The position numbers were made by a program, and so were the translations under genes. Positions 1-64,000 of a stretch of DNA of 64,000 bases are shown here, piece after piece. The stretch spans positions 1,426,001 through 1,490,000 of the forward strand of contig NZ_VTOW01000001.1 in assembly GCF_012184425.1 (NCBI RefSeq), read 5' to 3'. Source of the stretch: Candidatus Manganitrophus noduliformans (lineage in GTDB: Bacteria; Nitrospirota; Nitrospiria; SBBL01; Manganitrophaceae). A model generated the notes under the pieces. It did no database searches, was not told the DNA's origin, and saw only the letters and a list, made by a program, of their open reading frames with translations. Each line of letters starts with the position of its first letter. Positions within the stretch are counted from its first letter, which is position 1.

Positions 1-1
1 C

Positions 2-85
2 GTCGACCGGATCGAACTCATGACGAGAAGCATTGCCGGGGTGGAGGCGCCGGCCGTCGGCCTGAGCCTGACGCCGGAAAAATGA
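2..85 (+). CDS. 3' end of an unidentified protein
   Basis: An open frame enters from the left edge and stops at TGA 83-85, leaving 27 residues that end AVGLSLTPEK. The stop is followed at once by a GAGGAGG ribosome binding site for the next gene, so the two are probably cotranscribed. Nothing in this tail identifies a family, and the rest of the gene lies outside the window. Confidence 0.55.
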   Translation, partial: VDRIELMTRSIAGVEAPAVGLSLTPEK

Positions 86-98
86 GGAGGGTTTTACG

Positions 99-305
99 AT
101 GAACAGATCTATCTCGATCGCCGTTCTGGCCGGGGGTATTTTGCTGATCGTTTTCGGCGTCGGCGTGTCACAGTCGGTCAGCTCCGACATTTCTCGGTTT
201 TTCACCGGCTCACCCACCGAAAAGGCGATCTGGCTGCTGTCCGGCGGCGTTGCCGCGACCGTTGTCGGCCTGCTGGGAGTGTCGCGCGGATCAATGCGAA
301 ACTGA
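99..305 (+). CDS. DUF3185-like small membrane protein
   Basis: This 68-residue protein has two hydrophobic segments (about residues 6-24 and 43-60) around a loop containing SQSVSSDISRFFTGSPTEKAIWLL. The SVSS...FTGxPTxKxIWLL pattern and the closing GVAATVVGLLG helix match the DUF3185 family of short inner-membrane proteins, whose function is not established. A strong GAGGAGG site lies 8 bases before the ATG. It directly follows the partial gene at the window edge. A second short membrane protein with a similar two-helix plan lies at 6722-6940. Confidence 0.75.
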   Translation: MNRSISIAVLAGGILLIVFGVGVSQSVSSDISRFFTGSPTEKAIWLLSGGVAATVVGLLGVSRGSMRN

Positions 306-514
306 AGGGTTGGCCTATTCTTACGGGTACTCGGAGAGAGGGGAGTTCGCTCAGAGGAAAACCAATTGACAATAACGCCTTACATCCTTTGTTTACTTTA
401 TCCCTCCGCTGCATCATTCTTTGAAACCGCCTCAAGGGATCGGGCCGGGATGATTCGGCGGCGTTTTGCGATGAGCAAGAGCGCTCCGCCATAAGCCAGA
501 GAGGTCTTCCGTCG

Positions 515-730
515 ATGATCTGTCCCAAATGTAAATCCCGGCAATACCTGGAATGCGTCTACACCGATCAGGGAACGCGAACGGTCTGGAGATGCTTCGG
601 ATGTGAGCATTCGATCAATCCGGTTTTCCTTCTTAGGAAAGGAGGGCGGGAGAGAAAGGGGATACGCGGGACCCGGCATCTATTATTTTTCTGTTTTATC
701 CATAGGACAAAAGGGTCATCCCATGTCTAA
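515..730 (+). CDS. short zinc-ribbon protein
   Basis: The 71-residue frame opens with CPKCKSRQYLECVY and continues to WRCFGCEHS, so two CxxC pairs about 25 residues apart form a likely zinc ribbon at residues 3-32. The rest is basic and shows no recognisable domain. A GAGAGG motif 9-14 bases upstream supports ATG 515. Its stop at 728-730 overlaps the start of the response regulator at 723, which suggests translational coupling. Similar short zinc ribbons occur at 7404-7652 and in the regulator at 57207-57557. Because the C-terminal half looks non-conserved, the true gene could be shorter or degenerate. Confidence 0.5.
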   Translation: MICPKCKSRQYLECVYTDQGTRTVWRCFGCEHSINPVFLLRKGGRERKGIRGTRHLLFFCFIHRTKGSSHV

Positions 731-1085
731 AAGAATTTTAATCGTAGATGATGATCCGGACAGCCGCACGATTTTGACTTGTATCCTGGAACACGGCGGA
801 TATGAGGTCGGAATTGCAAATGATGGATTCGAGGCGATCAAGGAGATTGGGGATCACCCCCCGGATTTGGTTCTTCTGGATATCATGATGCCGGGTAAGA
901 ATGGTTTTGAGGTCTGCGAGTGGGTCAAGAGCAACCCCAAAATAAGTCATATCTTCATTATCATAATCAGCGCAAAATCGGACCCGATATCTCAAGAGCA
1001 AGCGTCGCATCTTGGGGCAAGTGATTATATAACCAAGCCGATCAACCCTTCCGAGGTTTTACGCCGCGTGAGAAAATTTTTATAG
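723..1085 (+). CDS. single-domain CheY-like response regulator
   Basis: This is a free-standing receiver domain of 120 residues. It has the acidic cluster VDDD at residues 8-11, the phospho-acceptor D53 in LVLLDIMMPGKNG, S83 in the SAK switch position and K105 in ITKPI. There is no output domain, so it probably works by protein contact. An AAAAGGG site precedes ATG 723. An upstream in-frame extension from 603 is rejected because the receiver fold begins exactly at this methionine. It is convergent with the histidine kinase at 1127-2800, an obvious candidate partner, though pairing is inference. Confidence 0.9.
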   Translation: MSKRILIVDDDPDSRTILTCILEHGGYEVGIANDGFEAIKEIGDHPPDLVLLDIMMPGKNGFEVCEWVKSNPKISHIFIIIISAKSDPISQEQASHLGASDYITKPINPSEVLRRVRKFL

Positions 1086-1126
1086 AGAGGCGACCCTGTC
1101 CCTCCGCCGATGCCGCATTCGTATCC

Positions 1127-2800
1127 TCATGGACGCTTTCGCAGGGCATAGGGGAGGAAGATCGTGAAGGTCGATCCCTTCCCGTAAACACTTTCGACCT
1201 CCACGGAACCGTGCAGCAGCCTCGCCATGTTTTTCACAATGGCCAGTCCCAGACCGGTTCCCGGGGTATTCGTCATGCCGGGATCTTCCACCCGGTGGAA
1301 CTCTTCGAAGAGATGGGCGAGATCCGCCTCTTGAATCCCAATGCCGGTATCGACCACGTCTACCCGGACCCGCCTTTGCTCGGGAAGATTCTTGGCGAGA
1401 ACCTGGATCGAACCTTCCCGGGTGTATTTTACCGCGTTTGAGAAGAGGTTTAAAAAGATCTCCTTGAGCTTGGCCGGATCGCTCTTGATCAGGGGGAGGT
1501 CCCGATCGATCTTCAGGAAAAATTCAATCGGTTTTTCCGCGCTCAGAGAGCGCGCGTCCTTCAGCACATCCCGCAAAAGCGCTCCGAGATCGACCTCTTC
1601 CACGGCGACGATCATCTTTGTCGCCTCCAATTTGGAGAGGGTCAGGAGATCATTGATCATCTGGGCCAGCTCTTTTGCATTCACACGCGTTCGAGACAGC
1701 GCCTCTTTGGCCTTCTCCGGAAGCCGCCCGTAGCGTTCTTCTAAAAGGAGTCCCGTATATCCGACGATGACATTAAGCGGCGTTTTCAGCTCGTGGGAGA
1801 CGTGGCTGAGAAAGGTGGTCCTCACCCGTTCTCTCTCTTTTTGTTCGGCCAGATCCGTTTTGAGCCGCCGTTCCCGCTGCTTGAATTCGGTGATCTCGCG
1901 GGCCACCAGGATCCCCTCGGCAATTTTTCTCTTCTTGTCGTAGAGAAACCCTCCCGACAGGCTCAAATGAACGTCGCTCTTCTCCCCGGGACGCCGAATC
2001 ATGTATTCGACGGAGGAGAAAGTTTCTCCCCGGAGCGCCCGTGCCAGGGGAAGCTGATGAGGGGTGGGGATCGCGCCGCCGGCAGTGCGGATATTCAATA
2101 AAACCGGGTCGTCATGAAGCCCGCGGATCGCCTCCTCTTTGTCATGAATGCCGAGAAGCGCCCTTCCTTTTGGATTTACCACGAGGGCCCGGCCGTGCCG
2201 ATCGATCACGTAGATCCCGTCTTCAAGGTTCTCCGAAAACTCCTGAATGGCCTCCTCTCTCGTCTTCTTGAAGGAGATCTTCTTTGAAGCCAGCGCGAGA
2301 TAATGGGTGAAGAGGGCAAGCTCTTCGAGGTCGGTTTCGCTGAAAAACGAAGGAACTCCCGACTTTCCGATGGCGAGCACCCCGAAGTTCTGATTTCCCC
2401 AACGGATGGGGGTGGAGATCAGGGAGGAGGTTTTCGGATCCCATCCCGTCTGCCGGGTGATCTTTTTCCCGGGGTGGGGCGGCCCCTGATGGACGAGGGG
2501 GAACTTCTTCGCGCGGGGAAAGAGTATCTTCCGCCACGCCGCCTCATCCCGGAGAGAACCGATGGTAAGGCGGATCTTCTCTGATGAAGAGGGGGGAGAG
2601 AATTCCAGATAAGCCCCATCCGCCTCAAAGATCTGGAGGACATACTCCAAGAAGGTTTCCGCAAACAGGCGAAAGGAAGAGGAAGGGGAGGCGTTTGAAA
2701 AAGAGACGGAGAAGGCCCGCAGCGCCGAGAGCTGGGCCGCTTGATGATAGTCTATTCCCTTGCGCTGCGGCGGTTTCACTTTTTGTGCGCGTTGCGTCAT
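1127..2800 (-). CDS. GAF-PAS sensor histidine kinase
   Basis: The 557-residue soluble kinase has a GAF-like sensor (about residues 25-175), a PAS domain (about 186-305, DGIYVIDRHGRALVVNPKGR), a HisKA dimerisation helix with phospho-accepting His in HVSHELKTPLN near residue 335, and a HATPase domain with N box NLFSNAVKY, G1 DTGIGI and G2 GTGLGLAIV. No signal peptide or membrane helix is visible, so it should sense a cytosolic cue or a partner protein. It starts 20 bases after the KaiC-like gene on the same strand and is likely cotranscribed with it, which links the two ATP-driven signalling proteins. The convergent CheY-like protein at 723-1085 may receive its phosphate. Confidence 0.93.
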   Translation of the reverse strand: MTQRAQKVKPPQRKGIDYHQAAQLSALRAFSVSFSNASPSSSFRLFAETFLEYVLQIFEADGAYLEFSPPSSSEKIRLTIGSLRDEAAWRKILFPRAKKFPLVHQGPPHPGKKITRQTGWDPKTSSLISTPIRWGNQNFGVLAIGKSGVPSFFSETDLEELALFTHYLALASKKISFKKTREEAIQEFSENLEDGIYVIDRHGRALVVNPKGRALLGIHDKEEAIRGLHDDPVLLNIRTAGGAIPTPHQLPLARALRGETFSSVEYMIRRPGEKSDVHLSLSGGFLYDKKRKIAEGILVAREITEFKQRERRLKTDLAEQKERERVRTTFLSHVSHELKTPLNVIVGYTGLLLEERYGRLPEKAKEALSRTRVNAKELAQMINDLLTLSKLEATKMIVAVEEVDLGALLRDVLKDARSLSAEKPIEFFLKIDRDLPLIKSDPAKLKEIFLNLFSNAVKYTREGSIQVLAKNLPEQRRVRVDVVDTGIGIQEADLAHLFEEFHRVEDPGMTNTPGTGLGLAIVKNMARLLHGSVEVESVYGKGSTFTIFLPYALRKRP

Positions 2801-2820
2801 CGTAGGCTCCGACTGCCCAA

Positions 2821-4278
2821 CTACCTAAACGTAAAGGGAGGCGCGGTCTTTCGGAAATCCATCGGGAGGAGGCGAATTCCCCCCTGCTCGATGACGTACT
2901 CCCTGAGCTCTTTGGAGTGGTTGCTCCCGCGCGACTTGAGGACAAGAAGGACCTTTCCGACTTTGTTATCGATCTGAATATATCGGAGGAGGAGAAGGGT
3001 GTCGACCAGCATCGAGGTCATCTGGCTGGTGATCCGCGGGGTCTCGATCAACTCGGGAATCTCGCTTGTAAAAAGGGAAGAGACCCCCCGGCGTTTGAAA
3101 TAGGAAACCAATGCAAAAAGGGCATCTTTATATTGGAGCGGATTTTGGGCGACCGCTTCATAGGCCGAAACCGAATCGATCAAGACCCGCTGGGCCGAGA
3201 TCGCGCGGGCCCGCTCGATCACCAATCCGACGTGCTGGTTTAAATCAAGTTCCGCCGGGTCGATGGTGACGATCTTCAGACGGCCTTGATCGATCAGAGG
3301 GGAGAGATCAAACCCCAATACCTTGGCGTTCCGGACAATCTGTTCGGCCGTCTCTTCCAGGTTGACGATCAGCCCATTCTCTCCTGCCCGAATTCCTTCT
3401 AGAAGAAACTGAAGCCCCAGGAGCGATTTCCCGGAACCGGTGCTTCCGGCGATCATCACGGCCGTTCCAGGGTAGATGCCCCCCGAGAGCATCTCGTCCA
3501 GCTCAGGAATTCCGAACTTCTCCCTCCGGGCCGGATCGGATTCTTTTATCCCGTTTTCCGACCGAACCTGTCCCGCGATCCGCGGATAGAGGACGATTCC
3601 TTTCCCATCGACGATCTGGAAAGTATGGTTTCCCGAGAGATAGTCCTGGCCGCGGGCCTTGGTGACCCGAAGCCTCCGTAACTCATGTTCCCGGCCATCG
3701 GAGAGGTTGGCCGAGAGGGTGAAGATCGCGTCGACGGAAGAGCGTTCCACGAGGTACTCGCCTCTTTTCGCCGGCTCTGTCTCCAAGGTCATCATCGAGG
3801 TCAGCCCTTCCCGCTCGAAGCTGTTGAGGAGAATGCGGATTATCTTTCGAAATTCTTTCATGTCGGTGACCATGTCCCGGAGCAGCGTGATGCTGTCGAG
3901 GACGATGCGGCCGGCGCCGATTCGGCGAATCTCTTTTTCCAAAGGGCTATTCTCCCCCTGGAGTTGATCGATGGTCGCCTGGACCGAGGCAAGAATCACC
4001 TTGAGTTTTCCCTCCTCTTCCAGTTTTTTCAGGTTCCAGCCGAAGGCGGCGGCGTCGCGATAGAGCTTCGCCGGGTGGACATCGAGTGAGAGGAGGATCC
4101 CCGGCTCGTTCAGGTTCATCGCCCCCTCGTAGAGGAACTGCAAAGCAAGAATCGTTTTCCCTGTCCCGGCCCCTCCTTCCACCAGAACGGAATGCCCCTT
4201 CAGGATTCCCCCTTTTAAAATTCGATCGAGGCCCGAATTTCCCGTGCGAGTCAGGTTCGATCCCTTTTCTCTTGCCAT
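2821..4278 (-). CDS. double-domain KaiC-like RecA-fold ATPase
   Basis: Two KaiC/RadA-type ATPase modules are fused in 485 residues. The first has Walker A GGAGTGKT and Walker B RIVLDS; the second has GSTGSGKS and RVLIDS. In cyanobacterial KaiC each module carries a catalytic Glu pair after strand 2. Here it is kept in the second module (NLEETAEQ) but replaced by LSLDVHP in the first. The phosphorylation loop reads ITSQMTSM: the Ser431 equivalent is kept and the Thr432 equivalent is Met. I chose ATG 4278 because GGGGAGGG precedes it; a longer frame runs to 4320 over the upstream gene. No kaiA or kaiB is present, so a true clock is not implied. Confidence 0.88.
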
Positions 4279-4283
4279 CTTTT

Positions 4284-4637
4284 TTATTTCCCTCCCCGAA
4301 TAACCTGGTTCACGATCCACTGTCTCAAATCGGGCCCTTCATAAGCCTTGATGAATTGGGTAATTTTCTTGTCCATTGACGCTTCCGGCGCGTAACTCCA
4401 GATGGCGGCGCTCTTCTGCCCATTTTTTTTGATGACCCCTTGAAGCACCAAGTCGTCAATCCCCTTTGATACCTTTTTAGGGTCCCGGCCGATTGCCAGG
4501 GAAATGTCACCCGTTTTCCCCAGGAAATGGGGATTATGGTGGAAAAACTTGATCAGCTCAATTTTCACGAACGAGTCGGCGATCTTTGCGATAAATTCCT
4601 CAAGGTCTCTGTCCGCCTTGATTTGCCTCCGCGCCAA
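4284..4637 (-). CDS. winged-helix DNA-binding-like protein
   Basis: This 117-residue basic protein contains a helix-turn-helix-like stretch, [46 protein letters not shown] in pattern, followed by a beta-wing ending SAAIWSYAP. That layout is typical of small archaeal-style winged-helix regulators. The start is TTG 4637, set 6 bases after a clear AGGAGG. It ends 5 bases before the KaiC-like gene, so the three genes wHTH, KaiC-like and histidine kinase form one operon. Its target is unknown; autoregulation through the repeat-bearing upstream region is possible but unproven. Confidence 0.72.
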
Positions 4638-4695
4638 AATGAACCTCCTGGTGAATATAAAGCTTCTCTGAGAAACCGATTAGAAGGGCGGATTT

Positions 4696-4730
4696 GGAAT
4701 GGAATGGAATGGAATGGAATGGAATGGAAT
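4696..4730. repeat. GGAAT pentamer microsatellite, 7 copies
   Basis: Seven perfect GGAAT units run head to tail, followed by GTCCATTCC, whose ATTCC end is the reverse complement of the unit. The tract lies about 60 bases upstream of the TTG start of the winged-helix gene, in its probable promoter zone. Copy-number change by slippage could tune transcription. Confidence 0.95.
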
Positions 4731-4739
4731 GTCCATTCC

Positions 4740-4899
4740 TAACATACCTGCGGCCTAAAAGCAACCGAAGCGGCCGGGTACTGCCCAGATGACCATGCCG
4801 GGGGTGAGCAATGAACATGGCCGTTCTTACATTAGGGGTCGCTCATGAAACACCTACAATTTATCTAAGTTTATTTATATGCTCAATCTATTTTAAAAG
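4740..4899. other. gene-free spacer without recognised content
   Basis: Between the pentamer repeat and the first dyad I see no supported gene. The left half is G+C-rich and the right half turns A+T-rich after about 4850, as expected for a promoter approach. Short open frames here lack ribosome binding sites and family features. Confidence 0.5.
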
Positions 4900-4917
4900 C
4901 TGTGCAGTTTTGACCAT
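4900..4917 (+). promoter_or_regulatory. upstream, weaker copy of the 18-bp dyad
   Basis: CTGTGCAGTTTTGACCAT matches the two promoter dyads at 4972 and 6037 at most positions (pattern CTGnnCAnTnTTGnnCAn). Its centre is 72 bp upstream of the 4972 copy, close to seven helical turns. No -10 hexamer follows at the spacing used by the other copies, so it would be an auxiliary site. Confidence 0.45.
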
Positions 4918-4971
4918 AATACTTTTTTTGTCGCATGCGCGCTTACTCAAATATTCTATTCATTATTCAAA

Positions 4972-5015
4972 CTGAGCAATTTTGATCAGTCTTCCCTCTA
5001 TCTTACAGGCATAAT
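4972..5015 (+). promoter_or_regulatory. dyad-activated promoter for the 5134 gene
   Basis: The dyad CTGAGCAATTTTGATCAG (4972-4989) is followed after exactly 20 bases by CATAAT (5010-5015), a plausible -10 hexamer. If transcription starts about 7 bases later, the dyad centre lies near -41.5, the usual position of class II activators. A TTGATC inside the dyad is 22 bp from the -10, too far for a normal -35, so activator dependence is likely. The same arrangement recurs at 6037-6080. Confidence 0.6.
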
Positions 5016-5133
5016 GAACATCAAGAGAAGGGGGCAGTGTGAATCCGCCGAACGAAGCGTTTCAAGCGTTTTTCCAACCGCTCCAAGGGGGCGGGGTTAC
5101 AAAGCAGTAAAAATTAAAAATAAAGGGGATCAA

Positions 5134-5643
5134 ATGAAGATGAAAAAACTATGGCCGGCATTCGGGCTTATCTTATTCTCGCTGACAATCGCACACGCGG
5201 ATATGCCAAACAGCGGCTCCGAACAGAGACCGGGCCAAACCCATAAAAGTGTGGTCGGCACCGTCAGTAAAGCCACGGAAGAGATGCTCACTTTGCAAAT
5301 CGATGGGGGAACGACAACCCGAAACTTTACCGTTAAGTCCGCCGCCAGAGAGGGCATTGCCGGCCTTAAGAAGGGCGATCGTGTCGTGTTGGAGTTTGAC
5401 GAAGGAAACCAGATCGTCGACATTATCCACATCGGCGCAAAACATCAATTGGTCCATGGCTCGGTGACGGGAGTCGATAAGGAGAGAAGTTTGATCACCA
5501 TCCAATTTAAAGATGGAAAGTCACAATCCTTCAGAATGAAAGAAGCGATGGCCGCCAAAATGAACAACATCAAAAAAGGGGCTGAAGTCACAATGATGGT
5601 CGATCAACATAGCAATTCCGCAATGGACGTTCATGTCGATTAA
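5134..5643 (+). CDS. secreted two-repeat beta-rich protein
   Basis: This 169-residue protein starts MKMKKLWPAFGLILFSL and has a cleavable signal peptide ending near AHA-DM. The mature part is two repeats of about 65 residues: VVGTVSKATEEMLTLQI...GDRVVLEFDEGNQIVDI and VHGSVTGVDKERSLITIQF...GAEVTMMVDQHSNSAMDVHV. Each looks like a small SH3- or OB-like barrel. I do not recognise a named family. ATG 5134 follows AAAGGGGA; a frame open from 5014 is rejected because it begins inside the promoter. A paralogue lacking the signal peptide is encoded at 6968-7372, with the strongest match around VLEFDEGNQI and IHIGxKHQL. Confidence 0.82.
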   Translation: MKMKKLWPAFGLILFSLTIAHADMPNSGSEQRPGQTHKSVVGTVSKATEEMLTLQIDGGTTTRNFTVKSAAREGIAGLKKGDRVVLEFDEGNQIVDIIHIGAKHQLVHGSVTGVDKERSLITIQFKDGKSQSFRMKEAMAAKMNNIKKGAEVTMMVDQHSNSAMDVHVD

Positions 5644-5678
5644 AAGGCGAAGGAACCATCAGTGATGTTGCTCTCCCT

Positions 5679-5716
5679 CGTGGGTCCAATTGGAAAAGAC
5701 AGGGTAAGGACCCACG
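5679..5716. terminator. inverted repeat after the 5134 gene
   Basis: CGTGGGTCC (5679-5687) pairs perfectly with GGACCCACG (5708-5716) across a 20-base loop. It lies 35 bases after the stop of the secreted protein. There is no uridine run, so termination would be weak or the element may instead stabilise the RNA 3' end. Confidence 0.4.
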
Positions 5717-5775
5717 GGGCGTCATCGCTTTTCTCTCGGAACGCGGGAGGGAGAATCAGAACCAAGGAGAATGAA

Positions 5776-5979
5776 ATGTACGAAGCATTTTTGAATTACA
5801 GCTTTCCAATACTGATCATCGTGGCGCTTCTGAATTTTATCTGGGCGTGGATTCCGACTGCAGTGAGGCCTCCTGAAGAGAGCGCGGCCAATCCGGCGTG
5901 GAGATATCTGGAGGGACCCGAAGGGGTTAGACGATCTGTCGCCTCAGAGATCAAGCCGCAGACGCCGATACTTCACTGA
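5776..5979 (+). CDS. small single-pass membrane protein
   Basis: Sixty-seven residues, with one hydrophobic segment near the N-terminus (FPILIIVALLNFIWAWIP) and a polar C-terminal tail. AAGGAGA is placed 5 bases before ATG 5776, which is the best start in a longer open frame. No family is recognised. It belongs to a run of short membrane proteins between 5.1 and 7 kb that share dyad-type promoters. Confidence 0.55.
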   Translation: MYEAFLNYSFPILIIVALLNFIWAWIPTAVRPPEESAANPAWRYLEGPEGVRRSVASEIKPQTPILH

Positions 5980-6036
5980 AGCGCCTTGCTTTATAAACGA
6001 TTCAGAGAAATTCCCTCTTCTCTCTATTTCTCAAAA

Positions 6037-6080
6037 CTGAGCAATATTGACCAGACCTTCCGTTTTTTTATCGTCATAAT
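6037..6080 (+). promoter_or_regulatory. second dyad-activated promoter
   Basis: CTGAGCAATATTGACCAG (6037-6054) is a near-perfect palindrome of the form CTGnnCAAT-ATTGnnCAG. CATAAT (6075-6080) follows after 20 bases, the same spacing as at 4972. Similarity to the first copy continues into the leader (GTGTGAATyC...GAGCGAGCG against GTGTGAATCC...GAACGAAGCG), so a whole promoter-leader unit seems duplicated. The probable first gene is at 6197, leaving a leader of about 110 bases. Confidence 0.65.
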
Positions 6081-6196
6081 CTCATTAAGGCAAGTTGTGT
6101 CCGGTGTGAATTCACTGAGCGAGCGAATACACATCGCCCTCGCGCGGGAGAACGCCGTTTTCAACGCAGAACAGACAACCTGAGGTTTATAAAACG

Positions 6197-6397
6197 ATGA
6201 TCACGACAAAAGAGCTCTTTCAATATCTCTTTATTTTTCTCGTTGTCCTCTGGCCGGTTTGGGTGCTTGGCCTGGTTTTTCTCCGATGGCTGCTCCGGAC
6301 AGCAGGGTCCTTCCTGGGGATCTTCAAAACAGAGAAATTGGCTCCCCGGGAAAAAGGGCTATCAAAACCGGCCGAGCCGTTGATCGGGACCTCTTAG
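6197..6397 (+). CDS. small single-pass membrane protein
   Basis: This 66-residue protein begins MITTKELFQYLFIFLVV and has one long hydrophobic span to about residue 33, then a basic tail. It is the first gene after the dyad promoter at 6037-6080. The ribosome binding site is weak (TGAGGTTTATAAAACG before ATG). No family is recognised. Confidence 0.5.
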   Translation: MITTKELFQYLFIFLVVLWPVWVLGLVFLRWLLRTAGSFLGIFKTEKLAPREKGLSKPAEPLIGTS

Positions 6398-6448
6398 ACG
6401 ATTCCTGTCCGGGTCGAGAGGGGCGATTCCAATTTAAAGTGAACGAAT

Positions 6449-6516
6449 CCATGTCCGAACGCAATAAGACATGGTGCATCGCTATCGGCCGGCGCACCCC
6501 CCGCGCAGGCCGGTAG
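6449..6516. other. two inverted repeats between small genes
   Basis: CCATGTC (6449-6455) pairs with GACATGG (6468-6474), and CTATCGGCC (6482-6490) pairs with GGCCGGTAG (6508-6516) apart from one wobble. Neither has a T tract. They may separate transcripts of the 6197 and 6549 genes. Confidence 0.35.
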
Positions 6517-6548
6517 CGGGCTTAATCGTTTTTCGAAAGGCAAGACTC

Positions 6549-6710
6549 ATGTTATGGACGATCGCTCTGTTTTTAATGGTTCTGTGGCTGTTCGGATGGG
6601 TGAACGGCGCGATGATGGGAGGGTGGTTTATTCATGCCCTGCTCAGCAGCATTATTCAAGGCCGAAGACCGCATCACCCGCGGGACTCTATCAACGATCC
6701 GGTTTTGTAA
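6549..6710 (+). CDS. DUF5670 / Lmo0937-type membrane peptide
   Basis: Fifty-three residues starting MLWTIALFLMVLWLFGWVNG and continuing through GGWFIHALLSSII. The MLWTIxxxLxVLWLxG start and GGxFIHxLL centre match the short Lmo0937/DUF5670 family, common in stress-associated gene sets. ATG 6549 follows CGAAAGGC. Longer upstream frames are not supported. Its company of other two-helix peptides fits an envelope-stress regulon, which is inference. Confidence 0.65.
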   Translation: MLWTIALFLMVLWLFGWVNGAMMGGWFIHALLSSIIQGRRPHHPRDSINDPVL

Positions 6711-6721
6711 GGGCGAAGCGA

Positions 6722-6940
6722 ATGAAAATGGAGAGACTGCTCGCCATTGTCTTGATCACCGTGGGGGTATCGGCCTTTGCTTATCAAGGGATTACTCTCA
6801 CGCGACAGAAGGGGGCCGATCTCAATCTTGAAAAGACATCTGAGAAGACGAGAGCCGTCCCGCCGCCGCCGATCGTGGGGGTCATCGCATTGGCCGGCGG
6901 CATCGTGCTGCTGCTCACGAGAAGCAACAAAGAAGAATAG
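6722..6940 (+). CDS. two-helix small membrane protein
   Basis: Seventy-two residues with a first helix LLAIVLITVGVSAFAYQGI, a polar loop with KTSEKTRAVPPPP and a second helix VGVIALAGGIVLLL. The plan of helix, loop ending in prolines, then a GGIVLLL helix resembles widespread uncharacterised peptides related in layout to DUF3185. It ends 27 bases before the cytosolic paralogue at 6968 and is probably cotranscribed with it. Confidence 0.65.
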   Translation: MKMERLLAIVLITVGVSAFAYQGITLTRQKGADLNLEKTSEKTRAVPPPPIVGVIALAGGIVLLLTRSNKEE

Positions 6941-6967
6941 ACAACAAAGAAGAATAGAAAGGATGAA

Positions 6968-7372
6968 ATGCTGCAGAGTGTGATCGGCACAGTCAGTCAG
7001 GCCTCTGAAGAGACGATCTCTTTGGAAATGGAGGGGGGGACCACCCGTCACTTTACGATTAAAGGCCCTGGAAAATCGGAAGTGATTCTTCATCCGGGCG
7101 ATCGTATTCTGTTGGAGTTTGACGAAGGGAACCAGATCATCGACATGATTCACATCGGTGGAAAACATCAACTGGCGCTGATTCATGGCGAGGTCGTCTG
7201 CGTCGATTCAGACAAGAAGGTCGTCACGCTGAAGCTTAAAAATGGAACGTCGCAATTCTACAAGATGAAAGAAGAAGTCGCCGAAAAGATGACTCATATC
7301 GGAAAAGGGACGGCCATTACCGTTATGGTCGACCAACAGAACCATTCCATCGTTGATGCGCATGTTGCCTGA
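6968..7372 (+). CDS. cytosolic paralogue of the two-repeat protein
   Basis: The 134 residues align with the mature part of the protein at 5134-5643: SVIGTVSQASEETISLEM, LLEFDEGNQIIDMIHIGGK and GTAITVMVDQQNHSIVDAHV. Both internal repeats are kept. There is no signal peptide; the frame starts MLQSVIGTVS with GAAAGGATGAA before ATG 6968. The pair therefore appears to serve the same binding role in two compartments, or one copy has lost export. No named family is recognised. Confidence 0.78.
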   Translation: MLQSVIGTVSQASEETISLEMEGGTTRHFTIKGPGKSEVILHPGDRILLEFDEGNQIIDMIHIGGKHQLALIHGEVVCVDSDKKVVTLKLKNGTSQFYKMKEEVAEKMTHIGKGTAITVMVDQQNHSIVDAHVA

Positions 7373-7403
7373 AAGTCGAAGAGAACATTGAAGGGAGGCC
7401 TTG

Positions 7404-7652
7404 GTGCCGAAGGCGACCAAAATTCAAGAAAAGGCCCTGAAACAGGCGGTGAACGCCGAGTGGAAGGACTTTGTGAGCAAGCCGCTCTGTTGGCGGTGCG
7501 GGGGCCTCATGGTCGTCGAGCAATGCCTCTATCTTCTGAAGAATAGCGGTTACACCGACCTCTTGCCGCGGCGCTGCGTGCAGTGCGGCGAGCTTGTCGA
7601 TGCGATCATCCTCCGGAATCGCCGGAAAAGCTTGCCGCAACGGAGAAGATAA
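7404..7652 (+). CDS. zinc-ribbon protein
   Basis: Eighty-two residues with CWRCGG near residue 30 and RRCVQCGE near residue 60, two CxxC knuckles of a zinc ribbon separated by a hydrophobic segment. GGGAGG lies 5 bases before GTG 7404; the TTG immediately upstream is too close to that site. The C-terminus is Arg-rich. Possible roles include nucleic-acid or protein binding, but no specific function can be given. Confidence 0.65.
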   Translation: MPKATKIQEKALKQAVNAEWKDFVSKPLCWRCGGLMVVEQCLYLLKNSGYTDLLPRRCVQCGELVDAIILRNRRKSLPQRRR

Positions 7653-7696
7653 GGTCGGAGCATCGGCAAGGCATCTACCCGAAAAGGAGAGATCAG

Positions 7697-8074
7697 ATGA
7701 GAAAACGTGGATACCTTTTGGTGATGGCTCTGCTTGGGTTGACCTCCTGCTCCGGCGGCGGAGGGGCCGCAAGCGCTCAAATCCCGGTGCTTCTCTCTCC
7801 ATACGATATGAGCAACAAGGAGGCGGCGGCCAAGAACAATGAAGGGGTCGACCATCTGGTTCAGAAACATTATGAGGTCGCCTCCCGGCACCTGAATGAA
7901 GCCATCGCGGCCAAGGGCGATTTCGCCGAGGCCCATTTTAACCTGGCGATCGCCTACGACGGCATGGGAAAACATCCGGAAGCCACAGAGGCCTTTAAGA
8001 AGGCGAAGCGGTTCGGGGGCGACAATCGGGAAATCACCGAAAACGAAATTCTAAAAAAACACCTCAGTCCATAA
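7697..8074 (+). CDS. TPR-containing lipoprotein
   Basis: This 125-residue protein has a lipoprotein signal peptide with lipobox LTSC (Cys about residue 18). The mature part holds about two tetratricopeptide units: AAAKNNEGVDHLVQKHYEVASRHLNEAIAA and GDFAEAHFNLAIAYDGMGKHPEATEAFKKA. Such small lipidated TPR proteins usually act as envelope scaffolds. AAAAGGAGAG precedes ATG 7697. It closes the plus-strand run of small envelope genes. Confidence 0.8.
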   Translation: MRKRGYLLVMALLGLTSCSGGGGAASAQIPVLLSPYDMSNKEAAAKNNEGVDHLVQKHYEVASRHLNEAIAAKGDFAEAHFNLAIAYDGMGKHPEATEAFKKAKRFGGDNREITENEILKKHLSP

Positions 8075-8188
8075 CAGTATCATCGAAGGGAAACACCCAA
8101 CGCGATACGCCTCCCTGAAACGTCTCGAAGCGGCCCTTCCTTTCCAACAGAATCCAAGCTAAAAACAAGTTAGGTTCATTCCGTTTTT

Positions 8189-10411
8189 TCACGGCAGAAG
8201 ATTTTTCTGCCCGAATCGATCCGGCGGGTCTGGAAAGAGGACCTCCGCCGCCTGGATCAGGAGCGACTCGTATTTTTCGGCGTCGAACCCCCATGACCCG
8301 TCGATGAATCCGAGCGCCCGGGCGCGGTCCGATTTCACGCGCGATTTGGCGTCGGTGATCACATACGAAATGCTCTGTCCGGGGGAGAGACGCACCCCGC
8401 GGCCGGCGAGCTCTTTGGCGACGATCGCCGTGAGGCTGTCTTTTTGGTATTCCGAGGGGGACTTCGAGAGGGTCTTGGCGATCGCCAACTCCCAGAAGGA
8501 GACCCGCCTCGCTTTGAGCCGCTCCCGATAGGCCTCCCGAATCGCTTCGATCTCGGGGAGGAGCGCCTCGTACGCTTCCCGATTTTTCGCCTGAGAGAGG
8601 ATCTCGATCATCTCGGTCTGGGCGGCCCGGATGAACGGCGGGGTGTCGCCGCGGCGGGCTTCGATCCCCCGCAGCTTGACCTCGCCGTTTTGGAAGACGC
8701 CGAGATAGCGGTTGGGGACCCCGATCTCCGGATCGGACTTTGACGGCGGAAAGAGGACCCAGCGATAGACCCCCTCAAAGGCGATCGGGATCTCGCATGC
8801 CTTCGAGATCCGCTCGGCCAGCGCTTCATAGTCGGCCTCCGTCGTTCCCGATTTTTTGATCCAGAGGGAGTCGACGATCGCATGGATCATCTCGAACCCC
8901 TCCGCTTCGACGATTTCCTTCGCCTGAAGTAGCTTCTCCCGGGCATAGGCGGTGATCGCCTCGTGGGCTTCGATCTTCCCGAACCGGGCGTTCTTGTATC
9001 CTTGATAGCCGAAGGTGGTGACCATGCCCCACTTGAGCGCCGACTGCCGCGCGTCATACCGCCCCTTCCACTCCGGATCGGTCGCGGTTTTTTTGAGCCG
9101 CTTGTATTCGGCGCGCTTGGCCAAGAAGGGCTCCAGGAAGCGGGGAATCAATCCGCGGCGCTTTGTGCAGAGATGGTGGCCGATCTCCGGAACGAGATTG
9201 TGGGGGCAGCAAGGGCAGTTGATCGTCTCGGGGGAAATGTTGTAACGGGCCATCGTCGCGGGGTACATCGAGGCGAAGTCGAGCTCCGCGACCGCTTCGT
9301 GAAAGCCGAGCTTGGGGGCGTAGGTCAGCCCTCCTTTGTCGGTCAGCAATAGCTGGTCGGCGCTCTTGAACGCCTCGCTCTCCTGCTTTCGCCAGGGGAT
9401 CAGAATCCCGTCCTCAAATGCCAGCGCCATCTGCATCGAGGTGATTCCGGTGCCGGTGGTGGTCCGCGCCATCTGCTGGACCGGGATCCGCGAGAGGCGG
9501 GCGAACTCAAAGAGCCCTTCGAGCTCGGTCTGATCGACCAAGAAAGAGTTATGCAGATCGATGTGCCAGCGGCCGAGGAGCAGGTGCGCTTGCGCCTGGT
9601 GGACGACTTGGCCGTAGGTGAAGTAGGAGCGCTCGCGCCGGGTGACCACCCCCGTATCGGGCTCTCGGTTGAGCAGAAGGGGGAAGCGCTTCTTTTTGGC
9701 CATCGCCATTAGCTGGGGGAGGAGATACGGATCGCCCCATTCGGAGAGAATCAGGTCGGGATCGTGCCGCAGCAGCAGCCGGTCGAACCGGTCGATCAGC
9801 CCCGCTTCGTCGTCCGCTTCCAAGCAGGAGGTCCGCCCGTCGATCGTGACCTCCAGCCGCCGGGGACCGGTGTGATCGGGGCGGAGGCTTCCCCCTTCCA
9901 TCCGAAGGATCAGGGTCGTCAAGGGGGGGGTGGTGTAATCGGTCCGCCAGATCGAATCGAGTAAGCCGACCGTTTGAATGGTCCCGGAGGGATCGACCTC
10001 CACCTCGCAAAAGGCGAGCGGGAAGCGCTTGCGCTCGAAGAAATAGAGCTGCGGGAGGGAGAGATCGCAGTTGTAGAGCGAGATTCCGCTCCCTTCCGGT
10101 TTGACGGCGGCGGAGGCGCACCAGCGGACCACCTTCGTAAAGTGGATTGGATTGAAAAGTTTTACCCGTGTGACCGGGATCGTCTTCCCCGAGTAGAACT
10201 CAATCCCCACGGCGCGGGTGACCTCCATCGGCAGGTTCAAGCGCGAGAGAAAGGTCAGAAGCGGGCGGACAGAGGCGGGAGGGCCGCCGATGTAGAAAGC
10301 GGGGGAGAAGGGATCGAGCAGCCGGTGCTTTCTCCCTTGCGCGTCGATGATCCAGACCCGCATCCCGCCGTCGACCGCGTAGACATCAAAGATCCAGCCG
10401 GTGATCTTCAT
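8189..10411 (-). CDS. family B DNA polymerase (PolB2-like)
   Basis: The 740-residue protein keeps the polymerase signatures of family B: motif A ELDFASMYP (D378), motif B RQSALKWGMVTTFG (K460) and motif C IVDSLWI (D514), where the usual DTD has lost its first Asp but keeps the second, metal-binding one. A Cys/His cluster (about 399-415) between motifs A and B may bind zinc. The exonuclease region looks degenerate: the Exo I DxE position reads LILRMEG (about 167-173). It is the last gene of the lexA operon, overlapping its neighbour by 4 bases, so it is probably a damage-induced polymerase, in the role that imuB and dnaE2 play elsewhere. The role is inference. Confidence 0.88.
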   Translation of the reverse strand: MKITGWIFDVYAVDGGMRVWIIDAQGRKHRLLDPFSPAFYIGGPPASVRPLLTFLSRLNLPMEVTRAVGIEFYSGKTIPVTRVKLFNPIHFTKVVRWCASAAVKPEGSGISLYNCDLSLPQLYFFERKRFPLAFCEVEVDPSGTIQTVGLLDSIWRTDYTTPPLTTLILRMEGGSLRPDHTGPRRLEVTIDGRTSCLEADDEAGLIDRFDRLLLRHDPDLILSEWGDPYLLPQLMAMAKKKRFPLLLNREPDTGVVTRRERSYFTYGQVVHQAQAHLLLGRWHIDLHNSFLVDQTELEGLFEFARLSRIPVQQMARTTTGTGITSMQMALAFEDGILIPWRKQESEAFKSADQLLLTDKGGLTYAPKLGFHEAVAELDFASMYPATMARYNISPETINCPCCPHNLVPEIGHHLCTKRRGLIPRFLEPFLAKRAEYKRLKKTATDPEWKGRYDARQSALKWGMVTTFGYQGYKNARFGKIEAHEAITAYAREKLLQAKEIVEAEGFEMIHAIVDSLWIKKSGTTEADYEALAERISKACEIPIAFEGVYRWVLFPPSKSDPEIGVPNRYLGVFQNGEVKLRGIEARRGDTPPFIRAAQTEMIEILSQAKNREAYEALLPEIEAIREAYRERLKARRVSFWELAIAKTLSKSPSEYQKDSLTAIVAKELAGRGVRLSPGQSISYVITDAKSRVKSDRARALGFIDGSWGFDAEKYESLLIQAAEVLFPDPPDRFGQKNLLP

Positions 10412-10743
10412 CGACCCTCCTTTGTCTTCGACGAAGGGAGAGGAGGCCTCTGGCTTTCGTCGAATGTGCCCTTTCTATTCAGAAATACTTCCAGGTGGGA
10501 GACCCGCGCTTCGAGCAGCGCATTTTTTTTGTACGACTCGATCAACATCGCCACGATCATCGCTTCAAACGGCGAGCTCTTCGAAGCGTAGCTGCCGGAA
10601 GCGACATGGTATTTCGCCGCGCGAAAAAGCGCGTCGAAATATTGCTGGTCCTCCTTGCGCAACGCCCGGTGAAACGACTGCCAAGCGCTCCGTTCCTGCT
10701 CGATCAACTGCGTGAAGGTGGAGAGGGTGCGGCCCATCAACAC
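10408..10743 (-). CDS. small helical protein of the lexA-polB operon
   Basis: This 111-residue protein is mostly helical and charged (LIEQERSAWQSFHRALRKEDQQYFDALF; KNALLEARVSHLEVFL). It overlaps the RecA-like gene by 7 bases and the polymerase by 4, so all are translated together. Met3 at 10737 is an alternative start. I recognise no family. Its fixed place between a RecA-like ATPase and a polymerase suggests a small accessory or bridging subunit. Confidence 0.75.
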   Translation of the reverse strand: MLMGRTLSTFTQLIEQERSAWQSFHRALRKEDQQYFDALFRAAKYHVASGSYASKSSPFEAMIVAMLIESYKKNALLEARVSHLEVFLNRKGTFDESQRPPLPSSKTKEGR

Positions 10744-11381
10744 CCCCCGGTTCGTTGCGGCGGACGTTTTCCAATAGCGAGCGTTTCTTCGCGGATGAGG
10801 ATCGATTGCGCATCGGTGCGGACGGAGAAGAGCCGGTCCGACGCGTTGCGCACCATTGAAAGGAGCGACGCCGACTTGTGCGAAGGCGGGGGAGGGGAGG
10901 TCAGCACCACGATCCAGGTTCCTTCCCGGGCCTGTCGCGCCAGGGTTGATACGGCGTGTGAGAGGAGCGTTTTTCTCTCGGTGAAAGAGACCGCTTCATC
11001 ATAAAAGGTGGCGAGCGGCTCCGCCAGCAGCACCAGGCGGGGACGGTGCCGCGCGATTCCAATGCCGAGCTGCCGGGTGATGAGGGAGGTCATCTGATGG
11101 CAGGTGGCGGCGCGGGAGATAAAAATCGACGAGAGAAAAAGGCGCGGATCGTGTCCGATCCGCTTCGCCAGATGTGTGATCGGATAAGGGTTAAAGCAGT
11201 TGTCCCCATCGAGAAAGAGGACCCGCTCCGACTGGGCCAACCGCCAGCCGATCATTTCCGAAGCGAGCGGCCGGAGCGCGGCATCGCCGCAAAAAAAGAT
11301 CACCCCGCCCGGCATGCCGGAGATCAGGGAGACCGGCGGTCCGGAGAAGAGGGGGGCGTCGATTTTGTAGGTCGTGTCCAC
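10737..11381 (-). CDS. RecA/ImuA-like protein with degenerate P-loop
   Basis: The 214 residues follow the RecA-like core order: strand VIFFCGDAALRPLASEM at the Walker A position, RVLFLDGDNCFNPYP after it, and RPRLVLLAEPL at Walker B. The Walker A lacks the GKT/GKS signature, so ATP hydrolysis is doubtful. Position right after lexA and size resemble ImuA, the RecA-like partner in bacterial mutasome cassettes. It is 21 bases downstream of lexA and coupled to the next gene. Homology to ImuA is an inference from layout and weak motifs. Confidence 0.65.
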   Translation of the reverse strand: MDTTYKIDAPLFSGPPVSLISGMPGGVIFFCGDAALRPLASEMIGWRLAQSERVLFLDGDNCFNPYPITHLAKRIGHDPRLFLSSIFISRAATCHQMTSLITRQLGIGIARHRPRLVLLAEPLATFYDEAVSFTERKTLLSHAVSTLARQAREGTWIVVLTSPPPPSHKSASLLSMVRNASDRLFSVRTDAQSILIREETLAIGKRPPQRTGGC

Positions 11382-11402
11382 AAGCGTGCTCCTCTTCTAC
11401 GG

Positions 11403-12035
11403 TCAAACGACCGGCCGAATGAGACTGACGACCTTCCCGAGAATTTGAAAGGAGGCGTCTTTCTCGGTAATGACGATCGGATCAAAGTCAGTGTTCTCGG
11501 GCTGGAGGATCAGGTTTTTCTTTTTCTTGATCAGCCGCTTCACCGTCGCTTCCCCTTCGACCATCGCGACGACGATCTCGCCGGAATCGGCATCGGCCTG
11601 CCGCTTGACCAGGACCAGATCCCCATCCAAGATTCCCGCGTCGCGCATGCTCTCCCCTTTGACCTTCAGAAGAAACGCTTCCCTTCCTCGAACGAGCGAA
11701 GGATCGACCGTCAGATGTCCGAGTAAATTCTCCTCGGCCAGAATCGGCTGCCCGGCGGCGACCCGTCCCAAGATTGGGATCGCCCGGCCGGCGCTCTTTG
11801 ATTGGACGGCCCTCGCTGTCTGCGATTGCGAGATCACTTCCAGCGCCCGGGCTCCTTGGCCTTTTCGCAGGTGTCCTTTGCGAATCAGCGCGGCGACATG
11901 CTTGAAAGCGCCCCGCGTCCCCACCATCCCGAAGTGGCCTGCGATTTCACGCAAGGAAGGGGGGTAGCCTTTCTGCTCCACCGTTTGCTGGATGAAGGTG
12001 AGGATTTCTTGTTGCCGTGCCGTGATGGTATCCAT
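11403..12035 (-). CDS. lexA: LexA repressor
   Basis: All parts of LexA are present in 210 residues: an N-terminal winged helix (residues 1-65, QQEILTFIQQ...PSLREIAGHFGM), the autocleavage site Ala94-Gly95 in RVAAGQPI, catalytic Ser129 in KGESMRDAGI and Lys166 in ATVKRL. It represses SOS genes and self-cleaves on RecA filaments. It heads an operon with a RecA-like protein and a family B polymerase. A palindrome spans its start codon (12025-12046) and its promoter leaves almost no leader, so strong autoregulation is expected. Confidence 0.96.
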   Translation of the reverse strand: MDTITARQQEILTFIQQTVEQKGYPPSLREIAGHFGMVGTRGAFKHVAALIRKGHLRKGQGARALEVISQSQTARAVQSKSAGRAIPILGRVAAGQPILAEENLLGHLTVDPSLVRGREAFLLKVKGESMRDAGILDGDLVLVKRQADADSGEIVVAMVEGEATVKRLIKKKKNLILQPENTDFDPIVITEKDASFQILGKVVSLIRPVV

Positions 12036-12046
12036 ATGAATACCAT
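12025..12046. promoter_or_regulatory. lexA: candidate LexA operator palindrome
   Basis: The arms ATGGTATCCAT (12025-12035) and ATGAATACCAT (12036-12046) are inverted copies with one mismatched pair. The element begins at the -10 hexamer and includes the lexA start codon, so a bound dimer would block initiation. It is unlike the E. coli CTGT-N8-ACAG box; LexA sites vary among phyla, so assignment rests on position and symmetry. Confidence 0.65.
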
Positions 12047-12074
12047 TCTAGCCGAAGGGATTGGAAAGTGTCAA
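12045..12074 (-). promoter_or_regulatory. lexA: lexA operon promoter
   Basis: On the minus strand TTGACA (12069-12074) and TAGAAT (12045-12050) are 18 bp apart. The ATG follows 9 bases after the -10, so the transcript should begin within a few bases of it. From here to 12268 I see no further gene or element. Confidence 0.72.
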
Positions 12075-12268
12075 GCGGAAATTCCGGGGGGGGGTATTGA
12101 AACGCGTCTGGACGATATTGCAGCCGCGGCAAGAAACGTAAGGAGTGCAGGGCTGGGAAAGGAACGCAGCACCTTCTATGGGCAGATTGAGGCGGTGATG
12201 GGTCGTACGAGGAAATTGAGTCTCTCTGGAAACGGCGCGACCACGACCCTAAAAAGAATTAAATCTTA

Positions 12269-12296
12269 TTGACAACATGATTGGAGTCGTGATAAT
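12269..12296 (+). promoter_or_regulatory. promoter of the riboswitch-FN3 transcript
   Basis: TTGACA (12269-12274) and GATAAT (12291-12296) are separated by 16 bp. A start near 12303 gives a leader of about 200 bases that contains the GEMM aptamer and its terminator. Confidence 0.7.
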
Positions 12297-12372
12297 CCTA
12301 AAAATGTTTTTTAGATCGCTCAAGCGCCGTCGAGCGGTTTAAGCCGCGTTGATCATGAAGGATTTGTGATTC

Positions 12373-12460
12373 CCTTTGTTCAGAGCAAACCTGTCGAAAG
12401 ACGGGGACGCAGAGCAACGGGGCTAAAGCTGTAAAGCCATGCCCGCCGAGCCGCCAAAGG
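12373..12460 (+). promoter_or_regulatory. GEMM-I riboswitch, A20 (cGAMP-type) variant
   Basis: The core shows GAGCAAACC, a GAAA tetraloop hairpin (CTGTCGAAAGACGGG), GACGCAGAGC and a second stem GGGC...GCCC, the order of cyclic dinucleotide GEMM-I aptamers. P1 can form between CCTTTG (12373-12378) and CAAAGG (12455-12460). At the position equal to G20 of the Vibrio Vc2 aptamer the sequence CAGAGC has A (12384). G20A is known to shift recognition towards 3',3'-cGAMP, as in Geobacter GEMM-Ib RNAs. The P1 3' arm is also part of the terminator stem, so ligand binding should turn the gene on. Confidence 0.85.
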
Positions 12461-12484
12461 ATTTCGTTTTGGCGGCTTTTTTTT
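12450..12484 (+). terminator. riboswitch expression-platform terminator
   Basis: GCCGCCAAA (12450-12458) pairs with TTTGGCGGC (12468-12476), followed by eight T (12477-12484). It shares 12455-12458 with the aptamer P1 stem, so the two structures exclude each other. Confidence 0.88.
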
Positions 12485-12505
12485 GCGCATGGGAGATTTG
12501 CAGCG

Positions 12506-13354
12506 ATGCGAAATCTGTCAAAAAGACAAAACATTCCCCGGGCGCTTTGTCTGGTTCTCTTATTCTTTTTTTGTAAGACCTCTCCCGCTTTTGCAGGCGA
12601 TGCAATCTTATCCTGGACTCCCAACACAGATTCGGATCTGGCCGGATACAAGGTCTATTACGGAACCGTCTCCGGGCGTTACGGAACACCGATCACGGTC
12701 GGCAATCAGACCGCGTACACGGTCACCGGCCTTGGGCTGGGAACCTACTACTTCGTCCTCACCGCCTATGACGTTGCAGGAAACGAGAGTGCTTTTTCGA
12801 ACGAGATCAGTAAAACGTTTTTTGATACGTCTGCTCCCGTCTCCGGTAACACCCCACCGGAGGATGCTCAACCCTCGGATACGACGCCTCCGGCGGATGT
12901 TCAACATTTCTCTGCGGTTCCCGGAGACCGGGAGATCACGCTGCAATGGATCAACCCGCCGGACGTTGATTTCGCGGGGGTTCTCATCCGCTATCGGACC
13001 GATCGCTATCCGAGCGACCTGAACGACGGCGAACTTCTCGGAGATTTCACGGGAGAACCCAATCAGAGCATGAGCGTAACTCACTCAAGCCTGGAGAACG
13101 GCGTCACCTACTACTATGCCGCCGCTTCCTACGATCTCCATGAGAATCGTCAATCTACCGCCCACGCTTCCGCTTCTCCCTTTTCTTTAATCAGTCAAAT
13201 CGACGACGGACAAAATCAGGCGGCCGCCGGCGGGGGAGGTTGTGTAATGCGCTTTCCGCAGGAGGAAAATCTTCCCGGCCCCGCGCAAGCGGCCGAAATA
13301 CCGCTCTTGCTGGGTATTTTCCTCTTCATGTTTCTGAAAAGGAGATTCAGATGA
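12506..13354 (+). CDS. fibronectin type III surface protein
   Basis: The 282 residues contain a signal peptide (cleaved near PAFAG), two fibronectin type III domains (about 35-110, LSWTPNTDSDLAGYKVYYG; about 130-225, ITLQWINPPDVDFAGVLIRY) and a C-terminal tail of GGGGCV, a hydrophobic helix and KRRFR. That tail resembles Gram-negative C-terminal sorting signals. GGGAGA precedes ATG 12506, which lies 21 bases after the riboswitch terminator. Cyclic dinucleotide control suggests a role in attachment or in cell-surface electron-transfer structures; that role is inferred. Confidence 0.85.
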   Translation: MRNLSKRQNIPRALCLVLLFFFCKTSPAFAGDAILSWTPNTDSDLAGYKVYYGTVSGRYGTPITVGNQTAYTVTGLGLGTYYFVLTAYDVAGNESAFSNEISKTFFDTSAPVSGNTPPEDAQPSDTTPPADVQHFSAVPGDREITLQWINPPDVDFAGVLIRYRTDRYPSDLNDGELLGDFTGEPNQSMSVTHSSLENGVTYYYAAASYDLHENRQSTAHASASPFSLISQIDDGQNQAAAGGGGCVMRFPQEENLPGPAQAAEIPLLLGIFLFMFLKRRFR

Positions 13355-13418
13355 TCGTCAACCGGATGTGTATCCGGGTTTTGCTAGATGGTAGAGATGA
13401 CATAGCCCCTCATGTTGT

Positions 13419-14102
13419 TTAATTTTCCTCCCGATTCCCCCCTACCACCAGCGTAATCTCCCCCTTCACCGTTTTCTTCCCGATCTTCTCCAATACCTCC
13501 GTCACCGTCCCCCGAATGAACTCCTCGAACATCTTGGTGATTTCCCGTGCAACGACAACGGGCCGGTCGCCAAGGATCGTCTTGATTTCTTCGAGCAGCC
13601 CGACGATCCGAAACGGCGATTCGTAGAAGATCAACGTCCGCGGATCGGGCTTGAGTTGCTCCAGGCGCCGGGCGCGAGCCCCTTTCTTTTTCGGTAAGAA
13701 ACCTTCGAAGACGAATCGGTCCGGGGGAAGGCCGGAGACGGCCAGCGCCGCAAGCGCGGCGGCGGGGCCCGGGATGGGGCTGACGGGGAGGCCGGCGCGG
13801 ATCGCTTCGCGAATCAAATAAAAACCGGGATCGGAGAGGGTGGGGGTGCCGGCGTCGGAGACGATGGCGATCGAAGCCCCCTCCGCCATTTTGGAGAGGA
13901 GGACCGGCGTCTTCTCTTCCTTGTTGAAGTCGTGATAGCTGGTGAGCGTCGTATGAATGTCGAAATGGGAGAGGAGCTTTTGGGTGTGGCGGGTATCTTC
14001 CGCGGCGATGATCGCGACCTCTTTCAGGATGCGGAGCGCCCGGAGGGTGATGTCTTCGAGATTGCCGATCGGGGTGCTGACGACGTAGAGCGTTCCCGAC
14101 AT
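13419..14102 (-). CDS. rsmI: 16S rRNA 2'-O-ribose C1402 methyltransferase
   Basis: RsmI methylates the ribose of C1402 in the 16S rRNA decoding centre using S-adenosylmethionine. The 227-residue protein has the family opening GTLYVVSTPIGNLEDITLRAL, then AAEDTRHTQKLL, IVSDAGTPTLSDPG, and SGLPPDRFVFEGFLP, matching the usual tetrapyrrole-methylase-fold layout. It is slightly shorter than the E. coli form and lacks the small C-terminal domain. It lies 14 bases after gmhA on the same strand and converges with the FN3 gene. Confidence 0.95.
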   Translation of the reverse strand: MSGTLYVVSTPIGNLEDITLRALRILKEVAIIAAEDTRHTQKLLSHFDIHTTLTSYHDFNKEEKTPVLLSKMAEGASIAIVSDAGTPTLSDPGFYLIREAIRAGLPVSPIPGPAAALAALAVSGLPPDRFVFEGFLPKKKGARARRLEQLKPDPRTLIFYESPFRIVGLLEEIKTILGDRPVVVAREITKMFEEFIRGTVTEVLEKIGKKTVKGEITLVVGGNREEN

Positions 14103-14116
14103 GGAGGGTCCGAGGG

Positions 14117-14701
14117 TTAGGAGATCTGCTGTTCCAGCAGCAAGCAGAGGAGGTGGCCGATCATGATGTGCGATTCTTGAATCCGGGCGGTGTTCGATGA
14201 GGAAACTTTAAGACAAAGATCGGTTTGGGAGGCGAGCTTCCCCCCCTTCTCGCCGGTCAACCCGATCGTCTTCGCCCCCTTTAATTTGGCGGCGGCGATC
14301 CCTTCCAGGACGTTGGGAGAATTCCCACTGGTGCTGATGCCGATGACGACATCGGCCGGCTGGACCCACGCCTCGACCTGCCGGGAGAAAATCTTGTCGT
14401 AGCCGTAATCGTTGCCGATGGCGGTGAGGGTCGAGCTGTTCGTCGTCAAAGCGATGGCGGGGAGGGCGCGCCGTTCCCGTTCAAATCGTCCGACCAACTC
14501 CGCGGCGATGTGCTGGGCATCCCCGGCGCTTCCGCCGTTTCCGAAAAGGACAAGTTTTCCGCCGTTTCCATAAGAGGCAACGATCCAGGCCGCCGCTTGA
14601 GCGATCTCCGGGATCATGTTCCGGACGATGGCCTCTTTGACCTGGATGCTCTCCTGGATCGTCCGCCGGATGATCTCAGCCGATTGTTCAGAAATTCCCA
14701 T
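14117..14701 (-). CDS. gmhA: phosphoheptose isomerase (SIS domain)
   Basis: This 194-residue SIS-domain protein matches sedoheptulose-7-phosphate isomerase, the first step of ADP-heptose synthesis for lipopolysaccharide core. Signature segments are FGNGGSAGDAQHIAAELVGRF, NDYGYDKIFSRQVEAW, GISTSGNSPNVLEG and the C-terminal QESHIMIGHLLC with the conserved Glu and His. It implies an LPS-bearing outer membrane. It is divergent from ugd, another nucleotide-sugar gene, across 149 bases. Confidence 0.93.
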   Translation of the reverse strand: MGISEQSAEIIRRTIQESIQVKEAIVRNMIPEIAQAAAWIVASYGNGGKLVLFGNGGSAGDAQHIAAELVGRFERERRALPAIALTTNSSTLTAIGNDYGYDKIFSRQVEAWVQPADVVIGISTSGNSPNVLEGIAAAKLKGAKTIGLTGEKGGKLASQTDLCLKVSSSNTARIQESHIMIGHLLCLLLEQQIS

Positions 14702-14794
14702 CGCAGCACCTATTAATCATGTCTAAATGGGCTAAGCCTACACTTTTATTCGTGTGGAGTCAACGAACAACTAGACTGAAATCGATCTTTCGTC

Positions 14795-14823
14795 TTGTTA
14801 ATTTTCGCTCTTTTTCGTATACT
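14795..14823 (+). promoter_or_regulatory. ugd: ugd promoter
   Basis: TTGTTA (14795-14800) and TATACT (14818-14823) are 17 bp apart, 27 bases before the ugd ATG, which has its own GGAGGAAAG site. Confidence 0.65.
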
Positions 14824-14850
14824 CTTTAGATCAATCACGGAGGAAAGTCG

Positions 14851-16155
14851 ATGAATATTGCGGTTATCGGCTCCGGCTATGTCGGCCTTGTCACCGGGGC
14901 CTGTTTTGCGGAGTTCGGCGTCAATGTGACCTGCGTCGATAAGGAAGAAGCGAAGATCGCCGCCCTCAAAAAAGGGATCATCCCGATTTATGAGCCTGGG
15001 TTAGAAGAGCTGGTCAAGAAGAACGTGCAGAACAAGCGGCTCTCCTTCAGCACCGATACCGTTGCGGCGATCCAGGGAGCGCTGGTGATTTTTATCGCCG
15101 TCGGGACCCCCGATCGGGGCGACGGCTTCGCCGATCTCTCCTATATTGAGAAGGTCGCCGAGATGATCGCCGAACATATGAACGGCTACAAGGTGATCGT
15201 GACAAAAAGCACCGTCCCCGTTGGAACCGGCGACCGGCTTCGCTCCATTATCGGCAGCAAGCAGAAAGAGCATTTTGATTTTGATGTCGTCTCAAATCCC
15301 GAGTTTTTGCGGGAGGGATCGGCAATTGAGGATTTCCTCCGGCCCAATCGGGTGGTGATCGGCGCCAAAAGCCAGCAGGCGATCGCCATCATGCGCGATC
15401 TCTACCGTCCGCTCTATTTGATTGAAACCCCGCTGCATATTACCGATATCCCGACGGCCGAAATGATCAAGTATGCCGCGAATGCCTTCCTGGCGACGAA
15501 GATTTCTTTCATCAATGAAATCGCCAATCTCTGCGAGGGGGTGGGGGCGAACGTTCAGGACGTCGCCAAAGGAATGGGACTCGACGGCCGGATCGGCTCC
15601 AAGTTTTTACACCCCGGTCCCGGTTTCGGCGGCTCCTGTTTTCCGAAAGATGTTTCGGCGCTCGATAAGATTGCGCAGAAAAGCGGCTACGAATTCAAGA
15701 TCGTCAAGGCGGTCATCGAGGTGAATCGGCAGCAACGGGAAAGAATGATCGCGAAGATCGAGAAAGAGGTCGGCAGTTTTAAGGGAAAGCAGATCGGAAT
15801 CCTCGGCCTCTCCTTTAAACCGAATACGGACGACATGCGGGAGGCGCCGTCCGTCGCCATCATCCGCGCCCTTCAAGAGCGGGGGGCCAAAATCGTTGCG
15901 CACGATCCGGCCGCCATGGAAGAGTCAAAGAAGGTGCTGAAAGAGGTGACCTATGCCGCCGATCCCTATGCGGTGGCCGACGGATCGGATGCGATCATCC
16001 TGATGACCGAATGGAATCCGTTCCGGAACCTCGATTTGGATCAGATCAAGAAGAAGTTAAAATCTCCGATCTTCATTGACCTTCGAAACGTCTACGAGCC
16101 GAAAAAAATGGCCGCCCTCGGTTTCCAATACACCAGCGTGGGACGGCCGTCCTGA
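14851..16155 (+). CDS. ugd: UDP-glucose 6-dehydrogenase
   Basis: It oxidises UDP-glucose to UDP-glucuronate with NAD for capsule or exopolysaccharide. In 434 residues it has the N-terminal Rossmann start IAVIGSGYVGLVTG, KSTVPVGTGD, the SNPEFLREGSAI segment, the central helix with active-site Cys near residue 263 in GFGGSCFPKDV, and a C-terminal domain GLSFKPNTDDMREAPS. Length and motifs are standard. A 17-bp-spaced promoter and a hairpin terminator bracket it, so it is probably transcribed alone. Confidence 0.96.
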   Translation: MNIAVIGSGYVGLVTGACFAEFGVNVTCVDKEEAKIAALKKGIIPIYEPGLEELVKKNVQNKRLSFSTDTVAAIQGALVIFIAVGTPDRGDGFADLSYIEKVAEMIAEHMNGYKVIVTKSTVPVGTGDRLRSIIGSKQKEHFDFDVVSNPEFLREGSAIEDFLRPNRVVIGAKSQQAIAIMRDLYRPLYLIETPLHITDIPTAEMIKYAANAFLATKISFINEIANLCEGVGANVQDVAKGMGLDGRIGSKFLHPGPGFGGSCFPKDVSALDKIAQKSGYEFKIVKAVIEVNRQQRERMIAKIEKEVGSFKGKQIGILGLSFKPNTDDMREAPSVAIIRALQERGAKIVAHDPAAMEESKKVLKEVTYAADPYAVADGSDAIILMTEWNPFRNLDLDQIKKKLKSPIFIDLRNVYEPKKMAALGFQYTSVGRPS

Positions 16156-16157
16156 TT

Positions 16158-16190
16158 AAAAGAGGGGCGTCGTTCATGGCGCCCTTCTTT
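16158..16190 (+). terminator. ugd terminator hairpin
   Basis: AAAGAGGGGCG (16158-16168) pairs with CGCCCTTCTTT (16180-16190) with one wobble; the T-rich end and position 3 bases after the stop fit intrinsic termination. It could also act on the opposite-strand gene ending at 16207. Confidence 0.6.
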
Positions 16191-16206
16191 CATTGACTCT
16201 GTTGTA

Positions 16207-17331
16207 TCAATCCCCCCGGTACTGTGCGACCCCTCCAAACGTTCCAAACCATTTGTGGCCCTGGCGATCGATGGCGATCGCATACACGGCGCCGATCCCT
16301 TCTTTCTCGGTAAAATTCTTAAATTTCTTGCCGTCGAACCGGCTGACCCCGCCGTCGGTCCCAATCCATAATGTCCCCTTCGCGTCGAACTTGAGAGCAT
16401 GGATGATATTTCCGGCGAGGCCGTCTTGGATCGTATAGCTCTTCCATTTCTTTCCATCGAACCGGGAGAGCCCCCCGCCGAGGGTTCCGATCCAGAGGCG
16501 ATTTTGTGAATCGATGACGGAGGAGACGACGTAGTTCGGATTATATTCGAGCGGTTTGTCCCCTCCCTGGTGGTGTTGTGGAACAAACTGTAAATCCGCG
16601 ACCTCCGGGGGTTTTACCCGGGCGACCTCTGCACCGACCCCTTCCTTGTTGGTCCAGCTCTTCCAACTCTTGCCGTCGAACCGGCTGACCCCCCCTTCGG
16701 TGCCGAACCAAAACGTTCCCTTCTGGTCCTGCGCCAAGGTGTAGACCCATTTATCAATCAGCCCGTCGTCGGTTGTGTATGTTTTAAAAAACTTGCCGTC
16801 GAATCGGCTGACCCCTTTCCATGTGGCGACCCACATGGTTCCTTTCGGATCGAAATGAACCCCGTAAACCCAAAGATCGCCCAGTCCTTTGCCGCTGCCG
16901 AAGCGGGTCCAGGACGCCTCTCCATACGAAGCGGTGGAGCCGCTGCCGTAGGGGGTGTAGGTCGTCCACTGTTTTCCGTCGAACTTGCTCAGGCCTCCGC
17001 CGTAGGTTCCGATCCACTTGTTTCCCTTGGGATCGATCGCGACCGTGTGGATGATGTTGGAGAGGAGTCCGTTTTTGGTCGTGTAGGACTTTTGTTCTTC
17101 ACGGACCAGGTCGTATCTGAGGAGACCGTTCGAGGTTCCCACCCAGAGGACATCCCCCTCTACCGCCAGCGCCCGAACGATCGAGAAGAGGGTAAAGTGC
17201 GTCCACAATTCTTCAGGGGGAGCATGAGGGTTGGCCTGCGCATAAGCGGGACGGGGAGAAATCGGTTGGAAAGCAAAGGGAATCGAGACGAAGAGAATAA
17301 AAAGGAATACTAAGGTGGTTTTCCGACGCAT
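16207..17331 (-). CDS. exported regulator-propeller repeat protein
   Basis: After a signal peptide (hydrophobic to about residue 30, ...PAYA) this 374-residue protein consists of two-component-regulator propeller repeats with the unit WIGTxGGxSRFDGKxWKxYTxxDGL, at least seven copies. In hybrid sensors such propellers form the periplasmic input, but here no membrane helix or kinase follows, so it is a free periplasmic or surface propeller. I place the start at ATG 17331 rather than the TTG just before it. It is the last gene of the minus-strand group with two triheme cytochromes. Confidence 0.87.
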   Translation of the reverse strand: MRRKTTLVFLFILFVSIPFAFQPISPRPAYAQANPHAPPEELWTHFTLFSIVRALAVEGDVLWVGTSNGLLRYDLVREEQKSYTTKNGLLSNIIHTVAIDPKGNKWIGTYGGGLSKFDGKQWTTYTPYGSGSTASYGEASWTRFGSGKGLGDLWVYGVHFDPKGTMWVATWKGVSRFDGKFFKTYTTDDGLIDKWVYTLAQDQKGTFWFGTEGGVSRFDGKSWKSWTNKEGVGAEVARVKPPEVADLQFVPQHHQGGDKPLEYNPNYVVSSVIDSQNRLWIGTLGGGLSRFDGKKWKSYTIQDGLAGNIIHALKFDAKGTLWIGTDGGVSRFDGKKFKNFTEKEGIGAVYAIAIDRQGHKWFGTFGGVAQYRGD

Positions 17332-17341
17332 CAAATGAGTC

Positions 17342-18154
17342 TCATGGAGAATAATACTGGAAGGTCCGATACGTTACACCGGTCGGTTCGAGCACGGTTT
17401 TGCCCGAACGCGTGATCCATTCCTCGGCCGTCTGGGAGATCCAATTGCCGACCGAATCGAATTTGTAGCTGTATTGCTTTTTGAACTTCACCGCGCCGGC
17501 CGCGTCGAAGCGGGTCTCCTCGATCACGTTTCCCTTGGCGTCATAACGGTAAACCGTCTTGAAGTCGAGTGTGCTCACGCGGACCTGTTCGTGCGGAAGG
17601 CCCTGCATCTGGACGAGGTAAAAATTCTCTTCGGTCTTTCTCCCCTCCGCGTCGTAGAGGTAGACCCATTTGAAATCTTTGGTGCTATGGACCTGATGGC
17701 GGAACTCTTCGGCGAGATTTCCGTCTTTGTCGTAGGTATAAGTCGCCTTGGAAAAGAGGACGCCGTTCACCTGGGTGCGGGTCTCTTCGACCCGGTTCTG
17801 CGCGTGGGTGTAGGTCCATTTAAAAACAGGAAACTCTTTGTAGTCGTATTCGACCCCGTCCGTCAGGTTTCCGTTATCATCATAATTGAAGACCGATTTG
17901 AAGTTAAGGGAGACGTCGTCATAGAGTTGATCCTCCTGGATCTTGTTTCCCTTCAGATCGTAGGTGTTGGAGAGCCAGGGGATGCGGGGGCTTTCGACCC
18001 ATTTCCCTTCCTGATTGGCGATATTCGTCAGTTCGATGAGGACCGTCTTCACCGGCCCGATCAGGCGCTCTTGCTCTCTGTCCGTTTTCTTGCCGGCCAA
18101 CGCAGGATCAATCAGGAGGGCGACCAGGGCCAAAGCGGCCAGGGAGGTTTTCAT
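17342..18154 (-). CDS. exported YD-repeat-like protein
   Basis: The mature protein carries degenerate RHS/YD-type repeats: TYDLKGNKIQED, NYDDNGNLTDG, TYDKDGNLAEE, LYDAEGRKTEE, RYDAKGNVIEE. The unit YDxxGNxxE binds into a beta-spiral in RHS proteins, but at 270 residues this is only a short array with no toxin domain. ATG 18154 gives a clean signal peptide (MKTSLAALALVALLIDPALA); an ATG 10 codons upstream would add acidic residues before it. It ends 10 bases before the propeller gene, so they are likely cotranscribed and may work together at the cell surface. Confidence 0.75.
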   Translation of the reverse strand: MKTSLAALALVALLIDPALAGKKTDREQERLIGPVKTVLIELTNIANQEGKWVESPRIPWLSNTYDLKGNKIQEDQLYDDVSLNFKSVFNYDDNGNLTDGVEYDYKEFPVFKWTYTHAQNRVEETRTQVNGVLFSKATYTYDKDGNLAEEFRHQVHSTKDFKWVYLYDAEGRKTEENFYLVQMQGLPHEQVRVSTLDFKTVYRYDAKGNVIEETRFDAAGAVKFKKQYSYKFDSVGNWISQTAEEWITRSGKTVLEPTGVTYRTFQYYSP

Positions 18155-18214
18155 CGGTGTTTTATTGAGTGTGTCTAAATACATGGCAAGATGGACTTCT
18201 TGGGATGAGACGGA

Positions 18215-18251
18215 AAGGGGACCTGAAGCGAAACAGCCGTCAGGTCCCCTT
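18215..18251 (-). terminator. hairpin after the 225-residue cytochrome gene
   Basis: AAGGGGACCTGA (18215-18226) and TCAGGTCCCCTT (18240-18251) are perfect 12-base inverted arms with a 13-base loop. On the minus strand the stem is followed by TTTCCG. It separates the cytochrome gene from the two repeat-protein genes. Confidence 0.6.
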
Positions 18252-18259
18252 CATCTCTT

Positions 18260-18937
18260 CTAGCTTTTTGGCTTCACGTGGCAGCGGGTGCAGTTGGCCA
18301 GAGGGAAAGCGACCCGGCCGTGGCAGCGTCCGCAGAACTCTCCGTTAACGATCTTCACCATCGAAATCGGATTGCCCCCCTTCTTCATCATGAAAATGCC
18401 GGGGTGGCAATTGGCGCAATCCAACCAGAAAGTATGTGGGAAGTGGGGAAAGATCACGTTCGGCATGGAGCCGATCGCCGGAATTTCGATATCGAACATA
18501 AAAGGAGGGGTGGGGGGTTTATTAAGATCGAGCGACTCGTGCGGCTTGATCAGATTTTCCTGAAAGGCCTTGACCCAGTCGACTTGGCCGGAGGCATCGA
18601 CCGGAAAGTCCTTCAGGACCACATCTCCATTCGTATTCTCTTGATTATAAGGGGGGCCCGGTGTGGGAAGTTTGGTCGGGTCTTCAAATTTCGGAAGAGC
18701 GGTTGCAGGATGCGGGGCCACCAGCGAAGGTTGTGATGCAAGATCTTTCTCTTGGGCCTGGGCCGGCGCCTGAACCGGAACCGCTTGGGCCGGCGCACCG
18801 GCGGCGGCAGGTACGGCGGGCGGATTCGCCGGTTCACTCTTGGCTTGGCGTATGCAGGCGTAGAAGGTGGTGAGGGAAAGGAGTATGAGCAAGCACCCGA
18901 CAAAGAGATATCTTCTTCGTTCTTTCACCCAAGCCAT
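18260..18937 (-). CDS. membrane-anchored triheme c7-like cytochrome
   Basis: The 225-residue protein has one N-terminal membrane segment (about residues 10-27), a long Pro/Ala-rich linker and a C-terminal triheme domain with CANCH, CGRCH and CTRCH. The spacing and the PHFPHTFWLDCANCHPGIF motif match the cytochrome c7-like fold, where extra His residues act as distal ligands. GGGGAGGATTTC precedes ATG 18937. It follows a second triheme cytochrome of the same type. Both probably carry electrons in the periplasm from the inner membrane towards the outer-membrane complex encoded on the other strand. Confidence 0.9.
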   Translation of the reverse strand: MAWVKERRRYLFVGCLLILLSLTTFYACIRQAKSEPANPPAVPAAAGAPAQAVPVQAPAQAQEKDLASQPSLVAPHPATALPKFEDPTKLPTPGPPYNQENTNGDVVLKDFPVDASGQVDWVKAFQENLIKPHESLDLNKPPTPPFMFDIEIPAIGSMPNVIFPHFPHTFWLDCANCHPGIFMMKKGGNPISMVKIVNGEFCGRCHGRVAFPLANCTRCHVKPKS

Positions 18938-18970
18938 GAAATCCTCCCCTAAGATTCAAAAATTCTTAAT

Positions 18971-18996
18971 GTAAGGGCGTATTGCAATACGCCCCT
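18971..18996. repeat. palindromic element, GGGCG-arm type
   Basis: GGGCGTATTG and CAATACGCCC (18975-18994) form a perfect 20-base palindrome inside GTAA...CTGC borders that resemble the GTAGGGGCG/CGCCCCTAC borders seen at 43231. It sits between the two triheme cytochrome genes. Confidence 0.65.
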
Positions 18997-19013
18997 GCAT
19001 TGAAAAACAATAT

Positions 19014-19385
19014 CTACTTTGGAAAGCCTTCCAGAACCCCTGTTGTCATCCCCGGTGTTCCGGAGTGGCAGCGGGCGCATTCAATCGGCTTCCACGAAAT
19101 CGTTCCGTTGTGGCATTTCCCGCAGAACTGTCCATCAACGATGATCTTCTTCATATCGATATCATTCGATCCCGCCCGCATTTCAAAAATGGCGGGGTGA
19201 CAGACCTTACACTTAAATTCCGCGCGATGGTACCAGTGAGGGAAAACAACCGGCGGCATCCCTCGTTTTTCCGCCTTGCTGTTCAGGACCATATCGCCGT
19301 AGTAGCCTGACACCTTGTCGCCGCCCCAGAAATATGCCAGCAAAAGGCCTAATCCGAGTATGATGCCGATCCGAACACTTTTCAT
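19014..19385 (-). CDS. triheme c7-like cytochrome
   Basis: The 123-residue protein has an uncleaved or signal-type hydrophobic N-terminus (IGIILGLGLLLAYFWGG) and three heme motifs, CKVCH, CGKCH and CARCH. FPHWYHRAEFKCKVCHPAIF and the following segments are the same c7-like pattern as the neighbouring 225-residue protein, without the long linker. ATG 19385 is chosen because GGGAGGAAAG precedes it; the frame is open further upstream into the promoter. It is the first gene of the minus-strand group and divergent from the plus-strand cytochrome operon. Confidence 0.9.
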   Translation of the reverse strand: MKSVRIGIILGLGLLLAYFWGGDKVSGYYGDMVLNSKAEKRGMPPVVFPHWYHRAEFKCKVCHPAIFEMRAGSNDIDMKKIIVDGQFCGKCHNGTISWKPIECARCHSGTPGMTTGVLEGFPK

Positions 19386-19427
19386 CTTTCCTCCCTCTCC
19401 CATGCCGAAGTGGAATCCAACCGCTTG

Positions 19428-19454
19428 ATTATCACACCGGTTTTCTTTTGTCAA
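19428..19454 (-). promoter_or_regulatory. promoter of the minus-strand cytochrome group
   Basis: On the minus strand TTGACA (19449-19454) and GATAAT (19428-19433) lie 15 bp apart, slightly short of optimal. It is 70 bp from the divergent promoter at 19525, so one regulator bound between them could control both directions. Confidence 0.55.
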
Positions 19455-19524
19455 CAAATTTTATTCAAACGGTTCAACTAAGTGAAAAAGGGAAGCTTTT
19501 CATCTCGCGTTTCCGATTTTTTTC

Positions 19525-19552
19525 TTGACAAAAGTGTAAAAAAAACTATAGT
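19525..19552 (+). promoter_or_regulatory. promoter of the plus-strand cytochrome operon
   Basis: TTGACA (19525-19530) and TATAGT (19547-19552) are 16 bp apart, a near-consensus sigma-70 promoter. Transcription should start near 19559, which rules out the TTG there as start codon of the first gene. Confidence 0.75.
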
Positions 19553-19672
19553 TAGGCATTGGAAATTTATGTTCGTATCCGCGATCCGCTTTCTCTTAAA
19601 GATTTCCTTGTTGACCTCATTAAAGATTCGACCTGCCGCATGAGATGGAAACGCTTCGGGAGTCCGTCCGGG

Positions 19673-20479
19673 ATGACGTTTAAGAGAATTCAAATTTTCA
19701 TCTTGTTGGGAATCGTCGGCTTCATCCTATTTCTTTCCGCTTCCGCCAAAGGCGGCTCCATCATCCGATCCCGGCATGATCTCTCCGCGCTGAACTGGCG
19801 CGGATATCAGAACGAGACCGGCCCGATGCAGGGAGGGACCTTCGACGACCTCCGCGAGGCATGCGTCTACTGCCATACGCCTCACAACAGCAGCAGCTAC
19901 GCCCCTCTTTGGAATCGAGAGCTTCCCCAGGAGCGGGGCTATCAAATGTATTCCAGTCCCAACTTCGATTCGGCCCCGCGGAGGGCGCCCGACGGGATCT
20001 CCCTCGCCTGTCTTTCTTGCCACGACGGATCGGTGGCGGTCGATTCGGTTCTCAAGCCGCCGCAATTTCATGACATCGTCGAAACCGGCGGCGATTATCG
20101 GATGACCCTGGAGGGAGAGGAGGGGAGTGACGCCTGCTCGAAATGCCACAATCGGTCGGAAGGGGCCTACGGCGGTCTCTCCGGCGCTCATGATGCGACC
20201 GTCCGCTACTTCACGAAGGATCTGCGGGACGACCACGCCATCTCGATGGTCTTGCCGAGCGCCGATGTCGATCCGCAGTTCAATCAGCCGACGATCTTGA
20301 AGCCGGACGGGGGGCGAATGTTTGCAAACGGGGTTCAGACGTTCGCGGGGGACAAGGTCCAGTGCGCCTCCTGCCATGACATCCACAGTCCCGATGAGAA
20401 GAACCTGCAGGGGCGGGATCCCTTTTTGAGGGCCTCCAATCGAGGGAGCGCCCTCTGCTTGACCTGTCACCAGAAGTAA
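19673..20479 (+). CDS. five-heme c-type cytochrome
   Basis: The 268-residue exported protein has a signal sequence (FILLGIVGFILFLSASA) and five CxxCH motifs: CVYCHTPH, CLSCH, CSKCH, CASCH and CLTCH. The CxxCHTPHN start and CLSCHDGSVA pattern are shared with the two other cytochromes of this operon, so the three belong to one family of NapC/doubled-motif-like multiheme proteins. ATG 19673 has GGGAG 10 bases upstream; ATG 19640 is an alternative. It is the first gene of the conduit operon and probably periplasmic or attached to the outer-membrane complex. Confidence 0.9.
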   Translation: MTFKRIQIFILLGIVGFILFLSASAKGGSIIRSRHDLSALNWRGYQNETGPMQGGTFDDLREACVYCHTPHNSSSYAPLWNRELPQERGYQMYSSPNFDSAPRRAPDGISLACLSCHDGSVAVDSVLKPPQFHDIVETGGDYRMTLEGEEGSDACSKCHNRSEGAYGGLSGAHDATVRYFTKDLRDDHAISMVLPSADVDPQFNQPTILKPDGGRMFANGVQTFAGDKVQCASCHDIHSPDEKNLQGRDPFLRASNRGSALCLTCHQK

Positions 20480-20543
20480 AACCGGGGGCCAGGGATCGGG
20501 TGTCGGGGGGGCGGAGCAAAAATAAAGCGAAGGGAACGATAAA

Positions 20544-21584
20544 GTGAAGAGAGTTTTACTGGTTGTTTTAGCGATGTTGATTTTGACCGGATGCGGCGGA
20601 AAGACGAAAGCGCCCGATCGGGATCTGATCTGGCCCGCTCCCCCTGAAACGCCCCGGATCAAGTTCCTCACGAGCATCGATTCTTCCGAAGATGTGGAGA
20701 AGAAAGGATGGGGGGAGCGGATCAAAGCGGCCCTCTTCGGCGACTCGGGAGGGGCCAAGCTGGTTAAGCCGTATGGCGTTTCCGCCACGCCGGACGGGCG
20801 TATTTACGTCGCCGATTCGGGCTGGAGAAAGATCCTGGTCTTCGACACGCTGCAGGGCCGCTTCTCGATGATCGGCGTCGATGGTCCGGGAGCGCTCGCC
20901 GGACCGATGGGGGTGACGGTCGACAAGGGGGGACGGGTCTACGTCACCGATACGATCCTCCGCAAATGTCTCGTCTACGATCAAGAGGGGCGATTTCTCA
21001 TGTCGATCGGCGATTTAAATCGCCTGGAGCGGCCGGTCGGGGTGGCGGTCAATGATGACTTGAAGCAGGTCTACATCGCCGATACCCGGAAGCATCAGAT
21101 TTTTGTTTATGATTTCGAGGGGAATTTCCTTTTTGAATTCGGAAAGCGGGGGGCGGAGGATGGCGAATTCAACTTCCCGGCGAACCTCTTTGTCGATGCC
21201 GCCGGAAAGGTCTATGTCACCGATCTGAATTTCCGGGTTCAGATCTTCGATGCCGCCGGAAAATTTCTTTCCAAGTTCGGCAATGTCGGGACCGGTTTCG
21301 GGCAATTCTCCCTTCCGAAGGGGGTCGGGGTCGACTCGCAGGGACATATTTACGTGGTCGACTCCCGCTTCAACAACGTCCAAATCTTCAGCCCGGAGGG
21401 GCAACTCCTCCTCTTCTTCGGCGAGTTCGGAAGCAGGGACGGCCAACTCTGGCTGCCGGCCGGCCTCTCGATCGACGATCAGGACCGGATCTACATCGCC
21501 GATCAGTACAATCATCGAATCAACATCTTCCAATATATCGGACCCGCTGAAAAAAATGAGAAACCGGAGGAATCTCCTTCATGA
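20544..21584 (+). CDS. NHL-repeat lipoprotein
   Basis: GTG 20544 starts a 346-residue lipoprotein with lipobox LTGC (Cys17). After a conserved entry segment (LIWPAPPETPRIKFLTSI) come six NHL repeats, for example KPYGVSATPDGRIYVADSGWRKILVFD, forming a six-bladed propeller. The same WPxPPxxPxIxF entry is found in the paralogue at 25306-26370. NHL propellers usually bind protein partners. The 3' end overlaps the next cytochrome gene by 4 bases (ATGA), so the two are translationally coupled and may associate. Confidence 0.92.
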   Translation: MKRVLLVVLAMLILTGCGGKTKAPDRDLIWPAPPETPRIKFLTSIDSSEDVEKKGWGERIKAALFGDSGGAKLVKPYGVSATPDGRIYVADSGWRKILVFDTLQGRFSMIGVDGPGALAGPMGVTVDKGGRVYVTDTILRKCLVYDQEGRFLMSIGDLNRLERPVGVAVNDDLKQVYIADTRKHQIFVYDFEGNFLFEFGKRGAEDGEFNFPANLFVDAAGKVYVTDLNFRVQIFDAAGKFLSKFGNVGTGFGQFSLPKGVGVDSQGHIYVVDSRFNNVQIFSPEGQLLLFFGEFGSRDGQLWLPAGLSIDDQDRIYIADQYNHRINIFQYIGPAEKNEKPEESPS

Positions 21585-22771
21585 CGACGCGTCGCAGCGC
21601 CTCTGATCGGCAGAGGATGGTCCTGAAACGGATCGGACGCTTCCTTCACGCGGCCAATGGCTTGCTCCCGGCAGGCTTCTCCTCACGAAGGCGGAATTTT
21701 ATTTTGATCGTCCTGGCGCTGACGGGGACCGCTTTCTCTCTCCTGAATGTCTTCGCATCTGAAGATGTTCGACATACCAAGCACAATTTGGCCGTGAATC
21801 CCGATACCTTTGCCAGGGAGGGAAGCGACTTCAAAGCAGGGGAGTTGACCTCGCTTCGCGGGGCGCGAAATCCGGAGGTCCGCGGCGTGGAAGGGGACAT
21901 CCGCCTGAATGAAGAGGTCTGCATCTTCTGCCACACCCCGCATGGCGCGCAGAGCAATGTCGGCGGGCTGGTCGGACATGCGCCGCTTTGGAACCGCCGC
22001 CTCTCCAATCCGATGGCTTTTACCCCTTATACCAGCCCCAATTATGACGCCCAAGATATGCTGGGGACGCCGGGCCGGCCGAAGGGGGTCTCGCTCGCCT
22101 GCCTCTCTTGCCATGACGGCGCGGTGGCGTTCGATGCCTTGATCAACAGTTCCGGATCGGGCGGCTTCTTCCCGAGCAACCGGGTCTTGACCGGGGCGGG
22201 GGGAAGCATCGGGATGACCTTTTCGGGGCCGGCGGTCGATGCAACGAACAGCTTCCGCGAGGGGCGCCGGGACGACACGTCGGGAGGATTTGTTTTCTTC
22301 GATGCGTTCGGCGGGGGCCCGAATGCCTCGTTGGGAGCCGAACCGTTCCCGAACCTGGGGCTCGATCTGCGGGATGATCATCCGGTGAGCATCGAGATTC
22401 CCCGGACCGATCCTCAGTTCCGGGAGATTCTAACGAACATCACTTCCAAAGGAGGGCGCATTCCGGGAAGCGGGAGCGTGATGTGGATCGATCGGAATCC
22501 GAACGGCGCCTTCCTGCCGTTGGACAAACGCGATCGGATTCGGGCCTATCCCTCCGATCCGGCGCGTCCCGATGCGCCGTACATCGAGTGCGCCTCCTGT
22601 CACAATCCGCATGAGGCGAGCCGTCCCGGCGGGCAGCCGGCCCTTTCGGAGCCGGTCAATCCTCAAACGGTCAACAACAATCTTTTTTTAAGGATGGCTT
22701 CGATGCCGGGGGCCAACTCACAAGACCGGAACGCCGGGAGCCTGGTCTGTTTGAGCTGTCATAAGAAGTAA
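21581..22771 (+). CDS. four-heme c-type cytochrome
   Basis: The 396-residue exported protein has four CxxCH motifs, CIFCHTPHG, CLSCHDGAVAF, CASCHNPHE and CLSCHKK, the last at the very C-terminus. The entry DVRHTKHNLAV resembles the VSNTKHNLSA entry of the 1018-residue cytochrome, so distal His ligands probably come from this segment. A long basic N-terminus (about 38 residues) precedes the hydrophobic signal segment FILIVLALTGTAF, so the true start could be internal. It is coupled to the NHL lipoprotein upstream. Confidence 0.88.
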   Translation: MTTRRSASDRQRMVLKRIGRFLHAANGLLPAGFSSRRRNFILIVLALTGTAFSLLNVFASEDVRHTKHNLAVNPDTFAREGSDFKAGELTSLRGARNPEVRGVEGDIRLNEEVCIFCHTPHGAQSNVGGLVGHAPLWNRRLSNPMAFTPYTSPNYDAQDMLGTPGRPKGVSLACLSCHDGAVAFDALINSSGSGGFFPSNRVLTGAGGSIGMTFSGPAVDATNSFREGRRDDTSGGFVFFDAFGGGPNASLGAEPFPNLGLDLRDDHPVSIEIPRTDPQFREILTNITSKGGRIPGSGSVMWIDRNPNGAFLPLDKRDRIRAYPSDPARPDAPYIECASCHNPHEASRPGGQPALSEPVNPQTVNNNLFLRMASMPGANSQDRNAGSLVCLSCHKK

Positions 22772-22783
22772 GGAAAGTCGGAA

Positions 22784-23350
22784 GTGAGAAGAGCGGAGAG
22801 AGGAGTCGGAAGAGAGAGATCGGAAGTCAGAACAGGGAAGCTTCTAAAGCCGTTCTTCTGGATTCTGTCTTCCGGATTCTGTCTTCTTTTTCTCCCGCAG
22901 GTTTTGCTTGCGGATGACGCCGCGCCGGTCGCGGAGGTCAACCAGGTTCCGATTACGGCGGATTCGGTCGAGGAAGGGGTCCGGAATTATCTTCGCCAGA
23001 TCGGCCACAAGGAACTTTCCCCTCCGAGGATGATGAGTCTACGGAGAGAGGTGCTGGGAAGGTTGATCGACGAAGAATTGATATACCAGGAAGCGCTGAA
23101 GCAGGGGGAGAAGATCGCTCCCGAGGAGATCGAAGCGGAGGTGGACCGAATCCGAAAACGGTTCTCCGCCGAGGAAGATTTCGACGCGGCGCTGGTCCGG
23201 GAGGGACTCACCCTCGAAGAGGTCAGAGAGGGGGTGCGTCGGTTCATTCTGGTTCGGAAAATGTGGAATGAAATTTCTCCGTCCGACGAGGCGGGGAAAA
23301 AGAATTGGTTGGAAGGGGTTCGGAAGAAATCAGAAATTAAAATTTATTAA
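22784..23350 (+). CDS. SurA-N-like chaperone lacking rotamase
   Basis: GTG 22784 starts a 188-residue exported protein. After a signal peptide (FFWILSSGFCLLFLPQVLLA) it has a SurA/PrsA N-terminal chaperone region: VAEVNQVPITADSVEEGVRNYLR, MMSLRREVLGRLIDEELIYQEALKQGEKI and EEIEAEVDRIRKRFSAEEDF. Full-length family members continue into a PPIase parvulin domain, which is missing here. It lies directly upstream of the beta-barrel gene, so it probably escorts that barrel or the cytochromes during secretion. The first 60 bases are a low-complexity GGAAGAG-rich tract. Confidence 0.82.
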   Translation: MRRAERGVGRERSEVRTGKLLKPFFWILSSGFCLLFLPQVLLADDAAPVAEVNQVPITADSVEEGVRNYLRQIGHKELSPPRMMSLRREVLGRLIDEELIYQEALKQGEKIAPEEIEAEVDRIRKRFSAEEDFDAALVREGLTLEEVREGVRRFILVRKMWNEISPSDEAGKKNWLEGVRKKSEIKIY

Positions 23351-23354
23351 ATAA

Positions 23355-23402
23355 CGGCGGTTTATTTGCCGCCGATTTGTCGAAGGCGATCGAAGAATCG
23401 CC
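23355..23402 (+). promoter_or_regulatory. two small hairpins inside the conduit operon
   Basis: CGGCGG (23355-23360) pairs with CCGCCG (23369-23374), and GGCGAT (23385-23390) with ATCGCC (23397-23402). Both lie in the 85-base gap before the beta-barrel gene. They lack a T run, so attenuation or RNA processing is more likely than full termination. Confidence 0.4.
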
Positions 23403-23435
23403 TGTGCGGAACACCTGGGGGGAGGAACGCTCCGT

Positions 23436-25280
23436 TTGGAGAAGAAACGCTGTCTTTGTATCGGAATGCTCTTTATCTTTTTCCTCCCGACGGTTTTCTT
23501 TTTCCCCTCCCGGGCGGACGGACGCCTCCTCAATTTAGGAGGGAGCGTCGATTTATCTTATGGGCATATTCGAACGACACAGCAAGAGGCCGTCACGGAG
23601 ACCGATTTTCTGCAGCAGCGTTACAACCTTCATAATTTCGGAGAGATTATCGATCCCCGCATCGGGACGTTCTCCCTCAGCGGGACGTTTCTCAGCCAGG
23701 ACACCAAGACGAGCGGCAATTTCACCGATCAGAATTTCAACTTCACCGATTATTCCCTTGGGTTGAATCTCTTTCCATATATCTCTCCCTTCAGTTTTTA
23801 CGCCCAACGGGTCACCCGCTCCAACCAGCTCGATACCGTTGTGAAAGATACGATCACCACCTACGGGGCGAATTGGTCTCTTTCGATTCCCCGGTTGCCG
23901 CGCCTTGCCCTCTCCTACAACCAATCGGAGCTGAAGGCGAACGATCGCGACCGCCTTCCGGATACCGTCAGCCGGTACTTCAACGCGGAATCGAGCGGCC
24001 GGATCGGGGAGACGACGGTGATCGGCCGGTATCAATACAATCAAACCGATGTGGCGCGGATCGACGGGGAGGTCGATTCGATCGACGGCCATGCGGTGAA
24101 CCTGAATACCGAGAGCCGTCTTGCTTCCGACCTTTCGTTGAGCACCTTTGCCCGGTATGCCGACGTCGGGGGAACGAATGCGCCGGGGCTGACTTTCGCC
24201 CAGGAGCGGGCCGTCGGCGCCTCCGTCTTTTACACGCCGAGTGTTTTTTGGGATACCCACGCGCGGGTCGAATATGCCGAGACGCCCGATACGATCGACT
24301 TCAACCGGCTGAATGCTTTCTGGAGCGCCTCGATCCGGCCGACCGAGCTTCTTGACATGGTGACGAGCCTCCGGTATTTTCAATTTGAAGTGAACGGGAC
24401 GACGACCTCTTCTCCCTTTGCCGACTATGTCCTCAACTACCGTCCCTTCTTCGGGCTGAGCACCGGCTTCGGGGCCTCGATGGGAATGACCGAGACCGAG
24501 GGGAACGGGGCCGAGCTCTCTTCTTTCTACCAACGGTACCGGGGTTATGCGAATTACACCCGGTCGGTCGAGATTCTCCGCTACAGCGCCAGCTATGCTT
24601 TGAGCTACGGGACCGCCGATACCTCCCGGGCGAATTTGGCCGGTCCTCAGGAAGACGATCTTCGGGATTTGATGAACACCATCACGCTGGGGGTTGAAAA
24701 CACCCAGATCCGAATTATCCATATCGCCCTGGCGTATACCTTCAACGATATCAATCGGGACGGCCCGACCCTTCAGGAAGAGGACGACCAGCGCTCTCAT
24801 ACTTTCCAGGTCAACGCCGACAGCAGCTATTTCCGCGGGCTGATTTTCAGGGACGACAGCCTCTTTCTCCAGGGCTCGACGAGCCTTACCCGGATCGAGG
24901 GCTTCGGGCCGACGGGGAGCTCCTTTCTGATCGACGCGCGGGGAAGCTACTATTTCCTGGGGGGCGGGCTTTTGGCGGCCGGCTGGACCCGGCAGAATTA
25001 CCCGGAAGGTTTTTATTTGGACTCGGATATTTTCTTCGAAGAGATCCAATGGAGCTTCTATCTTGGAAATACCAACCTCACCGTGGGGGCTCGCGACAGC
25101 CATCAACGGGGAGACGGAAACAGCTCGCTCGATCGGGATACGCTCGAGTTCACCACCGTGCTGGCTTATCAGATCGGGAAGTTCATCTTCAATCTCGACC
25201 ATCGCTGGGCCAATGACCGCTCGGCCGGGATGACTTACCGAAGCGAGACGATTTTTGCAAGAGCGACGAGAGTCTTTTAA
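23436..25280 (+). CDS. outer-membrane beta-barrel (conduit porin)
   Basis: The 614-residue protein has a signal peptide (to about residue 28, SRADG) and then alternating amphipathic strands rich in Tyr, Phe, Asn and Thr with no domain insertions. It ends RATRVF; a C-terminal Phe is the recognition signal of the BAM insertion machinery. TTG 23436 is used because GGGGGAGG lies 9 bases upstream. Flanked by multiheme cytochromes and NHL lipoproteins it fits the porin sheath of a porin-cytochrome conduit, as in MtrB- or OmbB-type complexes; sequence kinship to those was not tested. Confidence 0.85.
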   Translation: MEKKRCLCIGMLFIFFLPTVFFFPSRADGRLLNLGGSVDLSYGHIRTTQQEAVTETDFLQQRYNLHNFGEIIDPRIGTFSLSGTFLSQDTKTSGNFTDQNFNFTDYSLGLNLFPYISPFSFYAQRVTRSNQLDTVVKDTITTYGANWSLSIPRLPRLALSYNQSELKANDRDRLPDTVSRYFNAESSGRIGETTVIGRYQYNQTDVARIDGEVDSIDGHAVNLNTESRLASDLSLSTFARYADVGGTNAPGLTFAQERAVGASVFYTPSVFWDTHARVEYAETPDTIDFNRLNAFWSASIRPTELLDMVTSLRYFQFEVNGTTTSSPFADYVLNYRPFFGLSTGFGASMGMTETEGNGAELSSFYQRYRGYANYTRSVEILRYSASYALSYGTADTSRANLAGPQEDDLRDLMNTITLGVENTQIRIIHIALAYTFNDINRDGPTLQEEDDQRSHTFQVNADSSYFRGLIFRDDSLFLQGSTSLTRIEGFGPTGSSFLIDARGSYYFLGGGLLAAGWTRQNYPEGFYLDSDIFFEEIQWSFYLGNTNLTVGARDSHQRGDGNSSLDRDTLEFTTVLAYQIGKFIFNLDHRWANDRSAGMTYRSETIFARATRVF

Positions 25281-25305
25281 AAAACGGGAGGCGTGAGGCG
25301 GTAGG

Positions 25306-26370
25306 GTGAGGGGGAAAAGATTAAAATCAAGAGGAGTCCTTCGAAACCCTCTCATCGGGATCATCCTTTTGGGACTGGTTGCTTGCGCGGGTGCGCCGGT
25401 CGAGAAGCAACCGACGATTTTTTGGCCGGAGCCGCCCGATCCGCCGAAGATTACATTTGTTCAAAACCTCACGCAGCCGAAAGATGCGGGGGTGAAGCCT
25501 TCGTGGTTCAAGAGGGTCATTCATTTTATCTTCGGGGAGAAGGAGCCGCCTTATCTGATCCGCCCCTCCGGGGTAACGGTGGATGAAGAGGGGGGGGTCT
25601 ATATCGGCGATACCGGATTGCAGGTGGTCCATTATTTCAACCAGAAGAACCACGAATACCGGCAGTACTTCCGGCTTCCGGAGCCGTATGGGAGGCTGAA
25701 GAATCCGATCGGGGTCGCGGTCGACGGAGCGAAGCGGCTTTACGTCACCGATGCCGATCTCAACCGGGTCTTCGTCTACGATCCGGAAGGGGAGTCGGTC
25801 CGGATCATCGGCCGAGAGGGGGAGATGGAGCGGATCTCCGGAATCGCCATCGATCGGTCGCGCGAGCGGCTCTATGTTGTCGATACGATGGGTCATCGGG
25901 TTCTGGTGTACAGCCTGGAGGGGGAGAAGCAGGGGGAGATCGGAAAACGGGGGGTCGGAAACGGCGAATTGAATTTCCCGACCTACGCCACCGTCGATCA
26001 CGACGGCCGGCTCTACATCTCCGACTCGCTGAATTTCAGGGTCCAGGTGTTCGATGCGGAGGGGCAATTCCAATCGCAGATCGGGAGCCTGGGGGCGACG
26101 CTCGGCCAATTCTCCCGGCCGAAGGGGATCGCGGTGGACGGGGCAAACCATCTCTACGTCGTCGATACCCTTTATGATAATGTCCAGATCTTCAATTCGT
26201 CGGGAGAGCTTCTCCTTCATTTTGGAAGGTCGGGGGTCGAGCCGGGCTTCTTCTGGCTCCCCTCCGGAATCGCCATCGATCGGGAAGGGAAAATTTACGT
26301 CGCCGATTCGTACAACCAACGGGTCCAGGTCTTTCAGCTGTTGGAGGGGGAAAGCGTTCCGTCCTCGTAG
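25306..26370 (+). CDS. second NHL-repeat lipoprotein
   Basis: A 354-residue paralogue of the protein at 20544-21584: lipobox LVAC (Cys27), entry IFWPEPPDPPKITFVQNL and six NHL repeats such as RPSGVTVDEEGGVYIGDTGLQVVHYF. GTG 25306 is used, with a GGGAGG-type site upstream. Its TAG stop overlaps a palindromic repeat (26366-26390). The porin gene is therefore bracketed by two lipidated propellers, each followed by a cytochrome. Confidence 0.92.
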   Translation: MRGKRLKSRGVLRNPLIGIILLGLVACAGAPVEKQPTIFWPEPPDPPKITFVQNLTQPKDAGVKPSWFKRVIHFIFGEKEPPYLIRPSGVTVDEEGGVYIGDTGLQVVHYFNQKNHEYRQYFRLPEPYGRLKNPIGVAVDGAKRLYVTDADLNRVFVYDPEGESVRIIGREGEMERISGIAIDRSRERLYVVDTMGHRVLVYSLEGEKQGEIGKRGVGNGELNFPTYATVDHDGRLYISDSLNFRVQVFDAEGQFQSQIGSLGATLGQFSRPKGIAVDGANHLYVVDTLYDNVQIFNSSGELLLHFGRSGVEPGFFWLPSGIAIDREGKIYVADSYNQRVQVFQLLEGESVPSS

Positions 26371-26390
26371 GGGCGACGCGTGCGTCGCCC
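26366..26390. repeat. palindromic element at the NHL stop codon
   Basis: GTAG then GGGCGACGCG / TGCGTCGCCC (26371-26390), one mismatch at the centre. The opening GTAG supplies the stop codon of the NHL gene. It belongs to the same family as 43231-43258. Confidence 0.75.
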
Positions 26391-26459
26391 GACATCAATT
26401 CCGTTGACAAAGAAACAAACGATCATTAATATTATCGCCGGAACGGAGAAAGAGGTTTA

Positions 26460-29400
26460 ATGAGGGGAAAGTTTAGATCAAGTATCGGCGTTTGGGGATT
26501 ATCGATCGTCCTCCTCATCACGTTGGGGACGGTCGCCCTGTCGCTTCTAGGTATTCCTTTCCGCTCTCCTTCCTCCGCCCAGCCGACCTCCGAGCCGTTC
26601 AACGAAGATGTTAGCAATACAAAGCACAACCTCTCTGCGAATCCGGTCCCGAATCCGACCCTTTTCCAGGAGCTCTTTGATCCCGATATGGAGCGGAACG
26701 TCAAGTCGGTCGACGGTCCCCAGGGAACAACCGAAGTCTGCGTCTTCTGCCACACCCCGCACGGCGCCAGCCAGGAGGGGGTGAAAATCCGGGCGCCGAT
26801 CTGGAACCGGAACCTCTCCCCGGCCCATTATCAGATGTACGATCAGGTCTGGAGCAAGTCGTTCGAGGCGAAGCCGAACGATCCCGGCCGCCCGACCGGC
26901 TACTCGCGGCTCTGCCTCTCCTGCCATGACGGGACGATCGCCCTCGGCAGCTTGATCAATAAGCCGGGAAGCGGCGGATTCGATCCGGACGGCCGCAATC
27001 CGATCGAGATGGAATACCCGACCGGCCAGACGCCGGCCGGACCTCCCGGGAGTATTCCCGTCGGCGACGGTGCGACGCAGCAAGCGACCCGCGTCTTAGG
27101 ACGGGATCTGCGGAACGATCATCCGATCTCGATGCGGTTCGACACCGAGCTGTTGTCGAAAGACCACGAGTTCGTCGATCCCGGCCCGCCGATCCGGCGT
27201 CCCTTCACCCAGAGCACGCCGACGCCGCTCTCTCCCCTTCGGAGGGCGACCGGGAACAGCGTCGATGTTTTTGATTCGGTCCAGTGCACCTCTTGCCACA
27301 ATCCGCACCAGGTCGATTTCCCCAAATTCCTTCGGGCCAACCGCCTTCAGTCGTTGACCTTCGCCACGACCCAAGCGGCGAAACACCCAGGTCTGCCCGG
27401 CACGTCGGCGCCGCCGCAGGGAGGAGGGGCGATCATCTGCCTCTTCTGCCACGACAAGCCGGGATGGCCTTATAATGAGGCCGATCTCAATTCTCACTTC
27501 GGCGATCGCCAGACCGGGCAGTTCGATGACTCGCGGCTGAAGCCGGGGGCGACCAATCTTCATAACAGCGAAACACCGGTCGTCGCCGAGCGGGCCTGCC
27601 TCATCTGCCACGATCCGCATACCCGCCAGGGGGCGGTCCGGATCATGCGGGAAGGGGTCGATCATTTCGGCAATGTGGCGATCGAGCAGACCTGCTTCCA
27701 ATGCCATCAGCCGCAGGAGACCTCGATCCTCCAGGCGCCGACCCGCGCCCCCGACATCATGACCCAGTTCTTTAAAGACAGGGAAGGGAACGGCAGTCAC
27801 GGGGTTTCGCCGACCGGGAGCGCGATGGACCTGAACCTGGCCCTCGGACATCAGCCGGTTTTCGTCGATCTGCCGACCGAAGGGGTCCAGCTGGGGAGCG
27901 ACAACCGGCTCCCCTCCTTCTTCGGCGGCCCTTTTTCCGAGCCGCCCAACAACAAGATTCTCACCGAGAACGCCCCGCCGACCCCCGACACCTCCCATGT
28001 CGAGTGCGTCGACTGCCACAACATGCACCGGGTCACCCGGCGGAACCGGTTTGAGGGAATGCCGGGGATCACGATCCGAAGCGGCATCGTCGCATCGACC
28101 TTGAAGTCGGTTGATGAGCGCCGCGAGCCGTACATCTATGAGGTCTGCCTCCGCTGCCACGGGAACACCTTCAACAACCATGTCCGGGAGGCCCTCTTCA
28201 CCGCGGTCGGCACCGGCAAGGTCGTCCAGGCGCGCGGCAACAGCCCGGTCAATCCGGCGCTCGGCGTCAACGCGCATGGGAGCAACAAGCGGAAGGAGTT
28301 CGATCCGACCTCCGTCCCCTTCTATCCGGAAAACTTCCGCATTCAGAACCCGGCCGATCCGAACGGACCGCTCGTTCCCGACCCAAACCCGCCCCGGTTT
28401 AATCATTCGTTCCACCCCGTCTTCCAGCCGGGGAGAAATCAGTCGGGAGTCTTGAACAATTACACACTCAACATGTCGACTCCGACGCAGCAGGGACAGT
28501 TCCTCGGAAGAATGGGACTCAGCCGGGAGAAGACAATCCATTGCACCGACTGCCACAACACTGATCTTTTCGGGACCTACCTGGGAGGCGCGCTTCCTTT
28601 GAATCGGGTCTTCGGCGCCTTTGGATTCCCGACGTTGACCAGCTGCTGGGACGGCAGTCAGAACGTGAGCTGTCCCGACTACCCCGGGCCGATTACCTTC
28701 GATGATACACGGGGGACCGCTTACCGGCGGCCGACCGATGTTCCCCCCGATATTCCGGTGAATCCGGAAGCGACCCGAACGGCGAGCCTCAATGATCCGA
28801 ACACGGCCCAGGGGCCGCATGGGTCGATCTACAAGAGAATCTTGCGGGCGAATTACGATACGAAGGTGGGAACTGCAGAGCAAAAATTATGTGGAGATGT
28901 TCTTGTAGTGGGTACCTGTCCAGGTGGCAATGGGAAAGCTACCTATAATCCCCAGAACTTCGCGCTCTGCTTTAATTGCCATGCTGAGGCCGCATTCATT
29001 ACCCCCGCCTGGACTGATTCAGGGCCCGGGGTAGAGAACTGTTCTAAAGACGCCAGCGGCGCTTTTATTCCTCCCAAAGCGAGACTGACCAATTTCTATC
29101 GATGTGAAACCGGCAATGTCGATGGACAAACTTCAGGGGGTAATCTTCACATGCTTCACTTAGTGGGTCGTACGAACGCCCGATGTCATGAATGCCATAA
29201 TAATGTCCATAGCAACGTTGAAGCCGGAAATACGATCTATGTCGGCTTGAATAACTCGAACTTTGTTGCCAACAATCCTGGGCATAACCTGGATACCCAC
29301 CTGATCAACTTCCAGCCGAACATTAGGGGGAATCGGTCCGGCGAAGGAGCATTTGATATTCGTGGCGAGGACCATGTGATGTGGGGAGATGGTGAGGTTG

Positions 29401-29516
29401 TTAATCCTACTGATTTTTCATTCGGTCACAAAGGTCCCGGTTGCAATCTTCGATGTCACGGATTTAGTATGGACCATAATACTGATGCCCACTCCGTCAT
29501 CAACGGCCAGAAGTAA
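26460..29516 (+). CDS. large multiheme cytochrome, 11 CxxCH plus one CX3CH
   Basis: The 1018-residue exported protein (signal LSIVLLITLGTVALSLLG) has CVFCH, CLSCH, CTSCH, CLFCH, CLICH, CFQCH, CVDCH, CLRCH, CTDCH, CFNCH and CHECH, then CNLRCH at residues 995-1000, a CX3CH variant. AAAGAGGTTTA precedes ATG 26460. Hemes 1 and 2 share CxxCHTPHG and CLSCHDG with the smaller cytochromes. Size and heme number fit the extracellular terminal cytochrome of a conduit. From about 28866 the base composition drops sharply and codon choice changes, marking a possible recombinant 3' end. Confidence 0.93.
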   Translation: MRGKFRSSIGVWGLSIVLLITLGTVALSLLGIPFRSPSSAQPTSEPFNEDVSNTKHNLSANPVPNPTLFQELFDPDMERNVKSVDGPQGTTEVCVFCHTPHGASQEGVKIRAPIWNRNLSPAHYQMYDQVWSKSFEAKPNDPGRPTGYSRLCLSCHDGTIALGSLINKPGSGGFDPDGRNPIEMEYPTGQTPAGPPGSIPVGDGATQQATRVLGRDLRNDHPISMRFDTELLSKDHEFVDPGPPIRRPFTQSTPTPLSPLRRATGNSVDVFDSVQCTSCHNPHQVDFPKFLRANRLQSLTFATTQAAKHPGLPGTSAPPQGGGAIICLFCHDKPGWPYNEADLNSHFGDRQTGQFDDSRLKPGATNLHNSETPVVAERACLICHDPHTRQGAVRIMREGVDHFGNVAIEQTCFQCHQPQETSILQAPTRAPDIMTQFFKDREGNGSHGVSPTGSAMDLNLALGHQPVFVDLPTEGVQLGSDNRLPSFFGGPFSEPPNNKILTENAPPTPDTSHVECVDCHNMHRVTRRNRFEGMPGITIRSGIVASTLKSVDERREPYIYEVCLRCHGNTFNNHVREALFTAVGTGKVVQARGNSPVNPALGVNAHGSNKRKEFDPTSVPFYPENFRIQNPADPNGPLVPDPNPPRFNHSFHPVFQPGRNQSGVLNNYTLNMSTPTQQGQFLGRMGLSREKTIHCTDCHNTDLFGTYLGGALPLNRVFGAFGFPTLTSCWDGSQNVSCPDYPGPITFDDTRGTAYRRPTDVPPDIPVNPEATRTASLNDPNTAQGPHGSIYKRILRANYDTKVGTAEQKLCGDVLVVGTCPGGNGKATYNPQNFALCFNCHAEAAFITPAWTDSGPGVENCSKDASGAFIPPKARLTNFYRCETGNVDGQTSGGNLHMLHLVGRTNARCHECHNNVHSNVEAGNTIYVGLNNSNFVANNPGHNLDTHLINFQPNIRGNRSGEGAFDIRGEDHVMWGDGEVVNPTDFSFGHKGPGCNLRCHGFSMDHNTDAHSVINGQK

Positions 29517-29519
29517 ATA

Positions 29520-30338
29520 ATGTCTTTTGTCAGAAAGTTGATTTTCCTCTTTCTCTTCCTCTCTATTCCAATTGCGCTCTTTATCTCCTTTTTCTCCGGT
29601 CAGCAGGAAGTTCCTCCCGAAATGGTCCTCATCCCCGCCGGCGAGTTCATCATGGGGAGCAATGAGGTCGACACCTCCGGCAACAACCAGGCGGAATTCG
29701 GAAATAAGAAGCCGTGGTATCTCGATGAGCATCCCGAGCGAAGGATCTTCGTCGCCGACTTTCTGCTAGACCGATACGAGGTGACGAACCAGGAGTATGC
29801 AACATTTGTCGAACAGCGCCAGCGAAGGCCGCCTCCCTCCTGGAAAGAAGGACGCTACCCCGACGGGCAGGCGAACTTTCCGGTGACCGACGTCAACTGG
29901 TTCGAGGCCGAGGATTATTGCGAATGGCGGGGAAAGCGTCTTCCGACGGAGGCGGAGTGGGAGAAGGCGGCGCGGGGACCGCACGGCTACCTCTACGTCT
30001 GGGGAAACCAATTCGATGCAACGAAGGCCAACGTCAGCGCCGGCGGCCACGGTGGGATTACCCCCGTCGGCCGATGGAAAGAAGACCGGAGTTTCTACGG
30101 CGTGTTCGATCTGAACGGCAATGTCATGGAGTGGGTCGCCGACTGGTACAAGCAGTATCCGGGGGGCGATCATCAGAGCCCCGATTTCGGGGAGCTATTC
30201 AAGATCGCCAAGGGGGACGCCTTCGGGGAGTCGGGCCATTACTCCCTTCCTATTTTTTCCCGTCTTCCCTTCCGGCAGAACGTCGCGCCGACCGACCGCT
30301 TTCCTTTTCTGGGGTTTCGCTGCGCAAAAAACGGATAG
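29520..30338 (+). CDS. FGE/SUMF1-fold exported protein
   Basis: A 272-residue protein with a hydrophobic N-terminal anchor (LIFLFLFLSIPIALFISFF) and a complete formylglycine-generating-enzyme-like domain: PPEMVLIPAGEFIMGSNE, DRYEVTNQEYATFVE, PVTDVNWFEAEDYCEWRGKRLPTEAEWEKAARG, GNVMEWVADWY and the closing FLGFRCAK. Many members are not sulfatase activators but work on or bind other proteins. The paired Cys of true FGE enzymes is not evident. It starts 3 bases after the large cytochrome and shares its operon, so it may act on the conduit. Confidence 0.9.
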   Translation: MSFVRKLIFLFLFLSIPIALFISFFSGQQEVPPEMVLIPAGEFIMGSNEVDTSGNNQAEFGNKKPWYLDEHPERRIFVADFLLDRYEVTNQEYATFVEQRQRRPPPSWKEGRYPDGQANFPVTDVNWFEAEDYCEWRGKRLPTEAEWEKAARGPHGYLYVWGNQFDATKANVSAGGHGGITPVGRWKEDRSFYGVFDLNGNVMEWVADWYKQYPGGDHQSPDFGELFKIAKGDAFGESGHYSLPIFSRLPFRQNVAPTDRFPFLGFRCAKNG

Positions 30339-30355
30339 TCGGCGGGGCATTCTCT

Positions 30356-33300
30356 CTAGCGGGCCGTATCGACCGCCAAGCCGACCGGCTGATTGAGGCC
30401 TGTGTTGATTCCGGTGATGGTTTTGTGAGCAGCCTCTCCGTCGGCTCGGCTGGCGTTGGTGAAGATGTGGACCGCGTCCGCTTCCCGATCGGCCACATAG
30501 AGGAGATCCCCCTCCGCGTCGAGGAAGAGGAAGGAGGGGGTCTGCATGAAGTTCCCGGAGAGGGTACGGGCGGGGGCGTTGTCTCCGTCCAGACTCGAAG
30601 CGTTCTCGAAGACCAAAATTTCCGATGTCCCCTCGTTTAAGATATAGAGGATGTCCCGCTCCGGATCAATCGCAACGCCGATCGGCTCATTGATCCCGGT
30701 GGCGGCCCCGCCGATCTCCGCGTCCGGACCGACCTCTCCATTCAGATCCTCCACATTCTTGAAGACCAATACCGAATTGTTTCCATGATTGGCGACGAAA
30801 AGGGTTTGTCGTCCTAAATCGACGGCCAGGCCCCGCGGGCTATTGAGGCGATCGCTGGTGATGACCTGGTTGGGGACCGCGTTGAAATTGAAGTCGCTGG
30901 CGGCGTGGAAGACGAGGAGACTGTTGCACGGCGCGGCGGGATCGGCGCAATCGGTTCCGGCGTTCGAGACATAAAGGCGGTCTTGATCCGAATCGACGAA
31001 AAGCCCGGCCGGGTTGTTCAGCTTGGTATCGGGACAGGAAGAGGCCTCGGGGTTATAGATCGGGCTGCAAGGGGTCCGGGGAAGGCGAAGGGCCAACAGG
31101 CCGGACGCGGTCTCTCCGGGGTAAGGCGAAGTCAATGTCAGCGTGGTATCCGAGTAGATCGTCGAAACGATCAATGAGTCCTCCTCGATTTTGATGTGGT
31201 CGCCGGGCGCTAAATCGGTGGTAAAGGAAGTTCCGGTTCCGGTCACGATCACGCTTCCTTCCGTGACGGAAAAAGTGCCGTCGAACGGCATGTTTCCATC
31301 AGACCTGCTTGCGTGGGTAAAAAGGAAGAGCGAGTCGTCCGAAGTGATCGTCGGATCTCCCTGGTTGGCGACGTAGACGAGGTCCCGTCTTGGATCGACG
31401 GCCACGGCCGATGGTCCCACCAATTGATTTTCCCCGCCGCTCCAAACCTGGCCCGGAGCAAAATTCCCCTCCGCGCTGAAGAGGAGGAAGGCGCCCCGCG
31501 CGCATTGGTTCTGGGGGAGGGTGCAGGTCGGGTCGATCGGCTCGCCGAGGAAGAGCCGCTCTCCCCCCCCGCTGGTGTCGACCCAGAGCGCGCCGGTAAT
31601 TTGGGGATCAAGCGAGGGGGGAAAAGAGATTTCCGTGTCGTCTCCGACCAGTTTCCGGTTGGGTTCAATCTCTCCGTCGAGGGTGCTGGCAGTGTCGAAG
31701 ATATAGACGGAATTGTTTCCCCGATTGATGATAAAGAGCCGGTCTTTGGCGACGTTCATGAAGGGGGCGGTCGGCGCATTCAACCGGTCCTCTGAATCCA
31801 AGGTAGAAGAGGAGGTCATCACTCGGTCGGGCGCGGTGTTCCCCTGTTTTCCGCTGGCGTCATCGAAGGCGAGAATGTTATTGCTCTGGGTGTTGACCGC
31901 GTAGAGGATATCCCGATCCGGATCGACGAAAAGTCCGAAAGGGCGGACAAGCTGGGTCTGCAATCCGACCAACGTCCGAGGAGTGGGGTCGAGGGTGTCC
32001 AGGTCGTAGACGACGACGCCGTTGTTATTGTCGTTCGCCACATAGGCAAGGCCCCTCCCTTCGTCGACCGACATCGACAGGGGGCTGTTGAGACCGGTGG
32101 TGAAGGTGGCGACCGGAGCGGGGAGCGCAACGTTTCCGGTCGGGGGGCTGGGAATGACGGCGTCGAGGTCATAGACACGAAGCTCGTTGATGGACGGCAG
32201 AAGAAGGAGAAGACGATTTCTCGTTTTGTCGACATAGATCGCGCGGGGGAACAAAATGCCGCTTGCGAGGATCCCCCAGCTCGGGGGGGTGTTGTTCAGG
32301 GAGGTTTCACCGACATTGTCCCAAACGGCGATCATCGGGGAGCTGGCGCCGCCGAGAAAGGAGCGGAAATTGAGGACGTAGAGCCGGTCCTCCTCGTTGT
32401 CGTAGGAGAAGGAGATCGGCCATTCCAGCCGGGTGGCGGAGCCGGTGTTTATTTTTGTCGGCGCGATATTCCCCCCCATCCCGAACAGCAGGATTGCGTT
32501 CTCCAATGTGTTCGAGACGTAGATCCGGTCGAGCTGGAAATCGACCGCGATGTCGGTTGCGTCGCTGAGCCCCGTTTCGTCGCCGGTGATGATCCGGGCG
32601 GGGGCGACGTCGCAGACGGCGCAGTTGGCGAACGGATCGGAGAAGATGAGCAGGGCGCTGTCGCCGTCTGGGGGGTGGTCGTTGTTGACGACGTAAATCA
32701 AATTCTGGTCGATGTCGACATCGATTCCGGTCGGAAACACGAGAAGGGTATTCGAACCGGTCAGTGTCCGATCGGGGGATGTCTGACCCGCCCGGGTGGA
32801 GGCATTCTCATAGACCAGAACCGCTGCCTGGCCCTCGCTTTGAACGACGTAAAGCCGGTCGTTCGTGCTGTCGATGAAGATCCCTAAAGGAGATTGAATC
32901 GATGAGATCGTCCGGGTCGGCGGAAGGTTTCCTTGAGTCGATGATTGAGAGGCATTTTCGTAGACCAGGATCGAGTTGGTTCCCTCGTTCGAGATGTAAA
33001 GAATGTCTCGCGCCGGGTCTACGGCGAGCTCCCCCGGAGCATGGAGCAAAGTCGAAGCGCCTGAGATGACTTGGCAGGGGGCGATATCGCCGCTGAGCAG
33101 ACCGGTTTCCGAGCAGCCGGCGTGAAAGACCAGGATGGATGCGTTCCCTTCACTCGCGACATAAAGCCGCTGCCGTGTCGCGTCGTAGGCGACGCCGCCG
33201 GGACGGCGGAGTCCGGTTTTCGGCCCTGAAATCACCCGGTCCGCCGAGGCCAAGCCGTCAGGCAGTTCGAGCGTGCTTGCATTCTCATAAATGAGGATGG

Positions 33301-33604
33301 CGTTCTGGCCGGTGTTGGCGACGTAAAGGGTGTCTGTCGTTTGATCCAAAAAAAGGCCGGTCGGTTCGGCGATGGTTTCCGGAAAGTGGCGGTCCGGAGC
33401 GAGATCCCCTTCCGCAGTCGAGGCGTTGTCAAAGGCGAGAAGACTTCCCGTTCCTTCGTTGGCGACGTAGAGATTCCCGTCGCCGCGCGGCAGGTCCGGC
33501 GCTTCCTGAGTCTGACCGGAGCCGTTACTGTTGTCACTGCACCCTTGAAATCCTCCTGCGCCAAGAAGGACAAGGAGGAGCGTTATCCAGCGCACGTATC
33601 TCAA
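30356..33604 (-). CDS. giant beta-propeller lipoprotein, copy 1
   Basis: The 1082-residue protein has lipobox FQGC (Cys22) and then a long series of propeller repeats with the unit DRLYVANxGxNSILVFxNASxxxG...P.R.I.G..T.L..PxGLxVD, well over a dozen blades. Around residues 771-840 a different beta segment (VTGTGTSFTTDLAPGD...SDTTLTLTSPY) interrupts the blades. It is paralogous to the neighbour at 33611-37198 along its whole length. Location next to the cytochrome operon suggests a surface protein of the same system. It lies 6 bases from its paralogue and is probably cotranscribed with it. Confidence 0.9.
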   Translation of the reverse strand: MRYVRWITLLLVLLGAGGFQGCSDNSNGSGQTQEAPDLPRGDGNLYVANEGTGSLLAFDNASTAEGDLAPDRHFPETIAEPTGLFLDQTTDTLYVANTGQNAILIYENASTLELPDGLASADRVISGPKTGLRRPGGVAYDATRQRLYVASEGNASILVFHAGCSETGLLSGDIAPCQVISGASTLLHAPGELAVDPARDILYISNEGTNSILVYENASQSSTQGNLPPTRTISSIQSPLGIFIDSTNDRLYVVQSEGQAAVLVYENASTRAGQTSPDRTLTGSNTLLVFPTGIDVDIDQNLIYVVNNDHPPDGDSALLIFSDPFANCAVCDVAPARIITGDETGLSDATDIAVDFQLDRIYVSNTLENAILLFGMGGNIAPTKINTGSATRLEWPISFSYDNEEDRLYVLNFRSFLGGASSPMIAVWDNVGETSLNNTPPSWGILASGILFPRAIYVDKTRNRLLLLLPSINELRVYDLDAVIPSPPTGNVALPAPVATFTTGLNSPLSMSVDEGRGLAYVANDNNNGVVVYDLDTLDPTPRTLVGLQTQLVRPFGLFVDPDRDILYAVNTQSNNILAFDDASGKQGNTAPDRVMTSSSTLDSEDRLNAPTAPFMNVAKDRLFIINRGNNSVYIFDTASTLDGEIEPNRKLVGDDTEISFPPSLDPQITGALWVDTSGGGERLFLGEPIDPTCTLPQNQCARGAFLLFSAEGNFAPGQVWSGGENQLVGPSAVAVDPRRDLVYVANQGDPTITSDDSLFLFTHASRSDGNMPFDGTFSVTEGSVIVTGTGTSFTTDLAPGDHIKIEEDSLIVSTIYSDTTLTLTSPYPGETASGLLALRLPRTPCSPIYNPEASSCPDTKLNNPAGLFVDSDQDRLYVSNAGTDCADPAAPCNSLLVFHAASDFNFNAVPNQVITSDRLNSPRGLAVDLGRQTLFVANHGNNSVLVFKNVEDLNGEVGPDAEIGGAATGINEPIGVAIDPERDILYILNEGTSEILVFENASSLDGDNAPARTLSGNFMQTPSFLFLDAEGDLLYVADREADAVHIFTNASRADGEAAHKTITGINTGLNQPVGLAVDTAR

Positions 33605-33610
33605 TTCGGA

Positions 33611-36600
33611 TTACCTCGTGGTGTCGACGGAAAGCGCGACCGGCCGGTTCAGACCGGTGGTGTTTCCGGCGAGCGTTGTGTGATGGGCTTCCCCTTCAGC
33701 CGAGCTCGCCTCAGTAAAGATGTAGACGGTGTTCGCCCCTTGATCGGCCACATAGAGCAGGTCGTTTTGCGGATCGAGGAAAAGAGCGGAAGGCTGAACC
33801 ATGAACCCCCCTGAGATGACCCGGACCGGAGAGGGGAGGACGCTTCCGCTGAGTGTGGAGAGCTGATCGAACACCTTGATTTCCAACGTCTCCTGATCGA
33901 GGACATATAACAGCTCGTTCGCCGCGTCCACGGCGACCGCCACCGGTTGGCCCAGCCCGCCGATCTCGGCGTCGAATGCGACCGAACCGTTCAGCGCCTC
34001 CAGGTTTCTGAAAATCAAGACGGAATCGCCCCCGGCATTTGCGATATAGAGAACCCTTCGGTCCAGGTCGACGGCCAGGCCCCGCGGCGTATTGAGCGCG
34101 TCGTTGGACAGGATCTGATCGGGGGTGACCGGACCGGCTGCAGCTGCCAGGTCGCCGGCGTTGTCAAAAATTAAAACGGCGTTGCAAGGGGGGTCTGTGT
34201 TGATACAGATCCGCCTGGAAGCGACGATCCCGGTGGCGGTTGTTCCCGTATAGGGGGCGGACAGGGTCAGAGAGGTATTGGAGCCGACGGCGGAGACGGT
34301 AAAAAGTGTTGTCCCGATTCTTATCGTATCGCCGGGCGCCAGCTCCGTCGAAAAGAGGGTTCCGGCGCCGGTCACAAAAGGAGACCCTTCGATCACGACG
34401 ATCGTGCCTGTCAGGGGAACATCGTTGCTGGTGTTGGAGATGTAAAGCCGGTCTTGAACGGGATCGACGAAGAGTCCGGCCGGATTATTGAGCGCCGGGA
34501 TCGTTACAGACAGCGGAGGATCGCCATCCGTATTGACACGGCTCGCCTCCGTCAGGATCGACAAGGTCTCGTCTCCGGTGACCGCCGGATCTCCCTGGCT
34601 CGCCATATAGAGGACGTCTCCGTCGAGGGCGATGGCCGATGGCCCGAAAAAGGGCGCCCCTCCTCCCGACCAGATGCGGCTTGGGGGAACGTTCCCGTTC
34701 GGGCTGAAGATGAGAAAAGCGCCGCGTAAGGCGACACAGGCGAGCGAGCTGTCCGGACAGGTGGGGTCTCTCGGCTGACCGACGAAGAGTCTTTCTCTCC
34801 CCCGGCTCGTATCGACGAGCAGGGCGCCGGTGATGTCGGTTCCGTCCCCGCTGGGCCCTCCGAGGAAGAAAAGAGAGGTGGCGCTGCCGGCGATTTTCCG
34901 ATCGGGGTTCAGCGCGCCGTCCCGGCCGCTGGCGCTGTCGTAGATATAGATGGAATTGTTCCCCCGATTGATTAGATAGAGGCGATCGTCGTCCATGTTT
35001 ACGGCGGGAGCGGTCGGGGTGCTCAGGATCTCGTCCGCCGCGGCGCCGCCGGGAGACGAAATGACGCGGTTTGGGGCGATGTTTCCGTTTGTGGTGCTGG
35101 CATCGTGGAAGGCCAAAATTGAATTAATAGTGCTTCCGATCGAGCCGGTGTTCGTTACATAGAGGATGTCTCGCTCGGTATCGATGAAGACGCCGAAGGG
35201 GCGGTTCAATCGGGTGTCCGTGCCGCCGATCGTCCGGACAGGAGCTGTGAGGTTCAAATCGTTCAGGTTGTAGACGACGATCTTGTTGCCGTCCGGTTGG
35301 AGTGATGAACAGTTGGCTTGGTCATTGGCATCGCAGTCATTGACAATATATACCAGACCCCGTCCTTCATCGACCGCCATCGCCTTGGGTCGGTGAAGCC
35401 CCTCGGTGGTGGTGAATGTTTTTATCGGCGCGGGGAGGTCGATCGTCGCCGCGGAGGCGGGAGGAGAGTCGAGCGGAAAGTTAGGAATCGTATCGATGTT
35501 GTAGATCTGAAGTTTGGGGTCTGTGGTGTTCCCGCTCAGAATGATCAGCAGGCCCCGAGTCCGGTCGAGGTAAACCGCGCGGGGGCGTTGAATGTCGGAG
35601 GAGGACGGGGCGGTGATCGTCCAGCTCGGCGCACTGTTCAAAAAGAACCGGCTGCTGACGTTATCGTAGACGGTGATATTCGGAGTGTTCGGAATGACCG
35701 ACGTCGAATTGAAATTGGCGACATAGAGGCGGTCCATCGTACTGTCGTAGAAGAAAGAGATCGGCTGCTGCAACTGGGTGTTCCCTCCCGAATTGATCTT
35801 GGAGGGGACCATGTTTCCTTCCAGGGAGAAGACAAGGATGTTGTTGGCGGTTGGGTTCGATAGGTAGAACAGATCTCTTTCCATATCGACTGCAATGCCG
35901 ACAGGGTTCGTCAGGGTGGTTTCGTTGTCTCCGGTGACATCCCCGCCGATCCGCAAGTCGGGCGGGATACTACAGCTGTTGATGGTGACCGTGACGGCGC
36001 AGCGGTCGTTGTTGTCGGCGTCTTTTAGGTTAAAAACAAGAAGCGCCGTGCTGCTGGTGCTCTTGCCGCCGGTCACATTGACGTTATTCGTATTGTTGTT
36101 GTTGGCGACGTAAATCCGCGACCGGGCGACGTCTACCTCGATTCCCGCGGGATTCGTCAGCTGGGTCGTGGCGCATTCCGGGGGGGCGGAGGCCTCGTTG
36201 CATTCCGGGGGGAGGGCGCTGAAATCGGTGGTCAGGAGCCGCTCCGGCGCGACGCCGCATAGCGAGGGATTCGAGGCACAGGCGGCGGGAGTGTTCCCTT
36301 TGAGGCTTGCCGTCTCGTAGATGAAGATCGCCGGCAGGTTCCCCCCGGATTTGACCACGTAGAGCCGGTCGTCGGCGCTGTCGATGAAGAGACCGAAAGG
36401 GAGCTGCAACATGCTCTCTGTTTGGCCGGCGTCGGCATGAGAGGTAATCACCCGGCTCGGAGAAACATCCCCTTGAGTTGTCGGTTCGGAAATATTATTG
36501 AAAGCAAGTACCGCATTTCTTCCCATATCGGAGACGTATAAGATATCTCGACCTGTATCCAGAGCGAGTCCCCTCGGGTAGTCCAGCAACGTCGAAGCCC

Positions 36601-37198
36601 CCGAGATGATCCGGCAGGGGGCGATGTCTCCATCTAGAGCGGACGGGGCACCGGGACAGTTCTCATCGAAAATGAGAATTCTGTAATCGTCCGTGTTGGC
36701 GACATAAAGCTGTCCGTTCTGAGGGCGATAGATGACCGCGAAGGGACGGTTCAACCCGGTGTTCGGTCCTGAGATCGTGCGGGTCGCGGCGGCCAAGCCA
36801 AGCGACGGGTTCAGCGTGCTGGCATTCTCGTAAATCAGGATGGCGTTCTGGCCCGCGTTGGCGACATAAAGGGTATCGGTGGTCGGGTCGAGAAAGATCC
36901 CGGCGGGCCCGGTCATCCCTTCGGGGAAGCGGCGGCTGGGGGAGACATTTCCCTGCGGGAGAACAGATTGGAGATTATTTGCGGCGTTTTGGGGAGGATC
37001 AAAAGCCAGCAGGTTTCCGTCGCCTGCATTAACGACGTAGAGGGTGCTCCCTTTGCTCTCTCTGGAGGAGGAGACCTTCTTTTTTTCGGTGACGTTGCCG
37101 CAGCCGCCAAGGCCGTTCACCGATAGAAAAAAAAGAAGGAATATCCCCAGGAACGAATACAATTTGATCGGCTTGTCCCTTCGACGGCTTTTTTTCAT
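33611..37198 (-). CDS. giant beta-propeller lipoprotein, copy 2
   Basis: At 1195 residues this is the longer paralogue: lipobox LGGC (Cys33), then the same blade unit, for example DTLYVANAGQNAILIYENASTL, identical over long runs to copy 1. It also has the extra beta segment (about residues 926-997, VTGAGTLFSTELAPGD...SNTSLTLSAPY). Extra Cys-containing loops (CDANDQANC, CAVTVTINSC) are not found in copy 1. ATG 37198 lies 8 bases after the -10 hexamer with no ribosome binding site, so the message is probably leaderless. Confidence 0.9.
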   Translation of the reverse strand: MKKSRRRDKPIKLYSFLGIFLLFFLSVNGLGGCGNVTEKKKVSSSRESKGSTLYVVNAGDGNLLAFDPPQNAANNLQSVLPQGNVSPSRRFPEGMTGPAGIFLDPTTDTLYVANAGQNAILIYENASTLNPSLGLAAATRTISGPNTGLNRPFAVIYRPQNGQLYVANTDDYRILIFDENCPGAPSALDGDIAPCRIISGASTLLDYPRGLALDTGRDILYVSDMGRNAVLAFNNISEPTTQGDVSPSRVITSHADAGQTESMLQLPFGLFIDSADDRLYVVKSGGNLPAIFIYETASLKGNTPAACASNPSLCGVAPERLLTTDFSALPPECNEASAPPECATTQLTNPAGIEVDVARSRIYVANNNNTNNVNVTGGKSTSSTALLVFNLKDADNNDRCAVTVTINSCSIPPDLRIGGDVTGDNETTLTNPVGIAVDMERDLFYLSNPTANNILVFSLEGNMVPSKINSGGNTQLQQPISFFYDSTMDRLYVANFNSTSVIPNTPNITVYDNVSSRFFLNSAPSWTITAPSSSDIQRPRAVYLDRTRGLLIILSGNTTDPKLQIYNIDTIPNFPLDSPPASAATIDLPAPIKTFTTTEGLHRPKAMAVDEGRGLVYIVNDCDANDQANCSSLQPDGNKIVVYNLNDLNLTAPVRTIGGTDTRLNRPFGVFIDTERDILYVTNTGSIGSTINSILAFHDASTTNGNIAPNRVISSPGGAAADEILSTPTAPAVNMDDDRLYLINRGNNSIYIYDSASGRDGALNPDRKIAGSATSLFFLGGPSGDGTDITGALLVDTSRGRERLFVGQPRDPTCPDSSLACVALRGAFLIFSPNGNVPPSRIWSGGGAPFFGPSAIALDGDVLYMASQGDPAVTGDETLSILTEASRVNTDGDPPLSVTIPALNNPAGLFVDPVQDRLYISNTSNDVPLTGTIVVIEGSPFVTGAGTLFSTELAPGDTIRIGTTLFTVSAVGSNTSLTLSAPYTGTTATGIVASRRICINTDPPCNAVLIFDNAGDLAAAAGPVTPDQILSNDALNTPRGLAVDLDRRVLYIANAGGDSVLIFRNLEALNGSVAFDAEIGGLGQPVAVAVDAANELLYVLDQETLEIKVFDQLSTLSGSVLPSPVRVISGGFMVQPSALFLDPQNDLLYVADQGANTVYIFTEASSAEGEAHHTTLAGNTTGLNRPVALSVDTTR

Positions 37199-37206
37199 AC
37201 GTCGCC

Positions 37207-37235
37207 ATTATTTGAAAAAAAAGGGATTCTGTCAA
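37207..37235 (-). promoter_or_regulatory. promoter of the propeller lipoprotein pair
   Basis: On the minus strand TTGACA (37230-37235) and AATAAT (37207-37212) are 17 bp apart. The initiating ATG follows after 8 bases, leaving no room for a leader. Confidence 0.72.
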
Positions 37236-37257
37236 GCTAAAAAACGCGATAAAACAG

Positions 37258-38100
37258 TCAAATGCGGATGAGAAGGTTATCGATCAGGCGGACCGATCCG
37301 ATTTTGACCGCCAGGAGGAACACCGCCTCCTTTTGGATCTTCTCGATCGGCTCCAGGGACGCCGGATCGCAGAGGGCGATGTAATCGATTCGGGCGAGCG
37401 GCTCGGACTGAATCAGCGCCGCCACCTCTTTGAGAAGGGGCCGGCTTTCATGAATTCCCTGCCGGACACGCGTCTCCGCCTGCGTGAGGGCTCTAAATAA
37501 AATGGGCGCCGCCGCCCGCTCGGCGGGGGAGAGACGCTGGTTGCGGGAGCTCATCGCCACGCCGTCTTTTTCCCGAACCGTCGGAAGGATTCGAATCGAA
37601 ACGGGAAAATGAAGGTCCTTCACCATCTGACGAAGGACACGGGTCTGCTGGTAGTCCTTCTGGCCGAAATAGGCCCGGTCGGGCTGGACGACCTGAAGGA
37701 GTTTGGCGACGACGGTCGCGACGCCGCGGAAATGACCCGGCCGAACGGCCCCCTCCCAGCGCCGGGTGATTTCTTCCACATCGACAAAAGTCCGGTAGGG
37801 GGAGGGGTAGATCTCCTCCGCGGTCGGTGTCCAGAGAAGATCGACCCCCGCCTCTTGAGCCATCTTCCGGTCCGAAGGAACCGAGCGAGGGTAGGCGGCG
37901 AAGTCCTCTTTGGGTCCGAATTGAAGCGGATTCACAAAAAGGGAGACGACGACGAAATCGCATTCGCGTTCGGCCCGGCGCATGAGGGCCAAATGCCCTT
38001 CGTGAAAGGCCCCCATCGTCGGGACAAACCCGATCCGCTTCTTGCCGCGTAAGGGCGCCAGGATTTTCTGAACGGCTTTGATGTTGGAGAGGGTTTTCAT
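37258..38100 (-). CDS. panC: pantothenate synthetase
   Basis: PanC joins pantoate and beta-alanine with ATP. The 280 residues contain the nucleotidyl-transferase HxGH motif at residues 33-36 in MGAFHEGHLALM, VSLFVNPLQFGPKED, FGQKDYQQTRVLRQMV and the STRNQRLSPAER-type segment (SSRNQRLSPAER). Length is standard. It is the last gene of the minus-strand biosynthetic cluster, separated from the kinase upstream by a palindromic repeat. Confidence 0.96.
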   Translation of the reverse strand: MKTLSNIKAVQKILAPLRGKKRIGFVPTMGAFHEGHLALMRRAERECDFVVVSLFVNPLQFGPKEDFAAYPRSVPSDRKMAQEAGVDLLWTPTAEEIYPSPYRTFVDVEEITRRWEGAVRPGHFRGVATVVAKLLQVVQPDRAYFGQKDYQQTRVLRQMVKDLHFPVSIRILPTVREKDGVAMSSRNQRLSPAERAAAPILFRALTQAETRVRQGIHESRPLLKEVAALIQSEPLARIDYIALCDPASLEPIEKIQKEAVFLLAVKIGSVRLIDNLLIRI

Positions 38101-38111
38101 CTTTCGAATGG

Positions 38112-38139
38112 GTAGGGACGACGCATGCGTCGCCGCTAC
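38112..38139. repeat. palindromic element between panC and the kinase gene
   Basis: GTAGGGACGACGCA and TGCGTCGCCGCTAC are inverted arms with two mismatched positions; same family as 43231-43258. Confidence 0.75.
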
Positions 38140-38150
38140 AGGCGATCTCC

Positions 38151-38786
38151 CTATCGTGTCGGATGGTAATATTCCTTGCCGCGCCGCATCTGTTTGACTT
38201 GGGTGACCAGATCGGTCAGATCGGTTCGATTCCGGACAAAGTCGATGTCGCTGGTTTCGACCACCAGGAGGGGGCTCTCATCATAATGGAAGAAAAAACG
38301 GTTGTACGCGTCGTTCAGGGCGCGGAGATACTCCGGCCGGATCTCCTTCTCATAAGGCCTCCCCCGCTGTTGAATCCGATCGATGAGCGCATCGGTATGC
38401 GCCTGCAGAAAGATGACCAGGTCGGGCTTTGGAATATGGGGGTTCAAGATCTTGTAGATCTGCTCATAGAGGACCAACTCCTCTTCGCGCAAGTTCATAT
38501 AGGCGAAGATCCGGTCTTTGGGGAAGAAGTAGTCGGTAATGGTCGTTTCGGCATAGAGGCTCTGTTGGACGAGCTCCTCCAGCTGGCGGGCCCGGGAGAG
38601 GAGGAAAAAAAGCTGGGTCTGAAAGGCCCACTTCTCCGGGTCGTCATAGAACTGGGGAAGAAACGGATTTTCTTCCGCTTTTTCCAAAAGAAGGTCGGCC
38701 TTCAGCTCCTGCGCCAGGAGCTGCGCAAGGGTCGTTTTCCCGACCCCGATGGCCCCTTCAATCACGATTAGTCTGTTTGAACCCAT
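38151..38786 (-). CDS. deoxynucleoside kinase
   Basis: A 211-residue P-loop kinase of the deoxyadenosine/deoxyguanosine kinase family, which salvages deoxynucleosides. Motifs are GAIGVGKTTLAQ (residues 10-21), the ENPFLPQFYDDP segment, the DRIFAYMNL region after TTITDYFFPK, and the arginine-rich lid RIQQRGRPYEKEI. It follows folK and precedes panC on the same strand. Substrate preference cannot be read from the sequence. Confidence 0.9.
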   Translation of the reverse strand: MGSNRLIVIEGAIGVGKTTLAQLLAQELKADLLLEKAEENPFLPQFYDDPEKWAFQTQLFFLLSRARQLEELVQQSLYAETTITDYFFPKDRIFAYMNLREEELVLYEQIYKILNPHIPKPDLVIFLQAHTDALIDRIQQRGRPYEKEIRPEYLRALNDAYNRFFFHYDESPLLVVETSDIDFVRNRTDLTDLVTQVKQMRRGKEYYHPTR

Positions 38787-38825
38787 CTTGCTTGCCTCAG
38801 CCTGTTTTAAATAAATGGGCGAATC

Positions 38826-39461
38826 TCAGGACGGTCCGTTCGACACCAGGGGGATTTTCTCCCATCCCGGCGCGGCGATTCTTTCAATCTTTGTAGAGAC
38901 GTCCCGCCGGGACGTCTCTACATTCAAACGGCGGAGGGTCTCCGCGACGGAGGTATGAAGTGCCGGGTGGATGAAATCGGGTGCGATTTCAGTCAAGGGG
39001 ACCAGGACAAAAGCGCGATTCGAAATGGCCGGGTGAGGGATCTGAAGTCCGGGCGCATTCAAGATCTGATCGTGATAGAAAAGAAGGTCGAGATCGATCG
39101 TACGGGGTCCCTTGGGAATGAGAATTGTTTTCCCTAATTGCCGTTCGATCTCCTGGCACTCTTTCAAGAGAGCGTCCGGGGAAAGGGAGGTCTCGACCGC
39201 AACGACGGCATTGTAAAATCGATCTTGTTCGAGGTAGTCGACCGGGTCTGTCTCGTAAAGGGAGGAGATCTTCTTAATCCGGATGCCCGGCGTTGATCCA
39301 AGCCGGCGGACCGCCTCGCGGCAGGAAGCGAGCCGATCGCCGAGGTTCGAACCGATGCCGATAAAAGCGGGGGTCAGAGGTCGGAGGTCAGGGAGCGGTT
39401 TTAAAATGGGTTTCTTTTTCCCTGACCCCTGGCCCCTGGCCCCCGGTTCCCTTTTACCCAC
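38826..39461 (-). CDS. folK: HPPK, 6-hydroxymethyl-dihydropterin pyrophosphokinase
   Basis: FolK transfers pyrophosphate to hydroxymethyldihydropterin in folate synthesis. The core is intact: FIGIGSNLGDR, ETDPVDYLEQDRFYNAVV, LPKDCQEIE-like KECQEIERQLGK, and GPRTIDLDLLFY. Both ends are unusual. The first 25-40 residues are translated from a G+C-rich repeat (PGARGQGSGKKK), and near the C-terminus a palindromic element (38892-38922) is read as VETSRRDVST. I use GTG 39461, overlapping dapL by 8 bases; TTG 39500 would overlap by 47, and the real start may lie just before the core. Confidence 0.85.
   Translation of the reverse strand: MGKREPGARGQGSGKKKPILKPLPDLRPLTPAFIGIGSNLGDRLASCREAVRRLGSTPGIRIKKISSLYETDPVDYLEQDRFYNAVVAVETSLSPDALLKECQEIERQLGKTILIPKGPRTIDLDLLFYHDQILNAPGLQIPHPAISNRAFVLVPLTEIAPDFIHPALHTSVAETLRRLNVETSRRDVSTKIERIAAPGWEKIPLVSNGPS
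38892..38922. repeat. palindromic element inside folK
   Basis: TGTAGAGACGTCCCG and CGGGACGTCTCTACA are perfect 15-base inverted arms around one base. It lies within the 3' part of folK and is translated in frame. Confidence 0.8.
39376..39452. repeat. GGCCCCTGGCCCC-type tract in folK 5' region
   Basis: GGTCAGAGGTCGGAGGTCAG at the left and CCCTGACCCCTGGCCCCTGG at the right form a loose inverted pair about the folK 5' end. Similar tracts occur in the argH 5' region (48641-48727) and after 20479. Confidence 0.6.
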
Positions 39462-40635
39462 GGATTCCCGATTTCTCCATTCGGTCGAGCGCCTCTTCAA
39501 GCCGCTCCGTCCCGACGGTGAGGGTCATCCGGATATAACCTTCTCCGGCATCGCCGAATCCCTTGCCGGGGGTCGTGACGATCGCCGTCTTCGACAAAAG
39601 AAGGGCGGTGAAATCGGCGGAGGCGATCCCCGCGGGGGTCGGAATCCAGACGTAAAAGCTGGCGGGGGGCGGGGTCACTTTGAATCCGAGTTTCTGCAGG
39701 CCCGGGATCAGGGTGTCCCGCCGTTCCTGGTAGATTTTTCGAATCGTTTCCACGACGCTGTCTTCCATCTCCAACGCGGCGATTCCCGCTTCTTGAACCG
39801 CCTGGAAGACGCCGGAATCGAGATTGCTCTTGATCTTTCCCAGCCCGGCCAGAACCTCCCGGTTTCCGACGACGAACCCGATCCGCCAGCCGGTCATATT
39901 GTAGGTCTTGGAGAGGGAGTGGAACTCCACCCCGACCTCCTTGGCCCCCTCGACCTCCAGGAAGCTGGGGGGGCGTTTTCCGTCGTAGAACATTTCGGAG
40001 TAGGCGGCGTCGTGGGCGACGATGATGTTGTAGCGCTTGGCAAATTCGACGACGGCGCTGAAGAACCCCCGATCGGCGGTCGCGGCGGTGGGGTTATTCG
40101 GCGAGTTGATAAAGAGAATCTTGGCCGCCTTGGCCACCTCGGTCGGAATGGAGGCCAGGTCGGGGAGAAATCCCCGTTCTGCTTTCAACGGGATAAAATA
40201 AGACTTTCCGCCGGCAAATAAGGTTCCGGCATGATAGACCGGATAGCCGGGGCTCGTCATCAGGGCGACATCGCCCGGGTTGATGAAGGCGAGCGGGAAA
40301 TGGCCGATCCCTTCCTTCGATCCGATCAGGGTCAACACTTCGCTCTCGGGATCGAGGGTGACATTAAAACGCCGCTTGTACCAGTTGGAAACGGCCTTGC
40401 GGAAGGGGAGCATTCCTTCATAAGAGGGGTATTGGTGGTTCCGCGGGTCCTCCGCCGCCTTTTGAAGGCGATGGATGATCGGGGCGGGGGTCGGTAAATC
40501 CGGGTCGCCGACCCCGAGGTTGATGATATCTTTTCCCTGGCGGATCGCCTCTTGTTTCATCTTGTCGATTGCCGCGAAGAGGTAAGGGGGGAGATGTTTA
40601 ATCCGGTCTGCCATCTGTACGTCGATTTTGCTCAC
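39454..40635 (-). CDS. dapL: LL-diaminopimelate aminotransferase
   Basis: A 393-residue class I PLP aminotransferase of the DapL type, which makes LL-diaminopimelate from tetrahydrodipicolinate in one step, bypassing DapC, DapD and DapE. Motifs are LGVGDPDLPTP, NSPNNPTAATADRG, AHDAAYSEMFYDG and the PLP lysine in FHSLSKTYNMTGWRIGFVVG. GTG 40635 has AGGAGC upstream. The neighbours dapB, dapA, dapF and lysA are the other enzymes of lysine synthesis, while dapC/D/E are absent from the cluster, which supports this assignment over a generic aminotransferase. Confidence 0.92.
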   Translation of the reverse strand: MSKIDVQMADRIKHLPPYLFAAIDKMKQEAIRQGKDIINLGVGDPDLPTPAPIIHRLQKAAEDPRNHQYPSYEGMLPFRKAVSNWYKRRFNVTLDPESEVLTLIGSKEGIGHFPLAFINPGDVALMTSPGYPVYHAGTLFAGGKSYFIPLKAERGFLPDLASIPTEVAKAAKILFINSPNNPTAATADRGFFSAVVEFAKRYNIIVAHDAAYSEMFYDGKRPPSFLEVEGAKEVGVEFHSLSKTYNMTGWRIGFVVGNREVLAGLGKIKSNLDSGVFQAVQEAGIAALEMEDSVVETIRKIYQERRDTLIPGLQKLGFKVTPPPASFYVWIPTPAGIASADFTALLLSKTAIVTTPGKGFGDAGEGYIRMTLTVGTERLEEALDRMEKSGIRG

Positions 40636-40642
40636 AATGATC

Positions 40643-41452
40643 CTAGCTCCTGTTCTTCAGATTCAAAACGTCCATCATGTCGTAAAGTCCGGGGGGTTGT
40701 TGAACCACCCAGCGGGCGGCCAGCAGCGCGCCCCTCGCGAAATTATTTCGGCTATGGGCCCGATGGGTCATCTCGATCCGCTCGCCGGGGCCGGCGAAAA
40801 TGACGGTATGGTCTCCGACCACATCTCCCCCGCGCAGCGTTTGAATGCCGATCTCGCCGCTGGGACGCGGGCCGATGTTTCCCTGCCGGGAGAAGCGGCC
40901 GACCTGAGAGAGGGGGCTCTTCCTGGCGCGGGCCAATACGTCTCCCATCCGAAGGGCGGTCCCGCTCGGGGCGTCTCTTTTCTGCCGGTGATGCATTTCG
41001 ACGATCTCGATGTCGTACGCTTCTCCCAGCGCTTCCGCCGCTTCCGCGAGCAGTTTAAAGAGAAGATTGACGCCGACGCTCATATTCGGAGAGAGGACGA
41101 TTGCGATCTTTTCGGCGGCCTTCGCGATTTTTTTCTCTTCGTCGCTCAAGAAACCGGTTGTCCCGATCACCATCGGTTTTCCCTTGGACATCGCTTCTTG
41201 TAGGATGGCCAGGGTGTTTTGGGGCGAGGTGAAGTCGATGACTGTCTCTCCCGCCTGTATCGCCTTCTTGATCTGGTCGGTGAGGGAGACCTTCCATTTC
41301 CCGACGCCGATCAGCTCCCCTGCATCTCTCCCGACGGCGGGGTGGCCTTTCTTCTCCAGCGCCGCGCCGAGTTCCAGATCTTCTTCGTGATAAAGACTAT
41401 CAAGAATGGCCCGACCCATTCGACCCGCCGCACCCGAAATGATGAGTTTCAT
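40643..41452 (-). CDS. dapB: 4-hydroxy-tetrahydrodipicolinate reductase
   Basis: DapB reduces hydroxy-tetrahydrodipicolinate with NAD(P)H. In 269 residues it has the Rossmann motif ISGAAGRMGRAI, VIGTTGFLSDEEK, and the active-site block VEMHHRQKRDAPSGTAL. ATG 41452 is preceded by AAGGAGGGAG; a frame open to 41476 has no such site. It lies 7 bases before dapL. Confidence 0.96.
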   Translation of the reverse strand: MKLIISGAAGRMGRAILDSLYHEEDLELGAALEKKGHPAVGRDAGELIGVGKWKVSLTDQIKKAIQAGETVIDFTSPQNTLAILQEAMSKGKPMVIGTTGFLSDEEKKIAKAAEKIAIVLSPNMSVGVNLLFKLLAEAAEALGEAYDIEIVEMHHRQKRDAPSGTALRMGDVLARARKSPLSQVGRFSRQGNIGPRPSGEIGIQTLRGGDVVGDHTVIFAGPGERIEMTHRAHSRNNFARGALLAARWVVQQPPGLYDMMDVLNLKNRS

Positions 41453-41479
41453 CTCCCTCCTTATTGTAGGGAACAAGGT

Positions 41480-42361
41480 TCACATCTTCTTAAGAAGTCC
41501 GTACCGCTTCAGCGCCGCTTTCAGTTTCTTGAAGTTTTCGTCCGACATTCGCCAGAGGGGAAGACGGACCTCGTCGGCGCATTTTCCCATCAAGGCCAAG
41601 GCGGCTTTGACAGGGATCGGGTTCGTTTCGACAAACATCACCTGATGAAGCGGGTAGAGCTGGTCGTGCAGCTTTTTCGCCCGGCCGTAATCGCCCCGCT
41701 CGGCGGCTTCGATCATCTGGGCCATGTCGGCGGGAGCGATGTTGGCCGTGACCGAGATGACCCCTTTGCCGCCGACCGCCATCGTCGGCAACGCGGTGAA
41801 ATCATCCCCGGAAAGGATCACGAGCCGTTCGCCGCAGAGCTGGACGAGATCGCTGATCTGTTGAAGCGAGCCGGTCCCCTCCTTGATTCCGATGATGTTG
41901 TCGAATTCCATCAGCCGGGCCACGGTCGCCGGGAGCATGTTGACCCCGGTTCGTCCCGGAATGTTGTAGAGGACCAAGGGGAGATCGACCCCCTTTGCAA
42001 CGGCTTTATAATGTTGATAAAGCCCTTCCTGGGTCGGCTTATTGTAGTAGGGGGTGATCAGAAGAGCGCCGGCGGCGCCGGCCGCTTTGGCGTGCCGGGT
42101 GAAAGCGATCGCCTCTTCGGTGCTGTTCGATCCGGTCCCGGCGATCACCGGAATCCGCCCGCCGGCCATCTTCACCGCCAGTTCCACGACCCGTTTGTGT
42201 TCCTCGTGGGAGAGGGTGGCCGATTCCCCCGTCGTCCCGCACGGGACGATCCCGTGGGTCCCCGAACGGAGATGAAAATCGATCAACTCGCCGAATGCTT
42301 TTTCATCGACCTTCCCCTTTTTAAAAGGGGTCACAATGGCGACGATGGAGCCGTGAAACAT
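41480..42361 (-). CDS. dapA: 4-hydroxy-tetrahydrodipicolinate synthase
   Basis: DapA condenses pyruvate with aspartate semialdehyde. The 293-residue TIM barrel has VPCGTTGESATLSHEEH, the Tyr of YNIPGRTGVNM and the Schiff-base lysine in GIKEGTGSL. Length is standard. It sits 20 bases after dapF and 27 before dapB. Confidence 0.97.
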   Translation of the reverse strand: MFHGSIVAIVTPFKKGKVDEKAFGELIDFHLRSGTHGIVPCGTTGESATLSHEEHKRVVELAVKMAGGRIPVIAGTGSNSTEEAIAFTRHAKAAGAAGALLITPYYNKPTQEGLYQHYKAVAKGVDLPLVLYNIPGRTGVNMLPATVARLMEFDNIIGIKEGTGSLQQISDLVQLCGERLVILSGDDFTALPTMAVGGKGVISVTANIAPADMAQMIEAAERGDYGRAKKLHDQLYPLHQVMFVETNPIPVKAALALMGKCADEVRLPLWRMSDENFKKLKAALKRYGLLKKM

Positions 42362-42381
42362 GGGATACCTCGTTTTAATCT

Positions 42382-43206
42382 TTATAAAAGTGCTTCTTCC
42401 AAAATTTCTCCCTTGTAGACGATACGCGCGTCTCCTTCAAGGGTGATGTTTTTAAACGTCCGGCCTTCCTGGGTGAAATCGACCCCCAAGCGGATTCCGC
42501 CTCGCGTCAGGAGGGAAACGGGGGGGGCTGTTTTTTGGAGGGCGGTCGTGATAAGCCCGGCCGCAATCGCCCCGGTCCCGCAGGCCAGGGTTTCGTCTTC
42601 CACCCCCCTTTCGTAGGTCCGGATTTTCAGATTCTGCCGGTCGGTCACGCTGATGAAATTGGCGTTGGTGCCGCGCGGCGCGAAGAGAGAATGATGGCGG
42701 GTCGCGCGGCCTAAGCCGATCACATCGACCGCATCGACATCATCCACAAAGTAGACGACATGCGGCACGCCGGTGTTCGCGAAGTGGCCGGTATAGCTTT
42801 TCCCGTCGATCTCAATCTTCAGATCCAGCCGCAGGTCGGTCGGATCGGGGAGCCGGACGCGGACACGGTCGCCGATCACTTCGGCTTGGACGATGCCGGC
42901 GAGGGTTTCGATCGTGTGCTTTGCCGAGGCGATTTTGTTTAGATAAGCAAACCGCGCAACACAGCGGCTGCCGTTGCCGCACATCTCCACCTCCCCGCCG
43001 TCGGCGTTGAGGTAGTGCCATTTGTAATCGGCCTTTGTCGACGGCTCGATCAGGATGACCCCGTCGGCGCCGACCGAGAGGCCCCGGCGGCAGACCCGGG
43101 AAACGAAATGTTTCATCTCCTGCGGCTCGATCAAGGGTGTCCGGTGATCGATCACGATAAAGTCGTTCCCGCTGCCGCTGATTTTCCAGAAAGGAATCGG
43201 TTTCAT
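42382..43206 (-). CDS. dapF: diaminopimelate epimerase
   Basis: DapF converts LL- to meso-diaminopimelate. Both catalytic cysteines are present, in EMCGNGSRC and LACGTGA, with the substrate-binding GSGNDF start. I place the start at ATG 43206 (MKPIPFWKISGSGNDF, 274 residues); a longer frame to 43245 would include part of a palindromic repeat. Confidence 0.96.
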   Translation of the reverse strand: MKPIPFWKISGSGNDFIVIDHRTPLIEPQEMKHFVSRVCRRGLSVGADGVILIEPSTKADYKWHYLNADGGEVEMCGNGSRCVARFAYLNKIASAKHTIETLAGIVQAEVIGDRVRVRLPDPTDLRLDLKIEIDGKSYTGHFANTGVPHVVYFVDDVDAVDVIGLGRATRHHSLFAPRGTNANFISVTDRQNLKIRTYERGVEDETLACGTGAIAAGLITTALQKTAPPVSLLTRGGIRLGVDFTQEGRTFKNITLEGDARIVYKGEILEEALL

Positions 43207-43230
43207 TTTATTCGTGCCTTTATGTTTTCC

Positions 43231-43258
43231 GTAGGGGCGACGCATGCGTCGCCCCTAC
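43231..43258. repeat. perfect 28-bp palindrome, type copy
   Basis: GTAGGGGCGACGCA (43231-43244) is followed directly by its exact reverse complement TGCGTCGCCCCTAC (43245-43258). It lies between dapF and the upstream membrane-protein gene. Confidence 0.92.
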
Positions 43259-43280
43259 ACACATTCGACCTGTCGGCATT

Positions 43281-43713
43281 TTATTGATGAATGTCCCTGG
43301 CCTTCTTCTCCCCGATCAGCGCCAACAACCCCTTCGCTTCTTCGTCCGTGATTTTGTCGTCGGCCATGATCCCCTGGATCCGGTTGCTGACTTCCAGCAG
43401 ATCGGCGTCGCTGATCTGCTCGGCCTTGGCATTGTCATAAAACCGGTAGACCGTTTCGCGAACCTGCTCCGCCTCTTCCAGCGTATACTCCGAGGGGAGC
43501 AGCGCCACCAACGCCTTATTGATAACGAACTTCTTGAACGTGAAATTATGAATTTCCCGTCCCTTCAGCGCCAACACGGTCATAAAAAGGATCACCACCC
43601 CGCTTACAATGAGGAGGGTCAGGAAAAAACCTCTCCCCTGCTTTCGGGGCTTCCGTGTGGTTGCGGTCTTGCTTTCCAGGGAAAGAGTCCCTTCCGAGGG
43701 GTGGGAGGGATTG

Positions 43714-43727
<14 letters not shown>
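43281..43727 (-). CDS. single-pass membrane protein of the lysine cluster
   Basis: The 148-residue protein has a basic N-terminal tail, one membrane helix (FFLTLLIVSGVVILFMTVLA, about residues 34-53) and a helical C-terminal domain with EYTLEEAEQVRETVYRFYDNA and a D-rich helix pair (SDADLLEVSNRIQGIMADDKITDEEAKGLL). TTG 43727 overlaps the lysA stop by 14 bases. No family is recognised. It is a passenger between lysA and dapF and has no evident lysine role. Confidence 0.72.
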
Positions 43728-44982
<1,255 letters not shown>

Positions 44983-45009
44983 GATTCAATCCTAAAAAAT
45001 AATCTACCT

Positions 45010-45075
45010 GTAGGGGCGAACCTGCGTGTTCGCCCTTTCCTAATGCGGGCGCACACATCGGTGCGCCCCTACTAC
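45010..45075. repeat. compound palindromic element upstream of lysA
   Basis: The element opens with GTAGGGGCG and closes with CGCCCCTAC, like the 28-bp copies, but contains two internal hairpins: GGGCGAAC...GTTCGCCC (45014-45035) and GGGCGCAC...GTGCGCCC (45047-45068). It may be two fused copies. Confidence 0.75.
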
Positions 45076-45094
45076 ATTTTATTCTATTCCCAAT

Positions 45095-46993
45095 TTATTC
45101 TATTTCCAACGCAAGCAGCGCCGGGTCGACCGCCTGCTGGAAAGACTTCTTCAGGTTCATGAACTTCACATTGGCGGCGGCGGCGATCTTCGTAAGAAAC
45201 TGGGGATCGGCCAGGGTCGAAAAGGCGGCCGGCGTCGCATGTTGCAGGTGTTCGAAATTGAGAACGATGTCGACCTTCGCCCGCTCCGTCGCCTGAAGGA
45301 TTCGCTTCTTCAGCTCCTTTGCATTTAACCGATCGAGCGTCCCTTCCAGGTTGACCCGAAGCTCGCGGAGCGTCTCCGTTTTTTGAGCCCGGATCTGGAG
45401 GAAGCGGTCGATCCGGCCGGAGACCTGCCCGGAAACCTCCTGGACCTTTTCCCGCAGCGAGTTTAAGGCGTTCGGGATCAGGTTCTCGGTCTCAACGCTC
45501 GGCAGTCTGGTTTGTAGGTTCTGGATCACCTGAGAGAGGGGGGAGATGCTTCCCTTCGGGGCGGTCCGCTTGATGATGCTCCGGAAGGCCATGTTCATCA
45601 TCCACCGCGCGAGCAGCCGCTGATTGGTGTAGAAGAGGCGCCGCATGATCGAGTCATGCGAGTAAAACCGATGATTGGCCCAATAAAATCCTTCTTGAAG
45701 GGTCTCCACCGACATCCGCTTCGGTTTGAAGACGACATGTTTTCCGTCGTATTTTTCCCACTCGTTGTGAAGGATTCTTCCCTCGGCCTTCATCCGGTCG
45801 AAGAGGGGGGTTCCCGGGAGCGGCGTCAGAATATTGAAGTAAGCAAGCTCCATGTTGTTTTGGATCAGGAAGTCGACCGTCTTCTCGAAGACCGTATCGT
45901 CGTCATGATCGAACCCGAAGATCACCCCCGGATTGAGCATGATCCCATTGTCGTGAAAACATTTGATCTGCCGCTCATACTGCTCGACCCGGTTGAACGG
46001 CTTGTTCGTTTCATCGATGCTTTCTTCAAAAATCGATTCCATTCCGACGAACATCGCCACACAACCCGAGTCGGCGGCGAGCTTCACCATGTCGGGCTCG
46101 TCTCCGAGAAAGAGGGTACATTGCGCCCCCCACTTGATGTCGAGCGCCTTCAGCGCCGTCCAGAGCTCCTTGCAGTAAGTCCGGTTCGAATTATGGAGAT
46201 CGTCGACGAAGGCGAAGAAGGTTCCGTCCTCAATCCCGGAGTAGAATCGGATCGAGGTTTTAAAACGCTCGAAGATCGGTCCCTTCAGCATTTTATCGAC
46301 GATCTTGCTCTGCCGCCATTCTTTGACACGCTGCATCTCGGCAATCACTTCGGGAACCGGACGCCGGCGGGTGGTTTTCCCGTTGAAGGGAGAAACCGAG
46401 CAGAATTCGCATTCAAAGTGGCAGCCGCGGGTCGTCATCAAGCACTGGCCGGTCATGTAGGCGTCTTGTTTTAGCAACTCCAGCCGGGTTTGGCGATACC
46501 CTTCCATCGCCGGAAAACTTTCCATTCGATAAAACTTTTGAAGCTTTCCCTCCTCGAAGTCTTGAAGGAGTTTCGGCCAAAGATCCTCGGCCTCGCCGAT
46601 GACGACGCTGTCGGCATATCGAGCCGCTTCCTCCGGCATATAACTTGGGTGAACCCCTCCGAGGACGACGGTGATTCCCTTGGCGCGGAAGCGTTTGGCA
46701 ATTTCATACGCGCGCGGGGCATAACAGGTCATCGCCGAGATGCCGACCAGGTCGACCTGGACATTGTAATCGATGACATCGACGCTCTCGTCGACGATTT
46801 GAATGTCCCAATGGGAGGGGGTGTAGGCGGCCAGGCTCGGGAGGCTCAACTTCGGAAACCAGAGGACCTGGCGCTCTCTGGGGGCCATCCGATAGATGTT
46901 GTTTTCCGGATAGGGTTCGATAAATAAAATCTTCTTCCGCTGCTTCGCAACCGGCCTTTTATTCGCGGCTTTTCCGAGCTGTATCAGCTGCAT
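45095..46993 (-). CDS. B12-binding-type radical SAM protein
   Basis: The 632-residue protein has an N-terminal cobalamin-binding-like Rossmann region (about 25-150), then a radical SAM barrel with CHFECEFC binding the 4Fe-4S cluster, and a DUF4070-like segment with NILTPLPGTPLFDRM and HFYSHDSIMRRLFY. The last 130 residues add a STAS-like beta-alpha unit (VDIVLNFEHLQHATPAAFSTL). ATG 46993 is chosen for its AAGGAGGTACCC site. Family members methylate unactivated carbons or modify cofactors; the substrate is unknown. It is inserted between argH and lysA in the biosynthetic cluster. Confidence 0.9.
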   Translation of the reverse strand: MQLIQLGKAANKRPVAKQRKKILFIEPYPENNIYRMAPRERQVLWFPKLSLPSLAAYTPSHWDIQIVDESVDVIDYNVQVDLVGISAMTCYAPRAYEIAKRFRAKGITVVLGGVHPSYMPEEAARYADSVVIGEAEDLWPKLLQDFEEGKLQKFYRMESFPAMEGYRQTRLELLKQDAYMTGQCLMTTRGCHFECEFCSVSPFNGKTTRRRPVPEVIAEMQRVKEWRQSKIVDKMLKGPIFERFKTSIRFYSGIEDGTFFAFVDDLHNSNRTYCKELWTALKALDIKWGAQCTLFLGDEPDMVKLAADSGCVAMFVGMESIFEESIDETNKPFNRVEQYERQIKCFHDNGIMLNPGVIFGFDHDDDTVFEKTVDFLIQNNMELAYFNILTPLPGTPLFDRMKAEGRILHNEWEKYDGKHVVFKPKRMSVETLQEGFYWANHRFYSHDSIMRRLFYTNQRLLARWMMNMAFRSIIKRTAPKGSISPLSQVIQNLQTRLPSVETENLIPNALNSLREKVQEVSGQVSGRIDRFLQIRAQKTETLRELRVNLEGTLDRLNAKELKKRILQATERAKVDIVLNFEHLQHATPAAFSTLADPQFLTKIAAAANVKFMNLKKSFQQAVDPALLALEIE

Positions 46994-47034
46994 GGGTACC
47001 TCCTTGCGTCTCGCTTCAGTCAAACACAGGTGGA

Positions 47035-47190
47035 TTATGAGGGGTTGGATTCCGAGTTGTTCTTAGGGGTCGATCGATCTTGGCCGGGTTCTTCATCCGG
47101 CGCAACGGGATTCCCCTTTCTACCACAAGCCGATAGAAATAGAAAGCATAAAAAAAAGACTAAAATGTAGTATAACGGCTTTCGAATCAC
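47035..47190 (-). CDS. 51-residue LptM/YifL-like lipoprotein
   Basis: GTG 47190 starts a short lipoprotein that reads through IRKPLYYILVFFLCFLFLSACGRKGNPVAP in segments: a basic start, one hydrophobic stretch, lipobox LSAC (Cys22) and CGRKGNPVAP. The CGxKGPLxxP-like sequence after the lipid cysteine is typical of LptM (YifL), which assists assembly of the LptD LPS translocon. GAGGA precedes the start. In other bacteria this gene also sits beside argH, lysA or dapF, which supports the call. It was found by reading the gap after argH. Confidence 0.8.
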   Translation of the reverse strand: MIRKPLYYILVFFLCFLFLSACGRKGNPVAPDEEPGQDRSTPKNNSESNPS

Positions 47191-47229
47191 GGTTCAATTC
47201 CTCTTTTTCGGGAGTTTTACGGGTTTTTG

Positions 47230-48747
47230 TTACCCTTTCAGCTTTCGTTTTATCTTTCGGATTTCGGCTTCGATCGACTGAGGAGCGGTCCCGCCGACCC
47301 CTCCCTTTCGTTGTAAGGAGCCGGTCAATGAAAAAGAGTCGAAAACATCTCCCTTAAAAAGGGGAGAAAAAGTCTGAAGCTCGGCCAGGGTCCATTCCTC
47401 CATCGGCCGTCTCTCTTCCAGGCTCTGGCGGACGATTTTCCCGACCACCTTGTGGGCCTGGCGGAAGGGGAGCCCTTTGAGAACGAGGTAATCGGCGAGA
47501 TCGGTGGCGAGGAGAAACCCCTCGCGGGTCGCCTCCAGCATCCGCTCTTTTCTGAAAGAGACCTGCCGGACCAGGTCGGCCAGCAGCCGGAGGGCGCTTT
47601 TGACCGTGTCGGCCGCGTTAAAGAGCGGCTCTTTGTCTTCCTGAAGATCCCGATTGTAAGAAAGCGGAAGCCCCTTGAGGAGGGTCAGCAGGGTGAGGAG
47701 CGACCCATACACCCGCCCGGTCTTCCCCCGAATCAATTCGAGGACGTCGGGATTTTTCTTCTGCGGCATCATGCTGCTTCCGGTGCAGAACCGGTCGGGG
47801 AGATCGATAAAGCTAAATTCGGAAGAGGCCCAGAGGATCCAATCTTCCGCCCATCGGGAGAGGTGCATCATTAAGATCGACGCCGCCGAGAGAAATTCGA
47901 CGATGAAATCGCGATCACTGACCGTATCGAGGCTGTTGGCGGTGACATCGGAGAAGCCGAGCGCACGCGCAACGACCTCTCGATTGATCCCGAAGCTATT
48001 CCCGGCGAGGGCCCCGGCGCCGAGCGGCATCTGGTCGATCCGCTTCAGACAGTCGATGAACCGGCCCCGGTCCCGCTCCAACATCTCATAATAGGCAAGC
48101 AGCTGGTGCCCCAGCGAGACCGGCTGGGCCCGCTGCAGATGGGTGTAGCCGGGAAGGACGACGTCGAGATTCGACTCGGCCTGCGCCACCAATGCGCGTT
48201 GAACGGACCGGATCAATTCTAAAAGCGTTCGGGTCTCTTCCCGAAGATAAAGCCGAAGGTCGAGCGCGATTTGGTCGTTTCGGCTCCGGCCGGTGTGAAG
48301 CTTTCCCCCGACCTCGCCGACCTTTTCCACCAGCCGCCGCTCGATGTGCATATGGATATCTTCATCGGCCGCGGCCGCCTGGAGTCGATCCCCCTCCGCC
48401 GCGATCTCCGCTTCGATTTCTTTAAGGCCGCGAATCAGGGTGTCCCGCTCCCCCTCGGTGAGCAGTCCGGCCCGGCCGAGCGCTTCCGTATGGGCGATGC
48501 TCCCCTGAATGTCATACCGGTAGAGACGCCGGTCGAACGAAAACGACGAGGTAAATCGTTCCACCTCCGGATCGGTCGCCTCGGCAAACCGCCCTTCCCA
48601 GGCCTTCGTGAAGACAGGGGCTGGGGGGCGGGGGACGGGTGTCACCCCCCCTTGCCCCCCCTTGTCAGAGAGGGATTTTCTAGCCTTGTCTCTTCCTGGC
48701 CCCCGGCCCCTGGCCCCCGGCCCCTGTTTTTTACTTTTTCTTGCCAT
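47230..48747 (-). CDS. argH: argininosuccinate lyase
   Basis: ArgH splits argininosuccinate into arginine and fumarate. The fumarase-superfamily signature [12 protein letters not shown] with the catalytic Ser is present, with HTGRSRNDQ and [12 protein letters not shown]. The normal protein begins near [17 protein letters not shown]; here it has about 45 extra N-terminal residues rich in Gly, Pro, Arg and Lys, encoded by a GGCCCCTGGCCCC-type tract. ATG 48747 overlaps the argG stop by 17 bases. A later start is possible, but none has a good binding site. Confidence 0.95.
48641..48727. repeat. GGCCCCTGGCCCC-type tract in argH 5' region
   Basis: Alternating CACCCCCCC, CTTGCCCCCC and CTGGCCCCCGGCCCCTGGCC units cover the first 35 codons of argH. 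The sequence matches the folK 5' tract in both wording and location at a gene start. Confidence 0.6.
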
Positions 48748-49963
48748 GGGGGCCTTTCGAACTTTTTCGACCCGTTGCCATCAGCTTCAGCCGGAGGGCG
48801 TTGAGGCGGATGAAGCCTTCGGCGTCTTTAGGAATGTAGACGGTGTCTTTCTCGAACGTCGAGATCTCCTGGCGGTAGAGGGAGCGGGGCGATTTCCGTC
48901 CGGCGACCGTCACGCTTCCTTTATAAAGCTTCAGCCTTGCCGTCCCGGTGACCCCTTCCTGCGCCCCGTCGATCAGACGCTGGAGGAGTTCCCGTTCCGG
49001 GGAGAACCAGTAGCCGTAGTAGACCAGCCGGGCATACTGCGGGATGAGGCTGTCGCGCAGATGAAGCACTTCCCGGTCGAGGGTGAGCGATTCGATCGCC
49101 CGATGCGCCGCGTGAAGGAGCGTCCCGCCGGGGGTTTCATAAACCCCGCGCGATTTGATTCCGACGTATCTATTCTCAACCAGATCGACCCGCCCCACGC
49201 CATGTTCGCCGCCGATCCGGTTCAACTCGCCGATCAACTTCGCGGGGGAGTACTTCTTCCCGTCGATGCTGACCGGATTGCCGTCGACGAACCCGATTTG
49301 AAGATAGTGCGGTTCATCCGGCGCCTTCTGAGGGGAGGTCGTGAAGGTAAACATCGACTCCGGCGGCTCCGCCCAAGGATCTTCCAAAATCCCCCCTTCG
49401 TAGCTGACATGGAAGAGGTTTCGATCGATGCTGTACGGCTTCTCCAGCGTCGCCGTTACCGGAATCCCATGTTGGTGGGAGTAGGCGATCAGCTCCGAGC
49501 GCGATTTGAATTCCCAGTCGCGCCAGGGGGCGATGATTTGGATCGAAGGGTCGATCGAAAGATAGGTCAGCTCAAAGCGAACCTGATCGTTCCCTTTTCC
49601 GGTCGCGCCGTGGGAGACCGCGTCGGCTTTTTCTTTCTTGGCGACCTCCATCTGTCCCTTGGCGATCAGCGGGCGGGCAATCGAAGTTCCGAGGAGATAC
49701 GATCCTTCATAGACGGCGTTGGCCCGGAGCATCGGGAAGAGATATTCTTTTGCGAAGATCTCCTTCAGATCGGTGATGACGACCTTGCTCGCCCCGGTTT
49801 TCTTCGCCTTCTCGGCGACGGCGGCGAGCTCTTCCCCCTGGCCGACATCGGCGCAGAAGGCGATCACCTCGCACTGATACCGCTCGATCAACCATCGGAT
49901 AATGACGGAGGTATCCAACCCCCCTGAATAGGCCAATACGACTTTTTTTATTTTCTTTTCCAT
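48731..49963 (-). CDS. argG: argininosuccinate synthase
   Basis: ArgG joins citrulline and aspartate with ATP. The 410 residues have the PP-loop [11 protein letters not shown] at the N-terminus, [16 protein letters not shown], and the C-terminal oligomerisation arm. It lies 33 bases after argF and overlaps argH. Confidence 0.97.
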
Positions 49964-49996
49964 CGTCCTTTCCTAAAACGGATTCTTAAACTTTCT

Positions 49997-50920
49997 CTAC
50001 CCGACCCATCGCTCCAAAATCGCCTCCTGCATCGGGAGGCGGTTGTCGGCCTGATCGAAGATGACCGAGTGCGGCCCCTCCATCACCTCGGCGGTGATCT
50101 CTTCTCCGCGATGGGCGGGGAGACAATGCATCACCAGGACGTCGGGCTTTGCCCGGGCCACCAGTTTCTGGTTGATCTGGTACGGCTTGAACGTTCTGAC
50201 CCGCGCCTGTTTTTCCTTTTCCTGGCCCATCGATACCCACACATCGGTGTAGAGGATGTCGGCTCCCTCGGCGGCTTTTACCGGATCATGAATGACCTCA
50301 ACGCTCCCGCCGTTCTTTCGAGCGACCTCCTCTGTTTCCTTCACGATGTTGTGATGCGGCAGGAACTTTTTCGGGCAAGCAATCACGACCTTCATTCCCA
50401 CCTTCGCCCCGCCTTCCATCAAGGAGTGGGCGATGTTGTTGCCGTCTCCGATGTAGGCGAGCTTGAGCCCTTTCAACTTCCCCCGCTTTTCAAGGATGGT
50501 GAGGAGATCGGAGAGGATCTGGCAGGGATGGTGAAGGTCGGTCAACCCATTGATGACCGGGATCGACGCATTCCTCGCCCAATCTTCGAGCTTCTCCTGC
50601 TCATAGGTCCGGATGACCAGGCCGTCGAGATAGCCGGAGAGAACCCGCGCCGTATCGCCGATCGTCTCGCCCCGCTTGATCTGAATATCGTCGAACGAGA
50701 GGAAAATCGGGTGCCCCCCGAGCCGCGTGACCGCGACTTCGAAAGAGACGCGTGTCCGCGTCGATGATTTCTCAAAGAGAAGTCCGACCGACCGCCCCAC
50801 CAAAGGGAGCGATTCCTTGGCCGCGCGCGAGCGATTTTTATAATACTGCGCCCGTCGGAGGAGCCACTCGATCTGCTCGACCGAGAGGGAGGCAAGGCTT
50901 AAGAGATCACGCTTCGGCAT
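49997..50920 (-). CDS. argF: ornithine carbamoyltransferase
   Basis: ArgF makes citrulline from ornithine and carbamoyl phosphate. The carbamoyl-phosphate site SSTRTRVSFEVAV and the ornithine-site HCLPAHRGEEI are both intact in 307 residues. The ATG overlaps the argD stop by 14 bases. Confidence 0.97.
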   Translation of the reverse strand: MPKRDLLSLASLSVEQIEWLLRRAQYYKNRSRAAKESLPLVGRSVGLLFEKSSTRTRVSFEVAVTRLGGHPIFLSFDDIQIKRGETIGDTARVLSGYLDGLVIRTYEQEKLEDWARNASIPVINGLTDLHHPCQILSDLLTILEKRGKLKGLKLAYIGDGNNIAHSLMEGGAKVGMKVVIACPKKFLPHHNIVKETEEVARKNGGSVEVIHDPVKAAEGADILYTDVWVSMGQEKEKQARVRTFKPYQINQKLVARAKPDVLVMHCLPAHRGEEITAEVMEGPHSVIFDQADNRLPMQEAILERWVG

Positions 50921-52121
50921 GGGGAAGCTCCGTGAAAATGTCGGTCAGCAAAGCAATCATCCGATCGATCTCGGTCCGGCGAATGGTCAAGGGGGGAACG
51001 AACCGGAGGGTCTGATCGGAGGTTCTGTTGAGGAGAAGCCCTTGCGCCATCGCTTTGTTGATGACATCGACGGCCGGAATCGTCAGATCGACGGCGGCGA
51101 TCAGCCCCACGCCCCGGACTTCTTTGATGACCGGCGTCTTCCGCTGAAGCTGGGCGAGCTTCTTCATCAGATAAGCCCCTTTGTCGCGGACCCCTTTGAG
51201 AAAGGCCCCCTGCGTCACCTGTTTCATCACGGCGACCCCCGCGGCGCAGACCAGCGGGTTTCCACCGAAGGTCGAGGCGTGGCTTCCGGGGGTGAATGAC
51301 GCGGCGACCTCCGCGCCGGCGAGCATCGCCCCGATCGGAACCCCCCCGCCGAGACCTTTCGCCAGGGTCATGATGTCGGGGGCGATCCCTTCGTGCTCAT
51401 ACGCAAAGAGCCGTCCGGTCCGTCCGATGCCGGTCTGGACTTCATCGAGGATCAGTAGAAGGCGGTGCCGGTCGCAGATCTCTCGGACTTTCGTCAAATA
51501 GCCTTTCGGGGGGACCCGAACCCCCCCCTCTCCCTGGATCGGTTCGAGGAGGATGGCGGCGGTTTGCGGCGTGATCGCCTTCTCCATCGCCTCCGGATCT
51601 CCGTAGGGGACATGCCGAAAGCCGGGGAGGAGCGGATCGAATCCTTTTTGATATTTTTCCTGCCCGGTGGCGGTCACCGTGGCAAGCGTCCGTCCATGGA
51701 AGGCGCCTTGCGCCGCGATGATCTCGAATCGGGAAGGGTCGCGCTTTTCTTTGGCGAACTTTCGGGCGAGCTTGATCGCCGCTTCATTCGCCTCCGCGCC
51801 GCTGTTGCAGAAGAAAACCTTGTCGGCAAACGAATGGGTGACGAGGAGCTTGGCCAGCTCGATCTGCGGGAGGTTGTAGTAGAGGTTTGAGACGTGGAGA
51901 AGCTGCGCCGCCTGCTTCTGGAGCGCCTTCACCAGGCGCGGGTCGCAATGGCCGAGACTGTCGACCGCAATTCCGCTGACAAAATCGAGATAGCGATTTC
52001 CATCCACATCGACGACCGTTGCCCCTTTTCCCTGCTTTAAAACGAGTGGAAAGCGGGCATAGGTCGACATCAAATACCGGTCGCCCTCTTTCATCCACGA
52101 TGAAGTTGTTGATCGCTTTTT
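50907..52121 (-). CDS. argD: acetylornithine aminotransferase
   Basis: A class III PLP aminotransferase of about 404 residues. Key parts are NSGAEANEAAIKLAR, LDEVQTGIGRTG and the PLP lysine in MTLAKGLGGG. TTG 52121 has GAGGGGAG 9 bases upstream and lies downstream of the promoter at 52161-52189; ATG 52094 is an alternative. A GTG at 52169 is inside the promoter spacer and can be excluded. It is the first gene of the arg-lys cluster and probably also supplies N-succinyl activity only if DapC were used, which DapL makes unnecessary. Confidence 0.95.
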   Translation of the reverse strand, partial: KKRSTTSSWMKEGDRYLMSTYARFPLVLKQGKGATVVDVDGNRYLDFVSGIAVDSLGHCDPRLVKALQKQAAQLLHVSNLYYNLPQIELAKLLVTHSFADKVFFCNSGAEANEAAIKLARKFAKEKRDPSRFEIIAAQGAFHGRTLATVTATGQEKYQKGFDPLLPGFRHVPYGDPEAMEKAITPQTAAILLEPIQGEGGVRVPPKGYLTKVREICDRHRLLLILDEVQTGIGRTGRLFAYEHEGIAPDIMTLAKGLGGGVPIGAMLAGAEVAASFTPGSHASTFGGNPLVCAAGVAVMKQVTQGAFLKGVRDKGAYLMKKLAQLQRKTPVIKEVRGVGLIAAVDLTIPAVDVINKAMAQGLLLNRTSDQTLRFVPPLTIRRTEIDRMIALLTDIFTELPHAEA

Positions 52122-52160
52122 CAAGGAGCTTGCTCCCCTCGGCAAAATAGGAAAATTCTT

Positions 52161-52189
52161 ATATAACACAGAGTTCCCGCTGGAAGCAA
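52161..52189 (-). promoter_or_regulatory. promoter of the arg-lys cluster
   Basis: On the minus strand TTGCTT (52184-52189) and TTATAT (52161-52166) are 17 bp apart. The predicted start is about 35 bases before the argD TTG. Confidence 0.62.
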
Positions 52190-52213
52190 TAAATATTGAT
52201 AGATTGCGGCGAA

Positions 52214-52240
52214 GGATGCCGGCCTTTCACTCCGGCATCC
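52214..52240. terminator. hairpin between divergent genes
   Basis: GGATGCCGG (52214-52222) pairs with CCGGCATCC (52232-52240) across 9 bases. It lies upstream of both divergent transcription units, so a regulatory or insulating role is as likely as termination. Confidence 0.45.
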
Positions 52241-52436
52241 CTTTCCGGAAGCGGTACGGAAATTGCTCAAAGCCTCCTTCGGGATGATCGTCGGATTCGA
52301 ATGACGGGCTCTTCACAGCGCGATTCGGTAAGAGAGGGGGTGGACCGCCGATTTCAACGATCAGATGCGCGGGTAAGCGCTTGCAACCTTTTGACAAGAT
52401 TTTGCGAATTCAAACCTTACTGTAGGGAGACTCGGA

Positions 52437-55211
52437 ATGAAACGGCGCTGGTGCGGTTTTTTTCTCTTTTTTTTGATGCTGGGGTGGGTCATAGCGGCGG
52501 GTGCGCAGACGCCGCTCTTCTCGGATGACTTCAACCGGACCGGAAGCAACCTGGGACCGAATTGGTCTGCCGTCGTCGGAAGCTTCTCGACCGATGGGAC
52601 GCAGGCGGTCTCCCAGTCGGGTCAGAACTGGGCAAAGGTGACCGCCGCCATCGGAACCGACGATTACCAGGTCGAAGCGCGCATCACCCCGCCGGCCGGG
52701 AGCAATTATACCGGTCTGGTGGCGAGGGGGGATGCCGGGTTTTTCTATATGGATCTATACGCTGCTCAGATCGACGTGGTGAGGCAGACGATCAATCTCT
52801 ATCGCCGCAACGGCGGGGGCTGGACCTTTCTGAGGGGGATGCCGGCCCCGGGGGGGATCGTTGCGGGAACCGCTTACCTGTTGGCGATGAAAGTCTCCGG
52901 AAGCAATCCCGTTCAACTGGAAATTCTTTTCCAGGGAGCCCTTCTTTTTTCCTACAGCGACAGTGCCGCAAACCGCATCCTGAGCGGCGCTCCCGGAATT
53001 CAGAACTATAACAGCGGGGTGAGATATGACAACTTCGTCGTCTCTTCCTTGACCCCTCCCACCGGCAATCAGCCGCCGGTCGCCTCTTTTTCGGCCAGCC
53101 CCACGTCGGGGACCGCGCCGTTGTCGGTCTCCTTTAATGCCTCGGCTTCTTCCGATCCGGATGGCTCGATCGCGACCTTCTCCTGGAATTTCGGGGATGG
53201 GACAACCGGGAGCGGCGTGACGACCGGGCATACTTATCAGACCGCCGGAACTTTCACAGCCACACTGACAGTGACCGACAACAGCGGCGCCCAGAACAGC
53301 ACGACGAGGACGATCTCGGTCCAATCTACGGGAGGAGGGGGAGGGGAGACGATCCTCTTCGAAGACAACTTCAACCGGACCGGAAGCACCCTGGGGACGA
53401 ACTGGCGGCTCGACGGGGGAAGTTTTTCGACCGACGGGACGATGGCCGTTTCGGGCGGCTCGGCCAACTGGGCGGGGGTAACGACGTCGATCGGCACCTC
53501 GGACTATGCAGTCGAGGCAATTCTGATCGTTCCGGCGGGGAGTTTCTACTCCGGGATTGCCGCGCGGGGAAAGAGCGCCGCGGTCAACAGCGACAACTAC
53601 AACCTCCAGATCAGCACCCAAGGCACCGTCAATCTCTACCGCCGAAACGCCGGCGTCTGGACGCTCCTTAGGTCGATGGCCGCGCCCGGCGGGATCGTGG
53701 CGGGGACCCCTTATAAACTCAAACTCAAAGTGAGCGGCGCGAACCCAACGAGCCTGGAGGTCTCATTTCAGGATGTCCTTCTCTTCACCTACGCCGACAA
53801 TTCCACCGGCCAGCTCTTTTCGGGCCAACCCGGGATCTCGAATTATAATGCCGGGGTGAAGTACGACCACTTCCGCGTGACGGGGCTCGGAGGCGGCGGC
53901 AATCAGAATCCGGTCGCCCGGTTCACCTGCACTCCCAGCAGCGGAGACGGGCCGCTGACGACGACTTGTGATGCGTCGGCGTCGTCCGATCCGGACGGCT
54001 CGATCGCGGGCTTCTCATGGAGCTTCGGCGATGGAACGACCGGAAGCGGTGTGACGACCGGCCATACCTATCAGAACAGCGGCAGTTATACGGTTACATT
54101 GGTCGTGACCGACACAATGGGAGGGCGGGGGACGGCGAGCGGAACGATCACCGTTAATCCGGCCACGGGAACGGGATGGACCGCTTCCAGGGTGCCCGGT
54201 GATTTAAAGGGGGTCCACTTCGTCGATCGAAACATCGGCTGGGCCACCGGAATGGATCTGGGAATCTTCAAAACGACGGATGGCGGGAAGAGCTGGACGA
54301 AGCAGACGAACATCGTCTGGAAGAGCACCCCTCCGGAGATCCTCCCCGACGTATATGATGTGTTCTTCATCAACAGCCAGGTCGGTTGGGTTGCCGGATG
54401 GCCGGAGCTGATTCTGGGGACCACCGACGGCGGGGCGACCTGGCGGGAGCAGCACCTCAACCGCGCTTACACCACCCCGACGAATTACTGTGAGGCGTTT
54501 GACGCGGCCGGGACCTGTCTGAGGAAAAAAGGGCCGTACATGCGCCGCGTCCGCTTTGCCGATGTGTCGAACGGCTGGGTGGTCGGGCGGTACGGCTACA
54601 TCTTTAGGACGACGAACGGCGGAACGACCTGGACGTTCATCCGGCAGAACTGGCCCCTTCCGGTTCCCTGTCCGCCACGGACCGCGTACACCCCTCATTG
54701 GTTCGGTCTCGATATGGTGAGCACGAATGAAATCTGGATCTCCGGCGGGATGGACGACGGGACCGGCTGTCCCGGTTGGAACCGAGTGATCGTTCACACC
54801 ACCGACGGCGGGGCGACCTGGATATATCAAAACGAGCTGCCGGAATTCGGCGGCCTTGGCGGGAGCGGCCGGTACCACGATCTTCATCTGATCGGCAATC
54901 TTGGCTGGGCGGTCGGCGAGATCGGGGCGGTCCTTCGGACGACCGACCATGGCGCCACCTGGAGGCAGGTGACGAACACCGGGGCCGGAAACATCTCGCT
55001 CTGGGGATTGGCTTTCCCCGATCCGCAGCATATCTGGATCGTCGGCACCGGCGGTCTAATTCTCCATAGCGCGGACGGCGGAACCACCTGGGTGAAGCAG
55101 GACGGCAACACCACAAACCGGCTTCACCGGGTTTCGTTTGTGGATGCTTTCTTCGGCTGGGCGGCGGGACATCTGGGGGTGATCACCCGAACGACGAGCG
55201 GAGGGCGCTAA
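52437..55211 (+). CDS. exported LamG-like/PKD/Ycf48-like protein
   Basis: The 924-residue exported protein (signal to AAGAQ, about residue 24) contains a duplicated pair: a laminin-G-like domain (about 27-205, FSDDFNRTGSNLGPNWS) plus PKD domain (about 212-297, ASSDPDGSIATFSWNFGDG), then again 302-485 and 490-576 with near-identical wording. From about 580 to the end is a BNR/Ycf48-type propeller with blades like GWATGMDLGIFKTTDGGKSWTKQ. Such proteins are adhesins or glycan-binding surface factors. It overlaps the convergent yqgE by 4 bases. Confidence 0.87.
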   Translation: MKRRWCGFFLFFLMLGWVIAAGAQTPLFSDDFNRTGSNLGPNWSAVVGSFSTDGTQAVSQSGQNWAKVTAAIGTDDYQVEARITPPAGSNYTGLVARGDAGFFYMDLYAAQIDVVRQTINLYRRNGGGWTFLRGMPAPGGIVAGTAYLLAMKVSGSNPVQLEILFQGALLFSYSDSAANRILSGAPGIQNYNSGVRYDNFVVSSLTPPTGNQPPVASFSASPTSGTAPLSVSFNASASSDPDGSIATFSWNFGDGTTGSGVTTGHTYQTAGTFTATLTVTDNSGAQNSTTRTISVQSTGGGGGETILFEDNFNRTGSTLGTNWRLDGGSFSTDGTMAVSGGSANWAGVTTSIGTSDYAVEAILIVPAGSFYSGIAARGKSAAVNSDNYNLQISTQGTVNLYRRNAGVWTLLRSMAAPGGIVAGTPYKLKLKVSGANPTSLEVSFQDVLLFTYADNSTGQLFSGQPGISNYNAGVKYDHFRVTGLGGGGNQNPVARFTCTPSSGDGPLTTTCDASASSDPDGSIAGFSWSFGDGTTGSGVTTGHTYQNSGSYTVTLVVTDTMGGRGTASGTITVNPATGTGWTASRVPGDLKGVHFVDRNIGWATGMDLGIFKTTDGGKSWTKQTNIVWKSTPPEILPDVYDVFFINSQVGWVAGWPELILGTTDGGATWREQHLNRAYTTPTNYCEAFDAAGTCLRKKGPYMRRVRFADVSNGWVVGRYGYIFRTTNGGTTWTFIRQNWPLPVPCPPRTAYTPHWFGLDMVSTNEIWISGGMDDGTGCPGWNRVIVHTTDGGATWIYQNELPEFGGLGGSGRYHDLHLIGNLGWAVGEIGAVLRTTDHGATWRQVTNTGAGNISLWGLAFPDPQHIWIVGTGGLILHSADGGTTWVKQDGNTTNRLHRVSFVDAFFGWAAGHLGVITRTTSGGR

Positions 55212-55906
55212 TCCGACGACAGGGCCGGGGCGACGTATTCACCCCAAAAAGCAGGTTTTTGGGGGACCCCGACGCATGCGTCGCCCCTACAATTAACCCA
55301 CTGTTGTGAGGATCGCCGGAACATCTCCTCCCAAATCGAGGCGGTCTCCTCCTGGAACACGAGATCGGCATCCCCCGGCAGGATCCGCCAGTCGCCGCGA
55401 TCGATTTCGCCTTGAAGCTGACCCGGCGCCCAGCCGGCATAGCCGGAATAGACCCGAAAAGGATCTTTAGAATCGTCGTGCAAGAGGAGGTCGGTGAGTG
55501 TTTCAACCGGGGGGGCGACGTAGACTTTTTCAAAAACCGGAACGGCCGCTTCGGGCGGCTTCTCCGTCCGCAAAAGGAGGATCGTCACCTCCCGCTGAAC
55601 GGGCCCTCCGATAAAAAGGGTGTCAGGCCGTTTTTCAAATTTCTCGATCTCGGGAAAGGCGCGTGAGAGCGGCGTCCGTGTCGGCCGGTTGATGACCACC
55701 CCGACGCTCCCTCCCGGTCCGTGCTGTGTGATCAGCACGACCGTCTTCGAAAAATTCGGGTCGAGCAACCGGAGATCGGCGACGAGGAAGACCCCTTTCT
55801 TGATTTTCGTTTGTTGCCGCGCAGCGAGAAGGGAGGGGGGCGTCGCCGTGACGAAGAGCGTCGAGAGCAGAAGGGATAAAGAGATCATCCGATACCAGCT
55901 AGACAT
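55208..55906 (-). CDS. exported YqgE/AlgH-family protein
   Basis: The DUF179 core is clear: GVFLVADLRLLDPNFSKTVVLI, GSVGVVINRPT, FIGGPVQREV, YSGYAGWAPGQLQGEI. Usual YqgE proteins are cytosolic and about 187 residues; this one has a signal peptide (MISLSLLLSTLFVTATPPSLLA) and about 232 residues. The C-terminal tail CRGDACVG is read from a palindromic repeat remnant (55271-55290). ATG 55906 is used because AAAAAGGAC precedes it. It ends a signalling operon. Confidence 0.85.
   Translation of the reverse strand: MSSWYRMISLSLLLSTLFVTATPPSLLAARQQTKIKKGVFLVADLRLLDPNFSKTVVLITQHGPGGSVGVVINRPTRTPLSRAFPEIEKFEKRPDTLFIGGPVQREVTILLLRTEKPPEAAVPVFEKVYVAPPVETLTDLLLHDDSKDPFRVYSGYAGWAPGQLQGEIDRGDWRILPGDADLVFQEETASIWEEMFRRSSQQWVNCRGDACVGVPQKPAFWGEYVAPALSSD
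55271..55290. repeat. palindromic element remnant inside yqgE
   Basis: GACGCATGCGTCGCCCCTAC (55271-55290) equals the centre and right arm of the 43231 palindrome; the left arm is degenerate (GGGGGACCCC). Confidence 0.75.
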
Positions 55907-55923
55907 GTCCTTTTTCTCTTGGG

Positions 55924-57150
55924 TCAGCCGACTATCTGCGCGGCTGAAAAGCTCTCGCTCGCCCACTCCAATGCCTTTCGATAGAGCGGGGGGATTTTTT
56001 CTTCATCGATTTTTTTCCAGGCGGCCAGCTCCGAGAATCGATTCCACTCCCCCTGTTCATAGGAGCGCATCAATTCATAAATGTCGCCCAGCGGCCCTTT
56101 TTCTCCCATCAGGGCGGCCTTGATATCTTCGGCGATCGGCATCTCGACGAGGATGTCGAGAAGCGGCCGGTCGACGATGGCATCGATCAAGGAGAACATC
56201 CCCATCAGAAAGAGATCCTGTGCGCGTTCGGAGAGGCGGACCATCGGCGCCAGCTCCTCCATGTATCTTCCCCTCAAGATCGCTTGAAAGACCAACTCGT
56301 TCGGTTTGTCTTTCGCCATATTCGAGAGGGAGATGAACGAAGCCCAACGCTTGAAATCGCTCTCGCCCAACATGACGAGGGCATGTTTGATCGAGCGAAT
56401 TTCGACCCGCCAGCCGAAAAAGGCGGAGTTGATATAACGTAGAAGTTTGTATGAGAGCGACATCTCCATCTTCATGATCTCTTCGACCTTTTCGTAGTCG
56501 AGGTCGGGCCGATGGATTTCCTGGAGGATTCGAAGGTAATTGACTTTGAAGCCGGGAATCTCCTTCCCTGAAATAATGGTCGGCTTGCTGAAGAAAAAGC
56601 CTTGGAAATAGCTGTATCCCATCTCCATCGCTTCTTGAAGCGTCTCGCGTGTTTCCACCTTTTCCGCCGCAAGGCGGATCCCCCGGGGAGCATATCGTTC
56701 GATCAGCCGCTTCTGCTCATCTTTCTTCGTCGTCAAGAAGTCGATCTTGAGAATATCGGCCATCTCCACCAGCGGCTTGTATCGCTCCTCGTCGATGAAG
56801 TCGTCGAGGGCGATCAGGTATCCCGCTTGCTTCAATTTTCGGCAGGCGGCGATGACCTCCCGATCGGGCTCGACCGTTTCCAAGATCTCAACCACCGTCA
56901 TTTCCCGGGGGAGCAGGGCGATGTAGCCGTTGACGAGCATCCCACGGCTGGTGTTGATGAAGGCCTTTTTCCCTCCCGTGATGGTATCAATTCCAAGGAT
57001 AAAGAAGCTGTCGAGGGCGACTTTGCTCGAGGCGTGTTCAACGTCGGTGTGGTTGAAAATATTTTCAAGGCCGGACCGGAAGAGGAGTTCGTATGCGTAG
57101 ACCTGCTGTTGCCGATCGAAAATCGGCTGGCGGGCGATAAAGATTTCCAC
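55924..57150 (-). CDS. degenerate-EAL plus HDOD signalling protein
   Basis: The 408 residues join an EAL-like domain (1-200; the EAL motif reads YELLFR, as in the catalytically dead YuxH/CdgJ family) to an HDOD domain (about 205-395, MSLSYKLLRYINSAFFGWRVEIRSIKHALVMLG). Such proteins bind cyclic-di-GMP or partners and do not hydrolyse it. It lies between the Zn-ribbon regulator and yqgE in the GGDEF operon. Confidence 0.92.
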   Translation of the reverse strand: MEIFIARQPIFDRQQQVYAYELLFRSGLENIFNHTDVEHASSKVALDSFFILGIDTITGGKKAFINTSRGMLVNGYIALLPREMTVVEILETVEPDREVIAACRKLKQAGYLIALDDFIDEERYKPLVEMADILKIDFLTTKKDEQKRLIERYAPRGIRLAAEKVETRETLQEAMEMGYSYFQGFFFSKPTIISGKEIPGFKVNYLRILQEIHRPDLDYEKVEEIMKMEMSLSYKLLRYINSAFFGWRVEIRSIKHALVMLGESDFKRWASFISLSNMAKDKPNELVFQAILRGRYMEELAPMVRLSERAQDLFLMGMFSLIDAIVDRPLLDILVEMPIAEDIKAALMGEKGPLGDIYELMRSYEQGEWNRFSELAAWKKIDEEKIPPLYRKALEWASESFSAAQIVG

Positions 57151-57206
57151 CGCTTACCTCCAGGACCGTTTCAAGGGATACCATGGAACCGGAGAGGGGT
57201 CAAGCC

Positions 57207-57557
57207 TTAAGTCGGATCGACCTTCCCGCTTTCTAGCCCCCCCTCGATTCGAAAGGCGGGTGGGGAAATCCCTTCATGCCGGCATTGGGGGCATCGGCTG
57301 GGACTCGAAAATTTTCGACGATCGGAAAAGGTGAACTGACATTGATTACAAAAAGAAGGGGCGATGATCAGCCGCTTCGGCGGCCGCACGCTCTTCGCCA
57401 CGTGCTCCAGATGGCCGATGATCTCTTTCTCGGTGGCGCGCAGGCGCTTCGAGAGATCGCGCGCGGTCATCATCCGGCTTTCCAATTCGACCATGATTTT
57501 TTTTCGGAGGGTCTCCGAGGCGGGACGGTTGGACGAGGGGAGGTTTCGATCGGTCAT
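57207..57557 (-). CDS. winged-helix regulator with zinc ribbon
   Basis: A 116-residue archaeal-like predicted regulator: helix-turn-helix KKIMVELESRMMTARDLSKRLRATEKEIIGHLEH in pattern (about 18-55), then a zinc ribbon with C70, C73 (CNQC) and C89, C92 (CPQC). The layout matches COG3357-type proteins. It overlaps the GGDEF-EAL gene by 4 bases and is translated with it. Confidence 0.82.
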   Translation of the reverse strand: MTDRNLPSSNRPASETLRKKIMVELESRMMTARDLSKRLRATEKEIIGHLEHVAKSVRPPKRLIIAPSFCNQCQFTFSDRRKFSSPSRCPQCRHEGISPPAFRIEGGLESGKVDPT

Positions 57558-59593
57558 CGAACGGCCTCCGGCGGAGGAGGGGAGAGGATCGCTTGCGGCT
57601 TTCCGAACAGAAAACCTTGCGCAAAATGAATCTCCATCTCCCGCACGATGCTCAATTCCTCTTCGGTTTCAATCCCCTCGGCAATGATTCCGGAGGGCTC
57701 ATGATTCCGCAGCGCCCCGACCAACTCTTTGAGAAACTGGCGGAACACCTTCGATTCGACCGCCTGGAGGATGGCCGATCGGTCGATTTTGATGTAGTCG
57801 GGAACGAGCTGGGAGATAAAGGGAAGGGAGACAAAACTGGCTCCGAAATCATCCATGGCAAATTTAAATCCTTGTTCTTTCCAGCTTCGAGCGATTTGCA
57901 GGCGTTGGTCGATATTATGGAGGGCCTCCGATTCGGAGATCTCCAAAATGACTTCGACGTCTGGGGGTTTGGAAATCAGGCCGACCTGATCGAGGAGGTT
58001 GAAATCGACATTGATGAAGACGCGCTGAAGCCGGAGCCGTTGCGCCGCCTTGAGCTGCAATTGAAAACAGATCCGTTTTAACTCGCTCAACTGGCCGATC
58101 GCCTGATACTTTTTGAAAAGTTCAGCGATGCTTAACTTTCCCTGAGGATCGCGGCTGAGCGCTTCATACCCGATGATCCGATGGGAGGAGATCTCGATCA
58201 CCGGTTGAAAGACGGTCGTCACCGCGTTTTCATCCAGATCATACTCTTTGTCCCCGATGTGGATCTTATCTCCCCCCTTTTTGGCGATGTAGAGGGAGCG
58301 GTCGGCCATGCTGATCAATTCGTCGACCGTCCGGCCGTGTTCGGGATAAAGGGAGATGCCGATGCTGACGTCGAGGGGAATATCCGCTTCATTCCCAATT
58401 TTGAGAATTCCTTCCCTGATCCGGTTCGCCGCCGTGAGAACCCCGTCACGGGTTGCTTTCGAAAGGACCACCACGATCTCATCTCCTCCCCAACGGAAGA
58501 TTAAATCGATGCCGCGGGTGGAGTCAAGGATGCTTAACGCCACCGCCTTCAACATGCGATCGCCGACCTGATGGCCCAAGGTGTCGTTCAGTACTTTAAA
58601 GAAATCGAGGTCGCACATTAAAATTGCGACGGGATATTTCTCCCGGTTCGCCCGTGCGATTTCATCTTCGGCCCGCTGGTCGAAGTAGCGCCGGTTGTAG
58701 AGGCCGGTGAGGGAGTCCCGGATGGCTTGCTCCTGCAGCGCCTTCTCGTTCCGCCGGCGCTCGGTGATATCGCGGAAGCTCCAGACGCGGCCGCTCGTCT
58801 TCTCGATCTGTTGCGGCTTGGAATAACGCTCGAAGATTTTTCCATCTTTGAATTCAAGGATATCGTAACTCTCCGCCTCCGGTTGAGCATAAAGCTCCCG
58901 GATTTTGGCGATGAACTGTTCCGGCTCCTTCAATTGCCCGAGGACATAGTTGATGGATTGGTTATCGTCTTGGGAAGCGATAATCTCGCGGGGGATCTGC
59001 CACATATCGACGAATTTTCGGTTAAATGTTCTGATTTTTCCCGTCTGGTCGACCACGAGGAGTCCGTCGGTCGTCGACTCCAAGGCGGCGTTCACCAATG
59101 AAAGAGCGGTCTTCAGCTCCTCTTCTTTTTGTATTCGATCGCGCATTTTATTTTCAAGATCTTTGCCGGTCGTTTCAACTGTTCCAGCATGCTCCGAGAT
59201 CGATTGCTCCATCTTTCTGAGAAGCTGTCGATTTTCTTCTTTCGTTGCCTCTGCCCGGTGTCGCGCCGATCCCCATGCGACTGAAAGAGAGGTGATTAAA
59301 AAGGCTTTGAAGAAGAACCACTCGGATGTTGGAAGAGGGTCGCTTGGGGGGGTGAGACCTCCGTGAAGAAGCATGGATGAAAAGGAGGCGAGGAGACCCG
59401 GTCCGACCCCTCCGTACCAGGTGCTGACGATGGTGGCTGCAGAGAAAAGAAGGAAGGAAACCTCTCGACCGATCAGGGGGATCAAAGTCGTTTTGAGAGG
59501 AAAGGAAACGGCAACGACGGCAAGAGCAAAGCCGTAGCGATAGACCGAATTTTTACAAATCGTCATTTTTGTTGAGCGGACATAAGTCGCCAA
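57554..59593 (-). CDS. membrane GGDEF-EAL cyclic-di-GMP protein
   Basis: The 679-residue protein has a DUF4118-like membrane part (about 15-110), a PAS domain (about 165-285), a GGDEF domain with signature WGGDEIVVV and an EAL domain with YEALSRD and the C-terminal EGIETEEEL. Both domains could be active, so it may make or degrade cyclic-di-GMP. The start is uncertain: TTG 59593 would leave a leader of only a few bases, ATG 59566 would leave about 30, and neither has a good binding site. It heads the four-gene signalling operon. Confidence 0.92.
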   Translation of the reverse strand: MATYVRSTKMTICKNSVYRYGFALAVVAVSFPLKTTLIPLIGREVSFLLFSAATIVSTWYGGVGPGLLASFSSMLLHGGLTPPSDPLPTSEWFFFKAFLITSLSVAWGSARHRAEATKEENRQLLRKMEQSISEHAGTVETTGKDLENKMRDRIQKEEELKTALSLVNAALESTTDGLLVVDQTGKIRTFNRKFVDMWQIPREIIASQDDNQSINYVLGQLKEPEQFIAKIRELYAQPEAESYDILEFKDGKIFERYSKPQQIEKTSGRVWSFRDITERRRNEKALQEQAIRDSLTGLYNRRYFDQRAEDEIARANREKYPVAILMCDLDFFKVLNDTLGHQVGDRMLKAVALSILDSTRGIDLIFRWGGDEIVVVLSKATRDGVLTAANRIREGILKIGNEADIPLDVSIGISLYPEHGRTVDELISMADRSLYIAKKGGDKIHIGDKEYDLDENAVTTVFQPVIEISSHRIIGYEALSRDPQGKLSIAELFKKYQAIGQLSELKRICFQLQLKAAQRLRLQRVFINVDFNLLDQVGLISKPPDVEVILEISESEALHNIDQRLQIARSWKEQGFKFAMDDFGASFVSLPFISQLVPDYIKIDRSAILQAVESKVFRQFLKELVGALRNHEPSGIIAEGIETEEELSIVREMEIHFAQGFLFGKPQAILSPPPPEAVR

Positions 59594-59604
59594 TTGTTTT
59601 TTTA

Positions 59605-59632
59605 AGTATATCGGCTAAAGCTGTTTCGTCAA
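59605..59632 (-). promoter_or_regulatory. promoter of the GGDEF-EAL operon
   Basis: On the minus strand TTGACG (59627-59632) and TATACT (59605-59610) are 16 bp apart, just before the first gene. Confidence 0.65.
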
Positions 59633-59975
59633 GGAACGAGGGGAGAGGCGCTGCTGATGGAAAATTCATTGCGAGCAATTGGCCGCTTAAAAAACAAGTT
59701 TTTGATCGATCAAGGGGTAAAATGGAAGTGAACCGGCCGTATGGAGCGGTTCTGATTCCACGAGTAAGATCTCCTCAATGTGAATTAGATCGACTCTTTC
59801 TTCCAATCTTTATGACAAATTGCGCTTTTTCGTTGAATCCTGTGAAACATTATTCTATAGTGATGCGCAACTAAGGAAGACGATGGTCGTCTTGACGGGA
59901 TCTGGTGTAGAAACGAAGCGGGGATGAAGAATGCGACACGCGATGGTCCGCTTTGTTCTTTACTTCGGCCTTAGG
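59633..59975. other. gene-free spacer
   Basis: No supported gene is seen between the GGDEF promoter and the tRNA terminator. Short open frames have no binding site or family features, and base composition is lower in G+C than the flanks. Confidence 0.5.
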
Positions 59976-60005
59976 AAACAAAAAAGGCTAGCTTTTCAGC
60001 TAACC
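59976..60005 (-). terminator. tRNA-fMet terminator
   Basis: On the minus strand GGTTAGCT (60005-59998) pairs with AGCTAGCC (59993-59986), one mismatch, followed by TTTTTTGTTT. It lies about 35 bases after the tRNA 3' end. Confidence 0.75.
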
Positions 60006-60040
60006 TCTATATCAAATAATTTAAAATTTGCCGGTTTAGT

Positions 60041-60117
<77 letters not shown>

Positions 60118-60122
60118 ACTGC

Positions 60123-60151
60123 ATCCTAACAGACGGGGATAGTGAAGTCAA
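60123..60151 (-). promoter_or_regulatory. tRNA-fMet promoter
   Basis: On the minus strand TTGACT (60146-60151) and TAGGAT (60123-60128) are 17 bp apart, with the tRNA 5' end 6 bases downstream of the -10. Confidence 0.68.
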
Positions 60152-60174
60152 GGTTGAATCTCTGAGGAGGAGAC

Positions 60175-61551
60175 ATGAAGCGCGTTCCATCCCTGACATT
60201 CGATTTCAAAAACATGATGACCGACCAGATCGGACCGGTGCACGGCATGGGAGAAGAGGAATGCGCGCGCGCCTTTCCTCTGTTGGATGATGTTTACCGC
60301 ACATTTCGGGAGAGCCGAAACAAAGGGAACCTGGCGTTCCTGGATCTCCCCTATCAACCGACAGAGAAAATCAAGGCACTCGCCAAAAAGGTCCAAGGCC
60401 GGTTCGAGAACTTTGTTCTTCTTGGAATCGGCGGATCGGCGCTGGGGCCGATCGCCATCCAACAGGCGCTCCATTCCCCCTATTATAATCTCCTCTCGAA
60501 AAAAGAGCGGGGCGGGCCGAGGATGTTCTTCCTCGACAATGTCGATCCGACCGAAGTGGCCTCTCTTCTTGAGGTGCTCGATCCCTCCAAGACCGCGGTC
60601 AACGTGGTAACGAAGTCGGGGGGGACGATCGAGACGCTGGCGCAGTTCCTGATCTTTCAAAAGTGGATTTACAAGAAGGTTGGGAAAGAGAAGGGAGCGG
60701 CCCATTTCATTGTCACCACCGATCCCAAAAAAGGAACGCTGCGTGAAATCGCCCAAAAAGAAGGATATGCGACCCTCGAAATCCCGGAGCCGGTCGGCGG
60801 GCGGTTTTCCGTCTTAACGCCGGTAGGGCTCTTCCCGGCGGCGGTTTCCGGGATCGACATCGATCTGATGTTGCAAGGGGCGGCCGACCTGGATCAGGAG
60901 TTTCAAAAAGTTCCTCCCCACGAAAACGCCGCGGTTTGGGGGGCCTTCGTGCATCATTGGGCCTACTTGATCAAGCGCCGGAATATCCTGGTGCTGATGC
61001 CCTATTCGGAGGGATTGGTGGGAGTGGCTCAGTGGTTTGTACAGCTCTGGGCCGAAAGCTTAGGAAAGGAAAAGGATATCAGCGGCAAGCGGATTTCCGT
61101 CGGGCAGACCCCGGTGGTCGCGGTCGGGGCCACCGATCAACACTCTCAGCTTCAACTCTACATGGAGGGGCCGGTTGATAAGACGATTCAGTTTCTCGTT
61201 GTCGGATCGTTCGGGAAGGATCTCCCCTTTCCGACGGTTCGGTCCGACACCCCGATCGGGCTGCTTGCCGGTCACACGTTGGGAAGTCTTTTGAAGATCG
61301 AACAGCGCGCGATTGAAGCGTCGCTTGTGGAGTCGGGGCGGCCGAATTGTAAACTCATCGTCCCGGAGATCAACCCCTATTATTTGGGGGCTCTTTTTTA
61401 TTTCTTTGAATTTCAGACCGCTTTTGCAGGGAAGCTCTACGGAATCAATCCGTTCGATCAGCCGGGTGTGGAGGCGGGGAAAAGGATCATTCATAAATTG
61501 TTGAAGGAAGAAGGACAGAACCGCACCAAAGAGACCTCCAAGCGACGCTGA
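60175..61551 (+). CDS. pgi: glucose-6-phosphate isomerase
   Basis: Interconverts glucose- and fructose-6-phosphate. The 458 residues show the SIS fold, GIGGSALGPIAIQQAL, VTKSGGTIETLAQF (phosphate site), GGRFSVLTPVGLFPAA and the C-terminal HTLGSLLKIEQRA with catalytic residues. It is shorter than the E. coli enzyme (549) and matches the short bacterial group. CTGAGGAGGAGAC precedes ATG 60175. Confidence 0.95.
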   Translation: MKRVPSLTFDFKNMMTDQIGPVHGMGEEECARAFPLLDDVYRTFRESRNKGNLAFLDLPYQPTEKIKALAKKVQGRFENFVLLGIGGSALGPIAIQQALHSPYYNLLSKKERGGPRMFFLDNVDPTEVASLLEVLDPSKTAVNVVTKSGGTIETLAQFLIFQKWIYKKVGKEKGAAHFIVTTDPKKGTLREIAQKEGYATLEIPEPVGGRFSVLTPVGLFPAAVSGIDIDLMLQGAADLDQEFQKVPPHENAAVWGAFVHHWAYLIKRRNILVLMPYSEGLVGVAQWFVQLWAESLGKEKDISGKRISVGQTPVVAVGATDQHSQLQLYMEGPVDKTIQFLVVGSFGKDLPFPTVRSDTPIGLLAGHTLGSLLKIEQRAIEASLVESGRPNCKLIVPEINPYYLGALFYFFEFQTAFAGKLYGINPFDQPGVEAGKRIIHKLLKEEGQNRTKETSKRR

Positions 61552-61566
61552 GCCGGGGGTCTGTTC

Positions 61567-61605
61567 GTCTGCCGCGCTCGCCGACGGTACAGCGGCGCGG
61601 CAGAC
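61567..61605. repeat. palindrome between convergent genes
   Basis: GTCTGCCGCGC (61567-61577) and GCGCGGCAGAC (61595-61605) are perfect 11-base inverted arms. There is no T run. It may be a bidirectional terminator or an intergenic palindrome of another type than the GTAGGGGCG family. Confidence 0.55.
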
Positions 61606-61644
61606 ATAAGGCGAACGGATTCAGACGCCTCGTTGACGGAAAAC

Positions 61645-62256
61645 CTATTTTATCTTCTTGGGATCTTGATAGACCATCAGATGGGCGTAAGGGGTTCCAT
61701 CCCACATCACATAGGTGCCGAGCTTGTTCGGCATGGACGGAATTCCGGATGTTTTCGAATCCAACGGCCATAGGAGCATCCAGTGGGGAGGCTCCTCGAT
61801 TGGTGTTGCCCCCGCTTCATTTTTCATGAGAATCTTTCCGTCCTTTTCAAAGTGCCAACCCCCGCGCGCCATGTAGGCGACACCCGGCGCGGTATTGGTC
61901 GGGTTGGGCGCCCCGCTCATCAGATCATTGATCCATTTGCCCGATTGCTCATCGTAACAAATGGGATCGGGCACCGGCATTCCATCGACATCGGGAATAC
62001 AAGTAAAGCCGTTGGTTCCCTTCTTCGCCTCGACCATCTTGCCGTCCGCGCCCGGCACCATGATCGTCGCATCTTTTGAGATATGGCCGGGCGCGGCGCT
62101 CAGTGCCAGCTTGACCAACTGCTTTTGAGACATCTCCTTGATTCCCTTTTTCCCCTTCTTTCCTCCCCCCTTTTCCTTCTCCGCGGCATCAAGAGAAAGG
62201 GTAAAACTGAAAGCGAGTGCGACGATACCGATTGCAATGAGAAGACGCTTCATCAT
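61645..62256 (-). CDS. conserved secreted protein of unknown function
   Basis: The 203-residue protein has a signal peptide (IAIGIVALAFSFTLSLDAA), a Lys/Gly-rich patch (EKGGGKKGKKG) and a globular domain with GTNGFTCIPDVDGMPVPDPICYD, VAYMARGGWHFEKDG, PPHWMLLWPLD and YVMWDGTPYAHLMV. The pattern GTNGxTCxPD...PxCxD...YVMWxGTPYAHLM recurs in proteobacterial hypothetical proteins. The two Cys probably form a disulfide. Function is unknown. Confidence 0.82.
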   Translation of the reverse strand: MMKRLLIAIGIVALAFSFTLSLDAAEKEKGGGKKGKKGIKEMSQKQLVKLALSAAPGHISKDATIMVPGADGKMVEAKKGTNGFTCIPDVDGMPVPDPICYDEQSGKWINDLMSGAPNPTNTAPGVAYMARGGWHFEKDGKILMKNEAGATPIEEPPHWMLLWPLDSKTSGIPSMPNKLGTYVMWDGTPYAHLMVYQDPKKIK

Positions 62257-62488
62257 TTTCCCTCCTTAGCGGTTTGGTTGATAAGTGTTTATTTGATTTA
62301 GGCGCCCCAACTCTCCAGGCCCCGGATCATTTCCGGAAGGTACTCGGCGACTTTATTTTCCTGTGGAACACGGCGGGATATTATCTGTTAACTTAAGTAA
62401 TTGCAAGCAAAATTATATCCTAGGTAATAACGGCTGACGCATCGTATTCTTTTATGTTGGGCGGCCGATCGAATCGCTGAGATAGGGC

Positions 62489-62517
62489 TTGATTAGGCCT
62501 CAGAGAGCCGGTATAAT
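62489..62517 (+). promoter_or_regulatory. def-fmt promoter
   Basis: TTGATT (62489-62494) and TATAAT (62512-62517) are 17 bp apart, giving a leader of about 27 bases before def. Confidence 0.75.
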
Positions 62518-62549
62518 TTTTATTTTCGGATGGATAGGAGTTCTTCGCA

Positions 62550-63077
62550 ATGCCGGTTCTGGAAATTGTAAAATACCCGGCCCCGGTCCTGCTTCAGCGG
62601 GCCGAAGAGGTCCGAGAGGTCGACGGCGCGCTTCAGAAGCAAATCGACGAGATGATCGAGACCCTCTATGCCGCACCCGGTCTCGGGCTGGCCGCCCCTC
62701 AAGTAGGCGATTCCCGCCGTTTTTTTGTTTACGATCTTTCGGTTCAAGAGGAAGAGCCGGTTGCCCGCAAAGGACCGCTGGTTGTTCTCAACCCGGAGAT
62801 TTTGGAGATGGAGGGGGAAGAGGTTTCCGATGAAGGGTGCCTTTCGATCCCGGGCTATCATGAAAAGGTAAAACGGGCCTATCGTGTTCTTCTCCGGGGG
62901 CTTGATCGGGAGGGGAAAGAGATCCGTATTGAAGGAGAGGGGCTTCTCGCCCGGCTCTTTCAGCATGAGGTGGACCACATCAACGGCGTTCTGATGGTCG
63001 AGCGCTTCAGCAGCCTCAAAAAAGATATCTTCTTCCGCAAGTTCAAAAAAATGCTGAAGCAGGGAGAGTCCTTTTGA
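62550..63077 (+). CDS. def: peptide deformylase
   Basis: Removes the formyl group from new polypeptides using Fe or Zn. All three motifs are present in 175 residues: GLGLAAPQVG (44-53), EGCLSIPG with metal ligand C97, and QHEVDH with H139, E140, H143. ATG 62550 follows ATAGGAG. The fmt gene begins 1 base after its stop. Confidence 0.97.
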   Translation: MPVLEIVKYPAPVLLQRAEEVREVDGALQKQIDEMIETLYAAPGLGLAAPQVGDSRRFFVYDLSVQEEEPVARKGPLVVLNPEILEMEGEEVSDEGCLSIPGYHEKVKRAYRVLLRGLDREGKEIRIEGEGLLARLFQHEVDHINGVLMVERFSSLKKDIFFRKFKKMLKQGESF

Positions 63078-63078
63078 T

Positions 63079-64000
63079 ATGCCCGCAACAAACCCGAAGC
63101 GGCTGCGCGCTGTTTTCATGGGGACTCCCGACTTCGCTCTTCCCACGTTCGAGGCGCTCGCCGCGTCTGAAGAGATCATTGCCGTCGTCACTCAGCCTGA
63201 TCGTCCGAAGGGACGCGGCGAGATCTTAACCCCTCCTCCGATTAAAATAGCTGCTCTCAAGCGGTCGATCCCGGTTTCACAACCGGAGCGGATTCGAAAA
63301 GATCCCGCTTTCATCCAACATCTCTCTCAACTCGCGCCCGATGTCATTATTGTCGTCGCCTTCGGCCAGATTCTTCCGGAGTCGGTGTTGAAGATCCCGC
63401 GATTCGGCTGCATCAATGTCCATGCTTCCCTCTTGCCGAAGTACCGCGGGGCGGCGCCGATTCAGTGGGCGATCATCCGGGGAGAGCGGGAGACCGGGGT
63501 GACGACGATGCAAATGGACCCCGGAATGGATACCGGACCGATGTTGCTTCGGCGTTCTGTCCCGATCGAGCCAAGCGATACGGCGGCGACCCTTTCTCCG
63601 CGCCTGGCGAAGATCGGCGCGTCGGTGTTGGTCGAAACCCTCTCTATTTTGAAGGAGGGGAAGCTCGCTCCGATCACGCAAGATCATTCGCAGGCGACTC
63701 TGGCGCCCCTTCTTAAAAAAGAAGACGGCCTCATCAGTTGGGAGGAGAGCGCCGAGGCGATCTCTCATCGGGCAAGAGGGGTCGATCCCTGGCCGGGGAC
63801 GACGACCTTCTATCAGGGAAAACGCTGGAAGATCACAGAACTTCATATCGGAAGCCGGGAGGGAGAATGGGGCCGGCCGGGTGAAATCATCCGTCTTTCC
63901 GAGAAAGGACTTGAAGTGGCCGCGGGGATGGGTTATATCTTAATCAATGAATTGCAGCCGGAAGGGGGTCGGAGGATGACCGCTTGGGAGTATGCGGCAG
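63079..64000 (+). CDS. fmt: methionyl-tRNA formyltransferase, 5' part
   Basis: Formylates the methionine on initiator tRNA. The frame starts MPATNPKRLRAVFMGTPDFALP and runs to the window end without a stop (307 codons seen; usual length about 310-320). The folate-site motif NVHASLLPKYRGAAPIQWAI contains the SLLP signature and the catalytic His and Asp lie in the expected order. It overlaps def by operon spacing and has its substrate tRNA gene 3 kb upstream. Confidence 0.95.
   Translation, partial: MPATNPKRLRAVFMGTPDFALPTFEALAASEEIIAVVTQPDRPKGRGEILTPPPIKIAALKRSIPVSQPERIRKDPAFIQHLSQLAPDVIIVVAFGQILPESVLKIPRFGCINVHASLLPKYRGAAPIQWAIIRGERETGVTTMQMDPGMDTGPMLLRRSVPIEPSDTAATLSPRLAKIGASVLVETLSILKEGKLAPITQDHSQATLAPLLKKEDGLISWEESAEAISHRARGVDPWPGTTTFYQGKRWKITELHIGSREGEWGRPGEIIRLSEKGLEVAAGMGYILINELQPEGGRRMTAWEYAA

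Follow-up and report, generated by a model that had tools for sequence, protein, structure and literature searches.

The window analysed in this study, a 64,000-nucleotide stretch of the Candidatus Manganitrophus noduliformans genome (contig NZ_VTOW01000001.1, positions 1,426,001 to 1,490,000), holds, on its minus strand between 12074 and 8189, four coupled genes together with a promoter and an operator. The elements of this locus are:

12045-12074, minus strand: sigma-70-type promoter TTGACA-18-TAGAAT (11/12 match in a consensus scan)
12027-12044, no strand: LexA-type operator GGTATTCATATGGATACC, a near-perfect palindrome kept in relatives with compensating changes in its arms
11403-12035, minus strand: lexA, 210 aa (TIGR00498, E 1.8e-62, 210.5 bits against a cut-off of 111; PF01726; PF00717)
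10737-11381, minus strand: iRadA, a RadA/Rad51 paralogue by sequence and model, 214 aa, GTG start (Pfam Rad51, 25.1 bits against a cut-off of 22)
10408-10737, minus strand: PPB2, a small protein predicted to be helical, 109 aa from ATG 10737, N-terminus MGRT
8189-10411, minus strand: PolB2, a family-B DNA polymerase, 740 aa (PF00136, E 3e-35)

The initial annotation had described the four genes as one tightly overlapping cassette under a LexA-type palindrome, and this description holds: all four lie in place on the minus strand, lexA and iRadA are separated by 21 nt, iRadA and PPB2 overlap by 1 nt, PPB2 and PolB2 by 4 nt, and the palindrome at 12027-12044 is conserved in relatives. Each feature of the published PolB2 mutasome operon that can be tested in sequence is present here, and the motifs, partner genes and gene order on which membership was judged make the assignment of this locus as a bacterial PolB2-iRadA-PPB2 mutasome operon, headed by its own LexA, well supported.

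The lexA product contains the Ala-Gly bond (VAAG), the Ser (GESM) and the Lys (ATVKR) of S24 proteases. At the level of sequence, these residues lead us to expect a self-cleaving repressor, and LexA family membership together with a palindromic box over the promoter corresponds to a LexA/SOS regulon. Ten of 11 pairs of the operator are complementary, and 8 of 9 pairs were equalled in 1.3% of shuffles of a 120-bp region; the site is convincing on account of its conservation in relatives (see below) rather than this p-value. It adjoins the promoter and overlaps the lexA start codon as well as the predicted start of transcription. Given that the -10 element ends 9 nt upstream of the lexA ATG and that the operator spans this codon, the lexA mRNA probably has little or no leader. 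A TTGACA element followed by a -10-like hexamer at a comparable distance also occurs in relatives from the same genus and order, and in the window the site ahead of lexA is the sole promoter-like site detected on its strand.

Judged from its sequence and predicted fold, iRadA is an ATPase-dead RadA/Rad51 paralogue. The protein has no Walker A motif (no GxxxxGK[ST] in 214 aa) and no N-terminal domain, and its match to Pfam Rad51 is weak, yet above the cut-off. A profile built from an alignment of 29 relatives matched RadA, RecA and DMC1 in the PDB, and a Foldseek search with the AlphaFold2 model (pLDDT 88) returned RAD51 structures as best matches (E 7e-12). PPB2 is a putative small helical subunit of the arCOG07300 type, and its AlphaFold2 model (pLDDT 89) is helical throughout. 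Among 32 homologous sequences, MGR and L26-R27 are invariant and T4 is kept in more than 90%. The initial annotation had placed the start of this protein at GTG 10743 (111 aa); since MGR is invariant in relatives, we prefer ATG 10737, which gives 109 aa. Foldseek found no significant match for the PPB2 model in the PDB, and the published sigma-factor-like fold was thus not reproduced here.

The polymerase had been assigned to family B with no imuB following, in agreement with the PF00136 match and with a sole Y-family gene in the genome that is DinB-like. The best match of PolB2 among solved structures, searched by sequence in the PDB, is 5mdn, a DNA polymerase, while its score against NCBIfam NF004416 (401 bits) is below the cut-off of 516. 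Motif A (DFASMYP) is intact, motif C reads IVD in place of the usual DTD, and the DK motif before the palm reads LTDKGG, its Asp being invariant in 81 homologues and followed by K, R or Q. The missing first Asp of motif C (Ile in the window), the lack of the usual Asn in motif B and the early reading of PolB2 (PMC4104785) would all suit a polymerase without catalytic activity that scaffolds or regulates other polymerases or RecA filaments. We consider this improbable, since the motif A Asp and the second Asp of motif C are invariant in the 81 homologues, the motif B Lys is kept in 80 of them, and Sulfolobus Dpo2, which carries the same kind of substitution, is a robust polymerase (PMC8764526). 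The exonuclease appears degenerate: the Exo I columns are variable (E/R/D/S/T) and the Exo III Asp is replaced by Ala or Ser in most homologues, whereas the Exo II Asp is retained; this inactivation is called from sequence alone, with motifs placed by eye. By analogy with S. islandicus Dpo2 (PMC8764526), PolB2 would have lost proofreading and kept polymerase activity. The C-terminus of the protein further carries a possible clamp-binding motif (QKNLLP in the window; QLELLP in the related genome G004).

When 84,980 species genomes were scanned, 247 relatives were confirmed, and the best 80 of these were used; they come from Nitrospirota, Bacteroidota, Ignavibacteriota, Acidobacteria, Armatimonadetes, Myxococcota and others. 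A match was obtained in 17 of 58 genomes belonging to the genus, order and class (in 15 of 47 of good quality), and PolB2 fragments or frameshifts occur in G000 (L048), G003, G014, G052 and G057. A record from the same genus, Candidatus Manganitrophus sp. GAC4 (L067), encodes a PolB2 that is 99% identical in its best segment. The survey of gene order suggested by the initial annotation bore out the arrangement, with iRadA-PPB2-PolB2 kept in 60 of the 63 loci that have at least 1.8 kb of upstream sequence. An S24-type repressor comes first on the same strand in 47 of the 63 (34 LexA and 13 other S24 proteins), and 15 cassettes have the three genes with no S24 repressor ahead. The set holds several close relatives, so these counts do not represent independent events.

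Palindromes with compensating changes were found in Nitrospirota and Bacteroidota; the forms of the operator are GGTATTCATATGGATACC, GGTAGACATATGCCTACC, GGTAGTCATATGACTACC, GGTGTCCATTTGGACACC, GGTGAACATTTGTTCACC and GGTATACATTTGTATACC. In close relatives, the position of the palindrome is unchanged and both arms covary; in distant relatives, it is located slightly upstream of the start. When the 34 LexA-led loci were searched for GGTRNNCATWTGNNYACC with up to 2 mismatches, 23 sites fell between positions -70 and +10 relative to the assigned first start, and 3 in the remainder of the 352 kb. Myxococcota have GGTATGTTAACATACC-like palindromes at the equivalent place. Because the first-gene starts come from automatic assignment, which is wrong or doubtful at some loci (e.g. 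L043 and L109), operator distances are approximate. Three cassettes with no repressor of their own (L074, L079 and L137) carry an exact CGAACN4GTTCG, an SOS box of the Gram-positive type, at 7 to 48 bases upstream of the assigned iRadA start; the estimated chance expectation is ~0.006 for 15 stretches of 440 bases. Most of the 15 repressor-less cassettes showed no box upstream. In Nitrospira, the first gene of the cassettes encodes an XRE-type S24 repressor instead of LexA, and GTAACATTTTGTGAC- or GTGACAAATTTGTCAC-like sites lie at the same place downstream of TTGACA. The slot and the promoter layout persist here, while regulator and site differ.

LexA paralogues are numerous in the genome and 15 of the 63 cassettes have no adjacent repressor, which would fit an operator that autoregulates lexA only, with lexA as a passenger and the polymerase genes expressed either constitutively or from a promoter within the operon. 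We judge this improbable: the genes are coupled by a 21-nt gap and overlaps, the only promoter-like site on the strand precedes lexA, and the repressor is first in 47 of 63 loci. Moreover, cassettes lacking lexA can have an SOS box directly upstream of iRadA, and Nitrospira has another S24 repressor in the LexA slot.

The four-gene arrangement itself is already known, and the window holds a further member (PMC4104785, PMC11791011). The same gene set was reported by Makarova et al. (2014, PMC4104785) from Leptospirillum ferriphilum, which also belongs to the Nitrospirota and where LFML04_0990-0993 (lexA-iRadA-arCOG07300-polB2) form a predicted operon with an inferred role in DNA damage. The likeness to the window is one of description, and the portion of the paper available to us describes no operator, in contrast to the one found here. 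Timinskas et al. (2025, PMC11791011) modelled 40 complexes of PolB2, iRadA and a PPB2 trimer, with a stoichiometry of 1:1:3; that of the window is not known to be among them. Their mutasome agrees with the window in the iRadA-PPB2-PolB2 order, the MGRT arm, the DK motif and IxD for DxD, as well as in the dead exonuclease, the ATPase-dead RadA and the bacterial lexA neighbour; the sections of the main text available to us give lexA enrichment, but not an operator analysis, repressor swap or partner loss. Within the limits of our literature search, we found no description of the conserved operator, the SOS boxes of cassettes without lexA, the repressor swap or the loss of partners. The initial annotation had proposed an alternative SOS-type translesion cassette; order, operator and homology to archaeal PolB2 speak for this proposal; the system is not new, however, given the two studies (PMC4104785, PMC11791011).

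The archaeal counterpart, Sulfolobus islandicus Dpo2, is an active, exonuclease-free and damage-inducible translesion extender with an IxD-type motif C (Feng et al. 2020, 2022; PMC7390963, PMC8764526, PMC11791011). It belongs to the PolB2 group like the polymerase of the window, but is archaeal and not under LexA control (PMC7390963, PMC8764526), and Feng et al. (PMC8764526) proposed that bacterial PolB2 may be extenders as well. An analogous architecture is found in E. coli Pol V (UmuD'2C-RecA), which like the PolB2 mutasome combines a polymerase, a RecA-fold partner and a small oligomeric partner (a parallel drawn in PMC11791011); in contrast to the window, however, it employs a Y-family polymerase, an active RecA and an unrelated small subunit.

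From arORC2 neighbours in archaea, a role in starting or restarting replication by an alternative route, in place of lesion bypass, has been proposed (PMC4104785); for the complex considered here it is very improbable, given that bacterial copies are accompanied by LexA and SOS boxes and that S. islandicus dpo2 is required for damage-induced mutagenesis (per PMC8764526). Finally, a diverged imuA-imuB-dnaE2 mutasome with its polymerase replaced would share the layout (lexA, RecA-like protein, small partner, polymerase), probably the use, and the absence of ImuB and DnaE2 from the genome, but is hardly credible: iRadA has no ImuA family match at E 1 and profiles with RadA/Rad51, the operon contains no Y-family protein, and PPB2 matches no ImuB model.

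We therefore rejected a placement of the locus among imuA-imuB-dnaE2 cassettes, there being no ImuA match, one DinB-like Y-family gene and one DnaE (the genome search found neither ImuB nor DnaE2); the role is similar, the family different. The RecA-like protein of the initial annotation is, more exactly, a RadA/Rad51 paralogue with no ImuA match. Both cassettes place a RecA-like protein and a translesion polymerase, here a probable one, under a damage repressor in one operon, whereas the imuA-imuB-dnaE2 cassette uses Y- and C-family proteins and the window a B-family polymerase, with no sequence relation detected.

The best explanation, and in our view a very probable one, is a LexA-controlled PolB2 mutasome operon that is induced by DNA damage and serves translesion extension. 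In the undamaged cell, LexA bound to the palindrome that covers the promoter and lexA start would repress lexA together with the three downstream genes. RecA activated on single-stranded DNA would trigger LexA self-cleavage, and the operon would be transcribed as a single unit. The ATPase-dead iRadA would dock onto PolB2, a helical PPB2 trimer would insert its MGRT arm into the PolB2-iRadA cleft, and the assembled proteins would act as a translesion polymerase, mainly extending primer ends past lesions. Insertion opposite the lesion would fall to another polymerase, perhaps the single DinB, before PolB2 extends. Newly made LexA would then turn the operon off. The LexA family is our basis for inferring repression and RecA-triggered cleavage, while complex formation follows published models (PMC11791011) and the extender role is taken from S. 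islandicus Dpo2 (PMC8764526). Our literature search found no expression, binding or enzyme data for any bacterial PolB2.

The genome G004 (99% complete) retains the operator, lexA and a full-length PolB2, while a search of the whole genome found no iRadA and no PPB2 lies in its cassette. At the 97 most conserved columns, five residues of its PolB2 are changed, including motif B Lys to Arg; this is the highest number among 81 sequences, the next having four. This hints at relaxed constraint on the polymerase, and is a hint rather than proof because the lead is small and the columns were picked without the G004 sequence, which biases the outcome slightly toward G004. A genome with PolB2 and without iRadA provides a natural test of whether the partners are needed.

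The genome of the window encodes four LexA proteins, one DinB-like Y-family polymerase, one DnaE and one RecA. In a pattern search of its 5.17 Mb, the cassette operator was the only site of its type with 0-1 mismatches; beyond it there were the lexA2 box, with 3 mismatches, and two sites with 2 mismatches that are poorly palindromic, fewer than with a reversed-pattern control. Similarly, the operator of the LexA encoded at C1:1288629 was found at its own gene only. None of the box types tried was recognisable at recA or dinB, and the link between the cassette and the general SOS response is therefore indirect. These results fit a regulon private to the cassette. Given that mismatches among E. 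coli SOS boxes would often exceed 3 in 18 bases, such pattern searches are a narrow test. A LexA tree did not resolve the cassette LexA and its three paralogues from each other. It is possible, and we suggest it tentatively as a less probable reading, that the SOS response of this bacterium is split into private modules: of four LexA paralogues, three head their own repair operon (the PolB2 mutasome and two operons with Hel308-like helicases), each promoter has a palindrome different from the others, and recA and dinB bear no recognisable box.

As far as our literature search showed, bacterial PolB2 mutasomes have so far been known only from gene neighbourhoods and models. The conserved operators now add a testable regulatory claim, as they specify which 18 base pairs LexA should bind, and they predict damage induction of the operon in Nitrospirota and Bacteroidota and, by way of another repressor, in Nitrospira. 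If the SOS response is indeed divided into private modules, repressor and operator would travel with the polymerase as one exchangeable cassette, and the replacement of LexA by an XRE-type S24 repressor in Nitrospira suggests the same.

Outside the PolB2 mutasome cassette, two lexA genes of the same genome (G000) are each followed by a gene for a Hel308-like helicase of about 910 amino acids:

L052:7693-11097, G000 contig C2, lexA and Hel308-like helicase gene
L053:7726-11126, G000 contig C4, lexA and Hel308-like helicase gene
L226-L229, relatives

Within the genus, five of six genomes have the pair, and it was absent from all 25 other genomes searched; a limited literature search found no published account of it. 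Palindromes are found at the lexA promoters of the pair, and the helicase that was scanned, one of the two in G000, gave a weak match to an OmpR-type winged helix at its C-terminus.

The cassette itself has a decayed second copy in G000, in which a LexA fragment is directly joined to PolB2 from residue 589 on. At a compared locus, L043, lexA and iRadA are separated by a gene for a cysteine-containing protein without a Pfam match, and a similar reading frame occupies this position in L042.

L048:5909-6252 (G000 C1:1063964-1064338), decayed second cassette copy
L043:6838-7056, gene for the 72-aa cysteine-containing protein

The window has other features:

12374-12458, plus strand, c-di-GMP-I riboswitch (68 bits)
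12506-13354, fibronectin type III protein gene
5014-5643 and 6968-7372, neighbouring reading frames with similar products

The riboswitch lies a short way 5' of the gene at 12506-13354, in divergent orientation to the lexA operon. The two reading frames apparently constitute a duplicated family, judging from their visibly similar products (VIGTVSQASEE... versus VVGTVSKATEE...).

PPB2 and PolB2 also occur adjacent to each other on a phage contig:

L138, 40-7379, IMG/VR UViG_3300037225_001304, phage contig with PPB2 and PolB2

No iRadA was seen on the stretch examined. The contig also carries genes for a capsid/protease, an endolysin, and an SU10-type adaptor; this is a phage-borne PolB2 pair.

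Follow-up and report, generated by a model that had tools for sequence, protein, structure and literature searches.

A GEMM-I riboswitch with A20 and an overlapping terminator upstream of an FN3-domain protein gene in Candidatus Manganitrophus noduliformans, with cGAMP as its most likely ligand

Most of what is documented on cGAMP signalling through riboswitches comes from Geobacter, in which it adjusts metal respiration, and GacA of G. metallireducens is the founding cGAMP synthase. Synthases of this kind (Hypr enzymes) have been proposed to have arisen in ancestral deltaproteobacteria; the Ser-type enzymes use a GGDEF rather than a GGEEF motif, and loss of a conserved Arg accompanies cGAMP output (PMC6456294). 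In the cGAMP switch of G. metallireducens pilM, the terminator sequesters the ligand-pairing C75, which makes it an ON switch (PMC9262584). Binding of c-di-GMP can persist in published A20 RNAs (PMC9481103; PMC9262584), and in the A20 aptamer of Desulfobacca acetoxidans cGAMP binding was improved while c-di-GMP binding was little reduced (PMC9481103). The Manganitrophus family has been described as Mn(II)-oxidizing chemolithoautotrophs, supported by comparative genomics (PMC9040806).

Aptamer, terminator and downstream gene

The analysed window is a stretch of 64 kb, and its sole Rfam riboswitch is a GEMM-I aptamer (RF01051) on the forward strand. The match covers 12374-12458 and model positions 1-87 with 68.3 bits (E = 3e-11), above the gathering score of 35 bits used as cut-off, and contains P1b, P2, P3 and the tetraloop. 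Including P1, the aptamer extends over 12373-12460 (+). P1 is formed by CCUUUG (12373-12378) and CAAAGG (12455-12460) with six perfect pairs, which covary over 134 A20 aptamers, e.g. T-A, C-G and G-C at the same pairs. In the Rfam alignment, column 11, the 5' neighbour of the P1b GC and equivalent of the ligand-contacting G20 of Vc2, is A12384 (+), the A at position 20 that characterizes cGAMP riboswitches (GEMM-Ib); the equivalent letter is A in every copy of the window's own aptamer type across the genus. According to alignment and fold, C12454 (+) stands at the position of Vc2 C92, which pairs the other ligand base. The 112-nt stretch 12373-12484 folds with -46.8 kcal/mol, whereas its shuffles average -33.2 (z = -3.65) and none of 200 was as stable. 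The first-pass annotation had placed a GEMM-I riboswitch at 12373-12484 with an A at the G20 equivalent, and both statements are borne out by the full-length match and its alignment.

An intrinsic terminator follows at 12448-12484 (+), with a stem at 12448-12478 (12 pairs, 6 of them G-C) and a U-tract to 12484; the hairpin alone has -18.4 kcal/mol. The GEMM-I aptamer with A20 and overlapping terminator is thereby confirmed. Since the 5' arm of the terminator contains both C12454 and the P1 3' arm CAAAGG, aptamer and terminator are mutually exclusive, and the expression platform is coupled to P1 as in other GEMM-I riboswitches. The overlap and the ligand-ON architecture derived from it had been annotated before and hold; judged by its anatomy, the RNA would be a ligand-ON transcription switch like that of G. 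metallireducens pilM.

In the minimum-energy fold, an alternative helix around P2, termed P0 (12376-12417, +; 12376-12381 paired with 12412-12417), excludes P1 and takes up its 5' strand in the predicted ligand-free state. Positions 8 and 39 covary, C occurring with G or A with A in 150 of 165 distinct aptamers. All 71 aptamers with C8-G39 are A20 aptamers and none of the 31 G20 aptamers has this pair; the sample was partly fetched with patterns demanding A20, hence this exclusivity rests on the part fetched by Rfam. Among the 71 C8/G39 aptamers, each of the four core pairs of P0 is retained in 92-100%; the other aptamers lack these pairs. A pocket base pair C8-G39 was considered and dropped, as the P0 helix explains the covariation equally well. 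P0 may represent a functional ligand-free state.

A consensus scan gave a σ70-like promoter (TTGACA-16-GATAAT, 12269-12296, +) that agrees at 11 of 12 positions; 0.3 such sites would be expected in shuffled sequence. The gene downstream of the riboswitch, 12506-13354 (+), encodes a secreted FN3-domain protein of 282 aa (Pfam fn3, 1.6e-10). The gene that follows runs in the opposite direction, so this gene alone is the controlled unit. The protein has a signal-peptide-like start and a tail composed of GGGGC, a hydrophobic stretch and KRRFR. This tail probably serves surface anchoring, which would place the protein at the surface; the surface protein annotated downstream is retained as a surface-type FN3 protein. 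Two sister genomes (L267, L073) retain the aptamer, A20, the terminator and the FN3 gene, the orthologue there carrying the riboswitch as well.

The window also contains, at 18260-25280, multihaem cytochromes, an NHL protein, a SurA-like protein and a possible outer-membrane beta-barrel, a candidate porin-cytochrome locus. Roughly 5 kb separate the cytochrome genes (18260-22771) from the FN3 gene, and this interval holds genes for a methyltransferase, a sugar isomerase, a UDP-glucose dehydrogenase and others on both strands. Shared control of this cluster and the riboswitch was rejected, as the cluster has neither a riboswitch nor a common transcript. The earlier tie to electron transfer is weak: it reduces to proximity and finds no support in gene order.

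GEMM-I RNAs and GGDEF domains in the genome and its relatives

The genome contains ten GEMM-I RNAs, eight with A20 and two with G20. Six of the A20 switches are of the window type (CUUUG-YUCAGAGC...) and two are diverged. Three secreted FN3-domain proteins are preceded by five A20 switches: the single window-type switch of the window before the 282-aa protein, and A20-A20 tandems before proteins of 1156 aa and 1279 aa. A further window-type A20 switch precedes a 372-aa TIG-domain protein, and a G20 switch precedes a 746-aa FN3 protein with a tail of the same kind as that of the 282-aa protein. None of the eight A20 switches is followed by a recognisable cytochrome. The A20-A20 tandems (C2:491118-491371 and C2:497339-497598, L059), whose genes encode FN3/DNRLRE proteins, would be expected to respond in a pseudo-cooperative manner. 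One diverged A20 aptamer (C1:1856913-1857009, L202; GAUAAUAGC) is near the Geobacter pocket letters and lies upstream of a PilZ-domain protein.

Both classes are kept across the genus, with 31 distinct A20 and 10 distinct G20 aptamers. Four mixed tandems were found in three sister genomes (L270 3076-3383, L283 733-1087, L275 893-1147 and L277 6731-7068; genomes G003, G005 and G004), each with a G20 aptamer (c-di-GMP-type) upstream of an A20 aptamer, a terminator-like hairpin after each aptamer and one FN3 gene downstream. Such a pair could be a two-messenger gate; a G20-A20 pair is absent from the logic-gate table of a tandem-riboswitch survey (PMC9481103).

The genome encodes 48 GGDEF domains, which were read by script apart from a few degenerate ones. 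Two have Ser for Asp at the guanine-reading position that defines Hypr enzymes, together with a GGDEF and not a GGEEF motif; most, i.e. dozens, are canonical Asp-type domains. One of the 48 lies in the window itself (58271-58726, -) in a 686-aa frame. The two Ser-type domains, at C4:65194 (GHLMGSQVL...GGDEF) and C3:131520 (GHLTGSHIL...GGDEF), both belong to GAF-GGDEF proteins and both have G. metallireducens GacA (6D9M) as best PDB match, with 172.8 bits versus 124.5 for the next-best structure in one protein and 92.0 versus 86.5 in the other. Their cross-dimer positions are Phe and Asp, not Arg. From these residues and matches, both are likely cGAMP-making enzymes and would represent the candidate synthases expected in a genome with a cGAMP riboswitch.

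In a comparison of 246 Nitrospirota genomes, 21 contained the A20 motif and 91 the Hypr motif. A Hypr-type GGDEF is present in 19 of the 21 genomes with A20 and in 72 of the 225 without (Fisher p = 2e-7). The association has p = 3e-4 without two Nitrospira-like families, in which neither motif occurs, and p = 0.04 at family level (11/28 versus 0/10); shared ancestry inflates the genome-level numbers and the co-occurrence is partly kinship. The Ser-type GGDEF motif occurs widely across the phylum (91/246) and is absent from the Nitrospira-like families. A G20 pattern matched 5 of 246 genomes, one of them probably by chance, and was discarded as too rare to serve as a control.

For a counter-test, the search was turned to 30 genomes that carry A20 aptamers and mostly belong to phyla other than Nitrospirota. 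The Hypr pattern, which undercounts and missed a Gemmatimonadota Ser-type GGDEF reading LK for FK, was unmatched in 27 of them; the three genomes with matches are all deltaproteobacterial, and genomes with A20 aptamers and no match occur in Bacillota, Chloroflexota and Gemmatimonadota. A20 aptamers of the same CUCAGAGC subfamily as that of the window are present in the Gemmatimonadota loci L097, L101-L103, L111, L124, L131, L146 and L163. Among the GGDEFs read in four such Gemmatimonadota genomes, almost all are of the Asp type and one is of the Ser type. A20 in genomes without a Hypr match rules out this letter as sufficient proof of cGAMP; therefore, A20 alone does not imply this ligand.

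Ligand and direction of switching

In our view, 12373-12484 is, with fair probability, a GEMM-Ib-type riboswitch that turns transcription on and most likely responds to cGAMP; both ligand preference and switching direction are inferred. Since A20 alone is insufficient, the case for cGAMP rests on A20 combined with the Hypr enzymes and with the distinct class of G20 aptamers that the cell also has. In the absence of ligand, the P1 5' arm would pair inside the aptamer as P0, while the P1 3' arm and C12454 would fold into the terminator and transcription would stop before the FN3 gene. 3',3'-cGAMP made by the Hypr GGDEF enzymes of the cell would bind between A12384 and C12454; P1 would then close, the terminator would be blocked and the surface protein would be expressed.

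Against cGAMP stand the pocket letters of the GEMM-Ib structure 4YAZ, A9, A11 and A42, which are not known to be required and are U, C and G here; A11 and A42 contact the ligand in 4YAZ. Less likely, though the most probable of the alternatives, is a GEMM-I ON switch that tolerates A20 and is either promiscuous or responsive to c-di-GMP, so that the FN3 protein answers c-di-GMP or both messengers. Its pocket letters C-A-G-A differ from Vc2 by G20A only, reported A20 RNAs bind cGAMP without losing all c-di-GMP binding, A20 occurs in many phyla without a detected Hypr enzyme, and most of the 48 GGDEFs of the genome are Asp-type. However, this genome retains G20 aptamers of their own, one of them before a sister FN3 gene, the G20 and A20 tandems of the sister species are hard to explain if both aptamers read one signal equally, and A20 goes with Hypr enzymes in Nitrospirota. 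For the direction, a reversed use of the overlap, in which the ligand stabilises termination, or another route of control is very improbable: GEMM-I OFF switches such as Cd1 exist, but the terminator stem includes P1 and C12454, which makes aptamer and terminator exclusive, and a separate antiterminator was not seen. A decayed or chance aptamer without function has the smallest probability of all, given the full-length 68-bit match, the co-conservation of terminator and gene in the sister genomes and ten family copies in the genome.

For the cGAMP reading, a wider proposal can be made, to which we assign slightly less than an even chance: a cGAMP regulon of Mn-oxidizing Nitrospirota, in which Hypr GGDEFs make the signal, an expanded A20 family reads it and FN3 surface proteins are switched on, the G20-A20 tandems of sister species acting as a c-di-GMP/cGAMP gate. 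If true, riboswitch-read cGAMP signalling would reach a further phylum and a lifestyle of electron uptake, its targets being surface proteins and not cytochromes, and the mixed tandems would offer a direct way to study how one cell separates two near-identical messengers. The Hypr-type GGDEFs in 91 of 246 Nitrospirota genomes also bear on the idea of a deltaproteobacterial origin (PMC6456294).

Comparison with known systems

Compared to the Geobacter cGAMP riboswitches (Gmet_0970/pilM and GSU1761/pgcA), whose sequences were accessed via reviews and relatives only, the RNA shares the GEMM-I fold, A20, C92 and a J1/2 of 6 nt. In both, the terminator absorbs the P1 3' arm and C92 (ON architecture), and both genomes encode Hypr or Hypr-type GGDEFs. 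The differences are J1/2, which is UUCAGA here whereas the 4YAZ aptamer has the ligand-contacting letters A-A-U-A, the extra P0 helix, the Nitrospirota host, and the targets, which are FN3 surface proteins here, no cytochrome or pilus gene having been seen under the A20 switches. The c-di-GMP-I riboswitch Vc2 (G20) has the same fold and the same pocket letters before position 20, C-A-G; here, A replaces G at position 20 and G replaces A at the A48 equivalent. The Desulfobacca acetoxidans A20 aptamer (PMC9481103) is likewise an A20 variant that shares its genome with G20 relatives, whereas linkage to an AdoCbl riboswitch belongs to the Desulfobacca aptamer. Of the enzymes, the two candidates share with the Hypr GGDEF GacA (GSU1658, Gmet_1914; PDB 6D9M) the Ser at the nucleobase-selecting position and the GGDEF motif; they are GAF-GGDEF proteins and have Phe or Asp at the cross-dimer position, where GacA has Tyr.
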